Of a stretch of 64,000 nt of DNA, positions 1-64,000 are shown one piece after another; within the stretch, counting starts at the first letter, position 1; each line of letters begins with the position of its first letter. This stretch comes from Tessaracoccus palaemonis (GTDB taxonomy: Bacteria > Actinomycetota > Actinomycetes > Propionibacteriales > Propionibacteriaceae). Below the pieces are notes generated by a model that saw nothing but the letters and a program-made list of their open reading frames with translations, did not search any database and was not told the DNA's origin. The stretch lies in NCBI RefSeq assembly GCF_019316905.1, contig NZ_CP079216.1:186001-250000 (forward strand), given 5' to 3'. Position numbers and translations under genes: made by a program.

Positions 1-555
1 CCCGCACTGGTCGAGGTCTCGGAGGTCGCGGGCATTCAGCTGGTGCGGGAGGACCAGGACGTCACCGCGGACCTGTTGCGGTCCGGCGACGTCGTGGGGG
101 CCGTGACGAGCGAGGCGTCGGCGGTGCAGGGCTGCACCGTCGAGCGGTTGGGGACCATGACCTACCGACCCCGCGCGGCGCCGACCTTCGCGGGGCGCTG
201 GTTCCCTCACGGCCTCACGGCGGCCGCTTTGGGGAGCGCGCCCGTGGTGGTCTTCGACGAGCACGACACGCTCCAGCACCAGGTGCTGGAGCGGTACGGG
301 GCCTTTGCCCGTCGGGTCCATGTCGTGCCCGCCAGCGACGGGTTCAACGAGGCGGTCCGCCTCGGTCTCGGCTGGGGGATGGTGCCCGACCTGCAGGTGC
401 CCGGCTGGACCGAAGCCGACGCCGTCGTCCTGGGCGACGCCCGGGATCACGTCGACGTCCCCCTCTACTGGCAGCAGTGGGCGCTGCGCACCCCGACCCT
501 CGACGCCGTCGCCTCCGCCCTCCGACGCGCCGCGCGCACGTCGCTTGCCCCCTGA
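1..555 (+). CDS. ArgP/LysG-type LysR regulator, C-terminal part (5' end outside window)
   Basis: The frame is open from the first base and ends at a stop after about 184 codons, so the N-terminal winged helix lies upstream of the window. What remains is a LysR effector-binding domain. Stretches such as VTADLLRSGDVVGAVTSEAS, VQGCTVERLG and RWFPHG followed by VVVFDEHDTLQ resemble the ArgP/IciA/LysG subgroup, which senses lysine or arginine and usually activates a divergent LysE-type exporter. That partner would lie to the left and cannot be checked. The gene converges on the MFS gene at 672-1931, with one dispersed palindromic repeat between them. Assignment to LysR is firm; the ArgP subgroup is likely. 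Confidence 0.8.
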   Translation, partial: PALVEVSEVAGIQLVREDQDVTADLLRSGDVVGAVTSEASAVQGCTVERLGTMTYRPRAAPTFAGRWFPHGLTAAALGSAPVVVFDEHDTLQHQVLERYGAFARRVHVVPASDGFNEAVRLGLGWGMVPDLQVPGWTEADAVVLGDARDHVDVPLYWQQWALRTPTLDAVASALRRAARTSLAP

Positions 556-558
556 CCC

Positions 559-629
559 GCACAACTGTGGCCTGGTCCCCAGCACGCGCTGTATATCCGC
601 GTGCTTCGGCTATAGCCACTTTTCTGCAC
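559..629. repeat. Dispersed palindromic intergenic repeat A, copy 1
   Basis: An imperfect inverted repeat of about 71 nt. The left arm starts GCACAACTGTGGCC and the right arm has GCCACTTTTCTGCAC, with inner AGCAC and GTGCT half-arms. It lies in the gap between two convergent genes. Related copies are at 17802-17864, 18531-18602 and 56220-56291. It could fold as a terminator-like hairpin. Confidence 0.75.
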
Positions 630-671
630 GGACGGGCGGGGGTTGAGGTGTGGCTGGGGTGGTGGCTGGCG

Positions 672-1931
672 TCAGGCGAGCGACGGGGTGGTCGGGACGG
701 CGCGGCGGGAGACGGTGAGGCAGAGCAGGGCGGCGGCCCCGCACAGGCCCGCCGCGATGTAGAACGCCGGGTCGTAGGTGGCGAAGGCGTCGCGGATCCA
801 GCCGGCGCCGGCCGCCGCGGCGCCCGCGCCCAGCTGGTGCGACGCGAACACCCAGCCGTACACGACGGGGGACTCAGCCCCGAACCAGGCGCGGCACAGG
901 GCGATGGTCGGCGGGACGGTCGCGACCCAGTCAAGGCCGTAGAACAGGATGAACACCCAGGTCGACGGTGTGGTGTCGGGGGACAGCAGGCCGGGCAGGA
1001 ATCCGAGTGCCAACCCGCGGCCGGTGTAGTAGGCCACGAGAAGCAGCGCGGGATTGAACCGGTCGGTCAGCCAGCCCGAACAGATGGTGCCCACCACGTC
1101 GAAGACCCCGACCAGCGCCAGCAGCGACGCCGACGTGGTGACCGGCATCCCGTGGTCGGTGGCGGCGGGGATGAAGTGCGTGCCGATCAGCCCGTTCGTG
1201 GTGGCGCCGCAGATGGCGAAGCTGCCCGCCAGCAACCAGAACGCCGGGTGCCGGGCGGCCCGGCCGAGGGCCGCGACGGTGGCGCGTGGACCGCCGGATC
1301 GGATCCGGGGAGCACCGGGATCGGACGTCGTGGCGCCGAGGGCCGTGGTCTCCAGGTCCTCAGGGTGCTCGCGCAGCAGGACCAGCACGATCGGGATCAC
1401 GGCCGCCGCGGCGATGGCGACGACCAGGGCCGCGCGCCGCCAACCGTCCTGCGTCGTCAGGTGGGCGATGATCGGCAGGAACACGAGCTGCCCGGCCGCG
1501 CTGGCGGCGGTCAGCACGCCGCTCACGAGTCCGCGGCGTGCGACGAACCAGCGCGCAGTCACCGTCGCGACGAAAGCCATCGACATCGAGCCCGTGCCCA
1601 GCCCGACGAAGACGCCCCAGTAGAGGATCAGCTGCCACGACTGGGTCATGGACACGGAGAAGGCCGAGCCCGCCGCGATCATCGTCAGAGCGAACACCAC
1701 GACGGGCCGCATGCCGAACCGGTCCATCAGCGACGCCGCGAACGGCGAGAACAGCCCGAACAGGGTCATGTTGACCGTCATCGCGAGCCCGATCGTGCCG
1801 TGCGACCAGCCGAACTCCATGTGCAGCGGGTCCATGAACACGCTCGGCACGGCACGGAAGCCGGCCGCGCCCAGCAGCACCAGGCAGGCGACCATCGCGA
1901 CCACCCAGGCCGGGTGCAGGGACCTCTTCAC
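672..1931 (-). CDS. MFS transporter, oxalate/formate antiporter-like (MCT-type)
   Basis: A 419-residue integral membrane protein with about 12 hydrophobic segments. An MFS loop motif (SLMDRFGMRPVVV) lies between helices 2 and 3, and a central cytoplasmic loop containing LLREHPEDLE divides the two six-helix halves. The N-terminal pattern (FGWSHGTIGLAMTVNMTLFG) is typical of the monocarboxylate/oxalate:formate group, so an organic anion is the best guess for the substrate, but nothing in the sequence fixes it. Transcribed leftward and alone; the cupin gene upstream is on the same strand about 120 nt away. Confidence 0.85.
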   Translation of the reverse strand: MKRSLHPAWVVAMVACLVLLGAAGFRAVPSVFMDPLHMEFGWSHGTIGLAMTVNMTLFGLFSPFAASLMDRFGMRPVVVFALTMIAAGSAFSVSMTQSWQLILYWGVFVGLGTGSMSMAFVATVTARWFVARRGLVSGVLTAASAAGQLVFLPIIAHLTTQDGWRRAALVVAIAAAAVIPIVLVLLREHPEDLETTALGATTSDPGAPRIRSGGPRATVAALGRAARHPAFWLLAGSFAICGATTNGLIGTHFIPAATDHGMPVTTSASLLALVGVFDVVGTICSGWLTDRFNPALLLVAYYTGRGLALGFLPGLLSPDTTPSTWVFILFYGLDWVATVPPTIALCRAWFGAESPVVYGWVFASHQLGAGAAAAGAGWIRDAFATYDPAFYIAAGLCGAAALLCLTVSRRAVPTTPSLA

Positions 1932-2050
1932 GCGTCACAGTCTCTGGCATCCTGCGGGTCGACGCCGCCCCGTCCGGCATGCGGCCCGGAACGCGCGACG
2001 ACGGTCGGACCCCACGCTGGGTCCGACCGCCGTTGCGGCGTACTGCCTTG

Positions 2051-2527
2051 TCAGGCCGACTTGTCCTCCACGTCGGGGGCCGGCTGGTGGCTCCACGACG
2101 GCGGCTCGTCGCCGCCGGCCTCCTCGTCGGCCTCCGCCTCGGCGGCGGTGGCGTGTACCTTGCCCAGCGCGTGGTGGGTCGGGGAGTAGACGGTGTAGAG
2201 CTGCAGCGGCTCCTGGCCGGTGTTGATCACGTCGTGCCACATGCCCGCGGGCACCTGGATGGACCAGCCGTCGCCGACGTCCTGCTTGAAGCGCAGGTCG
2301 TCCTTGTCGGGCCCCATGACGCAGCGGCCCTGGCCCTTGTCGATGCGGAGGAACTGGTCGGTCTCCGGGTGCGCCTCGAGCCCGATCGAATGCCCGACCG
2401 GGATCGACATGAGGGTGACCTGGAGGTACTTGCCGGTCCAGGCGACCGTCCGGTAGTTGGTGTTCTCGACCGTCGCGGTCTCGATGTCGAACGCGTTGGG
2501 CCTCGGTCCGTTGTCGATGATCTTCAT
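2051..2527 (-). CDS. Cupin domain protein
   Basis: 158 residues. A single cupin barrel occupies about residues 25-125, with the metal-ligand motif around HPETDQFLRIDKGQG and a second motif near QVPAGMWHDVINTG. The acidic tail (EAEADEEAGGDEPP) is probably disordered. The start at 2527 has a good AAGGAG ribosome site 7-8 nt upstream, so the much longer open frame that runs in from the right is not used. It resembles small mannose-6-phosphate isomerase-like cupins; substrate unknown. It is divergent from the pyruvate oxidase gene. Confidence 0.85.
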   Translation of the reverse strand: MKIIDNGPRPNAFDIETATVENTNYRTVAWTGKYLQVTLMSIPVGHSIGLEAHPETDQFLRIDKGQGRCVMGPDKDDLRFKQDVGDGWSIQVPAGMWHDVINTGQEPLQLYTVYSPTHHALGKVHATAAEAEADEEAGGDEPPSWSHQPAPDVEDKSA

Positions 2528-2677
2528 CGTGGATGCTCCTTGTGATCGGTTGGGTCCGAGCCTAGTCAACGGGTGGGACAGGCAGGGTTTCCCCGACGGA
2601 TGAACCGCTGGTCTGGGGCCGTTACCGGGGCAGGATGGAGGGGCCCCGCGCTTCGCGGAGGTGGAGGAGGAATGCAC

Positions 2678-4402
2678 ATGACCACTGTCGCCGACAACCT
2701 GATCACATCGCTCATCGCCGAAGGGGTGACGCACGTCTACGGGGTCCCAGGCGATTCCCTCAACGGCATCACCGACGCCATGCGACGCTCCGGGGAGCTG
2801 ACCTGGGCGCAGGTCCGTCACGAGGAGTCTGCAGCCTTCGCCGCCGGGGCCGAGGCGGAGCTGACCGGCAGGCTCTCGGTCTGCATCGGTTCCTGTGGCC
2901 CCGGCAACCTGCACCTGATCAACGGCCTCTACGACGCCAACCGCAGCCGGGTGCCCGTGCTGGCGATCGCCGCGCACATCCCGTCGGAGGAGATGGGGTC
3001 GACGTACTTCCAGGAGACGCACCCGCAGGACCTGTTCCGCGAGTGCTCCGTCTACTGCGAGCTCGTGACGCGTCCGGACCAGATGCCGCGCCTGCTGCGG
3101 ATCGCCATGCAGACGGCTGTCGCGAAGCGGGGCGTCGCGGTGCTGGTCATCCCGGGCGACGTCGCGCTGGCGCCCACCTCGTCGACCGAGATCGTCGCGA
3201 CGAGCGACCCCTCGGTCCGCGTGCTGCCCGCCGAAGGGGAGCTGCGGCGCGCGGCCGACCTGCTCGACGAGGCCGCGAAGGTCACCATCCTCGCTGGTGC
3301 CGGGGCGGAGGGCGCGCACGACGAGCTGATGGCGCTGGCCGAGGCGCTCGGGGCGCCGATCGTGCACACCATGCGCGGCAAGGAGCACGTCGAGTTCGAC
3401 AACCCGTATGACGTGGGCATGACGGGTCTGCTGGGCTTCTCGTCGGGCTACCGGGCGATGGAGGCCTGCGACACGCTACTGATCCTCGGCGCCGACTTCC
3501 CGTATCAGCAGTTCTATCCCGACAAGGCCACCGTCATCCAGGTGGACGTCCGCGGGGAGAACATCGGGCGGCGCACGCACGTCGATGTCGGCCTGACCGG
3601 CACCGTGAAGGACACGGCCGCTGCGCTCGCGGCGCTGGTGCAGCGCAAGGAGAACCGCTCGCACCTGGAGGCGTCGCAGAAGCACTACGCGAAGGCCCGC
3701 CGGAAGCTGGACGACCTGGCCGCTCCCGCGAAGGCCGGCGAGCCGGTGCACCCGCAGTACGTCGCGGCGCTGATCGACAGGCTGGCCGATGACGACGCCG
3801 TCTTCATCCCCGACGTCGGCTCGCCCGTCATCTACGCCGCCCGCTACCTGAAGATGAACGGTAGGCGTCGCCTGATCGGGTCGTTCAACCACGGATCGAT
3901 GGCCAACGCCGTCCCGCAGGCCATCGGCGCGCAGAGCTCCTTTCCGGGGCGCCAGATCGTCACGCTGTCCGGCGACGGCGGGGTCACGATGCTGCTCGGC
4001 GACCTGCTGACGCTCGTCCAGTCGAAGCTGCCCGTCAAGATCGTCGTGTTCAACAACTCGTCGCTGAACTTCGTCGAGCTGGAGATGAAGTCGGCCGGCT
4101 TCGTGAACTACGGCACGGGGCTGGAGAACCCGAACCTAGCGATGGTCGCCGAGGGGATGGGGATCAGAGCGTTCCACGTCGAGGACTCGGCCGGGGTCGA
4201 GGGCGCGCTGCGCGAGGCCTTCGCGCACGACGGCCCGGCGCTGGTCGACATCGTCACGGCCCGCCAGGAGCTGAGTATCCCGCCGAGCGTCCAGGCCGCA
4301 CAGGCCAAGGGCTTCGCGCTCTACGCGCTGCGGACGGTGCTGTCAGGCCGTGGCGACGAGCTTGTCGACCTGGCTGCCACCAACTGGCGCCAGCTGTTCT
4401 GA
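2678..4402 (+). CDS. poxB: Thiamine-diphosphate pyruvate oxidase / pyruvate:quinone oxidoreductase
   Basis: 574 residues with the three-domain ThDP enzyme layout: pyrimidine-binding domain (1-175), central Rossmann-like domain (185-330) and PP-binding domain (365-540). The glutamate of HVYGVPGDSLNG...HEESAAFAAGAEA contacts the cofactor, and the GDG...NN signature is visible as LSGDGGVTMLLGD then VVFNNSSLNF. Length and sequence fit PoxB, which decarboxylates pyruvate to acetate and CO2 and passes electrons to membrane quinone. Two in-frame ATGs exist at 2672 and 2678; the purine run GGAGGAGG ends at 2670, so 2678 has the sensible spacing. Monocistronic by layout. Confidence 0.87.
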   Translation: MTTVADNLITSLIAEGVTHVYGVPGDSLNGITDAMRRSGELTWAQVRHEESAAFAAGAEAELTGRLSVCIGSCGPGNLHLINGLYDANRSRVPVLAIAAHIPSEEMGSTYFQETHPQDLFRECSVYCELVTRPDQMPRLLRIAMQTAVAKRGVAVLVIPGDVALAPTSSTEIVATSDPSVRVLPAEGELRRAADLLDEAAKVTILAGAGAEGAHDELMALAEALGAPIVHTMRGKEHVEFDNPYDVGMTGLLGFSSGYRAMEACDTLLILGADFPYQQFYPDKATVIQVDVRGENIGRRTHVDVGLTGTVKDTAAALAALVQRKENRSHLEASQKHYAKARRKLDDLAAPAKAGEPVHPQYVAALIDRLADDDAVFIPDVGSPVIYAARYLKMNGRRRLIGSFNHGSMANAVPQAIGAQSSFPGRQIVTLSGDGGVTMLLGDLLTLVQSKLPVKIVVFNNSSLNFVELEMKSAGFVNYGTGLENPNLAMVAEGMGIRAFHVEDSAGVEGALREAFAHDGPALVDIVTARQELSIPPSVQAAQAKGFALYALRTVLSGRGDELVDLAATNWRQLF

Positions 4403-4584
4403 GCGAGGTGGTCCCTGGGTCTGCCGAGAGAAGTGGGAGGTGGGCACAGCGTCAGCAGGCTCCGGGACCGAGCCCGCAAGCCGACCTGAAGGCCGACCTG
4501 TGGGTCGCCAGTGCGGGCAATGGGCCTTGTCGGGGCCCTGTGGCCCTGCTGTGGGGTAGCGTCCGGGCTGTCTCCGGTCAAGAA

Positions 4585-4623
4585 AACTGAGAGCGTCCTT
4601 AGGTTTCTGAGGATCTCTCAGTT
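4585..4623 (+). promoter_or_regulatory. Inverted repeat ahead of rpf
   Basis: AACTGAGAG at 4585-4593 is perfectly repeated in inverse at 4615-4623, with a 21-nt loop between, 36 nt upstream of the rpf start. It may be a leader hairpin or an operator. I saw no clear c-di-AMP riboswitch core, which precedes some actinobacterial rpf genes. The rest of 4403-4584 holds nothing I can identify. Confidence 0.5.
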
Positions 4624-4659
4624 ACAGTGGTGCTGTTGTCTGAGACCTATTGGAGCACC

Positions 4660-5931
4660 ATGAACAACGCCGAAGCACCCAACGGGGCCGAGCCCACCGA
4701 GGTTCTGGACGTCGCCGAGACCCCCTCGGCCGACGCCCCCGTCGCAGCCCCGAAGCGCCGCAAGGTGCGCATCGCCGCGGGCGTCGCAGGAGTCCTGGCG
4801 CTGGCTCTCGGAGTCGGCGGCTACATGGTCTCCTCCGCCCACAAGTCGGTCACGGTCGCCGCTGACGGCACCACTGCCGAGGTCGGCACTTTCACCACCA
4901 CCGTGGCTGACCTGCTTGCCGATCAGGGCATCGAGGTCGGCACCCATGACGCCGTGACCCCCGCGCTCGACTCCACGCTGACCGACGGCGCAGCCGTCCA
5001 GGTGACGCGTGCCGAGGCCGTGAGCGTGACGTCGAACGGCACCTCGCAGACCCTGTGGACCACCGAGGGTGACGTCGGCTCCGCGCTGGCCGCCGCCGCC
5101 GAGGACGGTCGCGACCTCGACATGGACGTCACGCGATCGAACTCCCGCGCCGCGATCGACCTGCCGCTGAGTGGCACCGTCAAGATCGTCACGATGGACG
5201 GGTCGACCAAGGTTGCGCTCGATGAGCCCACCGACCTGCAGGCGATGCTGGACGCACAGAAGATCGAGCTCGCCGACGGCGATGACGTCTCCGTGTCGGC
5301 GAACGGGAACGGCACGACGATCGTGACGATCGTCCGGTGGGAGACGGTCAAGAAGTCGACCACCACGACCGTCGACTACGACAAGAAGACGGTCAAGAGC
5401 GACGACCTGTACGTCGGCGAGTCCAAGGTCACGACCGAGGGCGTCGACGGCAAGATCAAGAAGACCTACCGCATCGTGAAGCGCGACGGCGAGGTCGTCT
5501 CCAAGGAGCTCGTCTCCAAGAAGACCACCACCAAGAAGGTCGATCAGGTCACCACCGTCGGCACCAAGGAACGCCCGGTGGTGAAGGCGACCACGTCGTC
5601 GTCCTCCTCGGATTCTGGTTCGTCATCCTCGAGCAGCTCGTCATCGTCGTCCAGCTCGTCCTCCTCGAGCTCCTCCAGCTCGGCCTCGGTGTCGGGCGTG
5701 TGGGCCAAGCTCGCCCAGTGTGAGTCGGGTGGCAACCCGTCGATCGTGAGCTCCAACGGCCTGTACCACGGCCTCTACCAGTTCACCGTGAGCACCTGGC
5801 GCTCCGTCGGTGGCTCCGGCATCCCGTCGCAGGCCTCGGCCGCGGAGCAGACCAAGCGGGCGAAGATCCTCCAGGCCCGCTCGGGCTGGGGCCAGTGGCC
5901 CGCCTGCTCCCGCAAGCTCGGCCTCTACTGA
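4660..5931 (+). CDS. Resuscitation-promoting factor (Rpf) with DUF348 and G5 domains
   Basis: 423 residues. An N-terminal membrane anchor or signal segment (about 33-55, AAGVAGVLALALGVGGYMV) follows a basic KRRK stretch. Next come three DUF348-like repeats (about 60-220) and a G5 domain (about 226-305). A linker made almost wholly of serine (about 310-345) leads to a C-terminal Rpf transglycosylase domain of about 75 residues. The catalytic glutamate is in QCESGGN; SNGLYHGLYQF and WGQWPACS are family hallmarks. Rpf proteins cleave peptidoglycan glycan strands and promote regrowth of dormant actinobacteria. The ATG at 4660 is preferred over 4627 because TGGAGC precedes it and the extra N-terminal residues are not family-like. 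Confidence 0.93.
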   Translation: MNNAEAPNGAEPTEVLDVAETPSADAPVAAPKRRKVRIAAGVAGVLALALGVGGYMVSSAHKSVTVAADGTTAEVGTFTTTVADLLADQGIEVGTHDAVTPALDSTLTDGAAVQVTRAEAVSVTSNGTSQTLWTTEGDVGSALAAAAEDGRDLDMDVTRSNSRAAIDLPLSGTVKIVTMDGSTKVALDEPTDLQAMLDAQKIELADGDDVSVSANGNGTTIVTIVRWETVKKSTTTTVDYDKKTVKSDDLYVGESKVTTEGVDGKIKKTYRIVKRDGEVVSKELVSKKTTTKKVDQVTTVGTKERPVVKATTSSSSSDSGSSSSSSSSSSSSSSSSSSSSSASVSGVWAKLAQCESGGNPSIVSSNGLYHGLYQFTVSTWRSVGGSGIPSQASAAEQTKRAKILQARSGWGQWPACSRKLGLY

Positions 5932-5944
5932 TCTGCTGAACGTC

Positions 5945-5972
5945 GACGGCCGCCCCTCGCGGGGCGGCCGTC
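5945..5972. terminator. Bidirectional terminator between rpf and the SDR gene
   Basis: A 12-bp perfect GC-rich stem (GACGGCCGCCCC and its complement) with a TCGC loop, placed between two convergent genes. Confidence 0.8.
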
Positions 5973-5985
5973 GCTGTGTTCTCGG

Positions 5986-6666
5986 TCAGACGCGTTCGAG
6001 TACCTTCTCGCCGAAGTCCGGGCCGTCGGCGATTGCGAGCACGCGGCGGGCGGACTCCTCCGGGGTGAGGAGGTCGCCGCGCTCCTTCATCGCCACGAAG
6101 TCGTCGCGGGCCGGGAAGCCGTCGGAGCTGCGGATCAGGCCCTGCATGTCGGTGTCGACGACGCCCGGCGCGATCGCCGCGATCCGCACCCCGTCGAGTT
6201 TCTCCGCCGCGACGGTTGTGGCGTGCAGGTCTACGGCGGCCTTGGTGGCGCAGTAGACGCTCCAGCCGGCCAGGGGCCGGCGACCCGCGCCGGACGAGAT
6301 GTGCACGACGCGCACTGGCACGCCCTGGCCACGGTGCCGGATGACGGCGTCGGTCAGCAGGATCGGCGCCGTGACGTTCACATTGACCGCCGCGATGGCG
6401 CTTGCCGGGTCCTGGTGGCCGGCCAGGTCGGCGGGGCCGAGCATGCCGGCGTTGTTGATCAGCAGGATCTCCGTCGCGCCGTCGACGAAGGACGCGAGTT
6501 CCCCGCCGTCGAGCCAGGCGGTCAGCGCCGCGGGGTCGCTCAGGTCCACGTGCGCCCCGGCGGAGCGCGAGACCCCCAGCACCTCCCAGCCTGCGGCAGC
6601 CAGCTGGGAGGTGAGCGCGGCGCCGAGGCCGCGGCTGTGTCCGGTGACGATGGCCTTCTTGGTCAT
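5986..6666 (-). CDS. Short-chain dehydrogenase/reductase
   Basis: 226 residues of the classical SDR fold. The nucleotide-binding TGHSRGLG is at about 8-15, LLINNAG at about 68-74, and the serine of HISSGAGR pairs with YCATK (catalytic YxxxK) at about 130-145. It probably uses NAD(P)H to reduce a carbonyl; substrate unknown. The start at 6666 has GAGAGGA upstream, and the open frame continuing to the right is not coding in this frame. It is divergent from the HAD phosphatase with only 66 nt between, so the promoters probably overlap. Confidence 0.87.
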   Translation of the reverse strand: MTKKAIVTGHSRGLGAALTSQLAAAGWEVLGVSRSAGAHVDLSDPAALTAWLDGGELASFVDGATEILLINNAGMLGPADLAGHQDPASAIAAVNVNVTAPILLTDAVIRHRGQGVPVRVVHISSGAGRRPLAGWSVYCATKAAVDLHATTVAAEKLDGVRIAAIAPGVVDTDMQGLIRSSDGFPARDDFVAMKERGDLLTPEESARRVLAIADGPDFGEKVLERV

Positions 6667-6732
6667 GGTGTCCTCTCGACGATCTTGTCCGCACCCCAAT
6701 CTAGGCCGTGCGGGGGTGGGTACGGTGGTCCC

Positions 6733-7524
6733 ATGCGTACCCGTGCGGACATCAAATGCTGGCTCACCGACATGGACGGCGTCCTCGTCCACGACAACAA
6801 GGCCCTCCCCGGCGCGCCAGAGCTGATCGCGCAGTGGAAGCGCAACAAGACGCCCTTCCTGGTGCTGACCAACAACCCGACGTACACGCCCCGCGACCTG
6901 TCTGTCCGCCTGCGCGACTCCGGCCTCGACGTTCCCGAGGAGTCCATCTGGACGTCGGCCCTTGCCACGGCCAAGTTCCTCGCGCAGCAGATGCCCGGCG
7001 GCAGCTGCTACGTCGTCGGCGAGGCGGGGCTGATTACCGCGCTGCACGAGCACGGCATGATCATGACCGACCGCGACCCCGAGTTCGTCGTGCTGGGCGA
7101 GACCCGCACCTACTCGTTCGAGTCGATCACCACCGCGATCCGGCTCATCAACAAGGGCGCAAGGTTCATCATCACCAACCCCGACGCCACCGGCCCCGCG
7201 GCCGACGGCATCATCCCCGCCACCGGCGCGGTGGCGTCGCTGATCACGACGGCGACCAACCGGCAGCCGTACGTCATCGGCAAGCCCAACCCGATGATGT
7301 TCCGCTCCGCGCTCAACCGGATCGGCGCGCACTCGGAGGAGACGGGCATGATCGGCGACCGGATGGACACCGACATCGTCGCCGGCATCGAGGCAGGCCT
7401 GCACACGGTGCTGGTGATGTCCGGCATCGCGACCCGCGAGACCATGCTGGAGTTCCCCTTCCGTCCGACGGAGGTCGTCGACGGGGTGTTCGAGCTCCTC
7501 GAGGACGCCGCGGCGCGCGGCTGA
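6733..7524 (+). CDS. HAD-superfamily class IIA phosphatase (NagD-like)
   Basis: 263 residues. HAD motif I is LTDMDGVLVHD (nucleophile Asp and acid/base Asp), motif II is LVLTNNPTY, motif III lysine is in VIGKPNPMMF, and motif IV is MIGDRMDTDIVAG. The large C2A cap between motifs II and III defines subclass IIA, which includes NagD nucleotidases and p-nitrophenyl or 2-phosphoglycolate phosphatases. Length is normal. Substrate cannot be read from sequence. It is followed by tandem repeats rather than a further gene in the operon. Confidence 0.87.
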   Translation: MRTRADIKCWLTDMDGVLVHDNKALPGAPELIAQWKRNKTPFLVLTNNPTYTPRDLSVRLRDSGLDVPEESIWTSALATAKFLAQQMPGGSCYVVGEAGLITALHEHGMIMTDRDPEFVVLGETRTYSFESITTAIRLINKGARFIITNPDATGPAADGIIPATGAVASLITTATNRQPYVIGKPNPMMFRSALNRIGAHSEETGMIGDRMDTDIVAGIEAGLHTVLVMSGIATRETMLEFPFRPTEVVDGVFELLEDAAARG

Positions 7525-7540
7525 GACCGGCGCCGCCGGT

Positions 7541-7612
7541 GAGTCCGGCGTCGCCGCTGACTCCGGCGTGGCCGCTGAGTCCGGCGTGGCCGCTGAGTCC
7601 GGCGTCGTCACC
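7541..7612. repeat. 18-nt tandem repeat, four units
   Basis: Four consecutive near-identical units of GAGTCCGGCGTGGCCGCT follow the HAD gene stop. They lie outside any gene. Confidence 0.8.
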
Positions 7613-7617
7613 TCCCC

Positions 7618-7760
7618 AGACGCCACCCTTCTCAACCGACGCCACCCTTACCGACGGACGCCACCCTTCGTGACCGATGCCACCGCCATGGCGGTGGCAT
7701 CGGTAGCAACGGGTAGCGTCTGCGCGTAAGGGTGGCGCCTGTCGGTAAGGGTGGCGCCTG
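7618..7760. repeat. Dispersed intergenic repeat B, copy 1 (symmetrical, with 16-bp palindromic core)
   Basis: Repeated GACGCCACCCTT motifs on the left and AAGGGTGGCGCCTG motifs on the right flank a perfect palindrome of 16-bp arms at 7673-7704 (ACCGATGCCACCGCCA and its complement). A second copy is at 61196-61320. No coding capacity was found. Confidence 0.8.
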
Positions 7761-7761
7761 A

Positions 7762-7836
7762 TCGCGGGCCTTCTCGACGGCGTCCTCGTCGCGGGCCTTC
7801 TCGACGGCGTCCTCGTCGCGGGCCGTCTCGACGGCG
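7762..7836. repeat. 27-nt tandem repeat, 2.8 units
   Basis: Two identical 27-nt units starting TCGCGGGCCTTCTCGACGG and a partial third unit end 16 nt before the S4-domain gene. Confidence 0.8.
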
Positions 7837-7852
7837 CGACTAAGGTTGGCGC

Positions 7853-8224
7853 ATGGCTCGACTCGACGCTTGGCTCTGGTCCGTCCGCCTCTACAAGACG
7901 CGCTCGATGGCCACCGCCGCCGTGCGCGGCGGGCACGTTCGCGTCGACGACAAGCTGCCGAGGGCGTCGCAGGAGGTCGTCACCGGGCAGGTGATCCGTG
8001 TCCGACGCGACCAGGACGAGCGCATCATCGAGGTCCTCGACCCGACTCTCGCGAAACGCGTCGGCGCCCCCGTCGCTCAGGCCGCGTACCTCGACCGGAC
8101 CCCCGAGAAGCCGCCGCCCATCGCGGAGATGGTCGGCCGCGTCGGCGTCCGCGACCGCGGCACCGGCCGCCCGACCAAGCGCGAGCGCCGCCAGCTGGAT
8201 CGCTTCCTGCACGGGGACCAGTAG
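7853..8224 (+). CDS. S4-domain RNA-binding protein (Hsp15-like)
   Basis: 123 residues. The S4 fold covers about 2-65 (RLDAWLWSVRLYKTRSMAT, then GGHVRVD and VVTGQVIRV), and the basic C-terminal tail (RPTKRERRQLDRFL) is typical of Hsp15-family proteins. In Escherichia coli Hsp15 binds stalled 50S subunits carrying nascent chains. A ribosome-associated role here is by family only. The gene stands alone between repeats. Confidence 0.85.
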   Translation: MARLDAWLWSVRLYKTRSMATAAVRGGHVRVDDKLPRASQEVVTGQVIRVRRDQDERIIEVLDPTLAKRVGAPVAQAAYLDRTPEKPPPIAEMVGRVGVRDRGTGRPTKRERRQLDRFLHGDQ

Positions 8225-8254
8225 TCGCCAAGGGACTGGGAGTGTCCGGGCTGG

Positions 8255-8411
8255 GCCCCTTCGCTGCGCTCAGGGCACCTCGACAGGCTCGGCGACCCGG
8301 GTCCCTGAGCTCGTCGAAGGGCGCCGAGCGGAGCGAGGTGTGTGGTCGGGTTGGACCCTTCGCTGCGCTCAGGGCGTTTCGACAGGCCTGTGCTGAGCCT
8401 GTCGAAGTGCT
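8255..8411. repeat. TCGAAG-type dispersed repeat cluster (family C)
   Basis: Several copies, in both orientations, of CCTGAGCTTGTCGAAGGG-like and TTCGCTGCGCTCAGGG-like units. The same units recur at 13048-13244, 18609-18652 and 61467-61925. Such units are common between genes in many actinobacteria. Confidence 0.8.
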
Positions 8412-8446
8412 CAACGACCCGACCGCTGCCCTGCTGCTGAGGCGAA

Positions 8447-8480
8447 CACGGTTGTGGTCGGCAGGCCGACCACAACCGTG
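8447..8480. terminator. Strong hairpin between convergent genes
   Basis: CACGGTTGTGGTCGG at 8447-8461 pairs perfectly with 8466-8480 across a 4-nt loop. It sits between the S4 gene and the leftward dehydrogenase, so it probably serves both. Confidence 0.75.
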
Positions 8481-8509
8481 ATCAGTGTGGTGCTCTGAGC
8501 CCCGCAGGT

Positions 8510-10120
8510 TTACCGACCGGCGAGCAGGGCCTGCTCCGCCTCCTTGGTCCAGATGCCGTCCTTCAGCTTCGCCGCGACGTGCGGCAGCTTCTCCGGCATG
8601 TCGACCAGGCGGGTGAGCGGCAGGTCGTGGAGCATCGGGAAGACCATGATCTTGCCGCCCGACGTGCGGTTCATGACCGAACCGATGGCGTCGGTGAACC
8701 CGGCCATGCCGGTCACGGCGTCGAGCGAGATGTGGGTGTCGATGATCCCCTCCTCGATCTTTCGCAGCACCGTGCGCATGTCGGAAACGTCGGATCCCGA
8801 GGTGCCGAGCATGAAGACCCGACGCGTGACGATGCCCTGCAGGTCGAACTCGCCCTTGGTACCGGCCGGGATGCCGGCGAAGGCGTTGAGGATCGAGTCC
8901 TCGGCCGCCAGGTCGACGGCCTGCGAGACCAGCGCGGGCACGGGCACCATGCATGAGATGTGCGTGAAGCCGTAGCGCAGCTGTTCCTCGCCGGTGTTGA
9001 CGTAGGTGATCGGCACGCCGCGCTCGGCGGCGACCGGGTCGACGGTGGCCGCGAGGTGCTCGAGCCGGTCGGTGCTGAGGTCGGTGCCGGTGACGGTGAT
9101 GCCCTCGAAGCCCGACGTGACGGCGCGGATGGTGTGCATCATGCCCATCGGGCCGGCGGCGCCGATGATGGCGACCCTGTCCCCGGCGCGCAGCTCGCCG
9201 CGCGGCGGGATCCACGCGTACCCCTCGACGGGGTCGTCGCCCGGGGTGCCGACGAAGCGGATGAAGTCGTAGTGCACGCGGCCGATGTCGAGGTTCACCT
9301 TGCGCGGGATGGTGTGGCCGCCGAGCACGACGCAGAACACGCCGCGGGTGCCGAGCAGGTCGGCCAGGGTCTCGATTGTGGCGGCGTCGGCGCCGTAGTA
9401 GACGATGTCGTCGAACGACTCGCCCGCCAGATCGGCGATCTCGCCGGAGCGGAGGGTGACGATCTCGGCCGGCTGGTGCTCGGCGGTGAGTGCGTCGATG
9501 CCGGTGACCGGCCCGTCGGCGACGACCAGCAGGCGGCCGCCGTCGGCGACGTGGTTGCGCTCGGCCCAGGCGTAGGAGCCCTCGACGGTCGCCCAGGGCT
9601 CGATGAGGCCGACGGCGGCGGCGGACGGGCCGTCGGTGACGTGGATCAGGAACTCCTCGCCGGACGGGGAGACGGCGCAGCGTTCGTCGATCAGGACGTA
9701 CTCCTGTAGCGCGCCCTCGAAGTTGTAGCCGAACGCGCCGTTGGAGTTGGCGGTGCGGAGGTGCTTCCAGTCGGCCTGCACGAGGACGCGGTCACCGACG
9801 GCGAAGTGCGTGACCTCCGCGCCGACCTCGACGATGCGGCCGACGGGCTCGTGGCCGGGGACGGTGGGGAGCTTGCCGGGCTTGTAGCTGGGGATCTCGG
9901 CGAGCGCCTTGGCCGAGATGCCCTCGACGACCTCGGACTTGCGCGGGTGCGAGTCGAAGGCGTGGAGGAGCTTGGTGTCGCTGAAGCAGATGCCGCAGGC
10001 CTCGACCTGCAGCAGTAGCTGGTGCGGGCCGACGGCGTCCACGGCCTTGTTGGTGTTGTGCACGATCTCGTCGACGCCGACGAACTGGATCGCGTGCTGA
10101 TGCGTCGGGATCTTGGTCAC
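8510..10120 (-). CDS. Zinc-dependent alcohol dehydrogenase-like protein (sugar-alcohol/sorbose-phosphate type)
   Basis: 536 residues, longer than the usual 350-residue medium-chain dehydrogenase. A GroES-like domain starts with VEACGICFSDTKLL (zinc Cys), then VPGHEPVGRIVEVG (zinc His-Glu). The cofactor domain has VAIIGAAGPMGMMHTIRA at about 315-335, and an additional Rossmann-like segment lies around 195-260. This long architecture resembles L-sorbose-1-phosphate reductase-like dehydrogenases. The start is a GTG with AAAGG upstream. It is divergent from a SorC regulator, which supports a sugar or polyol-phosphate substrate; the exact one is unknown. Confidence 0.75.
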   Translation of the reverse strand: MTKIPTHQHAIQFVGVDEIVHNTNKAVDAVGPHQLLLQVEACGICFSDTKLLHAFDSHPRKSEVVEGISAKALAEIPSYKPGKLPTVPGHEPVGRIVEVGAEVTHFAVGDRVLVQADWKHLRTANSNGAFGYNFEGALQEYVLIDERCAVSPSGEEFLIHVTDGPSAAAVGLIEPWATVEGSYAWAERNHVADGGRLLVVADGPVTGIDALTAEHQPAEIVTLRSGEIADLAGESFDDIVYYGADAATIETLADLLGTRGVFCVVLGGHTIPRKVNLDIGRVHYDFIRFVGTPGDDPVEGYAWIPPRGELRAGDRVAIIGAAGPMGMMHTIRAVTSGFEGITVTGTDLSTDRLEHLAATVDPVAAERGVPITYVNTGEEQLRYGFTHISCMVPVPALVSQAVDLAAEDSILNAFAGIPAGTKGEFDLQGIVTRRVFMLGTSGSDVSDMRTVLRKIEEGIIDTHISLDAVTGMAGFTDAIGSVMNRTSGGKIMVFPMLHDLPLTRLVDMPEKLPHVAAKLKDGIWTKEAEQALLAGR

Positions 10121-10236
10121 TGGGAGGCCTTTCTCTGGCTGACGCTGCTCAATCTACGGGACTGGAGACCCTCTCTGAGCGTCTGCGCAGGAGTTGGGCA
10201 TATGCTCAGGGGGCGTCCTATCCGAGGAGTGTTCCC

Positions 10237-11178
10237 GTGGCAGCTGCCAGCCCCACCGACCTTGATCTCGCCGTGCGCGCGGCCTGGCTGTATTACGAGG
10301 ACGGTCTGACGCAGGCCCAGGTCGCGAGCAGGCTCTTCGTGTCGCGGCAGACGGTCGGGCGGCTCCTGGAGTCGGCGCGCCAGCAGGGGATCGTCCGCAT
10401 CGAGCTGGATGCGGCCTACCTGGGGGCCATGCGGCTGGCCACCCGGGTGAAGGAGACGTTCTCGCTGGCCGACGCCATCGTCGTGCCCACGGCCATCGGG
10501 CAGCTGTCGCGCGAGCGCACCAACGAGCGGGTGGCCGCGGCCCTGGCCGCCTATGCCCGACGCCACCTGCATCCCGGCGCCGTGGTGGGCCTGAGCTGGG
10601 GTGACTCCGTCGCCCGCGCGCTGTCCATGCTGTCGGAGGAGTCACTCGACGGCGTGCAGCTCGTCGCCTCGACGGGGTCGCTGAGCGCGATCGACGAGGT
10701 CCTGACCCGCAGCCCCGGCGTCATCCGGCGGCTCCGGACGCTGCCGGCGCCGCTGCTGGTCTCCACCCCGGAGGTGGCGTCCACGTTCCGCGAGGAGGGC
10801 GCCGTCCGCGAGATCCTGGACCTCGCGCGGCGGGCGAACCTGACGCTGACCGGCATGGGCGCCGCGACCCCGGGCGGGTCCGCGGTGCTCGCCGGCGTGA
10901 CCACCGACGCGGAGGTCCGCGCCTTCGCCGAGCAGGGCGCCGTCGGCGACATGCTGGGGGAGTGGTACGACGTGGAGGGCCGGGTCGTCGAGACCGACTG
11001 GTCGCGTCGTCGCCTCGGCCTGTCCCTCGACGAGTTGCGCGAGCTCGGCAACGTCGTCGGGGTGGCGGGAGGCGTCGAGAAGGTGGACGCGATCCGGGGT
11101 GCGATCGCCGGCGGACTGATCGACGCCCTTGTCACCGACGAGCCGACCGCCACCGCACTGATGGCCCGTTGGGGCTGA
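10237..11178 (+). CDS. SorC-family sugar-responsive transcriptional regulator
   Basis: 313 residues. The N-terminal helix-turn-helix is at about 12-55 (AWLYYEDGLTQAQVASRL, then SRQTVGRLLESARQQG). The SorC sugar-phosphate-binding domain fills the rest, with GLSWGDSVARAL and GMGAATPGG marking the family. The GTG start has GAGGAG about 8 nt upstream. It is divergent from the dehydrogenase; the 116-nt gap includes GCATATGC at 10198-10205, which could be part of an operator. It probably controls the dehydrogenase in response to a phosphorylated sugar. Confidence 0.87.
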   Translation: MAAASPTDLDLAVRAAWLYYEDGLTQAQVASRLFVSRQTVGRLLESARQQGIVRIELDAAYLGAMRLATRVKETFSLADAIVVPTAIGQLSRERTNERVAAALAAYARRHLHPGAVVGLSWGDSVARALSMLSEESLDGVQLVASTGSLSAIDEVLTRSPGVIRRLRTLPAPLLVSTPEVASTFREEGAVREILDLARRANLTLTGMGAATPGGSAVLAGVTTDAEVRAFAEQGAVGDMLGEWYDVEGRVVETDWSRRRLGLSLDELRELGNVVGVAGGVEKVDAIRGAIAGGLIDALVTDEPTATALMARWG

Positions 11179-11242
11179 CTCCATCGCAGAGGCGCACTGT
11201 CGGTCCCGGCCAGTAGAGTCCCTCCTGCTCCAGGAGGTTCCC

Positions 11243-13039
11243 ATGCGCGACATCGTCAGGATTCTGACGGCGGCCAGGCAGCTGTGGCCGCTCTACCTCG
11301 GCATCGTGCTCGGCGCGGTGGCGATCGCCGCCACGTCGCTGCTGATGCCCTTCGTCATCGCCGCGGCGACCGACATCGTCGTGTCGATGGCGGCCGGCGG
11401 ACCCGGCACCATCGCGTCGCTCATGTGGCTGGCCGTCGCCCTGCTCGGGCTGTCGCTGGCGAACTCGCTGATCAGCAACATCACGGGGTACTGGGGCGAC
11501 GTGATGGCCACGAGACTTCGCCGCATCCTGTCGGTCAGGTACTTCCACAAGCTCCTGCGGCTGCCGCAGCGTTACTACGACAACGAGCTGACGGGCACGC
11601 TCATCTCGCGGCTGAACCGGTCGATCACGTCGATCACGGACTTCCTACAGATGTTCGCGAACAACTTCTTCCCCATGCTGATCACCCTGTTCGCGGTGCT
11701 CATCATCACGGCCTTCTACTCGCCCTGGCTGGCGGTGCTGCTGATCATCATCTACCCGACGTTCGTGTGGCTCACCGCCCTGACGTCGAGGCGGTGGCAG
11801 GTGTGGGAGCACCGGAAGAACGACCACTACGACGTCGCCGGCGGGCGGTTCGCCGAGGCGATCGCGCAGATGCGTGTCGTGAAGTCGTTCGTCACCGAAC
11901 GCGGCGAGGTCGACCGGTTCGCCGCCCACTACGACGACGCCGTCGGCCTGACCGCGCAGCAGTCGTCGTTCTGGCACCGCATGGACACCGGTCGTCGCGC
12001 GGTCCTCGACGTCGTGTTCTTCGCCATCTACGCCATCCTGTTCGTCCAGACCGCCCAGGGCGCCTTCAGTATCGGCGTCATGGTGATGCTGATCCAGCTG
12101 GTCAACATGGCCCGCCAGCCCGTCACCTCCATGAGCTACCTCGTCGACACCACCCAGCGGGCGCTCGCCGGCAGCGCGGAGTACTTCCGCGTGATGGGCG
12201 AGGTCGACGAGCCCAACAACCCGCTCGAGGCGCAGCACGTCAGTACCGTCGACTGGAGCGAGGCCGACCCCGTAATCGACTTCGACCACGTCGACTTCGG
12301 CTACGACGACGGCGAGCTCGTGCTCACCGACGTCAACCTCGCGATCGACCGCGGCGAGAAGGTCGCCTTCGTCGGCGAGTCCGGCGGCGGCAAGACCACG
12401 CTGGTGAACCTCATCATGAGGCTCTACCCGACGACCTCCGGCACGGTGTCGGTGCACGGCCTGTCCGTCGCGGACGTGCCCGTCGACGCGCTGCGCCGCG
12501 AGATCGGCGTCGTGTTCCAGGATGCCAGCCTGTTCAGCGGCACCATCCGCGAGAACATCGCCTACGGCATGGGGGAGGTGACTGACGAGCAGCTCACCGC
12601 CGCCGCGACACGCGCCAATGCGATGAGCTTCATCTCGCGGCTGTCGAAGGGCTTCGACACCGAGATCGGCGAGCGCGGCGTGAAACTCTCCGGCGGCCAG
12701 AAGCAGCGCATCTCGGTCGCCCGGGCGCTCCTGAAGGACGCCCCGATCCTGGTCCTCGACGAGGCGACCAGTTCGCTCGACACCAAGGCCGAGCGCGCCG
12801 TCCAGGCTGGCCTCGACGAGCTGATGGAGGGCCGCACCACGCTGATCATCGCCCACCGGCTGTCGACGATCTCCAGTGTGGACCGGATCGTCACGCTGCG
12901 CGACGGTCGCATCGACGAGGTCGGGAGCCCGGCGGAGCTGGCCACCACGGGCGGCATCTACGCCGAGCTGCTGTCTCTGCAGGCCTCCACCCGCAAGGCC
13001 GACAAGGCCCGCCTGGCGCGCTTCGGCATCGTCCGCTGA
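11243..13039 (+). CDS. ABC exporter, fused permease-ATPase (ABCB type)
   Basis: 598 residues. Six transmembrane helices form the first 320 residues. The nucleotide-binding domain follows, with Walker A GESGGGKTT, Q-loop VVFQDASLF, signature LSGGQKQR, Walker B ILVLDEATSSLD and switch IIAHRLS. All catalytic motifs are intact, so this half-transporter probably works as a homodimer. Substrate unknown: lipid or drug export is usual for the family. AGGAGG stands 7 nt before the ATG. No partner half-transporter is adjacent. Confidence 0.9.
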   Translation: MRDIVRILTAARQLWPLYLGIVLGAVAIAATSLLMPFVIAAATDIVVSMAAGGPGTIASLMWLAVALLGLSLANSLISNITGYWGDVMATRLRRILSVRYFHKLLRLPQRYYDNELTGTLISRLNRSITSITDFLQMFANNFFPMLITLFAVLIITAFYSPWLAVLLIIIYPTFVWLTALTSRRWQVWEHRKNDHYDVAGGRFAEAIAQMRVVKSFVTERGEVDRFAAHYDDAVGLTAQQSSFWHRMDTGRRAVLDVVFFAIYAILFVQTAQGAFSIGVMVMLIQLVNMARQPVTSMSYLVDTTQRALAGSAEYFRVMGEVDEPNNPLEAQHVSTVDWSEADPVIDFDHVDFGYDDGELVLTDVNLAIDRGEKVAFVGESGGGKTTLVNLIMRLYPTTSGTVSVHGLSVADVPVDALRREIGVVFQDASLFSGTIRENIAYGMGEVTDEQLTAAATRANAMSFISRLSKGFDTEIGERGVKLSGGQKQRISVARALLKDAPILVLDEATSSLDTKAERAVQAGLDELMEGRTTLIIAHRLSTISSVDRIVTLRDGRIDEVGSPAELATTGGIYAELLSLQASTRKADKARLARFGIVR

Positions 13040-13047
13040 GTCTCAAC

Positions 13048-13244
13048 CGGTTCCCTGAGCTTGTCGAAGGGCCCTGAGCCTGTCGAAGGGTCGAAGCCCG
13101 AGTCATCGTCCTCTCGCTTCGCTCGAGGCACCTCGACAGGGCCTGTGCTGAGCTTGTCGAAGTGCTCGGCGACCCGGTTCCCTGAGCTTGTCGAAGGGCC
13201 CTGAGCCTGTCGAAGGGTCGCGCAGGCCTTGTCGAAGAGCCCTG
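13048..13244. repeat. TCGAAG-type dispersed repeat cluster (family C)
   Basis: Tandem and inverted copies of GGTTCCCTGAGCTTGTCGAA and CCTGAGCCTGTCGAAGGG fill most of the 299-nt gap between the ABC exporter and the transpeptidase-like gene. Confidence 0.8.
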
Positions 13245-13338
13245 ACTACGGGGTCAATGGCCGACGACCCTCCGGGCACTAGCATCCCCCGAGTGGCGGG
13301 CCGGAAGGCACCGACACCGTCACAGGGAAGGACCGACG

Positions 13339-14460
13339 ATGTACCCCCGAGTTCGGCCGAACGCAGGACGACTCCTGGCCGCAGCGCTGCTCTCGCTCGC
13401 GCTCTTCGCCTCCTTGATGCCCGCCGCGAGCGCGGCGCCACCGCTGGGCGGAGGATCCCTCGGGCTGCCCGCGGACGACTCGTCGCCCACGGTGTACCTG
13501 CGCGCCGAGCGGAGCGGGGTCAAGGTCTACAACGCCGCGCGCACGAAGGTCATCAAGACACTGGTGCGCGGGGCGAAGGTGTCGGCGACGAAGACCGTCA
13601 GCAGCGGCTACCGCAAGCTCACAAGCGGGCACTGGGTCAGGAACAGCGACCTGTACGTGTCCACGCACCTCTACATGCGCACCACGGTCGACGGGGTGCA
13701 CGCCTACGCCGCCGTCGGCGGATCGGTGGTGAAGGTCCTCGACAAGGGCACTGTCGTGCGGATGACCCACACCGTCGTGGGCGGCTACCGGCAGACGTCG
13801 GCGGGCAACTGGATCCGCAACGGCCACCTGGCTCAGACGGGTTCGTCGGGCACGTGGGGAAGCTGCACGGTGACGCTCGGGGGCGTGAAGCTGGCGGTCG
13901 ACTCCGAGGCGGGCCACCTCGTCACGGTCAACGGCACGAGCGGCTCGTACGCCATTGTCACGCTGTGGGACCGGGCATCGGGTGTGAAGTGCTCCTTCAC
14001 GAAGATGGGCTCGGAGAAGGGGCGTGTCGGCGCCAGGGGCATCGTCGCGGACGCCAAGCGGAAGCAGGACACCTTCACGACACCGGCCGGCACCTACACG
14101 ATGACGCAGGGCTTCTCGGTCGGCTCGGTGCCGAGGACCAAGGGCGTGTCGTGGCGGAAGGTCGACGGCAACGACTACTGGGTCCAGGACAACGATTCGG
14201 TGTACTACAACGAGTACCGCTCCGGCACGAGCGGCTTCGACACCTCCGACGCCGAGCACCTCATCGACTACAAGACCGAGTACCGCTACGCCATCGTCAT
14301 CGACTTCAACCTCGAGAAGGTCCGCAAGAAGGGCGCGGGGATCTTCCTGCACGTCAACGGCGACGGCGCGACCGCCGGCTGCGTGTCGGTGTCGAAGAGC
14401 TTCATGGTCGACATCGTCCACGCCGTCGACTCCGGCGACCTGATCTCCATCAAGGCGTGA
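13339..14460 (+). CDS. Secreted L,D-transpeptidase-like (YkuD-type) protein with SH3-like repeats
   Basis: 373 residues. A clear Sec signal peptide (LLAAALLSLALFASLMPAAS, cleavage near ASA-AP) is followed by two SH3-like repeats (about 48-95 and 108-155), each with a VYNAARTKVIKTL or VHAYAAVGGSVVKVL type strand. The C-terminal domain has the TPAGTYTM motif and, near the end, FLHVNGDGATAGCVSVS, which contains the His and the GC of a YkuD active site. It probably acts in the cell wall, cross-linking or anchoring peptidoglycan. Assignment rests on the HxN...AGCVS pattern; the domain is divergent. Confidence 0.72.
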   Translation: MYPRVRPNAGRLLAAALLSLALFASLMPAASAAPPLGGGSLGLPADDSSPTVYLRAERSGVKVYNAARTKVIKTLVRGAKVSATKTVSSGYRKLTSGHWVRNSDLYVSTHLYMRTTVDGVHAYAAVGGSVVKVLDKGTVVRMTHTVVGGYRQTSAGNWIRNGHLAQTGSSGTWGSCTVTLGGVKLAVDSEAGHLVTVNGTSGSYAIVTLWDRASGVKCSFTKMGSEKGRVGARGIVADAKRKQDTFTTPAGTYTMTQGFSVGSVPRTKGVSWRKVDGNDYWVQDNDSVYYNEYRSGTSGFDTSDAEHLIDYKTEYRYAIVIDFNLEKVRKKGAGIFLHVNGDGATAGCVSVSKSFMVDIVHAVDSGDLISIKA

Positions 14461-14462
14461 TC

Positions 14463-14942
14463 TCAGTGCCGGGGTTCGTGCCTCGGCTTCGGCGGGATAG
14501 TCGACAGTGACGGCGGGTTCTCCGGCCAGATGAGCTCGACGGTGCACGGCGCGTGATCCAGGATGAACCGCGCCGCGCGCCCGAGGCTGGGCGGCCCGAG
14601 CCGTGATCGGTCGCCGTCGCGGGCCAGGATCAGCAGGTCCGCGTCGTCGCAGGCGCGGGTCACGGCCCGCTCGGTCTCGCCTGTGAGCACGGCCGTCGCG
14701 CAGTCGCGGCCGAGCGCGGCGGCGGCCTTCTCCACCAGGCGGGCGGCCTGGTCGGCGGTCAGGGCCGCCGAGGCCTCGTCCCGGGGCGGGGACCCGCGAC
14801 CCATCAGCCCGCCTATCGGGCGGGGCACCTGACCGGCGTCGTCGACGGCCGCCAGGGTCAGGTCGTCGTCCTCGGGCCGCAGCTTCGCGGCCTCGACCGC
14901 CGCCGGCCACGTCGCCGGCGCGATCCACACCAGGACCCGCAT
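14463..14942 (-). CDS. UspA-like stress protein
   Basis: 159 residues of alpha/beta character. The start RVLVWIAPATWPAAVEAA, the central VEKAAAALG and CDDADLLILARDGDRSRLGPPS match a universal-stress-protein fold with a loose ATP-loop pattern. The C-terminal tail is proline and basic rich. It starts 1 nt after the stop of the upstream transporter gene and is therefore co-transcribed with it, so it may regulate that transporter. Confidence 0.65.
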   Translation of the reverse strand: MRVLVWIAPATWPAAVEAAKLRPEDDDLTLAAVDDAGQVPRPIGGLMGRGSPPRDEASAALTADQAARLVEKAAAALGRDCATAVLTGETERAVTRACDDADLLILARDGDRSRLGPPSLGRAARFILDHAPCTVELIWPENPPSLSTIPPKPRHEPRH

Positions 14943-14943
14943 G

Positions 14944-16212
14944 TCACACTCCCATCAGTTGAGCTCCACCCCACAGGGCCATCGTGCACAGCACGAGGCT
15001 CGCGGGCACGGTCAGGAGGCCCAGCCGGGTGAACTCGCCCAGCTCGGTCTCGTGGTCGTGGTCGGCGACGATGCGCCGCCACAGCAGGGTCGCGAGCGAC
15101 CCCACGAAGGTCAGGTTCGGCCCCACGTTGACGCCGATCAGGACCGCCAGCACCGGCAGCGCGCCGCCGTCGGAGACCAGCGGAAGCAGCACCAGGACGG
15201 CGGGCAGGTTGTTGACGACGTTGGCCAGCACCGCGGCGACGACCGCGATGAGCAGCAGGCTGAGCAGGTCGCCGCCGGTGGGCAGGAAGGTGCGCAGCCA
15301 GTCGGCCAGGCCGTGGTCGACGACGGCCTTGACCACCATCGCCAGCCCGAGGACGAACACGAGGAACCAGGGGTTCGCGGCCTCCACCAGCGTGGCGGCC
15401 AGCCTTCCCGGTGCGACGGCGCGCGTCGCGAGGCGCTTGCCGGCCAGCACGACGACGCCGGCCAACGCAGCCCAGAACGGCTCGATGCCCAGCGGTGAGC
15501 TGACAGCGAAACCGACCAGCGTGCAGGCGAGCACTACGAGCGCGAACACCGGGGTCGGGACGTCCTCGACGTCGTCGTCGGGGGTCGCGCGCACGCTCAG
15601 CTCCGAGGCGAAGTAGCGGCGGAACACGACGTACTCGACGGCGATGGCGACCAGCCACGGGCCCGCCATCAGCGCGCCGAACTGCAGGAAGCTGATCCCG
15701 GCGGCGCCGAGCGCCAGCAGGTTCGTCAGGTTGGAGACGGGCAGAAGCAGGGAGGCGGAGTTGGACAGGTGCGCCGTCGCGTAGACGTGCGGCTTGGGTC
15801 TCACCCCCGAGCGGGCGGCGGTGGCGAACACGACGGGGGTGAGCAGCACCACGGTCGCGTCGAGGCTCAACGCCGCCGTGACAAGCGCCGATACGGCGAA
15901 GACCAGCCCGAGGAGCGTGACGGGGCGACCGTTCGCGCGGCGGGCCATGAACGCGCCGGCGGCCGCGAACATGCCCTCGGCCTCGCACAGCTTCGAGAGC
16001 ATCAGCACCCCGGCGAGGAACGCGACGGTCGGCGCCATCGTCGTGACCTGCACCCAGGCCTCACTCCAGGTGATCAGCCCCGTCGCGGCGACGAGCAGGC
16101 CGGCGGGGGCGGCGGCGACCGCCTCGGGAAGGCCGCGCGGCCGGATGATGGCGAACGCCAGCACCGCCACCAGCAGCACGATGGCGATGGGTTCCGCCAG
16201 CCCGTCACTCAC
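14944..16212 (-). CDS. SLC13/ArsB-type ion transporter
   Basis: 422 residues with about 11-12 membrane helices in two inverted halves. The helix-break motifs SNSASLLLPVSNLTNLLAL and NVVNNLPAVLVLLPL are typical of the ion transporter superfamily (ArsB, NhaD, DASS). Candidates are arsenite, sodium/proton or dicarboxylate, and no arsenic genes are nearby. It is followed directly by the stress-protein gene in one operon and is divergent from a membrane protein gene. Confidence 0.8.
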   Translation of the reverse strand: MSDGLAEPIAIVLLVAVLAFAIIRPRGLPEAVAAAPAGLLVAATGLITWSEAWVQVTTMAPTVAFLAGVLMLSKLCEAEGMFAAAGAFMARRANGRPVTLLGLVFAVSALVTAALSLDATVVLLTPVVFATAARSGVRPKPHVYATAHLSNSASLLLPVSNLTNLLALGAAGISFLQFGALMAGPWLVAIAVEYVVFRRYFASELSVRATPDDDVEDVPTPVFALVVLACTLVGFAVSSPLGIEPFWAALAGVVVLAGKRLATRAVAPGRLAATLVEAANPWFLVFVLGLAMVVKAVVDHGLADWLRTFLPTGGDLLSLLLIAVVAAVLANVVNNLPAVLVLLPLVSDGGALPVLAVLIGVNVGPNLTFVGSLATLLWRRIVADHDHETELGEFTRLGLLTVPASLVLCTMALWGGAQLMGV

Positions 16213-16259
16213 GGCGACACGGTACCCGCGCGGACCGTCGGATGGCTACGGTGTGGCGC

Positions 16260-17630
16260 ATGTCTGACGCGTCGCAGGAGCCCTTCCGCTGGTACGAGTA
16301 TCCCGTCGGGTTCGTCGGCGACCTGAGCTGGGCGGTCGCCCGGACCCTGGTGGCCTTCCTCATCGGGCTCGGCGGCGTCTTCCTCCTGGTGGTGGCCGTG
16401 GGCCTGCTGGGGGAGGAGGGCGTGCTGCCGTACGAGGTCGCGAGGGTTCTCGACCAGTTCACCCGCGCTTCGATGATCCCGGTTCTGGTGCTCGTCTGGG
16501 CGCTCACGCTGGTGGCGTCGGTCGCGCAGGTGGCCGGCGCGGTTGCGGTGTCGCGTGCCGTCGCCCGCGCCGCCCGAGGCGGCGCGCCCGTGACGCAGGT
16601 CCCGTCCCCGGGCCAGGTGGGGGCGATCGTGTCGCGCCCGGGCGGCTGGCTGATGATGTGGTGCTTCTTCCACATCGCCTTCTTCGCGATCGCCGCGCCG
16701 GTTGCGCTCTGGATGCTGATCTCCGAGCCGGACGACGCGCCGTCGATGCTGATCATCCTCGGCGTGACCGTCGGGGGAGGCGCGGTTCTGATCGCGCTGA
16801 CGGCCTGGATCAGGCTGGGTATCAGGGCTGCGCACGATCGCCGCCGCAGCGAGATCTCCGACCACTGGTGGCCGCGGCACGAGCAGGCTGCCTGGACGCG
16901 CGCGCAGCACACGTCGAACCTGACGCGGCCGGCCCGGACCCGGTCGGGTCGGGCGGCAGGGATCGCGATCACCGTCGGGTCGGTGGGCGTCGCGGCGGCC
17001 CTGCTGCTCATGTCGGTGCTGCTGTTCATCACGCACCCCGACGCGCAGCGCTGGCCGGGAGGCCAGGCCGGCGAGCGCGCCGAGCTGTCGCCGGAGGTCG
17101 AGGGGTTCGTGGACGCCGGCACCGTCGTCTTCGCCGTCCTGATGGTCGTCGGGCTACTGCTGGTGGTGGTCGGCTCGATCATCGACGGCGTCAGCGACCT
17201 GCACGAGCGGCGCGACCTCCGTGCCGCCGTCGCAGATCCGGATGCGCCGCGCCCGCCGGTGGAGGTCCTCGTGAAGTACTCGGGACCGGCCGTCCCCTCG
17301 CTGGCTCTGGCGGCGATGGCGCTCGGCGCGGTCGCGATCGTGCTGGGCTGGACGGGCGTCTCGCTCGGCAGCGGGAGCCTGGAGGATTTCGCGTCGGTCT
17401 ACAGCGGTTCCGGTGAGAGTTTCGCCTCGGTTCTTCCCAGTTCAGTGTTCGTGAGGAATGTGGGCGTCGCGCTGTGCGTCGTCGGCCTGGCCGCGGCGAT
17501 GGGCAGCGCGTCCCTCGGCCGTGACCTGCGCAACCAGCTGTTCGGGCGTTGGCCGCAGCGACCCCGCGTGGCGACGGGCACCGACAAGGCACCCGACCCT
17601 GCCACCGTCGGTCCGGCCCTCACCCCCTGA
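16260..17630 (+). CDS. Uncharacterised multi-pass membrane protein
   Basis: 456 residues with about eight hydrophobic segments. Examples are VAFLIGLGGVFLLVVAVGLL near the N-terminus, MIPVLVLVWALTLVA, a Trp/Phe-rich MMWCFFHIAFFAIAAPVAL, and the last one near VRNVGVALCVVGLAAA. Charged loops separate the segments; I see no catalytic motif and do not recognise the family. An ATG at 16242 in the same frame is possible; neither start has a strong ribosome site, and 16260 gives the more natural N-terminus (MSDASQEPFRWYEYP). Confidence 0.6.
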   Translation: MSDASQEPFRWYEYPVGFVGDLSWAVARTLVAFLIGLGGVFLLVVAVGLLGEEGVLPYEVARVLDQFTRASMIPVLVLVWALTLVASVAQVAGAVAVSRAVARAARGGAPVTQVPSPGQVGAIVSRPGGWLMMWCFFHIAFFAIAAPVALWMLISEPDDAPSMLIILGVTVGGGAVLIALTAWIRLGIRAAHDRRRSEISDHWWPRHEQAAWTRAQHTSNLTRPARTRSGRAAGIAITVGSVGVAAALLLMSVLLFITHPDAQRWPGGQAGERAELSPEVEGFVDAGTVVFAVLMVVGLLLVVVGSIIDGVSDLHERRDLRAAVADPDAPRPPVEVLVKYSGPAVPSLALAAMALGAVAIVLGWTGVSLGSGSLEDFASVYSGSGESFASVLPSSVFVRNVGVALCVVGLAAAMGSASLGRDLRNQLFGRWPQRPRVATGTDKAPDPATVGPALTP

Positions 17631-17679
17631 CCCGCCTCCCCTGAGCAGCCTCCCCCGGGCTCACCATCCTTCGCTCGTG

Positions 17680-17784
17680 CCCCACCTGCCCCGTGTTCCC
17701 TCCCCACCTGCCCCGTGTTCCCTCCCCACCTGCCCCGTGTTTCCTCCCCACCTGGCCCGTGGTTCCTCCCCACCTCGCCGTTCC
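17680..17784. repeat. 22-nt tandem repeat, about 4.7 units
   Basis: Units of CCCCACCTGCCCCGTGTTCC plus CT repeat in tandem downstream of the membrane protein. The first two are identical and later ones drift. No gene. Confidence 0.85.
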
Positions 17785-17801
17785 GACTTCGGCGCAGAAA
17801 A

Positions 17802-17864
17802 GTGGCTAGAGCCGGAGCACTCGCCGTATGTGCGCGTGCTGGGGGTCAGGCCACAGTTGTGCAC
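17802..17864. repeat. Dispersed palindromic intergenic repeat A, copy 2
   Basis: Same family as 559-629 but in inverse orientation, ending GGCCACAGTTGTGCAC. It lies 85 nt upstream of the YbaK-family gene. Confidence 0.75.
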
Positions 17865-17948
17865 GGGGAGCCGGGTACCGACAACAGCACGACGGGCCTC
17901 CGTGGGCACCGTCCGGCGGACAGGTCAGCGCTGGGTAACGTGACCCGC

Positions 17949-18479
17949 ATGCCGACTGCCGAAGGAAACCTGACCTGGCTCCCGCTGGAGGAGCATCCGG
18001 AACTTGTGGCGCCGCCCGTCGCGGCCGCCGCCCCGCTGGTGCCAGGTGCCAGGGTCGCGGAGATCGACGCGACGCTGGCCGACACCGCGGCGTTCTGTGC
18101 GGCCTACGACGTGGCGGAGGAGGCGTCCGCGAACTGTGTCGTCGTGTTCGGCCGTCGCGGCGAGGAGAGCGTCCACGCCGCGGTCATGGTGCTGGCGACC
18201 GATCGGGCCGACGTCAACAAGACCGTCCGCAAGGAGCTCGGGATGCGGAAGATGTCCTTCGCGGATCAGCCGACGGCAGAGCAGTTCACCGGCATGACGC
18301 AGGGCGGCATCACCCCCGTCGGACTGCCCGCCGACTGGCCGATCCTGGTCGACGAGGCAGTCATCGCCGCCGGCCCGGTCGTCATCGGCGGCGGGGTGCG
18401 GGGCTCCAAGATCCTCCTCGACGGTGCCGCCCTCGCCGCACTCCCCAACGCCAGGGTGCTCCCTCTCGCCCTTCGCTGA
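17949..18479 (+). CDS. YbaK/EbsC-family protein (aminoacyl-tRNA deacylase-like)
   Basis: 176 residues. The YbaK fold is marked by SANCVVVFGRRGEES, the conserved lysine region ADVNKTVRKELGMRKMSFA, and the GMTQGGITPVGLP and GGGVRGSKILLDG loops. Family members hydrolyse mischarged tRNAs such as Cys-tRNAPro. The true start is the ATG at 17949; an upstream extension in frame covers only repeats. Monocistronic, flanked by repeats of family A. Confidence 0.85.
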   Translation: MPTAEGNLTWLPLEEHPELVAPPVAAAAPLVPGARVAEIDATLADTAAFCAAYDVAEEASANCVVVFGRRGEESVHAAVMVLATDRADVNKTVRKELGMRKMSFADQPTAEQFTGMTQGGITPVGLPADWPILVDEAVIAAGPVVIGGGVRGSKILLDGAALAALPNARVLPLALR

Positions 18480-18530
18480 CCGCAACGAGCGCGCTTCTGG
18501 ATTGCCCGGGCCTACCCTGCCGCCGCCGTC

Positions 18531-18602
18531 GTGCACAACTGTGGCCAGAGCCGAAGCACCCGGAAATAGGCCGAGTGCTGGGGCTAGGGCCACAGTTGTG
18601 CG
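18531..18602. repeat. Dispersed palindromic intergenic repeat A, copy 3
   Basis: The most symmetrical copy: GTGCACAACTGTGGCC at the left end is matched by GGCCACAGTTGTGCGC at the right, with AGCAC and GTGCT inner arms. It lies between two rightward genes. Confidence 0.8.
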
Positions 18603-18608
18603 CGGCAG

Positions 18609-18652
18609 GGGTGCCTTCGACAGGCTCAAGACGCTTCGACATGCTCAACGAA
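18609..18652. repeat. Short TCGAAG-type repeat (family C)
   Basis: CCTTCGACAGGCTCAAG followed by CTTCGACATGCTCAACG, just before the MFS gene. Confidence 0.7.
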
Positions 18653-18734
18653 CCGAACAGGGCACCGCGTGAGCAGTGCGTCGTGGGGGAGGTCGGCCGG
18701 AGTAACGTGACTGCCCGTTCGTGAGGAGGTGGGC

Positions 18735-20033
18735 GTGGGAGTCCGCGACAAGATCAGGGCGATGTTCGCCGACACCCGGCCGCTGCGCAACGGTGACTTC
18801 AGGCGGCTGTGGGTCGCCAACATCGTCACGGTGATCGGGGCGCAGCTGACCGTCGTGGCGGTCCCCGCGCAGATCTACGCCATCACCGGGAGCTCCGCAA
18901 TGGTGGGGCTGACGGGCATCTTCGGTCTCGTGCCGCTGATCGTGTTCGGCCTGTGGGGCGGCGCGCTGGCCGACCACTTCGACCGACGACGCCTTCTCGA
19001 GATCACGACGACGGGCCTGATCGTCACGTCAGCGCTCTTCTGGCTGCAGTCGGCTGCCGGGGTGAACAACGTCTGGCTGCTGCTCGGTGTGTTCGCGCTC
19101 CAGCAGGCGTTCTTCGCCGTCAACCAGCCGACGCGCGTCGCGATCCTCCCGAAGCTCCTCCCCGACGATGAGCTGCCCGCGGCGAACGCGCTCAACATGA
19201 CCGTCATGTCCGCCGGCGCGATCGCCGGCCCGCTCGTCGGCGGGGCGCTGATCCCGGTCATCGGGTACTCGTGGCTGTACCTGATCGACACCGTCACCCT
19301 CTTCGCGACCCTGTACGCGGTGTGGCGGCTGCCGTCGATGCCGGTCGCCGGACAGGTCGGGAAGGCGCCGGGACTGCGGTCGGTCATCGACGGCCTGGTC
19401 TACCTCAGCGCGCACAAGATCCTGATGCTGAGCTTCGTCGTCGACCTCGTCGCCATGATCTTCGGCATGCCGCGCGCTCTCTTCCCGGAGATCGCCCACG
19501 TCTCCTTCGGCGGACCGACCGAGGGCGGCGTCGAGTTCGCCCTCCTCTACGCGGCGATGCCCGTCGGCGCGGTGCTGGGCGGGGCGTTCGGCGGCTGGGT
19601 GTCACGGGTCAACCGGCAGGGCACCGCGGTGCTGTGGGCGGTCGGCGTCTGGGGCCTCTCGATGACGGTGATGGGCCTGGCCGTCGGCCTCGCCTCGTGG
19701 CACGTGCAGCTCATGCTCGGCGTGGCGCTGGCCATGCTTGCCGTCGGCGGCGCCGCCGACATGGCCTCGGCGGCGTTCCGGCAGTCCATCCTGCTGAGCG
19801 CCACCGACGACTCCGTCCGTGGCCGTCTGCAGGGCGTCTTCATCGTGGTGGTCGCAGGCGGCCCCCGCCTGGCCGACGTGCTGCACGGCTGGGCGGGCGA
19901 CGTGGTCGGACCCGGCCTCGCGACGGGTGTCGGCGGCCTCCTGGTGGTCGTCGGCGTCGTGGCGATCGCGGCGCTGTTCCCCGCCTTCCGCTGCTACGCC
20001 ATCGCGACGACCGCCTCCCGCACCGCGGACTGA
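18735..20033 (+). CDS. MFS exporter (DHA3/MFS_3 type)
   Basis: 432 residues, about 12 membrane helices. The N-terminal half carries FRRLWVANIVTVIG and the loop LADHFDRRRLLEITT, typical of MFS_3 proteins such as enterobactin or macrolide exporters. LNMTVMSAGAIAGPLVGG is motif C of drug:proton antiporters. The GTG at 18735 lies about 6 nt after GAGGAGG and is preferred to the GTG at 18729. Substrate unknown. Confidence 0.85.
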   Translation: MGVRDKIRAMFADTRPLRNGDFRRLWVANIVTVIGAQLTVVAVPAQIYAITGSSAMVGLTGIFGLVPLIVFGLWGGALADHFDRRRLLEITTTGLIVTSALFWLQSAAGVNNVWLLLGVFALQQAFFAVNQPTRVAILPKLLPDDELPAANALNMTVMSAGAIAGPLVGGALIPVIGYSWLYLIDTVTLFATLYAVWRLPSMPVAGQVGKAPGLRSVIDGLVYLSAHKILMLSFVVDLVAMIFGMPRALFPEIAHVSFGGPTEGGVEFALLYAAMPVGAVLGGAFGGWVSRVNRQGTAVLWAVGVWGLSMTVMGLAVGLASWHVQLMLGVALAMLAVGGAADMASAAFRQSILLSATDDSVRGRLQGVFIVVVAGGPRLADVLHGWAGDVVGPGLATGVGGLLVVVGVVAIAALFPAFRCYAIATTASRTAD

Positions 20034-20040
20034 CAGCCCG

Positions 20041-21225
20041 TCAGCCCTGCATCGCCGGCGACGGGTAGACGGGGAACGCCCTGGTTCCGCCGAGGTGGGC
20101 GGTGAGGCGCTCCGCCTCCTTGCGCAGTGCCCGCTGAGCCCACGCGTCCACGCTCTCGAGGTAGCGCACGCGGACGCGGCGCCGCTCGTCCTGCACCCAG
20201 ACGCCCACGACACGGCCGTTGACGACCGCGGCGGTGCCCGCATTGCCGATGGAGTCGAACAGCAGCGGCGCATGGCCGCCGAGCAGGAACCCACGCTCCT
20301 TCCAGCCCATGACCGTCGGGTCGAGGACGGGCAGCAGCGACACCCACCAGCCGGGCGTGCCGACCGGGTCGACGTCGTCGGGCAGCAGCCAACCCGTCGG
20401 CTGCGGGTCCGGCGGGGTGGGAGCGTCGAGCGTGACGGGCACGGCGCCGACGTCCTTGAAGCCCTGCCGGACGGCCGCCTTCGTGCCGCCCGACCACCAC
20501 GCGAAGTCCTCGACGGTGCCCGGCCCGAAGACGCGGAGCCAGCGGCGGGCGAGGTCGGCCCAGGCCTGACGGGCGTCCGGCCGCGGCCGATCTGGCCGGA
20601 ACAGGTCCGCGCTCAGCCAGCACAGTCGTCCCTCGGACGGACCGCATGGAACCGTGAGCCGCACGACGAGGCCCTCCAGCTCGGCCAGCCGGATGACCTT
20701 GGGCGTCAGGTGCACCGTGGACTCCCACGACCTCCCGATGCCCTGCCGGTAGCTGCCGACGGTCTCCGGCACTCCGCGACGGATGTCGCTCGCGGTCAGC
20801 GCCCCGACCGAGACTGCGTCGACCAGGCTGGCCAAGGCCGTCTCGATCCACGCCTCCGCCTGATCGAATCCAGCCTGGACAACGCCCTTCGTGAGTTCCT
20901 TGCGCGCGGCGGTCGCCATGCGCGGCCCGACCGATCCCAGGACCGTCGGCAGCAGTTCGGGGTCCATGGCGAACACGGTGCGCCGCATCGACTGCTGGCG
21001 GATCAGCGTCGTCCGGGCGAGAGCGAGCTCCATGTCGTCCGGCAGAGGGTCGAGCATCCGTGTCCAGGCAGAGATGTTCAGACCATCGGGGTCGGTCGCG
21101 TGCAGCGCGACGACGGAGTCAGCCGCCTCACGCACGGTGCGGACCCGATGCAGGTGCGCGAGCGCGTGGCGGATGCCAAGGCGGTGGCGACGCTCGTCGT
21201 CGCTGACGTGTCGTACGGGCTCCAT
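20041..21225 (-). CDS. Winged-helix DNA-binding protein, AlkZ/YcaQ-like (HTH_42)
   Basis: 394 residues of the HTH_42 family, which includes the DNA glycosylases AlkZ and YcaQ that unhook interstrand crosslinks. Landmarks are RRTVFAMDPELLP, the FGPGTVEDFAWWSGG stretch and GFLLGGHAPLLFDSIGN with a C-terminal GRVVGVW strand. The catalytic QxQ of AlkZ lies in the region that here reads VVALHATDPDG, so the motif is HAT. The activity may therefore differ. The ATG at 21225 is chosen because the frame upstream has no homology-like sequence. It is convergent with the MFS gene (8 nt apart). Confidence 0.8.
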   Translation of the reverse strand: MEPVRHVSDDERRHRLGIRHALAHLHRVRTVREAADSVVALHATDPDGLNISAWTRMLDPLPDDMELALARTTLIRQQSMRRTVFAMDPELLPTVLGSVGPRMATAARKELTKGVVQAGFDQAEAWIETALASLVDAVSVGALTASDIRRGVPETVGSYRQGIGRSWESTVHLTPKVIRLAELEGLVVRLTVPCGPSEGRLCWLSADLFRPDRPRPDARQAWADLARRWLRVFGPGTVEDFAWWSGGTKAAVRQGFKDVGAVPVTLDAPTPPDPQPTGWLLPDDVDPVGTPGWWVSLLPVLDPTVMGWKERGFLLGGHAPLLFDSIGNAGTAAVVNGRVVGVWVQDERRRVRVRYLESVDAWAQRALRKEAERLTAHLGGTRAFPVYPSPAMQG

Positions 21226-21286
21226 GGGTGAACAGTAGGCAGACCCTCCGACAGTTCCTGGGATTTGCCGGCGGCCGCCGCGAATT

Positions 21287-21303
21287 ATGAGAAGTGCTCT
21301 CAT
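21287..21303. promoter_or_regulatory. Small inverted repeat in the divergent gap
   Basis: ATGAGA and TCTCAT separated by 5 nt, 46 nt upstream of the PepSY lipoprotein gene and 62 nt upstream of the AlkZ-like gene. Possible operator, or chance. Confidence 0.35.
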
Positions 21304-21348
21304 CCCTGCCGTCTAGCGTTGAGACACACCCGATGAGAGGAACCCGCC

Positions 21349-22017
21349 ATGAGTGTCTCCTGGAAGCCCGCCGCGCTTGCCCTGACCGCCGTCCTGGCGC
21401 TCTCCGCCTGCACCTACCAGGACCCGGCTGCGGAACCGGCCGTCACGGCGACCGCGGTCGCCACCTCGGCCGCGACGTCCAGCCCTCAGCCGGGTGACGA
21501 CGCCACCGCCGAAGCGTCGGCGGCCGAGTCGACCAGCACCGCGGCCGCGACCGTCAGTCCCGACACCGTCGCGCCGTCCAAGACCACCGACCTCGCCTCG
21601 TGGGACGTGCCCGTCACCGTCGCAGACGCCGTCAAGCGGGCGTCGGGTGCTGCCGAGGGAACCATGCACCAGGTCGAACTCGAGTACTCCGACTACTACC
21701 GGGCCTGGACATACAAGGTCGGCTTCCAGTCGGGGTCCACCGACACTACCGTCGTCGTCGACGCCGCCACGGGCGACATCATCGCCAACGAGAAGGACAC
21801 CGAGGACGACGAGGACCGCGAGAAGGCCGTCGACATCGCCGAGATGTCGCCGGAGGACGCGATCGCCGCGGCGCTGAAGGTCCGCAGCGGCACCGTCACC
21901 GAGTGGACGCTGGAGTGGGACGACGACGTGCAGGTCTACACCGTCGAGGTGGCGAAGGGCGACGACTCCGAGGACGTCACGGTGCAGACGAAGTCCGGCA
22001 AGGCGAACCTCGACTGA
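21349..22017 (+). CDS. PepSY-domain lipoprotein
   Basis: 222 residues. A lipoprotein signal peptide ends in LSAC (lipobox Cys at about 21). A Thr/Ala/Ser-rich linker (22-85) leads to two PepSY-like repeats (about 88-150 and 160-222), each with a YxVxF...VxVDAxTGxI or YTVEV pattern. It is probably anchored on the outer face of the membrane; PepSY domains often inhibit or bind extracellular proteases or bind metals. AGAGGAA precedes the ATG. Confidence 0.85.
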   Translation: MSVSWKPAALALTAVLALSACTYQDPAAEPAVTATAVATSAATSSPQPGDDATAEASAAESTSTAAATVSPDTVAPSKTTDLASWDVPVTVADAVKRASGAAEGTMHQVELEYSDYYRAWTYKVGFQSGSTDTTVVVDAATGDIIANEKDTEDDEDREKAVDIAEMSPEDAIAAALKVRSGTVTEWTLEWDDDVQVYTVEVAKGDDSEDVTVQTKSGKANLD

Positions 22018-22180
22018 CCGGTCGTCGTCGACCGGCGCGAGGGCGCGATGAGCACATCCTCCTGCTCGTCGGCCGAAAACCCTGATCTGAACGGTCACAC
22101 CGCGACGACAAGTGTGTCGTGCTCATCGCAGCCCAGGCGACGGTGCAGGGCGCCGGGAGACGGGGGCCCGGCGGTCGGGG

Positions 22181-22525
22181 TCAGGCCTCGATCTCGGCGG
22201 CACGGGCCGCGACCAGCGACGTGAGCAGCTCCTCCGTCAGAGGCGCGTCGGCCTGGAAGCGGATCGTCCCCTTCGAGTGGTCGATCCCAGCGAGCTGGTC
22301 CTCCAGCGACGAGACCACGCGCGCGCTGAACGGGTACAGCCCGAAGTGCGTCTTGGCCCGCATCACCGACAGCAGCGGCTTGCCGCGGTGCGTCAGGGCC
22401 GGCATGCCGTAGCCCTGTCCCTGGGTGGCGTCCGGCACGACGACGCGCGCCACGTCGTAGCAGCGCCCGATGACCTTCGCGTCGGCCGGATCGAGGGTCG
22501 CGAGGTATTCGTCGATGGATCCCAT
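22181..22525 (-). CDS. DUF1801-family protein (YdhG/iron-chaperone-like)
   Basis: 114 residues. SIDEYLATLDP at the start, GYGMPALTHRGKPLLSV in the middle and KGTIRFQADAPLTEELL near the end are standard DUF1801 landmarks. Proteins of this family include a Bacillus frataxin-like iron chaperone; function here is unproven. It is convergent with the PepSY gene; the gap carries a short CCGGTCG hairpin near 22018. Confidence 0.82.
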   Translation of the reverse strand: MGSIDEYLATLDPADAKVIGRCYDVARVVVPDATQGQGYGMPALTHRGKPLLSVMRAKTHFGLYPFSARVVSSLEDQLAGIDHSKGTIRFQADAPLTEELLTSLVAARAAEIEA

Positions 22526-22591
22526 GGCGGCATCGTGGCACGCGTCCTCGGTCACCTCGTGAGTGGGGCCCGGGAGAGGCTGACTTCCCAA

Positions 22592-22852
22592 CCGCCTGTA
22601 GACGTCTTCTCGCCGGGCGCGGTACGCGACGCCGGAAGCGCCTGCAGTCTCTCAACCCCCGAACGATGGGGCAGCTTCTCCGGGACGTCAGCCAAGGGTC
22701 GCACGAGGGCCCGGACAGCTCCTCGGGTGGCGGGCAACCCGGGCGCCACACGACGCGAGCGCACTCGTGCGGTGCTGCCGACCAGGGGCTCGTCGGGGCA
22801 CGAGGGGAGCGCCCGGGTGTCTGTGTGTCACGGCGGTGGATAGGCTCGGGCC
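22592..22852. other. Intergenic region without recognisable gene
   Basis: No convincing open frame, RNA or repeat was seen in these 261 nt; it presumably holds the promoter of the next gene. Confidence 0.5.
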
Positions 22853-23824
22853 ATGATCTACTTCGCGCTCGCCCGCACTGTCGACGACCCCGCCGTCGCG
22901 GCGCAGATCGTCGGGCTCGGGCTCGACGCCATGAGGTTCTCGGCGCGGCGCACCAAGGTGCTGTTCCCGCAGGGGCTCGGCGCGGGCTTCGGGGCGCAGT
23001 TCGGGGTCGTCGCGGCCCAGCTGGCCGACGACCTCCGCGAGGGGGACCCCGCCTCCGCGCAGCGGGGCCTCGCCGCGATCGTCGACGGCGACGGGTTCGA
23101 CGACCCCGGCTCCCAGGCCTGCGCCGTGCTGTTCCGGCAGTCCTGCCTCGAGTTCGCCGCGCTCGCCGGCAGCCAGAGCCCCGAGCTGGTCGGCAAGCTG
23201 CGCACCGCGTTCGCGCAGACCCTCGACGCGGCCGTCCTGACGCTCACCGTCGCGCAGAGCGACGACGCGTGGGCCTCGGTCGCGGAGTCGATGGCGATGT
23301 CGAAGGAGATCGACGTCGTCCACAAGGCCTACCTCACCTACGGCGGGCTCGACGCGGAGTTCCTCGGCTACGTCGCAGCGCTGGAGAGCTCCGGTCGCCC
23401 CGACGTCGACAGCTACGCCGTCCAGGTCACGGCGAACTACCACGAGGAGGCCGCCGAGATGCGGCAGGGCAGCGACCTGCTCGACGCGCTGGACTTCACG
23501 CACCACGTGGCCGCGATCGCGACCTACGCCGCGCTCCTGCACGGCGACGCGCACGGCCCCGACGAGAAGCCGCGCCTCGCCGCGGCCGAGGTGGCGACGA
23601 GCTGTGGCAGCAGCCTGCTGGCCGACCTCTTCTCCGAGACCCCGGGCTCGCGTTACCCGCTGCTCATCGACCCCGGCTACGCCGCCGACCTCCGCGCGTC
23701 GGCACGCTCCAGGGCCGAGGGGGCGGGGTCGTGGGCGGAGGCGCTCCCCGACGACCTCCTGCTGCAGGCCGTGGGCCGCGCCGTCGACGCTCGCGCCGGG
23801 CAGCCGTCGATCGTCCTCCCCTGA
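22853..23824 (+). CDS. Hypothetical protein, mostly alpha-helical
   Basis: 323 residues, no signal peptide and no membrane segment. Composition is Ala/Leu/Asp rich and strongly helical (for example AAQLADDLREGDPASAQRGL and TSCGSSLLADLFSE). A central HTHHV-like DFTHHVAAIATYAALLHGDAH could bind metal, but no family is recognised. Codon usage and the clean ATG support a real gene. The downstream gap 23825-23984 contains GC-rich inverted segments that may terminate transcription. Confidence 0.65.
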   Translation: MIYFALARTVDDPAVAAQIVGLGLDAMRFSARRTKVLFPQGLGAGFGAQFGVVAAQLADDLREGDPASAQRGLAAIVDGDGFDDPGSQACAVLFRQSCLEFAALAGSQSPELVGKLRTAFAQTLDAAVLTLTVAQSDDAWASVAESMAMSKEIDVVHKAYLTYGGLDAEFLGYVAALESSGRPDVDSYAVQVTANYHEEAAEMRQGSDLLDALDFTHHVAAIATYAALLHGDAHGPDEKPRLAAAEVATSCGSSLLADLFSETPGSRYPLLIDPGYAADLRASARSRAEGAGSWAEALPDDLLLQAVGRAVDARAGQPSIVLP

Positions 23825-23984
23825 CCGGCACGGAAGGGCCCCGCCCGCGGTAGTCCGGCAGGCGAGGCCCCCCGACCCTCATCCGAGGGGTTGTGGTCCC
23901 CCAACCACAGGCTCACCTTGTCACAGGTGGCTGACAGTTTCTACTGGACAGGGTGTACCGCGGACGCTCTGACTACTAGCGGGC

Positions 23985-25682
23985 TCAGACGGTAGCGTCT
24001 GCCGCCGTGTCGCGGAGATCCCCGTCGGCGAGCCGGTCTGCGACGAACGCGCTGGTCCTGGCGGCCAGCGCCATGATCGTCAGCGCCGGCCCGACGGTGC
24101 TGCTGCTGACGAACGACGACGCGTCCGGCACGAACACGTTCGGTACGTCCCACAGCTGGTTGACGCCGTTCATCACCGACGTGCGCGGGTCGCTGCCCAT
24201 GCGGGCGCCGCCGCACTCGTGGATCGCGGCGCCCAGCACGATGGACAGCTTGATGCCCTGCCGGAAGATGAGCCGCTGCAGCGGGTTGAAGTCCGGCCAG
24301 ACCTTCTCGGTCTCGAGCCCCGCGGCAGAGCCGATGAAGTTGACGCGGTAGCCGCACTCGTCGGCCATCTCCTTCAGCGCGGTCATCGTGCGCTTGAGCA
24401 GGATGCGGTCGTTGTCGCCCATGGTGACGTCGATGTGCGGGACGGGCATGCCCCAGCGGTCCTTGAGTCGACCGCTGAGGGAGACGACGTTGTCGTAGCG
24501 GGCGAGCATCTCGCCGGACCCGCCGAGCCCGAAGGGGGCGGGCGACCCGGCGGGCACCGGGAAGCGGCCGCCGAGGCCCTGGAACGAGATGCCCCGCCGG
24601 AACCCGGCCTCCGAACGGCCGTCGAGGTTCTCGTAGCGGGGGATCAGCACCCCGCCGGGCGTGCCGTAGAAGGGATCGGCCGGCATGTTGTCGGGCGCGT
24701 CCCAGGCGCCCGCGTGCTGCGGCGAGTCGAAGAAGCCGACGCTGATCGTCTGGTCCATGAAGTAGTGGCCCAGCACGCCCGACGAGTTGCCCAGCCCGCC
24801 GGGATGGCGCGCCGAGCCGGAGTTGAGCAGCAGCCGGATCGACTCGATCGTCGACGCGCACACCATCACCGCGTCCGCGCTGGCGCGGTGCTCGCGCCGG
24901 GTGTTGCGGTCGCGGAAGACGGCCCCCGTGGCCAGCCCCGTCACCTCGCTCGTGGTGATGCGGGTCACCTCGGCGTCGGTGCGGATGGTCAGCCGCCCCG
25001 TCGCCAGCGCGGCGGCGATGCCCGGCGGCACCCGGTCGAGGAACGGCGCCTGCACGCGCCACGAGATGACCTTGCGCTCGGGCCAGCGGGCCTCGACCGT
25101 GGACTTGAAGTCCTTCTCGAGGCCGGTGAGGAAGCCGGGCCCGGCGTAGTGGCCGTCGGGCGGGTGCGTGAGGCCGTCGCGGTCGCCGTAGACGCCGAGG
25201 AACTCCTCGACGCGGTCGTACCAGGGCTCGAGGTCGTCGTAGCTGATCGGCCAGTCGTCGCCGTAGCCGTCCTGGGAGGCGGCCTTGAAGTCGACGTCCG
25301 ACATGCGCTGCAGCACCTTGCCGTAGCTGTTCATGCGGCCGCCGAGCAGCTTGCTCCGCACCCACAGGTACGGGTGGGCGAGCGGGGTCGTGTACGGGTC
25401 CTCCACGTCGTTGACGAGGAAACGGTTCGACGACTCGCTGAAGTAGGGCCGGCACGCCTGGCGGAACTGGCCGCGGACCATGGCCTTTGCCCGCGGGACG
25501 AGGTCCATGCCCATGGCGGCGGGCTTCTTCTTCAGGGGCTCGAAGTCCTCCTCGCGCAGCTCGCGCCCGGCCTCGAGAAGGAGGACGTCGAGGCCGCGCT
25601 CGGTCAGCTCCTTGACGGCGGTGCTGCCCGCGGGGCCGGAGCCGATGACGATGACGTCGTAGGTGTGGTCGGGGTTCAACAT
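23985..25682 (-). CDS. GMC-family FAD oxidoreductase, glycoside 3-oxidase (CarA/G3Ox)-like
   Basis: 565 residues. The dinucleotide-binding VIVIGSGPAGSTAVKEL is at about 10-26, LLGGRMNSYGKVLQRMS at about 113-129, and the C-terminal GMC signature is present as HECGGARMG and then NVFVPDASSFVSSSTVGPA. Relatives (pyranose-oxidase-like, CarA of C-glycoside degraders) oxidise C3 of the sugar of a glycoside to a 3-keto group, which primes C-C bond cleavage. It is the last gene of the leftward operon, 15 nt after the deglycosidase beta gene, with AAGGAGG before its ATG. Context is a strong argument for this role; the exact substrate is unknown. Confidence 0.82.
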   Translation of the reverse strand: MLNPDHTYDVIVIGSGPAGSTAVKELTERGLDVLLLEAGRELREEDFEPLKKKPAAMGMDLVPRAKAMVRGQFRQACRPYFSESSNRFLVNDVEDPYTTPLAHPYLWVRSKLLGGRMNSYGKVLQRMSDVDFKAASQDGYGDDWPISYDDLEPWYDRVEEFLGVYGDRDGLTHPPDGHYAGPGFLTGLEKDFKSTVEARWPERKVISWRVQAPFLDRVPPGIAAALATGRLTIRTDAEVTRITTSEVTGLATGAVFRDRNTRREHRASADAVMVCASTIESIRLLLNSGSARHPGGLGNSSGVLGHYFMDQTISVGFFDSPQHAGAWDAPDNMPADPFYGTPGGVLIPRYENLDGRSEAGFRRGISFQGLGGRFPVPAGSPAPFGLGGSGEMLARYDNVVSLSGRLKDRWGMPVPHIDVTMGDNDRILLKRTMTALKEMADECGYRVNFIGSAAGLETEKVWPDFNPLQRLIFRQGIKLSIVLGAAIHECGGARMGSDPRTSVMNGVNQLWDVPNVFVPDASSFVSSSTVGPALTIMALAARTSAFVADRLADGDLRDTAADATV

Positions 25683-25697
25683 GCCAAGCCTCCTTGC

Positions 25698-26084
25698 TCA
25701 GATGGTGACGGTCCGGGTGCGTTCGCCACCGAACGGAATGGGGATGTAGGCGACGCGGATGCGCAGCCGCATGGTCACCTCGTGGTCGCCGGGGGAGAGA
25801 TGGGTGCCGAGCCACCGGACGGCGAGCGGGGTCCCGTACTCCCAGCGGTAGCTGGTGACGGTGGTGGCCTCGTCGAGCGTGAACCACTCGTCGCCACCGG
25901 GGGAGATGGCGAGTTCGTCGCGCGGGGCCTCGACGCCGTCGACGACGAGTTGGAGGTCGTGGACCATCGACAGCGGGATCCCGCGGTAGTACGTGATCAG
26001 CGTCTCGGCCTGGAACGCCGACTCTCCCGTCTCCGTCACGATGTTGCGCGCGGAGCCCTCGGTGAATACGTAGTTGTCGAACAT
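25698..26084 (-). CDS. C-glycoside deglycosidase beta subunit (DUF6379/DgpB-like)
   Basis: 128 residues, a small beta-sandwich-like protein. The start MFDNYVFTEGSARNIV, the segment ITYYRGIPLSMVHDLQLVVD, RWEYGTPLAVRW and the end RVAYIPIPFGGERTRTVTI follow the pattern of the beta subunit of C-glycoside-cleaving enzymes (DgpB, CarC type). This subunit pairs with the TIM-barrel alpha subunit and completes the active site. The gene begins 1 nt after the alpha gene ends, so the subunits are translationally coupled. Confidence 0.82.
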   Translation of the reverse strand: MFDNYVFTEGSARNIVTETGESAFQAETLITYYRGIPLSMVHDLQLVVDGVEAPRDELAISPGGDEWFTLDEATTVTSYRWEYGTPLAVRWLGTHLSPGDHEVTMRLRIRVAYIPIPFGGERTRTVTI

Positions 26085-26085
26085 G

Positions 26086-27093
26086 TCACTCCACTTCCGC
26101 GACGAGCTGGCTGAGCAGGCGTTGATGGGCCCGGACCTGGCCCTGGTCGTCGACGGCACCGTCGACGGGGACGAACCGGTTTCCCTCGTACTCGCTGGAG
26201 ATGTAGCCGGTGTAGCCGATTCCGTGGAGCGCCTCGACGACGGCGCGGTAGTCGATCGAGTACTCCTTGCCACCCGCCATCTCGAAGAACTTGCCGTGCA
26301 CGTGCCGGATGTAGGGCGCGTACTCGTCGAGCACCGTGAGCGGGGTGTTCTCGTAGCCGGTCGAGAAGAAGGCGTACTCGCCGTCGACGGGTCGGCGGAA
26401 GAGCGCGGTCAGGTCGTCGGGGAAGACCATCTGCCCGTCCCGGCTGAACAGCCGCATGGTGTCGCCGTGCTCGGCGAACAGCTCGTCGATCCTCGTGGCG
26501 ACGGCCGGGGTCAGCCCGAGGCCGAGGAAGTACTGCGTGCTCACGCGCGGGTGCCGGTGGCAGAAGATGCCCGTGTCGACGACGAGCCCGAGCCGCTCCG
26601 ACTGGGCCGCGCGCATCATGGCGATCCAGCCGGCGGTGCCGGGGCTGTCGAAGCTCATCCCCGCGTGCACCTCCAGGGCCATCGTCACGCCGAGTCCCTC
26701 CGCGTACGGCAGCGCCGCGAGCGTGACCTCGGCGGACGTGTCGGAGACGAGGCGCACCAGGTCGAAGCCGAGCCGGGCGCTGACGTCGAGGTCGCGCTTG
26801 AGCAGTTCGAGCTGTTCGCGTGGCCGCAGGACGCGGTTGGCGTACAGCGTGGAGTTGATGAAGATGTCGTTGCAGACCGGGGCCAGACCGGACGCGTCCA
26901 GCGCCGTGCGCCAGGCGGCGACGGTCTCGTCGGTCGGGTACGGCGTGCCGACGATCATCTGGTCGCTGATCAGCTCGACGCCCGTCGCGCCGGTGTCGGC
27001 GACGAAGGCGAGCGCCGTGGCCAGGTCGACGCGGCCGCGCGCGTAGGAGTCCTGCAGGCTGTACAGGCTGACGGACGTCCTGATGCCGCTCAT
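26086..27093 (-). CDS. C-glycoside deglycosidase alpha subunit (TIM barrel, DgpC-like)
   Basis: 335 residues of the xylose-isomerase-like TIM-barrel superfamily. The four expected metal ligands are visible in order: Glu in MALEVHAG, Asp in GLVVDTGIFCHRHP, His in YIRHVHGKFFEM, and Glu in YISSEYEGNRF. Family enzymes use Mn2+ and deprotonate a 3-keto-C-glycoside so that the C-C bond to the aglycone is eliminated. The ATG overlaps the stop of the ROK kinase gene by 4 nt and the next gene is the beta subunit, so the operon order supports the assignment. Confidence 0.83.
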   Translation of the reverse strand: MSGIRTSVSLYSLQDSYARGRVDLATALAFVADTGATGVELISDQMIVGTPYPTDETVAAWRTALDASGLAPVCNDIFINSTLYANRVLRPREQLELLKRDLDVSARLGFDLVRLVSDTSAEVTLAALPYAEGLGVTMALEVHAGMSFDSPGTAGWIAMMRAAQSERLGLVVDTGIFCHRHPRVSTQYFLGLGLTPAVATRIDELFAEHGDTMRLFSRDGQMVFPDDLTALFRRPVDGEYAFFSTGYENTPLTVLDEYAPYIRHVHGKFFEMAGGKEYSIDYRAVVEALHGIGYTGYISSEYEGNRFVPVDGAVDDQGQVRAHQRLLSQLVAEVE

Positions 27094-28088
27094 CGCGCGG
27101 CCCCCTCGAGGACGCGCTCTGCGGCGCGGGCGGGGATGCGCGCCGAGTCCGCCGCGCCGATGATGCCGGCGTCGTTGCCGAGGTCGGCCGTCACGATCCG
27201 GGGCTCTCCCCGGAACCCGCGCCCCGACAGGTTGTCGAGGAACGACTTGCGGGCCGACGGCAGGATGAGGTCCCCTGCCACGGCCGCGATGCCGCCGCCG
27301 ACGACGACCACCGCCGGGTCGACCACCGCGGTGAGGGTCGCGATGCCGACGCCGAGGTAGTGCCCGAAGCGGGTCAGCAGGCCGGTGGCGAGCGGGTCGC
27401 CCTGGCGGGCGGCCGCGGTGACGTGCGCGCCGACGATCTGGTCGCCGCCGGCGGCCGCGAGGATGGCCTGCGCGCCGTCGGGGTCGGCGACGGCGACCGA
27501 GCGGGCGAGCTTCGCCAGCGCGGTGCCCGACGCGTACGCCTCCCAGCAGCCCTCCTGGCCGCAGCCGCAGAAGTGGCCGTCGGGGACGATCGTCATGTGG
27601 CCGAGCTCCGCGGCTGCCCCGAAGGATCCGCGGATCAGCTGGCCGTTGCTGATGATGGCGCCGCCGAGGCCGGTGCCGAGCGTGAGCATGACCATGCTGT
27701 CGGCCCCTCGTCCCTGCCCGAACCGGTACTCGGCCCAGGCGGCCGCGTTGGCGTCGTTCTCGATGACGACGGGCAGCCCGATGCGGTCGGTCAGGATCGA
27801 ACCGAGCGGGTGGTTGCGCCAGGCGATGTTGGGGGCGAACAGCATCGTGGTGCGGTCGGAGCCGACGAAGCCGGCCGCCGCGACGCCGACCGCGTCGACC
27901 TGCGGGTACTGCGAGCGCAGTTCGTCGACGGTCTCGGCGACCGCGCCTTCGATCTGCCGGGGATCGTGGGGGTCGGTGGCGCGGTAGGCGTGAGCCAGGA
28001 TCTGGCCGTGTGCGTCGACGACTCCGGCCGCGATCTTGGTGCCGCCGATGTCGACGCCGACGGTGAGTTCTGCCGTGTTCGTGTCCAT
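27090..28088 (-). CDS. ROK-family sugar kinase (glucokinase-like)
   Basis: 332 residues without a DNA-binding domain. The ATP phosphate-binding motif VGVDIGGTKIAAGVV is at about 10-24, the catalytic VIENDANAAAWAE at about 110, GTGLGGAII at about 140 and the zinc motif CGCGQEGCWE at about 180. It probably phosphorylates the sugar released by deglycosylation once it has been reduced or isomerised. The start at 28088 has GAGGAG upstream; 11 nt separate it from the isomerase gene. Confidence 0.87.
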   Translation of the reverse strand: MDTNTAELTVGVDIGGTKIAAGVVDAHGQILAHAYRATDPHDPRQIEGAVAETVDELRSQYPQVDAVGVAAAGFVGSDRTTMLFAPNIAWRNHPLGSILTDRIGLPVVIENDANAAAWAEYRFGQGRGADSMVMLTLGTGLGGAIISNGQLIRGSFGAAAELGHMTIVPDGHFCGCGQEGCWEAYASGTALAKLARSVAVADPDGAQAILAAAGGDQIVGAHVTAAARQGDPLATGLLTRFGHYLGVGIATLTAVVDPAVVVVGGGIAAVAGDLILPSARKSFLDNLSGRGFRGEPRIVTADLGNDAGIIGAADSARIPARAAERVLEGAAR

Positions 28089-28099
28089 GGTGGTGCTCC

Positions 28100-29101
28100 T
28101 CAGCGGTTGGAGAAGGCGGAGTCGAACGCCGCGGTCGGGGGGACGAGCCAGTTGTCGCGCACGAATTGCAGCGCCTGGGGGGCGCCGACGAAGCGCTCCA
28201 TCCCGGCGTCCTCCCATTCGACGGAGACGGGGCCGTCGTAGCCGATCGCGTTGATGGTGCGGAACAGGGCCTCCCAGTCACAGTCGCCGCGGCCGGCGGA
28301 GACGAAGTCCCAGCCGCGACGGGGGTCGCCCCAGGGCAGGTGCGAGCCGAGCGGCGCGTTGCGGCCGTTGAAGCGACGCTTCGAGTCCTTGCAGTGCACG
28401 TGGTAGATCCGGTCGGCGAAGTCGACGAGGAAACCGGCGGCGTCGAGCTGCTGCCAGTTCATGTGGCTGGGGTCGAAGTTCAGGCCGAACACCTCGCGGT
28501 GCCCGATCGCGTCCAGCGTCGCCTTGGTGGTCCAGTAGTCGTAGGCGATCTCGGAGGGGTGCACCTCGAGCGCGAACCGCACGCCGTTGTCCTCGTACAC
28601 GTCCATGATCGGGTTGAAGCGACGGGCGAAGTCGGCGTACCCGTCGGCAATCATGTCCTCGCTGGCCGGCGGGAACATCGCGACGTACTTCCAGATCTTC
28701 GATCCGGTGAACCCGGTCACGACCTTCGCGCCCAGCCGGCGCGCGGCGACCGCGGTGACCTTCAGCTCCTCGGCGGCCCGCTGCCGCACCCCCTCGGGAT
28801 CGCCGTCGCCCCACGTGCGGGCCGACAGGATGCCCTGGTGCCGGGCGTCGATCGGGTCGTCGCACACGGCCTGGCCGGTGAGGTGGTTGCTGATGGCGTA
28901 CACCTCGAGCCCGTGGCGGGCCAGCGTCTCCTTCTTCGATGCCAGGTAGTCGTCGTCCTCGGCGGCCGCCCAGACGTCCAGGTGGTCGCCCGAGCAGGCG
29001 ACCTCCAGGCCGTCGAAGCCCCACTCCGACGCACGCCGACACACCTCCTCGAAGGGCAGGTCGGCCCACTGGCCGGTGAACAGAGTGACCAATCGCGACA
29101 T
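28100..29101 (-). CDS. Sugar (phosphate) isomerase/epimerase, AP-endonuclease 2-type TIM barrel
   Basis: 333 residues. The N-terminus [35 protein letters not shown], the metal Glu in [13 protein letters not shown], Asp/His in [18 protein letters not shown] and Glu in VSVEWEDAG place it in the xylose-isomerase-like superfamily. In 3-keto-sugar pathways such proteins epimerise or hydrolyse 3-keto-glycosides or isomerise the released sugar. It is the first gene of the leftward operon, behind the promoter and operator at 29181-29226. Confidence 0.82.
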
Positions 29102-29180
29102 GGTGAATCTCTCCAGAATCCCTCTGGTACGACAGGGGGCACACCGGTGTGGCCGCTCTGCCCGCGGAGAGCACTCGCTC

Positions 29181-29226
29181 TCCTGTACTTATGCACACTA
29201 TATGCATAAGTACAGGAGGTTCGCAA
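29181..29226 (-). promoter_or_regulatory. Promoter and ROK-type operator of the leftward glycoside operon
   Basis: A perfect inverted repeat with 15-nt arms (TCCTGTACTTATGCA and its complement) and a 7-nt spacer spans 29181-29217. Reading leftward, -35 TTGCGA (29226-29221), an 18-nt gap and -10 TATAGT (29202-29197) fit a sigma-70 promoter whose -10 lies inside the operator spacer. The core TTATGCA-N7-TGCATAA recurs at 30568-30590. Binding should block transcription. Confidence 0.8.
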
Positions 29227-29234
29227 GGAAGTCC

Positions 29235-30500
29235 CTACACAAGTAGCGGGTAGCGGTCGAGGATCTTCGTCACGTCGATCGGGAAGCCTCCCGGGCCCCA
29301 CTCCATGAGGTAGGAGGGTGAGAGCAGTGTCTCGGTGACGAGCGCGGCTGCGCCGCGCAGTTCCTCTGTGCGCTCCGCGGATCCCTGTGTGAGATCCAGG
29401 TTCTGGAGTGCGCCGGCCGGCGCCTGCGCGTTCAGCGTCCGGGTCAGCGCCCCCGTGAACAGGTGGCTCATCGCCAGCGCGTTGCCGCCGACGACCACCC
29501 GCCGGGGGTTGAACCAGGTGACGGCCGATGCGAGCGCGCGGCCCGTCGCGTCGGCCGCCCTCAGAATGAGGTCGACGCAGCCGGGGTCGCCGGCCTCTGC
29601 GGCCGCCACCACGTCCGTGACGGTGACCGCCCTCGACTCGAGGGCCCCGCCGTCGCCGCTCATCAGGAGGCGGCCCGCCGCGGCCTCGATCGCCCACTGG
29701 GAGGCGAACGTGTCGAGGCAACCGATCCGGCCGCAGAGGCAGATCTGGGTCGAGGTGGGGTCGACGGTGAGGTGGGTGATCTCGCCGGCCAGGGCGTCCG
29801 CTCCGCGGTGCAGGCGGCCCCCGGAGATGACGCCGGCGCTGACCCCTCGCCCCATCCTGACGTAGAGGAGGTCGCTCGGGGAGTCGGGCGCGGAGGCGGC
29901 TCCGAGCGTAGCCAGGTTGGAGATGGACTCGGTCCACACCGGCGAGTTCATCCGCTGGGTGAACCACGTGCGGATGTCGAGCTTCGTCGCCCACTCCAGG
30001 GCGTGCGGCCCGGCGATGAGGGGGCCGATCGTCCGGCCGGTCACGGGCTGGACCGGGGTCGGGACCCCGATGCCGACGCCCCAGGCCGCGTGCTCCGGGT
30101 GGGCGCGCAGCAGGTCCTCCATCTCGGTGGCCACACGCTCGCAGGTCGCCTGCGGGCTGACCATCAGATCCCACTCGATCCTCCGGGACTCGATGATCTG
30201 CAGGTCGAGGTCGGTCAGCGCGACGCGCAGCTCGGCGGTGCCGATCGTGGCGGCCAGGATGCGCCCCTGGTCGCCGGAGAACTCATACACCTCGGCGCCG
30301 CGGCCGCCGCGGCTCCGCTGCTCCCCCGACGGCCGGATGAGCCCGAGGTCGAGGGCGGACTGGATGCGCTGCGTGATGATGTTGCGCCCGAGCCGCGTGT
30401 TCTCTGCCAGCTCCGGGCGGGTGCGTGCCTCACCGCTGTGAATGAGGCGGACAACCTCTGATACCTGGGCCCAGGGGTCCTGATGTGACGGCGCGACCAC
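29235..30500 (-). CDS. ROK-family repressor (NagC/XylR type) of the glycoside island
   Basis: 421 residues. An N-terminal winged helix (about 12-70; TRPELAENTRLGRNIITQRI, then ALDLGLIRPSG) precedes a ROK sugar-binding domain with the zinc motif CLCGRIGCLDTFAS. The GTG at 30500 lies 9 nt after GAAGGAGG; the upstream ATG at 30587 sits inside the operator and is unlikely. Being bracketed by two copies of one operator, it probably represses both the leftward operon and the rightward Gfo/Idh gene and itself, with a sugar as inducer. Confidence 0.85.
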   Translation of the reverse strand: MVAPSHQDPWAQVSEVVRLIHSGEARTRPELAENTRLGRNIITQRIQSALDLGLIRPSGEQRSRGGRGAEVYEFSGDQGRILAATIGTAELRVALTDLDLQIIESRRIEWDLMVSPQATCERVATEMEDLLRAHPEHAAWGVGIGVPTPVQPVTGRTIGPLIAGPHALEWATKLDIRTWFTQRMNSPVWTESISNLATLGAASAPDSPSDLLYVRMGRGVSAGVISGGRLHRGADALAGEITHLTVDPTSTQICLCGRIGCLDTFASQWAIEAAAGRLLMSGDGGALESRAVTVTDVVAAAEAGDPGCVDLILRAADATGRALASAVTWFNPRRVVVGGNALAMSHLFTGALTRTLNAQAPAGALQNLDLTQGSAERTEELRGAAALVTETLLSPSYLMEWGPGGFPIDVTKILDRYPLLV

Positions 30501-30563
30501 GCTCTTCAGCCTCCTTCGGATGGTTGCTGCCAGACCTTCCGCAACCGGGTTCCATTCTAGGGG

Positions 30564-30592
30564 TTGACTTATGCACGGAACATGCATAAGGT
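30564..30592 (+). promoter_or_regulatory. Promoter of the Gfo/Idh gene with overlapping ROK operator
   Basis: -35 TTGACT (30564-30569), 17 nt, -10 TAAGGT (30587-30592). Between and across them lies CTTATGCA-N7-TGCATAAG (30568-30590), the same core as at 29181-29217. On the other strand TAGAAT (30559-30554) could be the -10 of the repressor gene, so one operator would serve both directions. Confidence 0.8.
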
Positions 30593-30611
30593 CTGTCTTG
30601 TTACGACAGAC
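30591..30611 (+). promoter_or_regulatory. Second inverted repeat in the same leader
   Basis: GTCTGTC-TTGTTAC-GACAGAC, perfect 7-nt arms with a 7-nt spacer, just downstream of the -10. Same geometry as the ROK operator but another sequence, so it may bind a second regulator, or form a hairpin at the mRNA 5' end. Confidence 0.55.
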
Positions 30612-30642
30612 GTGGTCATAACATCACCCCTGGAGGACTTCA

Positions 30643-31818
30643 ATGACGAAACACCGCATCGGCATCGTGGGCCTGGGCTTCATCGGAACCCAGAAGCACC
30701 TCGTCGGGCTCGCGCAGCACCCCGACAAGGCCGAGATCGTCGGCTTCTGCGACATCGACGAGGACCGCGCGAAGGACGCGCAGGCCAAGTACGGCTCGGC
30801 CGACTCCTACGTCACCACCGACTACCACCAGCTGCTCGCCGACGAGTCGATCGACATCGTCCACGTGTGCACCTGGAACAACACCCACTGCGAGATCACC
30901 GTCGCCGCGCTCGAGGCCGGCAAGCACGTCCTGTGCGAGAAGCCGATGGCGATCACCGGCGAGGAGGCGCGACGCATGGTCGCCGCGGCGGAGAAGTCGG
31001 GCAAGACCCTGTCCGTCGGCTACCAGTACCGCTTCCGCAACGAGTCGCAGTACATCCGCAAGCTCATCGACGAGGGTCGCCTCGGCGAGATCTACGCCGG
31101 CGCGGCGCACGCCGTCCGCCGTCGCGGAGTCCCGATCTGGGGCGTCTTCACCGACAAGGAGAAGCAGGGCGGCGGCCCGCTGATCGACCTCGGCGGCCAC
31201 GCGATCGACCTGGCGCTCTGGTACATGGGCAACTACGAGGTCGAGTCCGTCACCGGCGTCGTCAACTACAAGCTGGGCGACAAGCCCGAGGGCAACGCGG
31301 CCGGCCCGTGGAACCCCGAGACCTACACCGTCGAGGACTCCGCCTTCGGCTTCGTCCGCTTCACCAACGGCGCCTCGCTGCAGGTTCGCGCCTCCTGGGC
31401 GCTGAACGTGCCCGAGTCGCGTGAGTCCTGCGTCGAGCTGTTCGGCACCGACGGCGGGATCGACGTTGTGCAGAAGGGCTCGGACCAGCTCGTCACGCTC
31501 AACTCGGTGCAGGGCGGCATGCTCGTCAACACGCAGCCCGAGCAGGGCGCGGCCTACTTCGGCCTCGGCGGCGAGTCCCAGTCCGGCTTCAGCTACATGG
31601 GCGGCCTGGAGGCCGGCCAGTGGCTGGACGCGATCACCAACGGCACCGAGCCGCTCGTGACCGCCGAGCAGGCATGCGTCGTCTCCGAGATCCTCGACGC
31701 GATCTACACCTCCGCCAAGACCGGGCGACCCGTCTACTTCAACCAGCCCGCTGGCCTGGATGAGGACCTCGACGGCGAGGCGGCCGCGATCGCCGCCCAG
31801 AACTACCAGCCCGCCTGA
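30643..31818 (+). CDS. Gfo/Idh/MocA oxidoreductase, DgpA-like glycoside 3-dehydrogenase candidate
   Basis: 391 residues. The Rossmann motif IGIVGLGFIGTQKHL is at about 6-20, the family signature CEKPMAIT at about 98, and the catalytic region GGGPLIDLGGHAIDLALW at about 181. These enzymes oxidise C3 of glucosides with NAD or another acceptor; DgpA does so on C-glycosides such as puerarin. The island therefore encodes both a flavin-type and a nicotinamide-type route to 3-keto-glycosides. A TGGAGGA ribosome site precedes the ATG. A GC-rich hairpin separates it from the transporter gene. Confidence 0.83.
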   Translation: MTKHRIGIVGLGFIGTQKHLVGLAQHPDKAEIVGFCDIDEDRAKDAQAKYGSADSYVTTDYHQLLADESIDIVHVCTWNNTHCEITVAALEAGKHVLCEKPMAITGEEARRMVAAAEKSGKTLSVGYQYRFRNESQYIRKLIDEGRLGEIYAGAAHAVRRRGVPIWGVFTDKEKQGGGPLIDLGGHAIDLALWYMGNYEVESVTGVVNYKLGDKPEGNAAGPWNPETYTVEDSAFGFVRFTNGASLQVRASWALNVPESRESCVELFGTDGGIDVVQKGSDQLVTLNSVQGGMLVNTQPEQGAAYFGLGGESQSGFSYMGGLEAGQWLDAITNGTEPLVTAEQACVVSEILDAIYTSAKTGRPVYFNQPAGLDEDLDGEAAAIAAQNYQPA

Positions 31819-31864
31819 GCCCAGCTCAGACGGTCATCCGTCGGCCCGGCAGGGCCACTCAACC

Positions 31865-31896
31865 GGTGCCGCCCCGCACCCTCGCGGGGCGGCGCC
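31865..31896 (+). terminator. GC-rich hairpin between Gfo/Idh and transporter genes
   Basis: A 13-bp stem (GGTGCCGCCCCGC with GCGGGGCGGCGCC, one wobble) and a 6-nt loop. It could end the first transcript or act as an attenuator. No U-run follows, as is usual in such genomes. Confidence 0.6.
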
Positions 31897-31938
31897 AGGG
31901 CCGGGACAGGCTCCCGTCCCTGTCGGCCGCTGGCCGGC

Positions 31939-31954
31939 AACACAGTGTTGTGTT
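31939..31954 (+). promoter_or_regulatory. Candidate operator before the GPH transporter
   Basis: AACACAGTGTTGTGTT is a palindrome of 6-nt arms with a 4-nt spacer, 22 nt before the transporter ATG. It differs from the TTATGCA sites and may be the target of the second ROK protein. Confidence 0.5.
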
Positions 31955-31976
31955 CCATTGAGAGAAGACATTCGAC

Positions 31977-33401
31977 ATGACCCATACGACCACCGAGCAG
32001 CACAATGGTGCTGTGGCTCCCTCGACCGAAGGCAAGCTGTCCTTCGGGACCAAGCTGACCTATGGCCTCGGCGACTTCGCCAGCCAGCTGATGTGGAGCC
32101 TCGCCTCGTCCTACCTCGTCCTCTTCTACACCGACAACGTCGGCCTCGCCGCGGGGTCCGTCGGCATCCTGATGCTGGTCGCCCGCGTCGCCGACGCACT
32201 GTTCGACCCGCTGCTGGGCGCCTACGCCGAGCGCCACCCCACCAAGTACGGGCGCTTCCGGCCCTGGCTGCTCTACGCCTCCCCGATCCTCGCGGTGAGC
32301 GTCGTCCTGACCTTCATGACCGTCCCCGGCGGAGACGTCACCAAGTTCCTCTGGGCCGGCGCCACCTACCTGTTCATGGGCTTCATGTACTCGGCCGTCA
32401 ACCTGCCCTACGGCGCCCTGGCCTCCGTCATGACCCGCGACGGCGACGAGCGCGTGTCGCTGATGTCGTTCCGCATGATCGGCACCAACCTCGGGTCCGT
32501 CGCGCTCAGCGCCCTGACGATGCCCCTTGTCCTGCACTTCTCCGGCGTCGGCGACGGCGAGACCACCACCACCGCGGGCTTCACGATCACCGCCGCGATC
32601 CTCGCGTGCATCGCCGTGCCGATGTTCTGGCTGGTCTTCGCCAAGTCCAAGGAGATCATCCAGCCTGAGATCTCCGAGACGCGCGTGCCCCTGAAGGAGA
32701 CCCTGAAGGTCGTCCTCGGCAACAAGCCGCTGATGCTGGTGACCGTCGCGCTGTTCCTCAGCCTGACCAACCTGTTCGGCCGCCTGGCCGTGGTCATCTA
32801 CTACTACATCTACCTGATGGGCCGCTACGACCTCATCGCCCCGCTGATGATGCTGCCCTCGATCATGGGCGCGATCGGCATCGCGTGCTTCGCCCGCCTG
32901 TCGAAGACGCTCGGCAAGAAGAAGACGGTCATCCTGTCGCTCACCATCACGGCGATCCCGACCATCCTGCTGTTCTTCGTCGACCCGTCGAACCTGACGC
33001 TCGTCATCCTGCTCACCGCCCTGTACGGCCTCGGCAACTTCGCCGTCCCGGTCCTGATGTCGATGGTGCCCGACGCCATCGACTACGCCCAGGACAAGAC
33101 CGGCGTCCGCAGCGACGGCACCGCCTACGCCGCCACCTCCATGGGCACCAAGATCGCCTCCGCGGTCGGCGGGGCCATGGGTGCGCTGCTGCTCGGAGCG
33201 TTCGGCTACGTCGCCAACCAGCAGCAGACCGAGGTCGCCGCGCTCGGCATCAACGTCACGGTCAACCTCTTCCCGGCGGCCGCGAGCCTGCTCGCCATCA
33301 TTCCCGTCGCCCTCTACCCGATCACCGAGCAGAAGTACGCGGAGATCACCGCCCGCCTCCGGGCGCGCCAGGCGGCTCAGCAGACGGCCGACGAGGCCTG
33401 A
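31977..33401 (+). CDS. GPH-family glycoside:cation symporter (MelB-like)
   Basis: 474 residues, about 12 membrane helices. KLTYGLGDFASQLMW, ARVADALFDPLLGAYAERH and KYGRFRPWLLYASP are diagnostic of the glycoside-pentoside-hexuronide family, which imports glycosides with sodium or protons. Its place between the Gfo/Idh and ROK genes makes it the probable importer of the intact glycoside for this island. It ends 31 nt before the ROK gene. Confidence 0.88.
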   Translation: MTHTTTEQHNGAVAPSTEGKLSFGTKLTYGLGDFASQLMWSLASSYLVLFYTDNVGLAAGSVGILMLVARVADALFDPLLGAYAERHPTKYGRFRPWLLYASPILAVSVVLTFMTVPGGDVTKFLWAGATYLFMGFMYSAVNLPYGALASVMTRDGDERVSLMSFRMIGTNLGSVALSALTMPLVLHFSGVGDGETTTTAGFTITAAILACIAVPMFWLVFAKSKEIIQPEISETRVPLKETLKVVLGNKPLMLVTVALFLSLTNLFGRLAVVIYYYIYLMGRYDLIAPLMMLPSIMGAIGIACFARLSKTLGKKKTVILSLTITAIPTILLFFVDPSNLTLVILLTALYGLGNFAVPVLMSMVPDAIDYAQDKTGVRSDGTAYAATSMGTKIASAVGGAMGALLLGAFGYVANQQQTEVAALGINVTVNLFPAAASLLAIIPVALYPITEQKYAEITARLRARQAAQQTADEA

Positions 33402-33431
33402 GAGGAGGAGGCAGAGGGGAGAGGAGCGACG

Positions 33432-34616
33432 ATGGAGACCCAGCATGCTCCCGGCAGCGCCGGACATGTGTTGAGCATCATGCGTGACCTGCGGCCGCGC
33501 ACCCGCAGCCAGCTTGCGGATCTGACGGGCCAGGCGCGCACCACGGTCAGCCAGAGGCTGGACCTGCTCCTCGACGCAGGGCTCATCCGCGAGGCCGAGC
33601 ACTCGGCTGCCACCCGTGGACGCCCCTCTGCCGCGTTCGAGTTCGACGTCGAGGGCAACCACGCCCTCGCCGTCGACCTCGGCGCCAACCACGCCACCTA
33701 CGCCGTGACGGACTTCTCCGGTCGCGTCCTCGCCGATGCGAGCGACGACGTGAGCATCGCGGAGGGGCCGGCCGCCATCATGGAGCTCGTCGTCAGCCGA
33801 CTCGGCGAGCTGGTGGGGGAGGCGGGCATCGCGCCGGACTCCGTCCGGACGGCGGGCGTCGGGCTTCCCGGCCCCGTCGATCACGCCAGCGGGCTGCCCT
33901 CCAGCCCGCCCATCATGCCCGGCTGGGACGGGTACGACGCGAGGGGCCGGATCTCCGCGAGATTCGGCTGCCCCGTCTTCGTCGACAACGACGCCAACGT
34001 GATGGCTCTCGGCGAGCGGGCGGCCGCCCACCCGGGCGTGGACGACCTGCTCTTCGTGAAGCTCGGCACCGGTATCGGCGCGGGCATCATCTCGGGCGGT
34101 CGGCTCCTCCACGGGGCCGACGGCGCGGCCGGCGACCTCGGTCACGCCTACTCACCCGCCGCGGACGGCCGCCCCTGCCGCTGCGGCAACAGGGGCTGCC
34201 TCGAGACCGTGGCCGGCGGCCTCGCCATCACCCAGGCGCTGCAGGCCGAGGGGCTCGACGTGCAGACCCCGCGCGACGTCGTCGAGTCCGTGCGACGCGG
34301 CGACCTGCGCGCCGTGCGTGCCCTGCGCACCGCCGGCCGCGCGATCGGCGACGTGCTCGCCACCTGCACGGCCCTGTTCAACCCGGCCGTCGTAGTCCTC
34401 GGCGGCGAGATCGTCGCGGCAGGGGAGCCCGTGCTCGCCGGCGTCCGCGAGTCGGTCTTCGCCCGCACGCTGCCGCTGGCCAGCCGCCGGCTCCAGATCA
34501 CCGTCGCGCAGGCGGGGTCCCTCGGCGGCGTCCGCGGCGCCGCGCAACTCGCCATCGACGGCGCCCTCTCGCCAGGGGCGCTCGAGGCGATCCTCGACCA
34601 CAGCCTGGCCAGCTGA
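33432..34616 (+). CDS. ROK-family regulator (second of the island)
   Basis: 394 residues. Winged helix at about 8-60 (TRSQLADLTGQARTTVSQRL, then DAGLIREAEH), then a ROK domain with FVDNDANVMALGERA, KLGTGIGAGIISGG and the zinc motif CRCGNRGCLETVAGG. It is transcribed with the transporter and the fused deglycosidase. AGAGGAG lies 6 nt before the ATG. The AACACA palindrome upstream of the transporter is a candidate target. Confidence 0.86.
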   Translation: METQHAPGSAGHVLSIMRDLRPRTRSQLADLTGQARTTVSQRLDLLLDAGLIREAEHSAATRGRPSAAFEFDVEGNHALAVDLGANHATYAVTDFSGRVLADASDDVSIAEGPAAIMELVVSRLGELVGEAGIAPDSVRTAGVGLPGPVDHASGLPSSPPIMPGWDGYDARGRISARFGCPVFVDNDANVMALGERAAAHPGVDDLLFVKLGTGIGAGIISGGRLLHGADGAAGDLGHAYSPAADGRPCRCGNRGCLETVAGGLAITQALQAEGLDVQTPRDVVESVRRGDLRAVRALRTAGRAIGDVLATCTALFNPAVVVLGGEIVAAGEPVLAGVRESVFARTLPLASRRLQITVAQAGSLGGVRGAAQLAIDGALSPGALEAILDHSLAS

Positions 34617-34654
34617 ACCACGCACCACCCACCACACGAAACCAGGAGAACACC

Positions 34655-36169
34655 ATGCCAACGCTGTTCATGAAGCTGCCCCACGAGGACAAGGTCCTGC
34701 GCCCCGACTGCCTGCGCAGGCTCGTCCTCGGCGACCAGACCGTCGGCTTCACGCTCGACATCGGCCTCAACTACTACCGCGGCATGCCACTGTCGTCGAT
34801 CGAGAAGCTCGACGTCATCGTCGACGGTGCGCCGATCTCGCCCGAGCTGATGCTGTTCGAGTTCAACGAGAAGCTGTTCATGCCGGATCAGCTGGCCATG
34901 GCCTTCACCGAGTTCTGGGACCTCAAGCGGGACCTGCGCCTCAAGGTCTTCAACGGCGGCCTCGCCGCGGGGGACCACGAGGTCGAGCTCGTGCTGCACG
35001 TGCGCAACGTGTACATGCAGTTCGGCCCCGGCGCCTACGGCATGGTCGACAGCTCGGTAACCCGCACCCTGACGCTGACCGACGGCCCGGCCCCGGCGCG
35101 ACCCTCGGCCATCGAGGCCTCCACCGGGACCGTCCCGGCCCGCGCCGGCGTCTCCAGCGCGACGATCGGCACCATCGAGCAGGCCGTCTCGCTGTACGGC
35201 TTCGAACAGCGCCTCGTCGACGACCCCGACTACGGCCTCGCCGACATGTTCGCCGAACTCAACTCGCTGGGCGTGCGCAAGTACGAGCTGATCGGCTCGA
35301 TGGTCTTCTCGCAGTATCCGCGCCCCACCGCCGCCGAGATCGCCGCCGTCCGCGAGCTCTCCGAGCGCTACGGCGTCGAGATCAACAGCTACGGCGGCTA
35401 CCTCGACAAGGGCAAGATCACCGGCCACGACGCCACCGACGCTGACCTGATGCTCGACATCACGGCCGACCTGATGACCGCCCGCGACCTCGGCGCCACG
35501 TTCCTGCGGGCCGGCGACATCCCGCTGCACCTGATGCCCGCGGCCGCCGCCATGGCCGAGCGCTACGGCGTGCGGATCGGCATCGAGGTCCACGCGCCCC
35601 ACAAGCCGAGCGACGACAGCGTCCAGGCCATGCTCAAGACCATGAACGAGATCGACAGCCCCTACCTCGGCCTGGTGCCGGACTTCGGCTGCTTCATCGA
35701 GCGTCCCGCGCAGCCCGCGCTCGACCGCCACATCGCCAACGGCGCCGACCCCGAGCTGCTCGACTACGTCATCGCGCACCGCCACGACGGGCTCGACGAG
35801 GCCGGCATGCAGGCGAAGATCGCCGGCATGGGTGGCGGGGAGGCCGAGAAGTGGGCCATCTCCGAGATGTTCGGGTTCCTGTCCTTCGGGCCCGCCGACA
35901 TCGAGGGGTTCAAGACCCTGCTGCACCGCACTCAGTACTTCCACTCGAAGTTCTACCACGTGACCGAGGACCTGCAGGATCCGCAGATCCCCGTCGACAG
36001 GCTGCTCGCCGCGATCGTCGAGTCCGGCTTCGAGGGCGTCCTGCTGTCGGAGTACGAGGGCCACGCGTTCCACCTCGACGACGCTCACGAGCAGCTCGAG
36101 CGCCACCTGCGCCTCGAGCAGAAGATCCTGACCGGGCTCGCCAACCGCGAGCCGCAGCTGGTCGGCTGA
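34655..36169 (+). CDS. Fused beta-alpha C-glycoside deglycosidase
   Basis: 504 residues in two parts. Residues 1-145 resemble the DUF6379 beta subunit (LNYYRGMPLSSIEKLDVIVD, DHEVELVLHVRNVYMQFGPG). After a Pro/Ala linker (about 145-172), residues 175-500 form a TIM barrel of the alpha type. The metal ligands are kept: Glu in IGIEVHAPHKP, Asp in GLVPDFGCFIERP, His in HSKFYHVTED, Glu in LLSEYEGHAF. In the leftward operon the same two parts are separate genes, here in beta-alpha order in one chain. Possible substrates are 3-keto C- or O-glycosides different from those of the split enzyme. CAGGAGAA precedes the ATG. Confidence 0.8.
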   Translation: MPTLFMKLPHEDKVLRPDCLRRLVLGDQTVGFTLDIGLNYYRGMPLSSIEKLDVIVDGAPISPELMLFEFNEKLFMPDQLAMAFTEFWDLKRDLRLKVFNGGLAAGDHEVELVLHVRNVYMQFGPGAYGMVDSSVTRTLTLTDGPAPARPSAIEASTGTVPARAGVSSATIGTIEQAVSLYGFEQRLVDDPDYGLADMFAELNSLGVRKYELIGSMVFSQYPRPTAAEIAAVRELSERYGVEINSYGGYLDKGKITGHDATDADLMLDITADLMTARDLGATFLRAGDIPLHLMPAAAAMAERYGVRIGIEVHAPHKPSDDSVQAMLKTMNEIDSPYLGLVPDFGCFIERPAQPALDRHIANGADPELLDYVIAHRHDGLDEAGMQAKIAGMGGGEAEKWAISEMFGFLSFGPADIEGFKTLLHRTQYFHSKFYHVTEDLQDPQIPVDRLLAAIVESGFEGVLLSEYEGHAFHLDDAHEQLERHLRLEQKILTGLANREPQLVG

Positions 36170-36179
36170 TCCACCCGTC

Positions 36180-36207
36180 GGAGGGGTCGGCCGAAGCCGG
36201 CCCCTCC
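36180..36207 (+). terminator. Terminator after the fused deglycosidase
   Basis: A 12-bp stem (GGAGGGGTCGGC with GCCGGCCCCTCC, one wobble) closed by a CGAA tetraloop, 10 nt after the stop codon. Confidence 0.8.
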
Positions 36208-36345
36208 GTCCACGCGCGCGGGCGCATGCACCGTCGCGCATCACCACCCGTCTGGCCGGGTTCGACCCGGCGCTGGTCCGGCATGGCGCCGATCGAGGGC
36301 TGGAAACCCCCGGGACATCACCAGACAACAGCGAAGGCCACACCC

Positions 36346-37785
36346 ATGCCACGCAGAACCGACCCAGCCGCCCACCGCTGGTGGACGCTCGCCGCCGTCT
36401 CCCTCACCCAGCTGCTCATCATCCTCGACGGCACCATCATCAACATCGCCCTGCCAAGGGCCCAGGCGGAGCTCCTGCTCAGCGACTCCAGCCGCCAGTG
36501 GGTCGTCACCGCCTACGCGCTCGCATTCGGAGCCCTGCTCCTGCTCGGCGGGCGCATCGCGGACTACTGGGGGCTCAAGCGCACCTACCTGCTCGGGCTC
36601 GTGGTGTTCGGGGCCGCCTCCCTGTGGGGCGGGCTGACGCACAGCGGCGCGGAGCTCCTCGTCGCGCGGGCCGGCCAGGGTGCCGCGGCCGCGCTGATGG
36701 CCCCCGCGGCGCTGGCCTTCGTCACCATCAGCTTTCCCGACGGGAAGGAGCGCAACAAGGCGTTCGCGATCTTCGGGTCCATCGGCGGCATCGGGTCCGC
36801 CGTCGGGCTGCTGGCCGGCGGTGTCCTGACCGAGCTCCTGTCGTGGCGCTGGTGCCTGCTCATCAACGTGCCGCTGGTCGCGGTCGGCGTCGTGCTCGGC
36901 CTGTGGCTGCTCACCGAGCGCCGCGTCGAGGGTCGCCCGACCTACGACGTCGCCGGCGCTCTCACCGCGACCCTGGGTCTCGGCCTGCTCGTCTACGGCC
37001 TGACGCTGGCGGAGCATTCGATCACCGCGCCCGCCACGGTCGGCTGCGTGGTCGCCGGCATCCTGCTCCTCGCCGCGTTCGTCGCCATCGAGCGGCGCTC
37101 CCGCCAGCCGCTGCTGCCGCTGCGGATCGTGTCGGACCGCATCCGCGCCGGTGCCTTCCTGGTGCAGTTCCTCATCGGCGCCGTCGGTGTCGCGACGATG
37201 GTCTACCTGGCCTTCCACCTGCAGCTCGTCCTCGAGCTGCAACCCTTCGTCGCCGGCGTCGCGACGCTGCCCTACACGGCCTCGCTGATGGCCATGGTGC
37301 CGTTCGCCGTGCGGATGATCGACCGGATCGGTCCCCGTCGGCAGATGATCGTCGGACCGCTGATCAGCGCCGTCGGGCTCCTGCTGCTGTCCTTCGTGAC
37401 CGCCGACGGCGGCTATTGGCTGCAGGTATTCCCCGGCCTCGTGCTCATGGGCATCGGCATGGGGTTCACCGTCGTCCCGCTGAACAACCTGGCGCTGTAC
37501 CGCGTGGCCGACCATGACGCCGGCGTCGCGTCCGCGACGGTGACGGCCACCAACCAGATCGGCGGATCCATCGGCCTGGCCGTCGTGACCGCGGCCTATG
37601 TCGTCGCGATGGGGGCCTCGGGGGCCAGCGGTCCGGAGGCGCTGGTGCAGGGGTACCGCGTCGCGTTCGGGATCGGCGCCGGCATCTTCGCCGCGGCCGC
37701 GGTGGTCGGATGGTTCCTCATCCGCCCGGCGGCTCCCCAGGGTGTGGGAGAGCCCCGTCGGGAACAGGTCGTCCACCTGGCCTGA
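36346..37785 (+). CDS. DHA2-type MFS efflux transporter (EmrB/QacA-like)
   Basis: 479 residues with about 14 membrane helices. Motif D1 LIILDGTIINIALPRAQ is in helix 1, loop GRIADYWGLKRTYLLGLV follows helix 2, and motif C GSIGGIGSAVGLLAGGVL is in helix 5. These proton antiporters export drugs or dyes, here perhaps the aglycone set free by the island next door (inference from position). The ATG at 36346 begins the family-like part; the longer open frame upstream overlaps the deglycosidase gene and is not coding. Confidence 0.87.
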   Translation: MPRRTDPAAHRWWTLAAVSLTQLLIILDGTIINIALPRAQAELLLSDSSRQWVVTAYALAFGALLLLGGRIADYWGLKRTYLLGLVVFGAASLWGGLTHSGAELLVARAGQGAAAALMAPAALAFVTISFPDGKERNKAFAIFGSIGGIGSAVGLLAGGVLTELLSWRWCLLINVPLVAVGVVLGLWLLTERRVEGRPTYDVAGALTATLGLGLLVYGLTLAEHSITAPATVGCVVAGILLLAAFVAIERRSRQPLLPLRIVSDRIRAGAFLVQFLIGAVGVATMVYLAFHLQLVLELQPFVAGVATLPYTASLMAMVPFAVRMIDRIGPRRQMIVGPLISAVGLLLLSFVTADGGYWLQVFPGLVLMGIGMGFTVVPLNNLALYRVADHDAGVASATVTATNQIGGSIGLAVVTAAYVVAMGASGASGPEALVQGYRVAFGIGAGIFAAAAVVGWFLIRPAAPQGVGEPRREQVVHLA

Positions 37786-37804
37786 GTCGACCCCGGCAAA
37801 GCAG

Positions 37805-37840
37805 AGGGCCCCGGATGCGCGATCGCGCATCCGGGGCCCT
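37805..37840. terminator. Perfect 36-nt palindrome between convergent genes
   Basis: Two 18-nt arms without a spacer (AGGGCCCCGGATGCGCGA and its complement), centred between the MFS gene and the small leftward gene. Most likely a bidirectional terminator. Confidence 0.8.
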
Positions 37841-37866
37841 ACCCGAACCGGGTTCAGGTCAGATTG

Positions 37867-37998
37867 TCAGTGGCCCGTGGTGTGGGCCGCGGAGCGTCCG
37901 TCGGAACCGAGGGCGGACTTGATGCGGCTGACAAGCCGCGACACCTCGCGGGCGATGTCCTTGAACGCAGGATCAAACGTGATGGGCTCGTTGGTCAT
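37867..37998 (-). CDS. Small protein, 43 residues, next to the cas operon
   Basis: ATG at 37998 with GGAGGT 6 nt upstream and a stop at 37869-37867. The product begins MTNEPITFDPAFKDIAREVS and contains the amphipathic helix RLVSRIKSALGS before a polar tail ending TTGH. No membrane segment and no family recognised. It is divergent from the cas operon, with a hairpin at 38066-38096 in its leader. It could be an unrelated small regulator or a cas-associated accessory protein; nothing proves either. Confidence 0.6.
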   Translation of the reverse strand: MTNEPITFDPAFKDIAREVSRLVSRIKSALGSDGRSAAHTTGH

Positions 37999-38065
37999 GA
38001 GTACCTCCAGCTGCTGCGACGCGTGCGCTTATCGAGCCGTGAACGACAGGTGTCGGTCATGACAA

Positions 38066-38096
38066 AGGCGCCTCACTCCGGGGAGATGAGACGCCT
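38066..38096. promoter_or_regulatory. Long hairpin in the leader of the small gene
   Basis: AGGCGCCTCA at 38066-38075 pairs with 38087-38096 (one mismatch), and inner CTCC/GGAG extends the stem. On the leftward transcript it lies 68 nt before the small gene. It may be a terminator or an mRNA leader structure. Confidence 0.5.
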
Positions 38097-38227
38097 CTAC
38101 GCGCTTGCAACGTTGACGATTCTACCACATTTGGACGGGTGGCTGATGACGGCAGGGGCATCGGGTCGGCCGACAGAAGGCGCGCCAGAATCAACGTGGA
38201 ACCGAGGGCATTAGGCTCGTGCCAGAT

Positions 38228-38316
38228 GGCTGGGCTCCATTGCGGTGCTGTCATGACCATGGGGGACACCCATACTTCCCAGGCATCAGGGTCACGCCCC
38301 ATCTAGGGCGTGACCC
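38228..38316 (+). ncRNA. Degenerate CRISPR repeat-spacer-repeat with terminator (CreR-like guide RNA candidate)
   Basis: GGCTGGGCTCCATTGCGGT (38228-38246) matches the last 19 nt of the array repeat at 17 positions, including the presumed 5' handle (ATTGCGGT against ATTGCGGG). A 26-nt pseudo-spacer follows (38247-38272). Next comes a decayed repeat start from 38273 (CTTCCC, then GGC-TCA-GG with one insertion and a 2-nt gap). GGGTCACGCCC (38289-38299) then pairs perfectly with 38306-38316 over a 6-nt loop, like a terminator. A weak -10 TAGGCT is at 38212-38217. The pseudo-spacer start GCTGTCATGACCATGGG matches the cas promoter region (see 38339-38394). Direct repeat homology is seen; transcription and function are inferred. 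Confidence 0.75.
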
Positions 38317-38338
38317 GCCCTCGGCGGTGCCAAAATGG

Positions 38339-38394
38339 TTCGCAGTAATGACTATGGGTTGGCCCTTGCTAGAGTGGGCAACCACTGCTACGCT
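38339..38394 (+). promoter_or_regulatory. cas operon promoter overlapped by a protospacer-like target with TTC PAM
   Basis: -35 TTGCTA (38366-38371), 17 nt, -10 TACGCT (38389-38394); csb1 starts at 38453. Just upstream, TTC (38339-38341) is followed by GCAGTAATGACTATGGG (38342-38358). That segment agrees with the first 17 nt of the pseudo-spacer except at positions 3, 6 and 12. An R-loop starting there would run into the -35. TTN is the PAM known for the Geobacter type I-G system. Confidence 0.75.
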
Positions 38395-38452
38395 CCGTCG
38401 TAGTGCCACCGTAGAAGTTGGCACTGACAAAAAGACCAGGAGGTTCTCCGCA

Positions 38453-39598
38453 ATGGCTCAGCTCACCCTCGACTCCCTCAGTGCCAAGTTGAAGGGGGGT
38501 GATTTCGCGCTCGTTCGGATCAACACCACCTACCAGCCGGCGGGCGGTCCCGGCGCGAAGGTCTTCCCGCCCACGTTCCCCCTCACCCGCGAGGAGTCCT
38601 CGCCGTACCTGCTGGAGGAGCGGATCAGCAATGGCGCCATCCGCAAGGCGGCCGTGCTCGATCAGGTGCCTTCCCAGGCCAACCGTGGGGAGGAGGCCGT
38701 CGCGGCGGCTCAGGGTGCCGGGTTGGTGAAGGTGCCCATGCTTCGCCTCACCCATGACGGCGCGGAGCATGCTGTCATCACCAGCTTCACCGCGCCACAC
38801 AGAGTCTTCGATGCCTACTGGCGAGACTCGCTGATCGACGGCGAGAAGTTCGACAAGACCGCCATGGGAAAGGCACTGCAGGCGGCCTCGCTGGCCGACG
38901 CGAGGGCAGTCCTGGAGCATGACCCGGGCAGTCTCACATTCGGCAGCTGGAACAGCCATCGCAAGGGGCGTCAGGCCAAGTTCCCCCGTGTCTACCAGAG
39001 CGAAATCGTGGGCTGGGACCCCGTCGTCGGGTCCCGGAAGGCCGGGCGGATGGACCCCCTCAACCTCGTCGGAAGCCGATCGGGAGAGGGTGATGAGTGG
39101 AGCTACTCGAGCGCTTCGCAGAAGACGGCGAAGGGGAAGCTCAGTGAGATCGGGCACGGCAACATCGCGCCGAACGAGGCCCACGGAGGAGTGACCATCA
39201 GCGGGGCGACCAGGTTCGCCACCCTGAGCCTCGCAGGCCTCAGGCGAATCGCGTTCGGCAGCGCGACCGCGGAGCAGGGTACCGCCGCCCGTGCCTACCT
39301 GGCCGCGTTCGCCCTGCTGGCGGACCGGCTTGCGTTGGGTGGGGCGTCAGTCTGGCTCCGGAGCGGGTGCGAACTCGTCGTCGAGGAGGAGACGCTCGAG
39401 TGGGTCGGTCGAGGCGGTGTGGTCGAGCAGTTCTCCCTCACGCAGGACGAGGCGATCGCTCTCTATCGCGAGGCGCTCGACGCCGCTGTCGCTGCCGGGG
39501 TGGCGCTGGCCCTCGAGCCGGTTGAGCTGACGCCATCAAGCGCGCTATCCAAGGCCATCGACTTCAGCCTCACCAAGGCCGAGTCCGCGGGAGAGTGA
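38453..39598 (+). CDS. csb1: Type I-G Cas7 (Csb1, GSU0053 family)
   Basis: 381 residues, the usual length for Csb1, the backbone subunit that coats the crRNA spacer in the type I-G Cascade. NTTYQPAGGPGAKVFPPTFP at the N-terminus, a DSWNSHRKG-like FGSWNSHRKGRQAKFPRV, and GGVTISGATRFATLSLAGLRR are typical of the family. The ATG at 38453 has AGGAGG 9 nt upstream, so the longer upstream frame covers only the promoter and guide-RNA region. First gene of the cas operon; its stop is 1 nt before the GTG of csb2. Confidence 0.9.
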   Translation: MAQLTLDSLSAKLKGGDFALVRINTTYQPAGGPGAKVFPPTFPLTREESSPYLLEERISNGAIRKAAVLDQVPSQANRGEEAVAAAQGAGLVKVPMLRLTHDGAEHAVITSFTAPHRVFDAYWRDSLIDGEKFDKTAMGKALQAASLADARAVLEHDPGSLTFGSWNSHRKGRQAKFPRVYQSEIVGWDPVVGSRKAGRMDPLNLVGSRSGEGDEWSYSSASQKTAKGKLSEIGHGNIAPNEAHGGVTISGATRFATLSLAGLRRIAFGSATAEQGTAARAYLAAFALLADRLALGGASVWLRSGCELVVEEETLEWVGRGGVVEQFSLTQDEAIALYREALDAAVAAGVALALEPVELTPSSALSKAIDFSLTKAESAGE

Positions 39599-39599
39599 C

Positions 39600-41036
39600 G
39601 TGGCCATCTGCCTGGATGTGTTCCTGGTGGCTGACCGCTACGACGCAGGCGCCGGACAGGATCCCCGCTCGTTCGAGTGGCCGCCGCACCCGGGGAGGGT
39701 GGTTGCGGCGCTGCGGTCTGTCGCGGGGGACGAGGACCTCCCCGTGCTGCGGTCCCTAGAATCGCTTCCAGCGCCCACTGTCCACGCGGCTGCCGAGTTC
39801 GGTGCAGGACGTAGCCGCACGTATGTGGTGACCAACAAGACGTATCTGGCGCCTAAGAAGAAAAGGGACGACGGTGCGATCGGGAACCTCAGCCACCCAG
39901 GGCGCACCAGCGGTCTGCGGGAACGGAGCTCGGTCTTTCCGGCCAATCCACGGATCCAGATGATCTGGGATCCGGAGGACATCCTGTCTGATGCGGAGCT
40001 GGCGAATCTGGACTCGATGGCACGTCGTGTGCCGTACCTGGGACGGTCCACGTCCCCGGTGCTCATGGGAGTGCAACGGGTGACCGAGGTGCGCGTGCCC
40101 GATGGGCTGAGCGCCTTCGTTCCGTCCGAAGGGGGCGATCGTCAGCTTCGGGTGCCGTATCCCGGCTACATCGATGAGCTGGACGGCCTCTTCGAAGCCG
40201 GTCTTTCCGCGTGGCAGGCCAGCGACAACGCGGTAGCGCGTCGCGGCTACCGCAGGATCGGGGAGGACATCCCAGTCGCGCTTCCTTCCTTCACGTCACG
40301 CTACAGCGATCTCGTTGTCCTGCGATTCACGGATCGACGACCGCCGAGCGGGAGCCAGACCGCGACATTTGCAGCTGCTCTCAGGTCAATGGTGATGCGC
40401 CAGACGCGCGATCCTCTGCCACCTGCCCTGCACGGCCATGGGTTCGACGGGAACCCGCACGTCGCCTACCTGGGCCTCCCTGTGTGCGGTTCGCCCCATT
40501 CCGATGGTCATCTTGTGGGCCTCGCGGTGGCGGTGCCCGGCATGGATGAGGCTGAACGGCGCCGCATTCTCAGAGGGATCCTCGGCCCTGAGGCAGATGG
40601 CACAGTGCAGCTCACGGTGCCGGGATATCGGTCTCCTTTCGAGCTGAAGTACCGGCCCGATGAGCGGCTTCCGCGCAGCGCGACGGTGAGCCACTGGTTA
40701 CGGTCGTCACGGCAATGGGTGACTGCGACTCCGATTGTCCTGGACAGGTATCCGAAGAACGGCGATCTGGCGGAGGCCGTGCTGGAGAGCGTGGTGAACG
40801 CGGGCTACCCAGAACCGGATGAGGTCGAAGTCAGCCGCGAGGCCATGACAACTGGCGGGGTGCGTCTGACACCTCGCGACCTTCCACGTAGGTCCAGGGG
40901 ACGTCTCTACTGCCACGCGCGGATCACGTTCGGGCCGGAGGTGGAGGGGCCGGTCCTTGTCGGGGCCGGACGCTACTTCGGCATCGGTCTCCTGCAACCT
41001 GAGCGACGTCTTGAAGGAGGCGCTGATGAGGTGTGA
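39600..41036 (+). CDS. csb2: Type I-G Cas5-Cas6 fusion (Csb2, GSU0054 family)
   Basis: 478 residues. The N-terminal Cas5-like half has DRYDAG...EWPPHPGRVVAALRS, and RSRTYVVTNKTYLAPKKKRD follows. The C-terminal half (about 260-478) carries a Cas6-like RAMP fold with the glycine-rich end GPVLVGAGRYFGIGLLQP. In this subtype the protein both caps the crRNA 5' end in Cascade and cuts pre-crRNA inside the repeat. The start is a GTG 1 nt after the csb1 stop, and the end overlaps the cas3 start by 11 nt, so translation is coupled. Confidence 0.88.
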   Translation: MAICLDVFLVADRYDAGAGQDPRSFEWPPHPGRVVAALRSVAGDEDLPVLRSLESLPAPTVHAAAEFGAGRSRTYVVTNKTYLAPKKKRDDGAIGNLSHPGRTSGLRERSSVFPANPRIQMIWDPEDILSDAELANLDSMARRVPYLGRSTSPVLMGVQRVTEVRVPDGLSAFVPSEGGDRQLRVPYPGYIDELDGLFEAGLSAWQASDNAVARRGYRRIGEDIPVALPSFTSRYSDLVVLRFTDRRPPSGSQTATFAAALRSMVMRQTRDPLPPALHGHGFDGNPHVAYLGLPVCGSPHSDGHLVGLAVAVPGMDEAERRRILRGILGPEADGTVQLTVPGYRSPFELKYRPDERLPRSATVSHWLRSSRQWVTATPIVLDRYPKNGDLAEAVLESVVNAGYPEPDEVEVSREAMTTGGVRLTPRDLPRRSRGRLYCHARITFGPEVEGPVLVGAGRYFGIGLLQPERRLEGGADEV

Positions 41037-43938
41037 GGACTTCCCCGAGTTCTTCCGCGAGGTCCATGGCCACGAGCCGTTCCCTTGGCAGAAGGACCTG
41101 CCGCGTCAGATCGTCGAAGCGGGGCACTGGCCGTCGCTGGTAGACGTTCCGACAGGCCTCGGCAAGACGTCGATGCTCGATGTTGCGGTTTTCCTCCTCG
41201 CGTTGGAGGCGGATCTTCCGCCCGCGCAGCGACTGGCGCGTAGAAGGATCTTCCTTGTGGTCGATCGAAGAATCGTCGTCGATCAGGCCGAGGAGCACGC
41301 TCGAAGGATCGCAGACCGGCTTGACAACGCAGAGATCGGCAGCGTCACGGCTCTCGTCGCCGAAAGGCTCCGGAGATTGTCGAGTTCCACGGCCGGTCGG
41401 CCAGTACTCCCAGTGGTGAAGATGCGGGGAGGCGCCACCTGGGACGCGGCATGGCTGTCCAGGCCCGATCTTCCCGCCATCGTCACCGGCACGGTCGACC
41501 AGGTGGGGAGCCGCCTCTTCTTCAGGGGCTACGGCGTGAGTCCTCGCCGGCGTCCCATCGATGCTGCCCTCGTCGGGGCAGACTCGCTCATCCTGGTTGA
41601 CGAGTCTCATCTGGCGACAGCCCTGACAGCGTCGCTGGCCTCAGCCTCCGCTGTTGATGCGCCGCCGCACGACTTGTCTCCGAGGCCAGTGATCACCAGG
41701 CTGACAGCCACCACTGATGAGGAGATCGACGGCTGGATACCGGCCTTCGACGCTCAAGCGCACTTGGCCGATCCGGTGGCGGCCCGAAGGATCACCGCCC
41801 GGAAGCGCCTTCGGATGGAGTCGACCCAGAAGAGGACCGCTGCGAAGCGGATCGCCGAGGTGGCGGTGGAGGCATTGTCCCCCGGCGCCAGGGTTCTCGT
41901 CGTGTGCAACACCATCGACCGCGCGCGCGAGGTGTTCGCGCATCTGAGCAGGTCGTCGGTGTCCGACGTTCAGCGACTCCTGCTGATCGGACGGAGTCGG
42001 TCTTATGAGCGGGAGGCTGTCGTTGACCGGGTGCTTGCCCTCTTCGGGGCCGGCCGCGACGAGTCGGCGGCCTCTGCGGTCCTCGTCGCCACCCAGACGG
42101 TCGAGGTCGGGATTGATCTGGATGCCACGGCTCTCGTGACGGAGAGCTCATCGTGGGATGCGCTGGTTCAGCGAATCGGGCGCGTGAACCGGCGAGGAGA
42201 TCGTGACGACTCGGTCGTTGTGGTCGTGGACGACGATGATTCGCGGCCCCCCGTCTACGGGAATGCGCGACTCTCTACCGTGGAGTATCTGGGTGGGCTG
42301 CTGGCAGATTCGGAGGAACTCGATGTCTCCCCATCGGCCTTGCGCAGACTCAGCCCGCCGAAGGGAACCATGCTGGAGCGAGCGGCGGCGCCGTACCTCC
42401 TGCCTGCTCACCTAGACGCCTGGACGCGAACGAGTCCGGCCCCGGTGAATGATGCTCCACTCGACGCATATCTCCACGGGATCGAACGTGGCGTGGCGCC
42501 CGTGTCTCTCGCCTGGCGCGACGGCCTTCTATTGGCAGACGGTTCGCCGGCAGCTGCAGATCCGTCGACGTGGATCGAGGCGATCCCTGTGCGTGGAGAG
42601 GAGAGTGTGGAGGTGCCCCTCGTTGCAGTGAGGCTCTGGTTGGCCGGGCGCAGGGCCGCTCCGCTCAGCGACTGGGACGATGACGAGTGGGCGCCATTCG
42701 CCGAAGACACCTCTCGCGAGGTCCTGCGGAAGGAGGCTCGCCCGGACGGCACTGTCGGCTGGGAGTGGGTGTCAGCCAGCCTCATCCGCCCCGGCGACAG
42801 CCTGGTCGTGCCCTCCGAGTACGGAGGGCTTGACGAGTACGGCTGGAACCCGGCGAGTGAGGTCCCCGTCAGGGACGTGGCCGAGCTGGCCGCTCTGGAC
42901 CGCGGCCAGGCCGCCCTCCGTATTGATGAGGCGCTTGCAGGCCGACTGAGTCTTCAGCCGCTCAGCGAGGACTTCTGGTCGCTTCTCCGCACCTGGCGGA
43001 CCTCTGACGATCCGGAGGTGGCTGCCACCGCGAGGGAGTCCGGCGAGGCCGCGCTGCGCCGATGGCTTGCAGGTTCCGCCTGGCCGGGGGCTGGCCCCTG
43101 GGCTCGTCCTGTCGCCCACGGCGAGTCGCGAGGGAGCGCGCTCTTGAGCGCGATGTCGGCTGCTGAACTCCAGCTGGCTTCTCGCGGTCGTCGCCGGGAT
43201 CTGCCCGTTCTTCCCGCTCGAGACTCATCCGTCATCATCATGAAACCCACCGCGAGCGGGCAGGTGGCCGCCTGGCGCGAGGCATCGGACGAGACGCCGG
43301 ACGGGACCACTCACATCTTCGAGAGGCGGGTGACGCTCAAGCAGCACGGCGACGCCGTCGCCGCACGAGCGGAGGGGATCGCGCGCAACCTCCGCCTGCC
43401 TGAGGAGTTGGTGCGGGCGGTAGCCGATGCTGCACAGTGGCATGACCTCGGAAAGACGGATCCACGCTTCCAGGCGATGCTGTTCGGCGGGGACCGGGTT
43501 TCGGCCGAACTGGCGGAAGAGCCTCTGGCGAAGTCCGGCATGGACGCTGGGGATCTTCAGCGTCGTCGGGACGCTCTTCGCCGGAGCGGGCTTCCGCGGG
43601 GCGCTCGCCACGAGGCCTGGTCGCAAGCCCTGGTCCGTGACTACCTTGAGAAGCTCACAACGCCCTATCCTGCCGACGCCGATCTTGTTCTCCACCTGGT
43701 TGCCAGTCACCACGGCCATGCGAGGCCCTTGCTGCCTGCCGTTGTCGAGACGGCGCAGCACGACATCAGTGCCGAGATTGATGGCGCGCAGGTCACCGTG
43801 GCTGTGCCTCAGATGGTGGATCTGGAAGACGCCACCAGGTTCCAGCGGCTGAACGCCAGGTACGGCCGCTGGGGTCTGGCGTTGCTGGAAGCGATCGTCC
43901 GCTGTGCGGACATGACTGTCTCAGGAGAAGGCTCATGA
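41026..43938 (+). CDS. cas3: Cas3 helicase-nuclease with C-terminal HD domain (type I-G)
   Basis: 970 residues. A superfamily 2 helicase comes first: Q-motif PFPWQKDLPRQ near residue 20, Walker A DVPTGLGKTSML near 42, DESH box LILVDESHLATAL near 191, and motif VI QRIGRVNRRGD near 384. The HD nuclease is at the C-terminus: WHDLGKTDPRF near 807 and SHHGHARPLL near 895. This helicase-before-HD order is the mark of type I-G and differs from most Cas3 proteins. AAGGAGG precedes the ATG at 41026, which lies inside csb2. Motifs look intact. Confidence 0.92.
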   Translation: MRCEDFPEFFREVHGHEPFPWQKDLPRQIVEAGHWPSLVDVPTGLGKTSMLDVAVFLLALEADLPPAQRLARRRIFLVVDRRIVVDQAEEHARRIADRLDNAEIGSVTALVAERLRRLSSSTAGRPVLPVVKMRGGATWDAAWLSRPDLPAIVTGTVDQVGSRLFFRGYGVSPRRRPIDAALVGADSLILVDESHLATALTASLASASAVDAPPHDLSPRPVITRLTATTDEEIDGWIPAFDAQAHLADPVAARRITARKRLRMESTQKRTAAKRIAEVAVEALSPGARVLVVCNTIDRAREVFAHLSRSSVSDVQRLLLIGRSRSYEREAVVDRVLALFGAGRDESAASAVLVATQTVEVGIDLDATALVTESSSWDALVQRIGRVNRRGDRDDSVVVVVDDDDSRPPVYGNARLSTVEYLGGLLADSEELDVSPSALRRLSPPKGTMLERAAAPYLLPAHLDAWTRTSPAPVNDAPLDAYLHGIERGVAPVSLAWRDGLLLADGSPAAADPSTWIEAIPVRGEESVEVPLVAVRLWLAGRRAAPLSDWDDDEWAPFAEDTSREVLRKEARPDGTVGWEWVSASLIRPGDSLVVPSEYGGLDEYGWNPASEVPVRDVAELAALDRGQAALRIDEALAGRLSLQPLSEDFWSLLRTWRTSDDPEVAATARESGEAALRRWLAGSAWPGAGPWARPVAHGESRGSALLSAMSAAELQLASRGRRRDLPVLPARDSSVIIMKPTASGQVAAWREASDETPDGTTHIFERRVTLKQHGDAVAARAEGIARNLRLPEELVRAVADAAQWHDLGKTDPRFQAMLFGGDRVSAELAEEPLAKSGMDAGDLQRRRDALRRSGLPRGARHEAWSQALVRDYLEKLTTPYPADADLVLHLVASHHGHARPLLPAVVETAQHDISAEIDGAQVTVAVPQMVDLEDATRFQRLNARYGRWGLALLEAIVRCADMTVSGEGS

Positions 43939-44897
43939 ATCAAGTCAGACTCCCGGCGCTGACAGGCGATTCGCCGCTCGGCATTCTCGCCGCCTTCGGG
44001 GTTCTCCGGCTGTTGGCCCAGTTCTCCGATGAATCGGCGAAGCTGAGTTGGGATCCTGCTAGCAGGTTGGCCGTGATCCATGGACGACGCACCAGCGTCG
44101 AGGAGATCGTGAAGGACCTCCAGACCATCGTCGATCGGATCGATGAAGGTTCGGTCCTCCCGGGTGTGGCGCCTGCGTTCCCCCCACCCGGCGCTGCACC
44201 GGACGGACTGCGGGCGCCCCAGACTCAGCTCCGCCAGACGGTTGCTCCGCTCCTTGTGCCCATGGCGGAGGGAGAACGTGCGGAAGCCATGCGCTGGCTC
44301 GCCAGCCTTGTTACGGACCTCACGTCCGATGACACAGGACGGGCGGCGATCAGCCAGTTCACGGCGCCGACAGGCAAGCAATCAATGGCAACGATGCTGA
44401 CCAAACCGCTAGCGGCCATCCGCAAGAACCCGGACTACCTGCGGCAGGCGCTCATGAGCTGGCGACGGGTGCCAGGCACCACCGGCGAAAACCTCGACCA
44501 CAGGGCCTTGTGGGACTCCGCGGAAGACGGCTCCGGTGACGCCAACATGCGTGGGGTGCCTGGCGCGACGTGGCTTGCTTTGATGAGCTACCCGCTCCTA
44601 CGTACCACGGTCGGGTTGAGGCATCGTCCGCTCAGCAGCGGGTGGCATACGACGAAGTTGCCTGGAGGCCGCGCCTACAGCGAGCTGAGACTCCCCCTGT
44701 GGGAGCAGCCTATTTCTCCGCCAGGGGTGACGGCACTAGTGGAGCATCCGGCGATGGCGGAATGTGTGACCGGCGACGGGAGGTCCTCTCCGACAGAGGC
44801 CCTCCAGAGTCTCGGCGTGTTCAGTGTTTGCCGTTCCCGGAGATATCAGCCGCCTGGGGGGCAGTCTGCGGGCGTCCTACGGACGATCGACACATGA
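43935..44897 (+). CDS. csb3: Type I-G Cas8-like subunit, Csb3 (GSU0052/Balac_1303) family
   Basis: 320 residues. The N-terminal pattern LPALTGDSPLGILAAFGVLR is shared by type I-G large-subunit candidates. The protein is short compared with Csx17 (about 700), but this fits the Csb3/GSU0052 family seen in Geobacter and Bifidobacterium, so it need not be truncated. It presumably recognises the PAM or stabilises the R-loop. The ATG overlaps the cas3 stop by 4 nt and the stop overlaps the cas4-cas1 ATG by 4 nt. No frameshift is visible within it. Confidence 0.8.
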   Translation: MNQVRLPALTGDSPLGILAAFGVLRLLAQFSDESAKLSWDPASRLAVIHGRRTSVEEIVKDLQTIVDRIDEGSVLPGVAPAFPPPGAAPDGLRAPQTQLRQTVAPLLVPMAEGERAEAMRWLASLVTDLTSDDTGRAAISQFTAPTGKQSMATMLTKPLAAIRKNPDYLRQALMSWRRVPGTTGENLDHRALWDSAEDGSGDANMRGVPGATWLALMSYPLLRTTVGLRHRPLSSGWHTTKLPGGRAYSELRLPLWEQPISPPGVTALVEHPAMAECVTGDGRSSPTEALQSLGVFSVCRSRRYQPPGGQSAGVLRTIDT

Positions 44898-46573
44898 GGG
44901 CTATCCGGCCAGACGTGCCTGGGCTCCCCGACACGGTTCCCGCCAGGATGATCAACGAGTTCGTCTACTGTCCCAGGCTCTTCCATCTCGAATGGGTTCA
45001 GTCCCAGTTCACCACGAACGATGATGTGGAGGAGGGGCTATATGTTCACCGCGTCGTGGACAAGGGAAGCGGGGACCTCCCAGACAAGACAGAAGCGTGG
45101 GACGGTCGGCGCGCCACCTCGGTCTGGGTGACGTCGAGCCGATTGGGGCTCACGGCAAAGCTGGACTTGGTTGAAGGCAGCGACGACGGCACCGCCGTAC
45201 CTGTTGACTACAAGAAGGGGCGACCGAATGACGATGGATCTGCCTGGACAGGTGACCGGATCCAGCTGCTGGTCCAAGCCATGCTCCTCCGCGATGCTGG
45301 GTATCAAGTAGACAGGGCGGAGGTCTGGTACGCCGAGTCCCGTCGCCGTGTTGCTGTTGTGGTGGACGACGAAGGCGTCGCAGAGGTGGAGGACATTCTG
45401 GAACGGCTGTGGGCGACCGCGAGCCAGCCAAAGGCACCTGCACCGCTCAGAGGTAGCCCCAAGTGTCCCAGGTGTTCACTTGTCGGGGTTTGCCTTCCGG
45501 ACGAGATCAGCGCCTTGAACACCCGCGCGAAGGAGCGCAAGCAACTGCGGCGCGTGATGGCCCCAGACCGTCTCTCCCGTCCGGTGTACGTGACGCTGCA
45601 GGGTGCCTCGGTCGGCGTGCGGAGGGGACGTCTGGAGGTCTTCAGCGATGGAGAGACGAAGGCCTCCTATCGACTCATTGATGTGTCACAGGTCTGTCTG
45701 TTCGGGAACGTCTCGGTGTCGGCGCAAGCCATGCGCGAGCTGATGTCCAGAGAGGCTCCGGTGCTGTGGTTCTCGTTCGGGGGCTGGTTCTCAGGAATGG
45801 CTGAAGGGCTTCCTGGGCGCAATGTGGAGTTGCGCCGCGCTCAGTACACGGCGAACCCGGAGTTCGCGCTGAACGTCGCCAGAAACATGATCGCGGGGAA
45901 GATCAGAAACTCTCGGACCATGCTCCGGCGCAACTCTCGCACTGAAGTCGGCCCAGTCATCGATCAACTGATGGACATGAGCAGCGCTGCTCGTCGAGTG
46001 GAGTCACCGGCAAGCCTCTTGGGGATTGAGGGAACTGCTGCGCGCATCTACTTCGGTGAGTTCACCTCCATGGTTGGAGCAGGATGCAAGGTTGACGTCG
46101 GGTCCTTCAATGCAAACGGGAGGGCTCGTCGTCCACCACCCGACATACTCAATGCCCTTCTGTCGTTTACCTATGCGCTCCTGACGAAGGACCTCACCGT
46201 CGCGCTCCACGCAGTCGGCCTCGACCCCTACTGGGGTGTCATGCATCGTCCCCGATTCGGTCGCCCGGCCCTGGCACTCGACCTGGCCGAAGAGTTCCGC
46301 CCGCTGGTTGCCGAGAGCGTTGTTCTTCAGGTGCTGAACAACGGTGAAGTGAGCGATGCCTCCTTCCGGATCCACGCTGCCGGTTGCCAGCTCGAGTCGG
46401 AGGGCCGCAAGGTCGTACTCAGTGCATATGAACGGCGCTTGGAGCACGAGATCACGCATCCGCACTTCGGATACCGGGTTACCTATCGGCGAGCGATGGA
46501 GGTACAGGCCAGGATGCTTGCGGCGCATCTCAAAGGTGAACTGCCGGAGTATGTGCCGTTCGTGACGAGGTGA
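44894..46573 (+). CDS. cas4-cas1: Cas4-Cas1 fusion
   Basis: 559 residues. The Cas4 part (1-205) has FVYCPRLFHLEWVQ, the RecB-nuclease PVDYKKGR motif and a C-terminal cysteine cluster CPRCSLVGVCLP. The Cas1 part (about 225-559) has the integrase metal ligands: Glu in LLGIEGTAARIYF, His in MHRPRFGRP and Asp in LALDLAEEFRP. In type I-G the fused Cas4 selects PAM-proximal ends for spacer integration. The start at 44894 (ATGA overlap with csb3) is chosen over an open frame reaching back to 44570, which lies inside csb3. Confidence 0.93.
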   Translation: MRAIRPDVPGLPDTVPARMINEFVYCPRLFHLEWVQSQFTTNDDVEEGLYVHRVVDKGSGDLPDKTEAWDGRRATSVWVTSSRLGLTAKLDLVEGSDDGTAVPVDYKKGRPNDDGSAWTGDRIQLLVQAMLLRDAGYQVDRAEVWYAESRRRVAVVVDDEGVAEVEDILERLWATASQPKAPAPLRGSPKCPRCSLVGVCLPDEISALNTRAKERKQLRRVMAPDRLSRPVYVTLQGASVGVRRGRLEVFSDGETKASYRLIDVSQVCLFGNVSVSAQAMRELMSREAPVLWFSFGGWFSGMAEGLPGRNVELRRAQYTANPEFALNVARNMIAGKIRNSRTMLRRNSRTEVGPVIDQLMDMSSAARRVESPASLLGIEGTAARIYFGEFTSMVGAGCKVDVGSFNANGRARRPPPDILNALLSFTYALLTKDLTVALHAVGLDPYWGVMHRPRFGRPALALDLAEEFRPLVAESVVLQVLNNGEVSDASFRIHAAGCQLESEGRKVVLSAYERRLEHEITHPHFGYRVTYRRAMEVQARMLAAHLKGELPEYVPFVTR

Positions 46574-46579
46574 GTTGAC

Positions 46580-46864
46580 ATGCCCCGTCGACGGCACCTC
46601 ATTGCCTATGACATCCGCGAGCCAAGCCGGTTGAGACGTGTCTGCAAGTTGATGGAGGCTCATGGCGAGCGCCTCCAGTATTCGGTCTTCGTGTGTGACC
46701 TCACGAAGACCGAGCTTCTCCACCTCCGGCGTGACGCCGAGCGCATCATGAATCTGGCAGCCGACTCCGTGGTGATCATCGACCTTGGTAGCCTCGATGC
46801 AGCGCGCTTCACGTTCGTCGGTCAACGGATGGAACTGCCGTCGCGTGGAAACCAGATCATCTAG
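46580..46864 (+). CDS. cas2: Cas2
   Basis: 94 residues of the ferredoxin-like Cas2 fold: HLIAYDIREPSRLRRVCKLM at the start with the conserved Asp, QYSVFVCDL in the middle and SVVIIDLGSL near the end. It forms the integration complex with Cas1. Starts 6 nt after cas4-cas1; last cas gene before the leader. Confidence 0.93.
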   Translation: MPRRRHLIAYDIREPSRLRRVCKLMEAHGERLQYSVFVCDLTKTELLHLRRDAERIMNLAADSVVIIDLGSLDAARFTFVGQRMELPSRGNQII

Positions 46865-47030
46865 CGAGCGCTTGGATGCACGCGTGGCTGAGCGTGAGTG
46901 CTCGACCCCTTGTCAGACGGCTGCTAGGGGTCGTTCGCGGCCTGTGAGAGCACCGCTGCCGCCATCAACGCACCCAGCGCTCGCAACAGAATGCGTAAGT
47001 GCTTGTCAGGCACTACAATTCTGGTTAGCT
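46865..47030 (+). promoter_or_regulatory. CRISPR leader
   Basis: 166 nt between cas2 and the first repeat, less GC-rich than the surroundings at its end. TACAAT at 47014-47019 is a plausible -10 for array transcription. The degenerate last repeat at the far end supports the leader being here. Confidence 0.75.
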
Positions 47031-50000
47031 CTCTTCCCGGCCTCAACGGCCGGGCTCCATTGCGGGTGCTCCTCCTGCAGATCGCTCGACGTGTCTCCCG
47101 CGAGCTCTTCCCGGCCTCAACGGCCGGGCTCCATTGCGGGTGGGGCTCGGGCCGTCACCACGGGGAGGTGGCCCCGAGCCTCTTCCCGGCCTCAACGGCC
47201 GGGCTCCATTGCGGGCCGAGAAGGGCGCCTGCGTGCGCCGCCTCTACCTTGTACTCTTCCCGGCCTCAACGGCCGGGCTCCATTGCGGGACGAAGGGCAT
47301 GAGCGGCACCCACTGGTCGGCCTCTTCTCTTCCCGGCCTCAACGGCCGGGCTCCATTGCGGGTGCTCCTTGATCGCCGCGGAGAAGCCTTCGACCGACTC
47401 TTCCCGGCCTCAACGGCCGGGCTCCATTGCGGGATGACCTTGCTGATCGACGTGCCGCCCGCCTCGGCCTCTCTTCCCGGCCTCAACGGCCGGGCTCCAT
47501 TGCGGGGCGTGTCAAGAGCAGCTCGTAGCCGGTGAGCGCCCAGCTCTTCCCGGCCTCAACGGCCGGGCTCCATTGCGGGTTCTTCGTCCAGTAGGCACGG
47601 TCGCGCTGGTACTTGGCCTCTTCCCGGCCTCAACGGCCGGGCTCCATTGCGGGCCGCTCACGACGCACCTCCCAGCGGCCAGAGGACGGTCTCTTCCCGG
47701 CCTCAACGGCCGGGCTCCATTGCGGGGCCGTAACCACTCGCACCGGCGAAGTACCCCTGCCTCTTCCCGGCCTCAACGGCCGGGCTCCATTGCGGGTGGG
47801 CGAGGAGCGACTTCCCGACACCGGGCCGTGCGGCCTCTTCCCGGCCTCAACGGCCGGGCTCCATTGCGGGGACAGGTCGCGGTCGTCGGAGCTGTAGTGG
47901 TACAGCCCCTCTTCCCGGCCTCAACGGCCGGGCTCCATTGCGGGCAGGTGGCCCACGCGGCGGGGAGGGTCGCCAGCCCGCCTCTTCCCGGCCTCAACGG
48001 CCGGGCTCCATTGCGGGGGCGGGGCCTCGCCGTCGAACCACAGCGCATACGCGGCGCTCTTCCCGGCCTCAACGGCCGGGCTCCATTGCGGGCCGCTCAT
48101 GCCGCACCTCCCAGCGGCCAGAGGACCTCCTCTTCCCGGCCTCAACGGCCGGGCTCCATTGCGGGCAGATGACGTGCCGAGCGACGAACAGCCACCCCGC
48201 CCTCTCTTCCCGGCCTCAACGGCCGGGCTCCATTGCGGGTGTTGCGGCGATGGCGTCCCAGTCGTCCCCGCGTTCCCGCTCTTCCCGGCCTCAACGGCCG
48301 GGCTCCATTGCGGGGACAGAGGGCCACGTGCCGAGGGATCGCAGCTCGTTCTCTTCCCGGCCTCAACGGCCGGGCTCCATTGCGGGCCCCCTGCAGTGAT
48401 CACCACGGCGCAGGGCCCGCTCATCTCTTCCCGGCCTCAACGGCCGGGCTCCATTGCGGGGGGCCCTGGTCGGCGGCCCCGTTCGCGAGGCCGTTTCTCT
48501 TCCCGGCCTCAACGGCCGGGCTCCATTGCGGGTCGGTCAGTTTCGCCGACGCCTTCTCCGCGGCCTCCTCCTCTTCCCGGCCTCAACGGCCGGGCTCCAT
48601 TGCGGGTTCGCCTGCCCGTGGAGGCGCAGCACGAACCCGACCTCTTCCCGGCCTCAACGGCCGGGCTCCATTGCGGGCTCGCGATGTACTCGCTGTTGAT
48701 CGCACGCGTCGCCTCTTCCCGGCCTCAACGGCCGGGCTCCATTGCGGGCTGTTCGACACGCTCAAGAGCCCCGGCCCCATCGACCCTCTTCCCGGCCTCA
48801 ACGGCCGGGCTCCATTGCGGGTACAACTCCGCCGCCATCCGCCAGTACGCCGCGCCCTCTTCCCGGCCTCAACGGCCGGGCTCCATTGCGGGAGGAACTC
48901 GGCGGGGTCGAGCGCGTGGGTCTACACGTCCTCTTCCCGGCCTCAACGGCCGGGCTCCATTGCGGGGGTCTCAAGCGCGTCCCGGAGCTGACCGAGTACC
49001 CCTCTTCCCGGCCTCAACGGCCGGGCTCCATTGCGGGTGCGCCGGCCCACCCGAAGGAGGGCGGCATGAGCAACGACTCTTCCCGGCCTCAACGGCCGGG
49101 CTCCATTGCGGGGGGAAGTACCCCCGACAGACCGTCACGGCCTGAGTGACTCTTCCCGGCCTCAACGGCCGGGCTCCATTGCGGGGTCCCCGACTTCGCC
49201 GCGAACGACAGCCGCGCCGCCGAGCTCTTCCCGGCCTCAACGGCCGGGCTCCATTGCGGGGGTGCCACTGTAGCCCCTTCGGTGCCGATGTCAACCTCTT
49301 CCCGGCCTCAACGGCCGGGCTCCATTGCGGGCGCTCAACGAACAGCCCGCAATGCAGATGAGGAACCCCCCTCTTCCCGGCCTCAACGGCCGGGCTCCAT
49401 TGCGGGCACCACATGCCGGGGTGGCGGAGGATGCCGGGGCTGTCGACTCTTCCCGGCCTCAACGGCCGGGCTCCATTGCGGGCAGCTACCCGCGTCGGAT
49501 TCGATGCGGACGGCGTACACTCTTCCCGGCCTCAACGGCCGGGCTCCATTGCGGGAGGAACTCCGCCTTGGCGGCCGCGCCTTCGTCGTCGGCCTCTTCC
49601 CGGCCTCAACGGCCGGGCTCCATTGCGGGGACGACGCCGGCGGAACCCTGACCGGCGGGTCCGGGACCTCTTCCCGGCCTCAACGGCCGGGCTCCATTGC
49701 GGGGCGACCTCCGCCCGGAAGCTCGGCTACCACATCCAGCTCTTCCCGGCCTCAACGGCCGGGCTCCATTGCGGGGCCGGCTCGGCTAGGTTTCTGAATA
49801 TCGACACCCGGTCCTCTTCCCGGCCTCAACGGCCGGGCTCCATTGCGGGATCCACGACCAGGATGGCTGGCGATTGAAGGGGCATGGCGCTCTTCCCGGC
49901 CTCAACGGCCGGGCTCCATTGCGGGGACCTGTCGCAGCCGCACCTGGGCAAGGACCACGACTCTTCCCGGCCTCAACGGCCGGGCTCCATTGCGGGCGCC

Positions 50001-53000
50001 TCATCGACCTCTCTGACGAGGTGGATGACAGGAACTCTTCCCGGCCTCAACGGCCGGGCTCCATTGCGGGAACCCACGCCGCGCCGCCTCCGCTCTGATA
50101 TTGCCCGCCTCTTCCCGGCCTCAACGGCCGGGCTCCATTGCGGGGTGGAGGGCGCCCTCGAGGGCGACTTCGCAATCGTGGGCTCTTCCCGGCCTCAACG
50201 GCCGGGCTCCATTGCGGGGGCGATACGCCGACCTACCTGCTTATCTCCGAATCTCCCTCTTCCCGGCCTCAACGGCCGGGCTCCATTGCGGGGCGCAGTA
50301 CTGCGCCCACCCCGTAGCGTCCTGGAGCCTCTTCCCGGCCTCAACGGCCGGGCTCCATTGCGGGACCGCACTCGGCTCCGTGGTGTTCCAGCTCACCACC
50401 GCTCCTTCCCGGCCTCAACGGCCGGGCTCCATTGCGGGGCGGGTAAGGAGTCCGTACTCGGCCAGGATTCCCGCCTCTTCCCGGCCTCAACGGCCGGGCT
50501 CCATTGCGGGCGGTCGGCGATCCGCTCGGCGGGCAGGGACCAGTCGACTCTTCCCGGCCTCAACGGCCGGGCTCCATTGCGGGCGCGCGGCCCACAGCTC
50601 GGCGTCTAGGCGGCTCTCCTCTTCCCGGCCTCAACGGCCGGGCTCCATTGCGGGGACCACCTCGCGCGTGTTGCACGGCTCGTCGAAGCCGGCCTCTTCC
50701 CGGCCTCAACGGCCGGGCTCCATTGCGGGTGTGCAACCTTGCCGTAGTCGACAGCCGCCTGCCCCTCTTCCCGGCCTCAACGGCCGGGCTCCATTGCGGG
50801 GTCTACGCCGTGCACGGCAACGAGGTCCCGACCACGGACCTCTTCCCGGCCTCAACGGCCGGGCTCCATTGCGGGGGCCAGGGCAACGGCGAGAACGCCC
50901 GCGACACCGGCAGCTCTTCCCGGCCTCAACGGCCGGGCTCCATTGCGGGTCGTTCCCCCGAAAGGAGCCCGACATGGCAACCACCTCTTCCCGGCCTCAA
51001 CGGCCGGGCTCCATTGCGGGGCGGTCAGGTCGGCCTTGATGTTGACCGCCGCCTTGGCGCTCTTCCCGGCCTCAACGGCCGGGCTCCATTGCGGGTTGTC
51101 GATGACCGAGTCCCACGCGCCCATGACGTCGACTCTTCCCGGCCTCAACGGCCGGGCTCCATTGCGGGTTCGGCTGGGGTCTCGTGCGTCGCTTCGTGTC
51201 GTGACTCTTCCCGGCCTCAACGGCCGGGCTCCATTGCGGGACCCCGATCCCGAACCCGTTCGCCGGCTGGGATGTGACTCTTCCCGGCCTCAACGGGCGG
51301 GCTCCATTGCGGGCCGCTCCTTCCCGGAGTCCACACGGTCTGCCAGCCAGCTCTTCCCGGCCTCAACGGCCGGGCTCCATTGCGGGTACGGATTCTCCCA
51401 GGATATGTGGCAGGCATTTGCTCTGGCTCTTCCCGGCCTCAACGGCCGGGCTCCATTGCGGGACGTCACACATCGCCGGGAAGAATGCGCAGGTCCGACT
51501 CTTCCCGGCCTCAACGGCCGGGCTCCATTGCGGGGACACACGCCGAAGCTGGAACACCTCGATACGGTCCACTCTTCCCGGCCTCAACGGCCGGGCTCCA
51601 TTGCGGGCACTGCACGGCAGCGGAGTAGTAGCCCGAGCTGGGCTGCTCTTCCCGGCCTCAACGGCCGGGCTCCATTGCGGGTCGGTCTTGCGATTGCGGA
51701 GCCGCTCGCGCAGCATCTCCTCTTCCCGGCCTCAACGGCCGGGCTCCATTGCGGGTTGTATGCCGACCTGAGCAGCGACTCCCCGACCCAGCTCTTCCCG
51801 GCCTCAACGGCCGGGCTCCATTGCGGGATCTTGCGCAGGCCGTCGAGGACTTCCTCGAGGCCCTCCTCTTCCCGGCCTCAACGGCCGGGCTCCATTGCGG
51901 GAACCCCAGAGGCGACGGCCACCCAGACGCCCGCTCAGCTCTTCCCGGCCTCAACGGCCGGGCTCCATTGCGGGAGGCGAACGTTCGCCAGCGATGCGCG
52001 GGAAATGTCGCCTCTTCCCGGCCTCAACGGCCGGGCTCCATTGCGGGGACCAGGTGTAGATCGTCTGCTTGCCGCCCGACGACACCGCTCTTCCCGGCCT
52101 CAACGGCCGGGCTCCATTGCGGGCACCAGATCAGGAGCGCCCGCGTCCCGGCCGGGCGCTCCTCTTCCCGGCCTCAACGGCCGGGCTCCATTGCGGGGGG
52201 ATCGCGTTGACGAGCCCGAGGAACAGCTGGATCGCCTCTTCCCGGCCTCAACGGCCGGGCTCCATTGCGGGAACGTCGACGCGCTCCTCCGCGCCGACAC
52301 CAAGACCCTCTTCCCGGCCTCAACGGCCGGGCTCCAATGCGGGCACCAGATCAGGAGCGCCCGCGTCCCGGCCGGGCGCTCCTCTTCCCGGCCTCAACGG
52401 CCGGGCTCCATTGCGGGTCGTAGGCGCGGTCGCGCCGGATGATGTAGCGGGCGAACTCTTCCCGGCCTCAACGGCCGGGCTCCATTGCGGGTGGTAGCTC
52501 TTGACTTGGGAGGCTAGCTCGATCTCGTCTCTTCCCGGCCTCAACGGCCGGGCTCCATTGCGGGATCGCTAGAGAGCTATCAGCGGGGTCTTTGAAGAAG
52601 ACCTCTTCCCGGCCTCAACGGCCGGGCTCCATTGCGGGGTGGTCATGGTTGGTCCTTTCGTTGACAGGGGCAGGCCTCTTCCCGGCCTCAACGGCCGGGC
52701 TCCATTGCGGGAGCAGGATCGGGATGTTCGCAGTCAGGGTCGAGACGAGCTCTTCCCGGCCTCAACGGCCGGGCTCCATTGCGGGAGGTGCGCCGTGTCG
52801 AGCTTCCCGAGCTTCGAGGCGGACCTCTTCCCGGCCTCAACGGCCGGGCTCCATTGCGGGTGAGCGTGAAATGTCACACCCGCCCCGAAGGTTGTGCTCT
52901 TCCCGGCCTCAACGGCCGGGCTCCATTGCGGGGGCAACACTCGTCCCCGACTTCGCCGCGAACCTCACTCTTCCCGGCCTCAACGGCCGGGCTCCATTGC

Positions 53001-53146
53001 GGGGCCGCCCGCCGCCACCTGCTCGGCCTCACGCTGGCTCTTCCCGGCCTCAACGGCCGGGCTCCATTGCGGGACTCTCATGGGCTACTTCCGCCCCATC
53101 GAGCTCGCGACTCTTCCCGGCCTCAGCGGCCGGGCTCCAGCGCTGG
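47031..53146 (+). CRISPR. Type I-G CRISPR array, 84 repeats and 83 spacers
   Basis: I counted 84 repeats of 36 nt that begin CTCTTCCCGG and end CCATTGCGGG; spacers are 34-40 nt. Each repeat holds a CCCGGCC-TCAAC-GGCCGGG hairpin and ends in ATTGCGGG, the likely 8-nt crRNA handle. Nearly all repeats are identical. Variants are the repeats at 50403 (5' end), 51278 (loop-proximal G), 52308 (CCAATG) and the decayed last one at 53111-53146, which marks the old end. Spacers at 52124-52161 and 52344-52381 are identical. Open frames reading through the array on both strands are by-products of the repeat. Confidence 0.98.
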
Positions 53147-53151
53147 ATCGA

Positions 53152-53322
53152 TCAAACCGCGGAACGCCGCCCCTTCGACGTCAGGTGCCACCCCTGGCAC
53201 TGTGGACATCGGTATGCCCGTCGTTCCATCCCCGGGCGCCCGCTCTTGTCCTTCGCCCGGACTCGTGCCAACGCGAGCTTCGCTGCGATCTCGTCTCGGT
53301 AGCGGGTCTTCTGTCACGCCAT
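53152..53322 (-). pseudogene. Phage-type small zinc-ribbon protein gene with early stop
   Basis: Reading leftward from ATG at 53322, the third codon is TGA, then 53 sense codons follow to a stop at 53154-53152. The part after the TGA begins QKTRYRDEIAAKLALARVRA and contains YRCPQCQGWHLTS, a CxxC zinc-ribbon signature of small proteins common in actinobacteria and their phages. A CGA-to-TGA change would give MARQKTRYRD, so the gene looks broken by one nonsense mutation. It starts within 6 nt of the old end of the CRISPR array. The rest of 53323-53412 shows nothing. Confidence 0.6.
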
Positions 53323-53412
53323 GAGGCAAACCCTACGGAGCTGGTCTGACAGCCCAGCTGAGGCGACCCTTGGAAAAGCGACGTGAAGCCCGCAAATCCG
53401 GGGCCGGGTTGG

Positions 53413-54834
53413 TCAGTCCCGGAACTCCTCCGGCACCTCTGCCACGGGGATCCTGAACGTGAATTTGGCACCTCCGCCGGGCTCGTTGCCGGCCCTCACC
53501 GACCCCCCATGCGCCTTGGCCGTGTGCGCAACGATGGACAGGCCGAGACCCGTGCCGGGGGTGTTGCGTGCCTTGTCGGAGCGGTAGAAGCGGTCGAAGA
53601 CGTTCGGCAGGTCGTCCTCGTCGATGCCCGGGCCCGCGTCGACGATGGTGAGGGTTCCGTCGCGTAGGTCAACCTTGATGGTCCCGTCGGACGGCGAGAA
53701 CTTCACCGCGTTGTCGAGCAGGTTGGTGATGGCGCGCTCGAGCGTCGACGGGTCACCCATCACCGGGGTGGACTCCATCGTGACGGCGAAGTTGATGTTG
53801 GGTCCGCGGCGGCGGGCGCGGGCGATGGCGGAGTCGGTGACCTCGGCCAGGTCGAGGAACTCGTGAGGGCGCTGGAGGTGGTCGTCGCGGGTGAGTGCGA
53901 CGAGGTCGCCCACGAGGGCGGAGAACTCGCCGAGCTGGGCCGCGACGTCGCCGAGGACCTCGGAGCGGGCCCCCTCAGGCAGCATGCCGGACTTGTCGTC
54001 GGCCACCAGGAGCTCGACGTTCGTGCGCATCGACGTCAGCGGGGTACGGAGCTCGTGGCCGGCGTCGGCGATCAGCTGGCGTTGCTGCTCCCTCGACTGC
54101 TGCAGCGACTTCAGCATGGTGTTGAACGACTGCGTGAGTTCGCCGAGGTCGTCGCGGCCGTAGATGCGGATGGGGTTCAGCTGATCCGTCTGCGTGACGG
54201 ACTTCACGGCCAGCGACAGTCGGCGCACGGGTGCCAGGACGGCGCGCGCGGTCCACAGCGCGGCGGTGGTGGTCGTCACGACGCCAAGGAGCCCGGCGGT
54301 CAGCAGCACCAGCCACAGCGAGGCCAGCGTCGACTCGAGCGCGGTCGTGGGGCGGGCGAACATCACCGCGTAGTGACCCTCGGAGGTCGTCAACGGGACG
54401 GCGACGGCGCGGTAGACGACGTCGCCCTCGTACACATCGCGGGCCGACGATCCGGCGCGCAGCCGCGCGATGCTGATCTCTTCGGGTCCGGCGAGCAGGT
54501 CGACGCTCTGCCCGGGCATCTGGGACACCACGCCGTCGGCACGCACCAGCGACATCAGGCCGTTCGACGTCTCGAGCGTGCCCGACGTGAGGCCACCCAT
54601 CGTCTCGATGTTCGTGGCGACGGTGGTCGCCAGGTCCTGTGCGACGGCGGTCAGCTCGTTGTCGAGCTGGTCAAGCAGCGACCACCGCGCGACGGTGTAC
54701 GTCGCGCCGCCGACGAGGATCACCGACAGCGCGACGGAGAGTCCGGTCAGGAACGCCAGGCGCCACTGCAGTGACTGCCCACTGGCTAGGCGGTTGATCG
54801 CCCGACTGATCCGGATCCACCAGCTGCCGATCAC
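53413..54834 (-). CDS. mprB: Sensor histidine kinase, MprB-like
   Basis: 473 residues. Membrane helix 1 is at about 27-50 ([20 protein letters not shown]), an extracellular sensor at about 50-165 and helix 2 at about 168-192. HAMP follows ([18 protein letters not shown]), then the HisKA phospho-acceptor [16 protein letters not shown], the N box [12 protein letters not shown]1 [14 protein letters not shown] and G2 TGLGLSIV. It forms an operon with the response regulator (4-nt overlap). MprAB controls envelope stress in mycobacteria; the same role here is by similarity. Confidence 0.87.
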
Positions 54835-55517
54835 GGGGGCGATTCACGCAGGACGTAACCGATGCCCCGCACCGTGTGGATGAGGCGGGACTTGCCGCCG
54901 GCCTCAGTCTTGCGGCGCAGGTAGCCGATGTAGACCTCGAGCGAGTTCGCCGTCGTCGGGAACTCGAACCCCCACACCTCGTTCAGGAGCGTGTTGCGCT
55001 CCATCACGCGACGCGGGTTCTCCATGAACACCTGGAGCAGCGCGAACTCGGTGCGCGTCAGGGAGATGTGCTGCCCGCCGCGGGTCACCTCGCGGTGTTG
55101 CGTGTCGAGCGTCACGTCCTGGAAGGTCAGCACCCGCGACTCCGCCTCGGGGGCCGGCTTGGAGCGCCGGGTGAGCGCCCTCAGGCGCGCGAGCAACTCG
55201 TCGAGAGCGAAGGGCTTGACCATGTAGTCATCGGCGCCGGCGTCCAGACCGTCGACCCGGTCGCCGACGGCGTCGCGCGCAGTCAGGATGAGAATGGGGA
55301 TGTCGTTGCCGCCCTGGCGGAGCATCCGGGTGGTCTCGAGGCCGTCGAGCCTCGGCATCATCACGTCCATGATGATGGCGTCCGGCTGGTAGCTCACCAG
55401 CTTGGCGAGAGCCTCCACGCCGTCGGCAGCGGTCTGTACGTCGTCGCCGGAATAGGTCAGCGAGCGTGCGAGCGAATCGCGAACGGCCTGATCGTCGTCC
55501 ACCACCAAGATGTGCAT
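54831..55517 (-). CDS. mprA: OmpR-type response regulator, MprA-like
   Basis: 228 residues. Receiver domain 1-120 with acidic pair in [13 protein letters not shown], phospho-acceptor Asp in [13 protein letters not shown], Thr in ILTARD and Lys in [11 protein letters not shown]. The winged-helix output domain (about 130-225) has [20 protein letters not shown] and [14 protein letters not shown]. First gene of the operon; its stop overlaps the kinase ATG. Length is as expected. Confidence 0.9.
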
Positions 55518-55610
55518 GCCTGTAACCCTGTCACTTTCCACCGACTGCTGGCATCCTACCTGGGTCCACCGACTCCACCCGGCAGCCGTGCCGGTCGCTA
55601 GTGTGTCCGC

Positions 55611-56084
55611 ATGACAAAGCTGGTTTTCGTCTGCTGGGGCAACATCTGCCGCTCCCCGATGGCGGAGCGCGTCGCCGAGAAGCTCATCGACGAGCAGGGC
55701 CTCGACGTCGAGGTGTCCAGCTTCGGTATCTCCGACGAGGAGCACGGCAACCCCATCGACGTGCGGGCCGTCCGCGTACTGAGGGGCGCAGGCTACCGCG
55801 CCGACGACCACGGGGCTCGGCAGGTCACCGCGGCAGACCTCCGCGACGCCGATCTGGTGATCGCCGTCGAGCCGTTCCAGGTCGCACGGCTGCGCGGCCT
55901 GGCGCCCGGTGTCACCGTCGAACTGCTCAACGACTACAACCCGGAGAAGAAGGGCGAGCCCCTCGACGACCCCTGGTACGGCGGCCCGGCGGGCTTCGAG
56001 TCGACGCTGTCGGACATTGAGGCGGCCATGCCGGGGATCCTCGAGGCCGTCACGGCCGAGTGGGACCCGGCCACGCCTGCCTGA
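55611..56084 (+). CDS. Low-molecular-weight protein tyrosine phosphatase
   Basis: 157 residues. The P-loop [14 protein letters not shown] contains the C(X)5R motif at about 8-14 and the general-acid Asp is in [12 protein letters not shown]. Substitution of the usual G after the Cys by W is common in bacterial members. It could act on tyrosine-phosphorylated proteins of polysaccharide export, and a polysaccharide locus lies 1.7 kb downstream, but that link is only positional. Divergent from the response regulator gene. Confidence 0.9.
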
Positions 56085-56088
56085 CCGG

Positions 56089-56160
56089 TTCCGGGGCGGC
56101 CTGATCGGTTCCGGGGCGGCCTGATCGGTTCCGGGGCTGATCGGCCTCCTGCCTGATCGG
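56089..56160. repeat. 20-nt tandem repeat
   Basis: GGTTCCGGGGCGGCCTGATC is repeated directly after the phosphatase gene: two full copies and decaying partial copies ending in CTGATCGG units. Confidence 0.75.
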
Positions 56161-56219
56161 TCTCCCTGCCTGCCTGGCCGCCCTCCCCTTGGCGCCCTCC
56201 GCCCGCGCCAGCCAGGCTC

Positions 56220-56291
56220 GTGCACAACTGTGGCCTGGTCCGCAGCACGCGCGCTATTTCCGGGTGCTGCGGCTCTGGCCACTTTTGTGAG
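56220..56291. repeat. Dispersed palindromic intergenic repeat A, copy 4
   Basis: GTGCACAACTGTGGCC on the left, GGCCACTTTTGTGAGC on the right, CAGCAC and GTGCTG inside. Same orientation as 559-629, upstream of argF. Confidence 0.78.
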
Positions 56292-56417
56292 CGGGATGGG
56301 GCTGTGACCGGGGCTGGACCGTGTGACGGCCGGCGAAATCCTGCGACGCATGAACCTGCCGACCGCGCCGACGTGCGCGGTACTAGGGTGAAGACTCACC
56401 TCACGAAAGGCGCCGCC

Positions 56418-57413
56418 ATGAGCCTGCTCGGCCGCAGCTTCCTCAAGGAACTCGACTTCACCACCGACGAATGGCAGGGTCTGCTCGACCTCGCAGCCGA
56501 GCTGAAGGCCGAGCGACGCGAGCGTCGCGAGACGAAGCGGCTCGAGGGGAAGCAGGTCGCGCTGCTGTTCGAGAAGACGTCGACGCGCACCCGGTGTGCC
56601 TTCGAGGTCGCCATGGCCCACCAGGGCGGCACCACCACCTACCTCGATCCGTCGGGCTCTCAGATCGGGCACAAGGAGTCGGCCGCCGACACCGCCCGCG
56701 TGCTCGGCCGCTGGTACGACGGCATCGAGTACCGCGGCTCCGGCCAGGACGTCGTCGAGACCCTCGCCGCCCACGCCGGCGTGCCCGTCTTCAACGGTCT
56801 GACCGACGACTGGCACCCCACGCAGATGCTCGCCGACCAGCTCACGATGATCGAGCACTCCGACAAGCCGCTGAACCAGATCGCCTTCGCGTTCATGGGC
56901 GACGCCCGCAACAACGTCGGCAACTCGCTGCTGATCTCCGGCGCCATGATGGGCATGGACGTGCGCATGGTCGCGCCGGTGTCGCAGCACAACGCCCCCG
57001 AGGTCGTCGAGCGGGCCCGCGCGATCGCGGAGACAACCGGCGCCCGCATCACCGTCACCGACGACGTCGCCGTCGGGGTCAAGGGCTGCGACTTCATCTA
57101 CACCGACGTCTGGGTCTCCCTCGGTGAGCCCAAGGAGGTCTGGGCCGAGCGGATCGCGCTGCTGCGCCCGTACCAGGTCAACGCTGAACTCCTCGCGCTC
57201 ACGGGCAACCCTGACGTGAAGTTCATGCACTGCCTGCCTGCGTTCCACGACCTCGGCACGTCCGTCGGCCGCGATCTCAAGGAGCAGTTCGGCATCGAGG
57301 GCGTCGAGGTCACCGACGAGGTGTTCGAATCGGAGGCGAGCATCGTCTTCGACCAGGCCGAGAACCGCATGCACACCATCAAGGCAGTTCTGGTCGCGAC
57401 GCTGGCAGGCTGA
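56418..57413 (+). CDS. argF: Ornithine carbamoyltransferase
   Basis: 331 residues. The carbamoyl-phosphate site is [15 protein letters not shown] at about 52-66, the ornithine site contains HPTQMLADQ and the catalytic cysteine lies in MHCLPAFHD. Length and motifs fit anabolic or catabolic OTC, which makes citrulline from ornithine and carbamoyl phosphate. No other arginine gene is adjacent, so which direction it serves is open; the HCLPAFHD form and absence of an arg operon would allow an arginine-deiminase role elsewhere. GAAAGG precedes the ATG. Confidence 0.9.
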
Positions 57414-57513
57414 CCCGGCGGGAGTCGGTCTTCCGCGCACGCCGTCTCACGGGCCGGGGCCCAGCCGCCACGTCGGCTGGCTACCTGGACGAGGGAGTGT
57501 GCGCTTCTCGTGT

Positions 57514-57626
57514 CCGGACCGGGGAGAACCGGTCACTGGTCGATTTTCGGGACCCCGCTAGGCCCAGGCAGTGAGCGGTTTTCGGCACCGGACCGGGGAG
57601 AAGCGGTCACTGGTCGTTTTTCGGGA
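57514..57626. repeat. Pair of 39-nt direct repeats
   Basis: The units at 57514-57552 and 57588-57626 start CCGGACCGGGGAGAA and end TTTTCGGGA with three differences. Each contains a small GACCG...CGGTC hairpin. They fill much of the 321-nt gap between argF and the convergent ugd gene and may act in termination; no gene seen there. Confidence 0.75.
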
Positions 57627-57734
57627 GCGCGCCTGACGGTCCTCGGGAGCGCGGCGAGTGGGGTCGCGTGGAGAACGGCCGACGATCCGCGGGAAGGGCG
57701 GCGCACGGTTCATGGGGAGGGTGCCCCGACGGAG

Positions 57735-58898
57735 TCAGTTGGCGCGGAACACGTCGCGGGAGTAGACCCGATCCGCGACGTCATCCAACTCGTCGGACCA
57801 CCGGTTCGCGATGATCAGGTCCGCGCGACGCTTGAGCTCGGCGAGGCTCTCGACGAGCTCGCAGCCCGCGAACGTCGGCCCGTCGATCATCGGCTCGTAG
57901 ATGACGACGGTGGCCCCGGCGTCGCGGAGCCGACGGATCACGCCCTGCACCGACGACTCCCGGATGTTGTCCGACCCGGCCTTCATCGTCAGCCGGTGCA
58001 CGCCGACCACCTTCGGGCCCCGCGCCAGCACGTCGGCGGCGATGACGTCCTGCCTGGTCTGGTTGGAGTCGACGACGGCGCGGATCAGGTTCTGCGGCAC
58101 GTCCCGGTAGTTGGCGAGCAGCTGCTGGCTGTCCTTCGGCAGGCAGTATCCGCCGTAGCCGAAGCTGGGATTGTTGTAGAAGCTTCCGATCCTGGTATCG
58201 AAGCAGACCCCCTCCAGCAGCATCCGGGAATCGAGGTCGTGCTGCAGCGCGAAGCTGTCGAGCTCGTTGAAGTAGGCCACGCGCAGCGCCAGGAAGGTGT
58301 TGGCGAAGAGCTTGATCGCCTCGGCCTCGGTGGAGTGCGTGATGAGCACCGGCGCCGGCTCATGCGCCGCCTCCTGCAGGGTGCGCGCGAACTCCTCCGC
58401 CTCCGGGCCCGGGTCACCGACCACGATCCGCGACGGATGCAGGTTGTCGTGCAGGGCCCGGCCCTCGCGCAGAAACTCCGGCGAGAACAGGATCCGCAGC
58501 CCGGGGTAGGCGTCGCGGATCCGGCGCGTGTACCCGACGGGCACCGTCGACTTGATGACCACGGTCGAGTCCGGGGACAGCTCTGCTACCTGGTCGAGGA
58601 CCGCCTCGATCGACGACGTGTCGAACTCGTTGAGTTCCTGGTCGTAGTTCGTCGGCGTCGCGACGATCACGAACCGGGCGCCGACGAGGGCCTCCGTCGG
58701 CTCGGTCGTGGCCCTGAGATCGAGCGGCACCTCGGCGAAGAACCGCTCGATGTCCACGTCCTCGATCGGGCAGCGCCGCTCGTTGACTGCCACGACGCGG
58801 TCGGCGTTGATGTCGAGAGCAACCACCTCATGTCGCTGCGCGAGCAGCGTCGCGTTCGCGAGCCCCACGTAGCCCAGTCCTGCGACGGCGACCCTCAT
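57735..58898 (-). CDS. ugd: UDP-glucose/UDP-sugar 6-dehydrogenase
   Basis: 387 residues. NAD-binding VAVAGLGYVGLANATLLAQ at the N-terminus, IKSTVPVGYT at about 140, the FSPEFLREG motif, and the catalytic cysteine in FGYGGYCLPKDSQQL at about 250. The enzyme oxidises UDP-glucose to UDP-glucuronate, a precursor of acidic surface polysaccharide. Its ATG overlaps the stop of the glycosyltransferase gene by 4 nt, giving a two-gene leftward operon. Confidence 0.9.
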   Translation of the reverse strand: MRVAVAGLGYVGLANATLLAQRHEVVALDINADRVVAVNERRCPIEDVDIERFFAEVPLDLRATTEPTEALVGARFVIVATPTNYDQELNEFDTSSIEAVLDQVAELSPDSTVVIKSTVPVGYTRRIRDAYPGLRILFSPEFLREGRALHDNLHPSRIVVGDPGPEAEEFARTLQEAAHEPAPVLITHSTEAEAIKLFANTFLALRVAYFNELDSFALQHDLDSRMLLEGVCFDTRIGSFYNNPSFGYGGYCLPKDSQQLLANYRDVPQNLIRAVVDSNQTRQDVIAADVLARGPKVVGVHRLTMKAGSDNIRESSVQGVIRRLRDAGATVVIYEPMIDGPTFAGCELVESLAELKRRADLIIANRWSDELDDVADRVYSRDVFRAN

Positions 58899-59809
58899 GC
58901 GGCCAGCACCGCCCGTCGCAGCGACCGCGCCGCCCACCCGGCCTGGACCGCCGCCGTGCCGAGATTGCCCGCGCGCAGCTGGCGTCTGGTCATCCGTAGC
59001 GCGTAGTAGCACCCGAGCGCCGCCGCCGACCGTCGTAGCCTCGGCCGGACGTTCCTCGGCACCAGCTTCAGCACGTGCTCCAACGCCGAGTACCGCTCCG
59101 CCATGTTCGCACCCGTGCGAATGCGCGAACTGGAGTCGCTCGCCTCGTGCACGCGGTACTGCGCCAGCACCTGGTCGACGAAGTAGACGGGGCCGTGCGC
59201 CGCGACGCGTGCCCACATGTGCCAGTCGGCGGCGTGTGGCAGCGTCTCGTCGAATGTCCCGACGGCGGCATAGGTGTCGGCGTGGACGACCATCGACGGC
59301 GTCGAGATCCGGTTGGACGCGGCGAGCGCCATCAGTGCTCCTCCCCACACGCCTCCGCCGTGGACGTAGCGCCGGGTCACGGCCATGGGGTTGCTGTGGG
59401 AGTCGACGTGCTGCGTCCGGCAGAAGGCGGCCGCCAGCCCGGGTGTCTCGAAGGCCCGGTCCATGGCGTCGTAGAAGCCGGGAAGGACAAGGTCGTCGCC
59501 GTGCAGGAGATGGATCAGCTCGCCGGATGCCTGCGCCAGGCTGTGGTTGAAGTTCGGCACCGCACCGCGCGGGGTGTCGCTGCGCACGATCGTGACCCTG
59601 CCCCCGCCGAAGCGGTCGACCACCTCGTGCGGTCGGTCGGTGGAGCCGTCATCGACGACGATGATCTCGGCGTCCGAGCGACAGCCGAGCTGACCCATCA
59701 CGCTCTGCAGGGTCCACGTCAGGTAATGCGCGCAGTTGTGGGCGGGGATGACCACGCTCCAACGCGGGCGCCTTGGGGGCTTCACACCAGGCAGCCTACG
59801 GACCAACAT
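58895..59809 (-). CDS. Family 2 glycosyltransferase
   Basis: 304 residues. GT-A fold with VVIPAHNCAHYLTWTLQS, IIVVDDGSTDRPHEVV and the DxD-type LLHGDDLVLPGFYDA; HAADWHMWARVA is the usual acceptor-side motif. No membrane segment is apparent, so it acts at the cytoplasmic face, probably adding a sugar to a surface polysaccharide. The start at 59809 is the first ATG before the family-like sequence; the frame is open further upstream, over glf in antisense, and is not used there. Confidence 0.85.
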   Translation of the reverse strand: MLVRRLPGVKPPRRPRWSVVIPAHNCAHYLTWTLQSVMGQLGCRSDAEIIVVDDGSTDRPHEVVDRFGGGRVTIVRSDTPRGAVPNFNHSLAQASGELIHLLHGDDLVLPGFYDAMDRAFETPGLAAAFCRTQHVDSHSNPMAVTRRYVHGGGVWGGALMALAASNRISTPSMVVHADTYAAVGTFDETLPHAADWHMWARVAAHGPVYFVDQVLAQYRVHEASDSSSRIRTGANMAERYSALEHVLKLVPRNVRPRLRRSAAALGCYYALRMTRRQLRAGNLGTAAVQAGWAARSLRRAVLAA

Positions 59810-59983
59810 GCCCCCGTTGACCAACGATGAGGGTCGGCAGGGTGAGCGTCGCATGAACAGCAGATGACGGGGTGCATGGCGTGGTTGAACATGCGGATAA
59901 CTCGCGCCCAATGCCCTCCCGGGGCGAGTCCCTGGCCGCTTATATGGAGTGCGTAGGCAGCTAGCGGAGCAGAGGGAGACGAT

Positions 59984-61129
59984 ATGCAGATCGGCATCGC
60001 GGGGGCCGGGTTCTCGGGGGCTGTCATCGCCCGTCGGTTCGCGGAGGAGGGCCACCGCGTGGTGGTCTTCGAGCAGCGCGATCACGTCGCGGGCAACTGC
60101 CACACCGAGCGCGATCCGGACACGGGCATCATGATCCACTGCTACGGGCCGCATATCTTCCACACCGGCGACGAGCGGGTCTGGGACTACATCAACGGCT
60201 TCGGCGAGATGGTGCCCTTCAACCACCGCGTGCGTACCACCGTCGGCGGTCGCGTCTACCTCCTGCCGGTCAACCTGCTGACGATCAACCAGCTCTTCGA
60301 GACCGCGATGGGTCCCGACGAGGCGCGCGAGTTCATCGAGATGCAGTCCGACCCCACCATCGGGGAGCCCGCCAACTTCGAGGAGCAGGCGCTCAAGTTC
60401 GTGGGCCGGCGGATCTACGAGGCCTTCTTCTACGGCTACACGCGCAAGCAGTGGGGGCTCGACCCGACCGAGCTGCCGGCGTCGATCCTCAAGCGGTTGC
60501 CGGTGCGGTTCTCCTACGAGGACTCCTACTTCAACCACCCGCACCAGGCGATGCCGCGTCACGGCTACACGGCCATCGTCGAGGCGATCCTCGACCACCC
60601 CGGCATCGAGGTGCGGCTGAGCTCGCCGCTGACCGACGACGACCGTGTCGACTTCGACCACGTCGTGTGGACCGGGCCGCTGGATGCCTGGTTCGGGTAC
60701 GACCAGGGGCGCCTGGGATACCGGACGCTCGACTTCGAGGAGATCCGCGCCTTCGGCGACCTCCAGGGCTGCTCGGTGATGAACTACGGCGATTTCGAGG
60801 TGCCCTTCACCCGCATCGCGGAGCACAAGCACTTCGCGCCCTGGGAGGAGCACAACAAGACGGTCGCCTTCCGCGAGTTCAGCCGCCTCTGCGGACCCGA
60901 CGACACGCCCTACTACCCGATCCGACTCGCCAACGACAAGGGGCTCCTGCGCGACTACGTCGCCCGGGCCGAGGCCGCGTCGGGCGTGACGTTCGTCGGT
61001 CGTCTGGGGACCTACCGGTACCTCGACATGGACGTGACCATCGGCGAGGCGCTCGCCGCCGCCGACCAGATGCTGGCGTCGGTGGCGGCTGGGGAGCAGC
61101 AGCGTCCGTTCTACGCGAAGGTCCTCTGA
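59984..61129 (+). CDS. glf: UDP-galactopyranose mutase
   Basis: 381 residues. FAD-binding IGIAGAGFSGAVIARRF at the N-terminus, EQRDHVAGNCHT, the HCYGPHIFHT loop and RKQWGLDP, with the conserved HKHFAPWEEHNKTV near residue 280. It interconverts UDP-Galp and UDP-Galf, the donor for galactofuranose in cell-wall arabinogalactan or other glycans. GAGGGAGA precedes the ATG. Divergent from the glycosyltransferase-ugd operon. Confidence 0.94.
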   Translation: MQIGIAGAGFSGAVIARRFAEEGHRVVVFEQRDHVAGNCHTERDPDTGIMIHCYGPHIFHTGDERVWDYINGFGEMVPFNHRVRTTVGGRVYLLPVNLLTINQLFETAMGPDEAREFIEMQSDPTIGEPANFEEQALKFVGRRIYEAFFYGYTRKQWGLDPTELPASILKRLPVRFSYEDSYFNHPHQAMPRHGYTAIVEAILDHPGIEVRLSSPLTDDDRVDFDHVVWTGPLDAWFGYDQGRLGYRTLDFEEIRAFGDLQGCSVMNYGDFEVPFTRIAEHKHFAPWEEHNKTVAFREFSRLCGPDDTPYYPIRLANDKGLLRDYVARAEAASGVTFVGRLGTYRYLDMDVTIGEALAAADQMLASVAAGEQQRPFYAKVL

Positions 61130-61195
61130 CCGTCGCGCCGTCCCGGTCGGCTCAGTTGATTCCGGCGCACGCAGCCGTGTCGCGCCTACCCCGCT

Positions 61196-61320
61196 GACGC
61201 CACCCTTCTTGACCGACGCCACCCCTACCGACAGACGCCACCCTTCTTGACACATGCCACCGCCCTGGCGGTGGCATCGGTCAACAGCGGTAGCGTCTGT
61301 CGGTAAGGGTGGCGCCTGAG
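61196..61320. repeat. Dispersed intergenic repeat B, copy 2
   Basis: Second copy of the element at 7618-7760: GACGCCACCCTT motifs on the left, an inverted core ATGCCACCGCC/GGCGGTGGCAT at 61254-61277, and AAGGGTGGCGCCTG at the right end. Confidence 0.8.
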
Positions 61321-61373
61321 CGCTGCTGATTACCTGCTTGCGAGACTGGCCGGGGGAGTATCCGGAAGCAGAA

Positions 61374-61407
61374 CACGATCCTGGTCGGCCAGCCGACCGG
61401 AATCGTG
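61374..61407. terminator. Hairpin after glf
   Basis: CACGATCCTGGTCGGC pairs with GCCGACCGGAATCGTG at 14 of 16 positions across a CA loop. It resembles the hairpin at 8447-8480 in its GGTCGGC/GCCGACC core. Confidence 0.65.
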
Positions 61408-61466
61408 ATCGACCTCGCGCTGCTTGTGAGTGGCTCCTCCGGCTCCGCTCGAGTCGTGAAGCGAGT

Positions 61467-61925
61467 GGATTCCCTTCGCTGCGCTCAGGGCCCTTCGACG
61501 AGCTCAGGGAGCCGTGGGGGCTCAGGCCTTCGACGAGCTCAGGGAACCGGGTCGCCGAGCTTGTCGAGGTGCCTCGAGCGGAGCGAGAGGAGTCGTGGAT
61601 CTAGGGGACTCCCTTCGCTGCGCTCAGGGCCCTTCGACGAGCTCAGGGAACCGGGTCGCCGAGCTTGTCGAGGTGCCTCGAGCGGAGCGAGAGGAGTCGT
61701 GGAGCTAGGGGATTCCCTTCGCTGCGCTCAGGGCCCTTCGACGAGCTCAGGGAGCCGGGGAGGCTAGGCCCTTCGACGAGCTCAGGGAGCCGGGGAGGCT
61801 AGGGCCTTCGACGAGCTCAGGGAGCCGGGTCGCCGAGCTTGTCGAGGTGCCTCGAGCGGAGCGAGAGGAGTCGTGGAGCTCAGGGAGCCGGGGCAAGCCC
61901 AGGGAACCGCGACAGGCTCAGTGAC
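61467..61925. repeat. Large TCGAAG-type repeat cluster with about 103-nt tandem units (family C)
   Basis: About three long units, each running from CCCTTCGCTGCGCTCAGGG through CCTTCGACGAGCTCAGGGA and GCTTGTCGAGGTGCCTCGAG to AGGAGTCGTGGA. The unit at 61606-61708 is complete; the others carry inner duplications or truncations. Shorter units follow to within 5 nt of the glycosyltransferase stop. No gene. Confidence 0.85.
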
Positions 61926-61929
61926 CGGG

Positions 61930-63261
61930 TCAGGCGACCGGGGATCGCTCGGCGACGTCGGGGGAGTCGAGCTGCGACTCGATCCGGTCCAGCCGGTCCT
62001 CCAGCGACGCCAGGGCGAAGAGCAGGTGCTCGTTCGTCACCGATTCCCGACGGGGCGTCAGCCGGTTCACCGCAGCCGACAGCTGGCCGCTGACCCGGAA
62101 GCGCTGGCGCGCGTAGCGGACGCTCATCGTGGCCGTCTGGCGCACGCCCGAGTAGCGCAGGTGGTTCAACAGCCGGATGGGCAGCGCGTAACGACGGTCC
62201 TCCTCCGTCCGCAGGACCTCCGCGAAGCGCGCGTAGTTGCGGCGGGCCAGCGCGATCGACAGGTTCCGCGTCCGGCGACCCTTCCGCCCCTCGGCCAGCG
62301 CCTGGAGCACCTCGGCCTCCGAGTACCTGTCGAACACCTCGACCACAGCGTCGTACAGCTCACGATGGAGCTTCCGCGGCGCCTTCCGGCTGATCCACTC
62401 CAGCTGCGAGATCGCCCAGCCCAGCAGCGTCGGCGCGAACTCGTCGCGCCGGTCGGTCTCCTCGAGGAACGCGTGGATCGTCGCGTGGTGCTGGAAGATC
62501 CGCAGCAGCCGCTCGTCGGCCGTCGCCATCGTCTGGCCGGCGCGGGCGACGCGGTGCAGGCACAGCACCTCGCGCACCAGCGAGATCGAGTCGGCATGCA
62601 GCAGCGCGAACCAGTGGAACGGGTTGTCCTCGAAGAAGTAGTCGCCGACGGGGAACCGGATGGCGTGCTCCTCCAGGAGCTGGCGACGGTAGAGCTTGCG
62701 CCACGGCACGGCGACGAACCGCAGCAGCGTATGCCGGAGATCGTCGTCCAGCTCGTAGCTGTCCCTCGCCAGCTCCACCCAGCGGTGCTCGTCGGCCGGC
62801 GCGTCGAGCTTGAGCGCGCCGACGCTGCCGGCAGACCCGACCCCGTCGACCGGCCACGAGGCGTCCCCCGACGCGTCGGAGAAGAGCCGGTAGTTGCACA
62901 TCACCAGGTCGGAGTTGTTCTCCACCGCCGCGCCGACGAGCTTCTCGAACATGGTCGGGTCGTAGAGGTCGTCGCCGTCGGCGAACCCGACGTAGGTGCC
63001 GGTCGCGACGTCGAGCCCCGCGTTGGCTGCCGTCGCGACCCCGCCGGGGCTGCGGACGCCGCGGATGACGGGCACGATCCGCGGGTCGCGGGCGGCGTAG
63101 TCGCGGATGATGTCCGGGCTGGCATCGGTGGAGCCGTCGTCGACAACGATGACCTCGATGTCGCGCAGCGTCTGGGCCAGGATCGAGTCGAGGGCGGCGC
63201 GCAGGTAGTCCTGGATGTTGTAGCTGGTGACGATCACCGACAGCAGGGGCATGGCGGTCAT
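61930..63261 (-). CDS. Family 2 glycosyltransferase with long C-terminal region
   Basis: 443 residues. The GT-A domain (about 5-225) has LSVIVTSYNIQDYLRAALDS, VIVVDDGSTDASPDII and GFADGDDLYDPTMF (DxD). The C-terminal 200 residues are helical, end in a coiled-coil-like SLEDRLDRIESQLD and resemble teichoic-acid or capsule glycosyltransferases. The ATG at 63261 overlaps the stop of the upstream glycosyltransferase by 4 nt. The product MTAMPLL... could also start at 63252. Confidence 0.85.
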   Translation of the reverse strand: MTAMPLLSVIVTSYNIQDYLRAALDSILAQTLRDIEVIVVDDGSTDASPDIIRDYAARDPRIVPVIRGVRSPGGVATAANAGLDVATGTYVGFADGDDLYDPTMFEKLVGAAVENNSDLVMCNYRLFSDASGDASWPVDGVGSAGSVGALKLDAPADEHRWVELARDSYELDDDLRHTLLRFVAVPWRKLYRRQLLEEHAIRFPVGDYFFEDNPFHWFALLHADSISLVREVLCLHRVARAGQTMATADERLLRIFQHHATIHAFLEETDRRDEFAPTLLGWAISQLEWISRKAPRKLHRELYDAVVEVFDRYSEAEVLQALAEGRKGRRTRNLSIALARRNYARFAEVLRTEEDRRYALPIRLLNHLRYSGVRQTATMSVRYARQRFRVSGQLSAAVNRLTPRRESVTNEHLLFALASLEDRLDRIESQLDSPDVAERSPVA

Positions 63262-64000
63262 CCGATCGCTCGACGGGTCATGCGCGTCGCCAGCGCGGGG
63301 TTGCAGCGGGTCAGCTTGCCGAACTCCGGGATGCTGATCCGCAGGAGGTGCCTGCGGGTCCGCAGCGCGAACTCCTCCTGCACATCGGGCGACACCCGCT
63401 CGCCGGCCCAGCTGATGATGTTCATCGTCGTGCTCCAGTAGTGGTGCGAGTAGCGCCGCAGCCGCGACGGATGGGCGCGCAGCAGGTCGTAGGTCTCGTC
63501 GAGGGCGTCGAGCAGCGACAGCCGGTCGCGGCTGCTGCGGTTGGTGAGGTTGGTGCCGCCCGGCAGCACGCTGTGCGTGCACAGGACCTCGTTGAGCAGC
63601 AGGATCTGGTCGGCGAAAAGCAGCGAGTACCAGTGCCCGAGGATGTCGTTGTTCACCATCGTCGACCCGTACCTGAGGCCCGCCCGGCGGTACGTCGACG
63701 TCCGCAGCACCCGGTTCCACGGGTAGTTCGTGAGTCCAAGCAGCTCCGGCGCCTGATCCAACCGCAGCCGCCGCGAGTGGCGGGTGCCGACGAGCGCGGC
63801 CCACAGGGCCTCGTCGCCGTTGGTCATCGCCTGGTCCTGGTCGTCGTGGGCCCTGCGGTAGCGGTACTTCAGCACCGCGACGTCCTGGCCACCGCGCTCG
63901 AGCGCCCGCACCGCGGTGACAAGGGCCTCGGGGTGGAAGACGTCGTCGTCGTCGAAGAAGAGCGTGAACCGACCCTCGGCCTCGGCGAACCCCGTGTTGC
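63258..64000 (-). CDS. Family 2 glycosyltransferase, C-terminal part (5' end outside window)
   Basis: The frame is open to the right edge. The visible part starts within the GT-A domain: TGFAEAEGRFTLFFDDDDVF contains the acidic metal site, and NYPWNRVLRTSTYRRAG and GSTMVNNDILGHWYSLLFAD follow the pattern of the neighbouring enzyme. The C-terminus is helical and basic. Co-transcribed with the next glycosyltransferase through a 4-nt overlap. About 247 codons are present. Confidence 0.82.
   Translation of the reverse strand, partial: NTGFAEAEGRFTLFFDDDDVFHPEALVTAVRALERGGQDVAVLKYRYRRAHDDQDQAMTNGDEALWAALVGTRHSRRLRLDQAPELLGLTNYPWNRVLRTSTYRRAGLRYGSTMVNNDILGHWYSLLFADQILLLNEVLCTHSVLPGGTNLTNRSSRDRLSLLDALDETYDLLRAHPSRLRRYSHHYWSTTMNIISWAGERVSPDVQEEFALRTRRHLLRISIPEFGKLTRCNPALATRMTRRAIG

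Follow-up and report, generated by a model that had tools for sequence, protein, structure and literature searches.

The stretch of DNA analysed here (the window, 64,000 nucleotides, positions 186001-250000 of the contig of a 3.2-Mb genome) carries, ahead of a type I-G CRISPR-Cas operon, a decayed crRNA-like unit that very probably specifies a CreR-like autoregulatory guide RNA repressing its own cas operon. This reading, first proposed from the sequence of the window alone, is supported because the guide matches a PAM-flanked site upstream of csb1 with mismatches in type I phase, and because the same arrangement recurs, with different but matching guides, at nine other loci. The target match is an addition to the sequence-only reading, which had named no target.

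The operon comprises csb1, csb2, cas3, a cas4-cas1 fusion and cas2, and it is accompanied by an array of 36-nt repeats, the set of features by which type I-G is recognized (Table 1). Candidates for Csx17/Cas8g were sought only in the protein encoded at 43935-44897, which stayed below the cut-off of the Csx17 model (E 0.021, 13.5 bits, cut-off 150). In the array, 82 repeat copies have the exact core GGGCTCCATTGCGG and 83 have TTCCCGGCCTCAACGG. A comparison of the array with phage sequences at E 0.01 gave no match, so the spacers did not provide an independent PAM.

Table 1. Positions of the element, its target and the type I-G genes in the window; the last line refers to locus L078.
Feature	Position	Strand	Details
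First repeat remnant	38228-38246	+	GGCTGGGCTCCATTGCGGT; stem 3' arm GGCTGGG (38228-38234), CTCC, 8-nt handle ATTGCGGT (38239-38246)
Pseudo-spacer (guide)	38247-38272	+	26 nt; matching part is the first 17 nt, 38247-38263
Second repeat, 5'-half remnant	38275-38288	+	CCCAGGC can pair with the GGCTGGG arm of the first remnant (predicted fold)
Hairpin, possible 3' end or terminator	38289-38316	+	11-bp stem, 6-nt loop (predicted fold)
22-aa ORF	38335-38403	+	Starts before the target
PAM (TTC) of target	38339-38341	+	Guide-target scan, genome pattern search
Guide target	38342-38358	+	111 bp before csb1 ATG, coding strand
24-aa ORF	38418-38492	+	TTG start, runs into csb1
csb1 (Cas7, type I-G), first operon gene	38453-39598	+	PF09617 1.2e-46; TIGR02570 1.1e-19
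csb2 (Cas5-Cas6), predicted processing nuclease	39600-41036	+	PF09609 3.5e-24; TIGR02165 6.2e-72
cas3, start uncertain	40957-43938	+	Cas3 HD and helicase domains
Type I-G Cas3-extension family protein	43935-44897	+	NF049934 1.6e-85
cas4-cas1 fusion, true start uncertain	44570-46573	+	PF01930, PF01867
cas2	46580-46864	+	PF09827
CRISPR array	47031-53073	+	36-nt repeat CTCTTCCCGGCCTCAACGGCCGGGCTCCATTGCGGG
L078 pair genes	14232-14507 and 14727-15263	-	85-aa and helix-turn-helix-like proteins

The unit lies 137-225 bp upstream of csb1, and most of what had been read from its sequence was borne out. Its first part is identical to the end of the array repeat, GGCCGGGCTCCATTGCGGG, at 17 of 19 bases, and its handle (the length of 8 nt was adopted from a passage of PMC9638904) equals the array handle except for the last base. 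This solo remnant is the sole close copy outside the array in the genome: a genome-wide search with GGCYGGGCTCCATTGCGG at up to two mismatches returned 85 forward and 0 reverse matches, of which 83 fall in the array block, one is the element itself without any mismatch and one lies at 655911 with 2 mismatches; a control search with the reversed pattern gave 1 match. The pseudo-spacer is present at its full 26 nt (the 82 array spacers that were measured have 34-40 nt), and by eye the degenerate start of a second repeat can be made out as the 5'-half remnant CTTCCCAGGC at 38275-38284. Taken together, a crRNA-like unit with degenerate repeats is situated outside the array and adjoins the cas operon, one of the marks of CreR. 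Shuffling of the stem that the two half-repeats could form gave p values of 0.037 for the window's own locus, 0.016 for L063 and 0.098 to 0.992 for the other eight elements introduced below; because repeat arms are complementary by ancestry, the split-repeat stem is a suggestion only. The proposed terminator held up in part: the 11-bp stem with its 6-nt loop is there, and since the hairpin has no T tract and a scan by the T-tract rule found 0 terminator-like sites at it, it is only a putative terminator. Upstream of the element, a possible 43-aa ORF (37868-37999, minus strand) has a GGAGGT ribosome-binding-like site as judged by eye.

The matching part of the guide, GCTGTCATGACCATGGG, and its target, GCAGTAATGACTATGGG, are identical at 14 of 17 positions, with mismatches at 3, 6 and 12, and none of 200 shuffled guides matched as well. 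By plain identity, at most 13 positions agreed in any of 78 decoy loci. The pattern TTNGCNGTNATGACNATGGG, derived from the guide-target pair, has one genome match with 0 mismatches, which is the target, and two further matches at up to two mismatches, one of which is the guide itself. Partial complementarity to the putative promoter region upstream of the element's own cas genes, next to a PAM, is a second mark of CreR. Two results on promoters count against the CreR-like reading: a consensus scan of 38060-38460 found no sigma-70 promoter, and the promoter-like hexamers immediately following the targets scored no better than in shuffled sequence (mean 6.3 versus 5.96). A -35 hexamer that had been read by eye inside the protospacer was dropped, being no better than shuffles. 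Besides the csb1 frame, the only plus-strand ORFs that overlap 38335-38452 are those of 22 aa and 24 aa, and no separate small gene lies in the 94 nt from the target to csb1.

For comparison, csb1 loci were collected from relatives through protein searches (6 of 60 genomes), by matches to PF09617 in samples of the order (20 of 391 genomes), class (18 of 394), family (20 of 198) and phylum (26 of 396), which overlap and each include the window's genome, from additional genome contigs (3 loci) and from plasmids (8 of 23 matching records). The main scan, anchored on the handle, covered 44 loci, 43 of them distinct (L064 equals L010; L065, a copy of L008, was left out), and 10 of the 252 candidate sites in them reached a score of at least 10, a number for which shuffles give 0.2. 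When the scan was applied unchanged to 32 fresh loci, mostly from other classes and including four plasmids, a single doubtful match appeared in L131, which counts against the CreR-like reading. Altogether, elements were accepted in 10 of 75 distinct csb1-family loci (43 plus 32), and the 65 loci that lack one are likewise counted against it. The ten are the window's own locus, L008, L063, L071, L074, L075, L078, L085, L088 and L084; the last was found through its own repeat, the other nine in the handle-anchored scan of 44 loci.

Fourteen handle occurrences were tested by shuffling, and for nine of them 0 of 200 shuffles were as good. Those that fell short were L074 -477 (59 shuffles as good), L074 -883 (49), L067 (183), L084 -954 (182) and L073 -1464 (114). 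A site at L073 -387 (score 10.5) was not counted, because it falls within an ORF and 41 of 78 decoys do equally well; nor was L131 (score 12.5), the target of which is on the other strand and the handle of which is unlike its own array repeat, while its match is equalled in 1 of 78 decoys and its mismatches (3, 6, 8 and 12) fit the phase. In a scan independent of the handle, true repeats overwhelmed the result (253 pairs, 70 inspected), and a relaxed scan with any PAM produced many noise pairs. Among viral contigs, nine stretches matched a pattern and none encodes a relative. Three Csb1-family (PF09617) matches, L081, L082 and L083, are located near arrays with repeats of 28-29 nt, unlike the 36-nt repeats of type I-G.

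The handle-anchored scan lets every sixth position mismatch freely. Because this could bias its outcome, the 800 nt before csb1 in the ten loci were scored anew by plain identity over 17 nt, whatever the PAM. In all ten, the best site in the locus was the one originally found, and it lay on the coding strand beside a PAM of the form T-T/A-N (TTC, TTG, TTA or TAC). The guides differ among the ten loci, each fitting its own. Over the ten loci, the numbers of mismatches at guide positions 1 to 17 are 0, 0, 1, 0, 0, 8, 0, 2, 4, 1, 0, 7, 0, 1, 4, 1 and 2. Positions 6 and 12 thus hold 15 of the 31 mismatches, a concentration reached in 0 of 100,000 permutations, a value that is descriptive only, as a guide-target score favouring that phase had served to select the elements. 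The same 15 mismatches fill 15 of 20 cells, the three quarters expected of unconstrained bases, so that pairing elsewhere looks maintained. The matches follow the recognition geometry of the cognate effector, a third mark of CreR: in the type I-G effector structure, as presented in part of PMC9638904, every sixth base is flipped out and the PAM is TTN.

The ten elements are not equally strong. By plain identity, those of the window, L063, L071, L075, L078 and L085 beat all 78 decoys, and that of L008 was equalled in 2; L074, L084 and L088 are weak (equalled in 11, 14 and 5 of 78 decoys), which counts against the CreR-like reading. The elements of L075 and L078 are orthologous, and the two loci share layout and neighbouring genes; their guides differ at 7 of 17 positions, and the target has changed in step at six of these (1, 7, 10, 11, 13 and 16), the seventh being position 6. 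The PAM also goes with the type of repeat and handle, GCGG with TTC or TTG (5 of 5), GAGG with TAC (4 of 4) and GAAG with TTA (one case), counts that are not independent, the loci being related.

A quick tree was calculated for 75 Csb1 sequences (79 loci minus four with short proteins). The window's locus, L008 and L063 fall into one starred clade of nine, the other six members of which form a starred clade of their own with no element found by our scans. The expected conservation in close relatives is therefore seen in part, two of the eight other clade members having the element and six of the eight missing it, which weighs against the CreR-like reading; one ancestral element lost once would fit this clade. 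Over the whole tree, presence of the element requires 7 changes, compared with a mean of 9.6 for shuffled labels (4 of 500 shuffles were as low). The target is positioned 103-122 bp before the csb1 ATG in the three loci of the clade and 103-196 bp before the csb1 start when L071 and L074 are included. The elements of L008 and L063 are encoded on the strand opposite to csb1. The stretch before csb1 in L062 reads, by eye, as a transposase-like coding sequence.

At the remaining loci the target is found before a small ORF that precedes csb1 (L075, L078, L085, L088 and perhaps L084). In L075 and L078 this ORF, of 85 aa, is placed between the element and csb1, and the element's other flank encodes a protein of 165-178 aa with a helix-turn-helix-like stretch (by eye). 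The 85-aa protein and helix-turn-helix-like proteins of 165-202 aa occur as a pair in L078, L075, L177, L178 and L179. Homologues of both are side by side in genomes G062, G005 and G002, where csb1 is not among the matches listed. The two genes look like a toxin-antitoxin pair that may have been taken into the type I-G locus. For the 85-aa protein of L078, Pfam and NCBIfam gave no family and PDB offered nothing better than E 0.67, and a HicA-like reading by eye was set aside for want of family support; its counterpart in L075 has a sub-cut-off Pfam match to DUF2939 (E 0.0066). The layout of both loci is CrePA-like, with a crRNA-like element placed between paired genes and matching the region before the 85-aa gene. 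L085 and L088 have a CreTA-like order, namely target, small ORF (45 or 36 aa), crRNA-like element and csb1; judged by eye, two degenerate repeats seem to be complete in L088. In L084, an ORF of 72 aa follows the target. L075, L078, L085 and L088 may be regarded as CreTA candidates outside type I-B.

The remaining four plasmid loci and the short stretches L060 and L057 yielded one match, L160 (score 10.0), on a plasmid of the gammaproteobacterium Methylomagnum ishizawai, where csb1 is annotated in two pieces. About 310-425 bp before csb1, two repeat-like hairpins flank a guide, the second ending in CCTCATTGGAGT by eye. The guide agrees with a TTG-flanked site on the coding strand at 13 of 17 positions (mismatches at 6, 8, 12 and 15), and the match is equalled in 4 of 78 decoys. 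We keep it apart from the ten, as a weaker eleventh case from outside the phylum. No CRISPR array was found within the stretch of L160 that was examined.

If the CreR-like reading is correct, a short RNA would be made from about position 38220 to 38316. According to a section of PMC9638904, the type I-G handle is held by no Cas5 and the transcript is cut 4 nt downstream of the stem; by analogy, Csb2 would cut before AUUGCGGU, and the RNA would be loaded into a Csb1/Csb2 Cascade. The partial guide of 17 nt, with its three mismatches, would then lead Cascade to 38342-38358 beside the TTC PAM. Because pairing between guide and target stops after 17 nt, the bound complex would presumably escape Cas3 cleavage of its target and instead keep csb1 and the genes that follow from being transcribed. 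The resulting negative feedback would be relieved once crRNAs or anti-CRISPRs occupy the effector.

Other explanations have to be weighed. The unit could be without present function, whether it is what remains of an old array or an ectopic repeat whose spacer was once acquired from the cas upstream region; the decayed repeats, the absence of the element from six of the eight other clade members and the failure of the promoter scan to recognize anything all suit this view. In a dead remnant, on the other hand, guide and target would not stay matched apart from mismatches mainly at positions 6 and 12, as they do across ten loci whose guides differ, nor would they change in step between L075 and L078, and we consider this explanation unlikely. 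The small ORFs raise another thought, namely that the RNA is of the antitoxin type, like the CreA of CreTA/CrePA, that its real target drives a toxin RNA or a tiny toxin gene and that csb1 is affected in passing. It draws on the small ORF between target and csb1 in L075, L078, L085, L088 and perhaps L084, and on the two tiny ORFs overlapping this stretch in the window. Neither of the latter is a separate gene between target and csb1, the one of 22 aa beginning ahead of the target and that of 24 aa overlapping csb1, an argument that applies to toxin genes and not to a toxic RNA lacking an ORF; for the window such a role is very improbable. Solitary repeats can also act as decoys, as set out in part of PMC10651486, and the unit might be an RNA anti-CRISPR (Racr) or a phage-borne decoy repeat; its place directly before the cas operon and the match of its guide to the csb1 upstream region leave this hardly credible.

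With the CreR-like reading, type I-G, which a passage of PMC9638904 calls the least well understood type I effector, gains a concrete candidate circuit of self-regulation, open to testing at the level of single bases. Natural guide-target pairs moreover report rules of type I-G recognition without experiment, that is, which positions matter and which PAM is used. A broader proposal, which we put forward tentatively and a little short of probable, is that Propionibacteriaceae and their relatives possess a type I-G family of self-regulating mini guide RNAs, in which the outer repeat halves have been lost, the inner halves pair around a guide about 11 nt shorter (close to two Cas7 steps of 6) and sister loci have redirected the RNA to small genes, among them one partner of a toxin-antitoxin-like pair. 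If true, CreR and CrePA would gain type I-G representatives, and TAC would be indicated as the PAM of the branch with GTTGAGG repeats.

RNAs of the CreR kind are already known, and the window element would be a type I-G case. Liu et al., in Cell Host Microbe in 2023, reportedly described CreR as a cas-regulating RNA, and Shmakov et al., in NAR in 2023, are said to have found, for the most part in type I, repeats standing alone whose spacers show partial complementarity to cas promoters. The CRISPR-derived RNA regulatory elements and mini-arrays of Shmakov et al. (2023) and the window element have a standalone repeat unit and a match upstream of cas genes in common. In a literature search by titles and the beginnings of abstracts, a scope outside which the Shmakov 2023 and Liu 2023 papers fall, no RNA of this sort came up for type I-G. 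Natural single-guide tracrRNA and scaRNA of Cas9 repress own or host genes through a guide of short complementarity; they differ from the window element in belonging to type II and being tracrRNA-based. A mention of scaRNA occurs in PMC9458426. Racr are solitary repeat units in viral genomes (excerpt of PMC10651486), which the window element resembles in its solitary repeat unit and to which it adds a guide matching the cas upstream region. CreTA and CrePA rely on Cascade, which a guide with degenerate repeats directs to repress a promoter next to the cas genes (PMC12737573 and PMC9458426). L075, L078, L085 and L088 have a similar layout, whereas the window element is aimed at the csb1 upstream region and has no separate small gene before csb1. 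According to a 2025 review (PMC12737573), type I-B is to date the sole type in which CreTA has been elucidated, and its occurrence in other types is posed there as a question. CreR itself is portrayed in parts of three papers as a crRNA-like RNA, partly complementary to its own cas promoter, that directs repression by the effector (PMC12737573, PMC13131331, PMC12948488); it is named there for types I-B, I-E and V-A (PMC13131331) and placed in type I and V-A (PMC12737573). CreR and the window element are both crRNA-like and partly complementary to the region before their own cas operon, and the window element is set apart by its type I-G effector, its 26-nt guide and its repeats, of which only the inner halves are seen.
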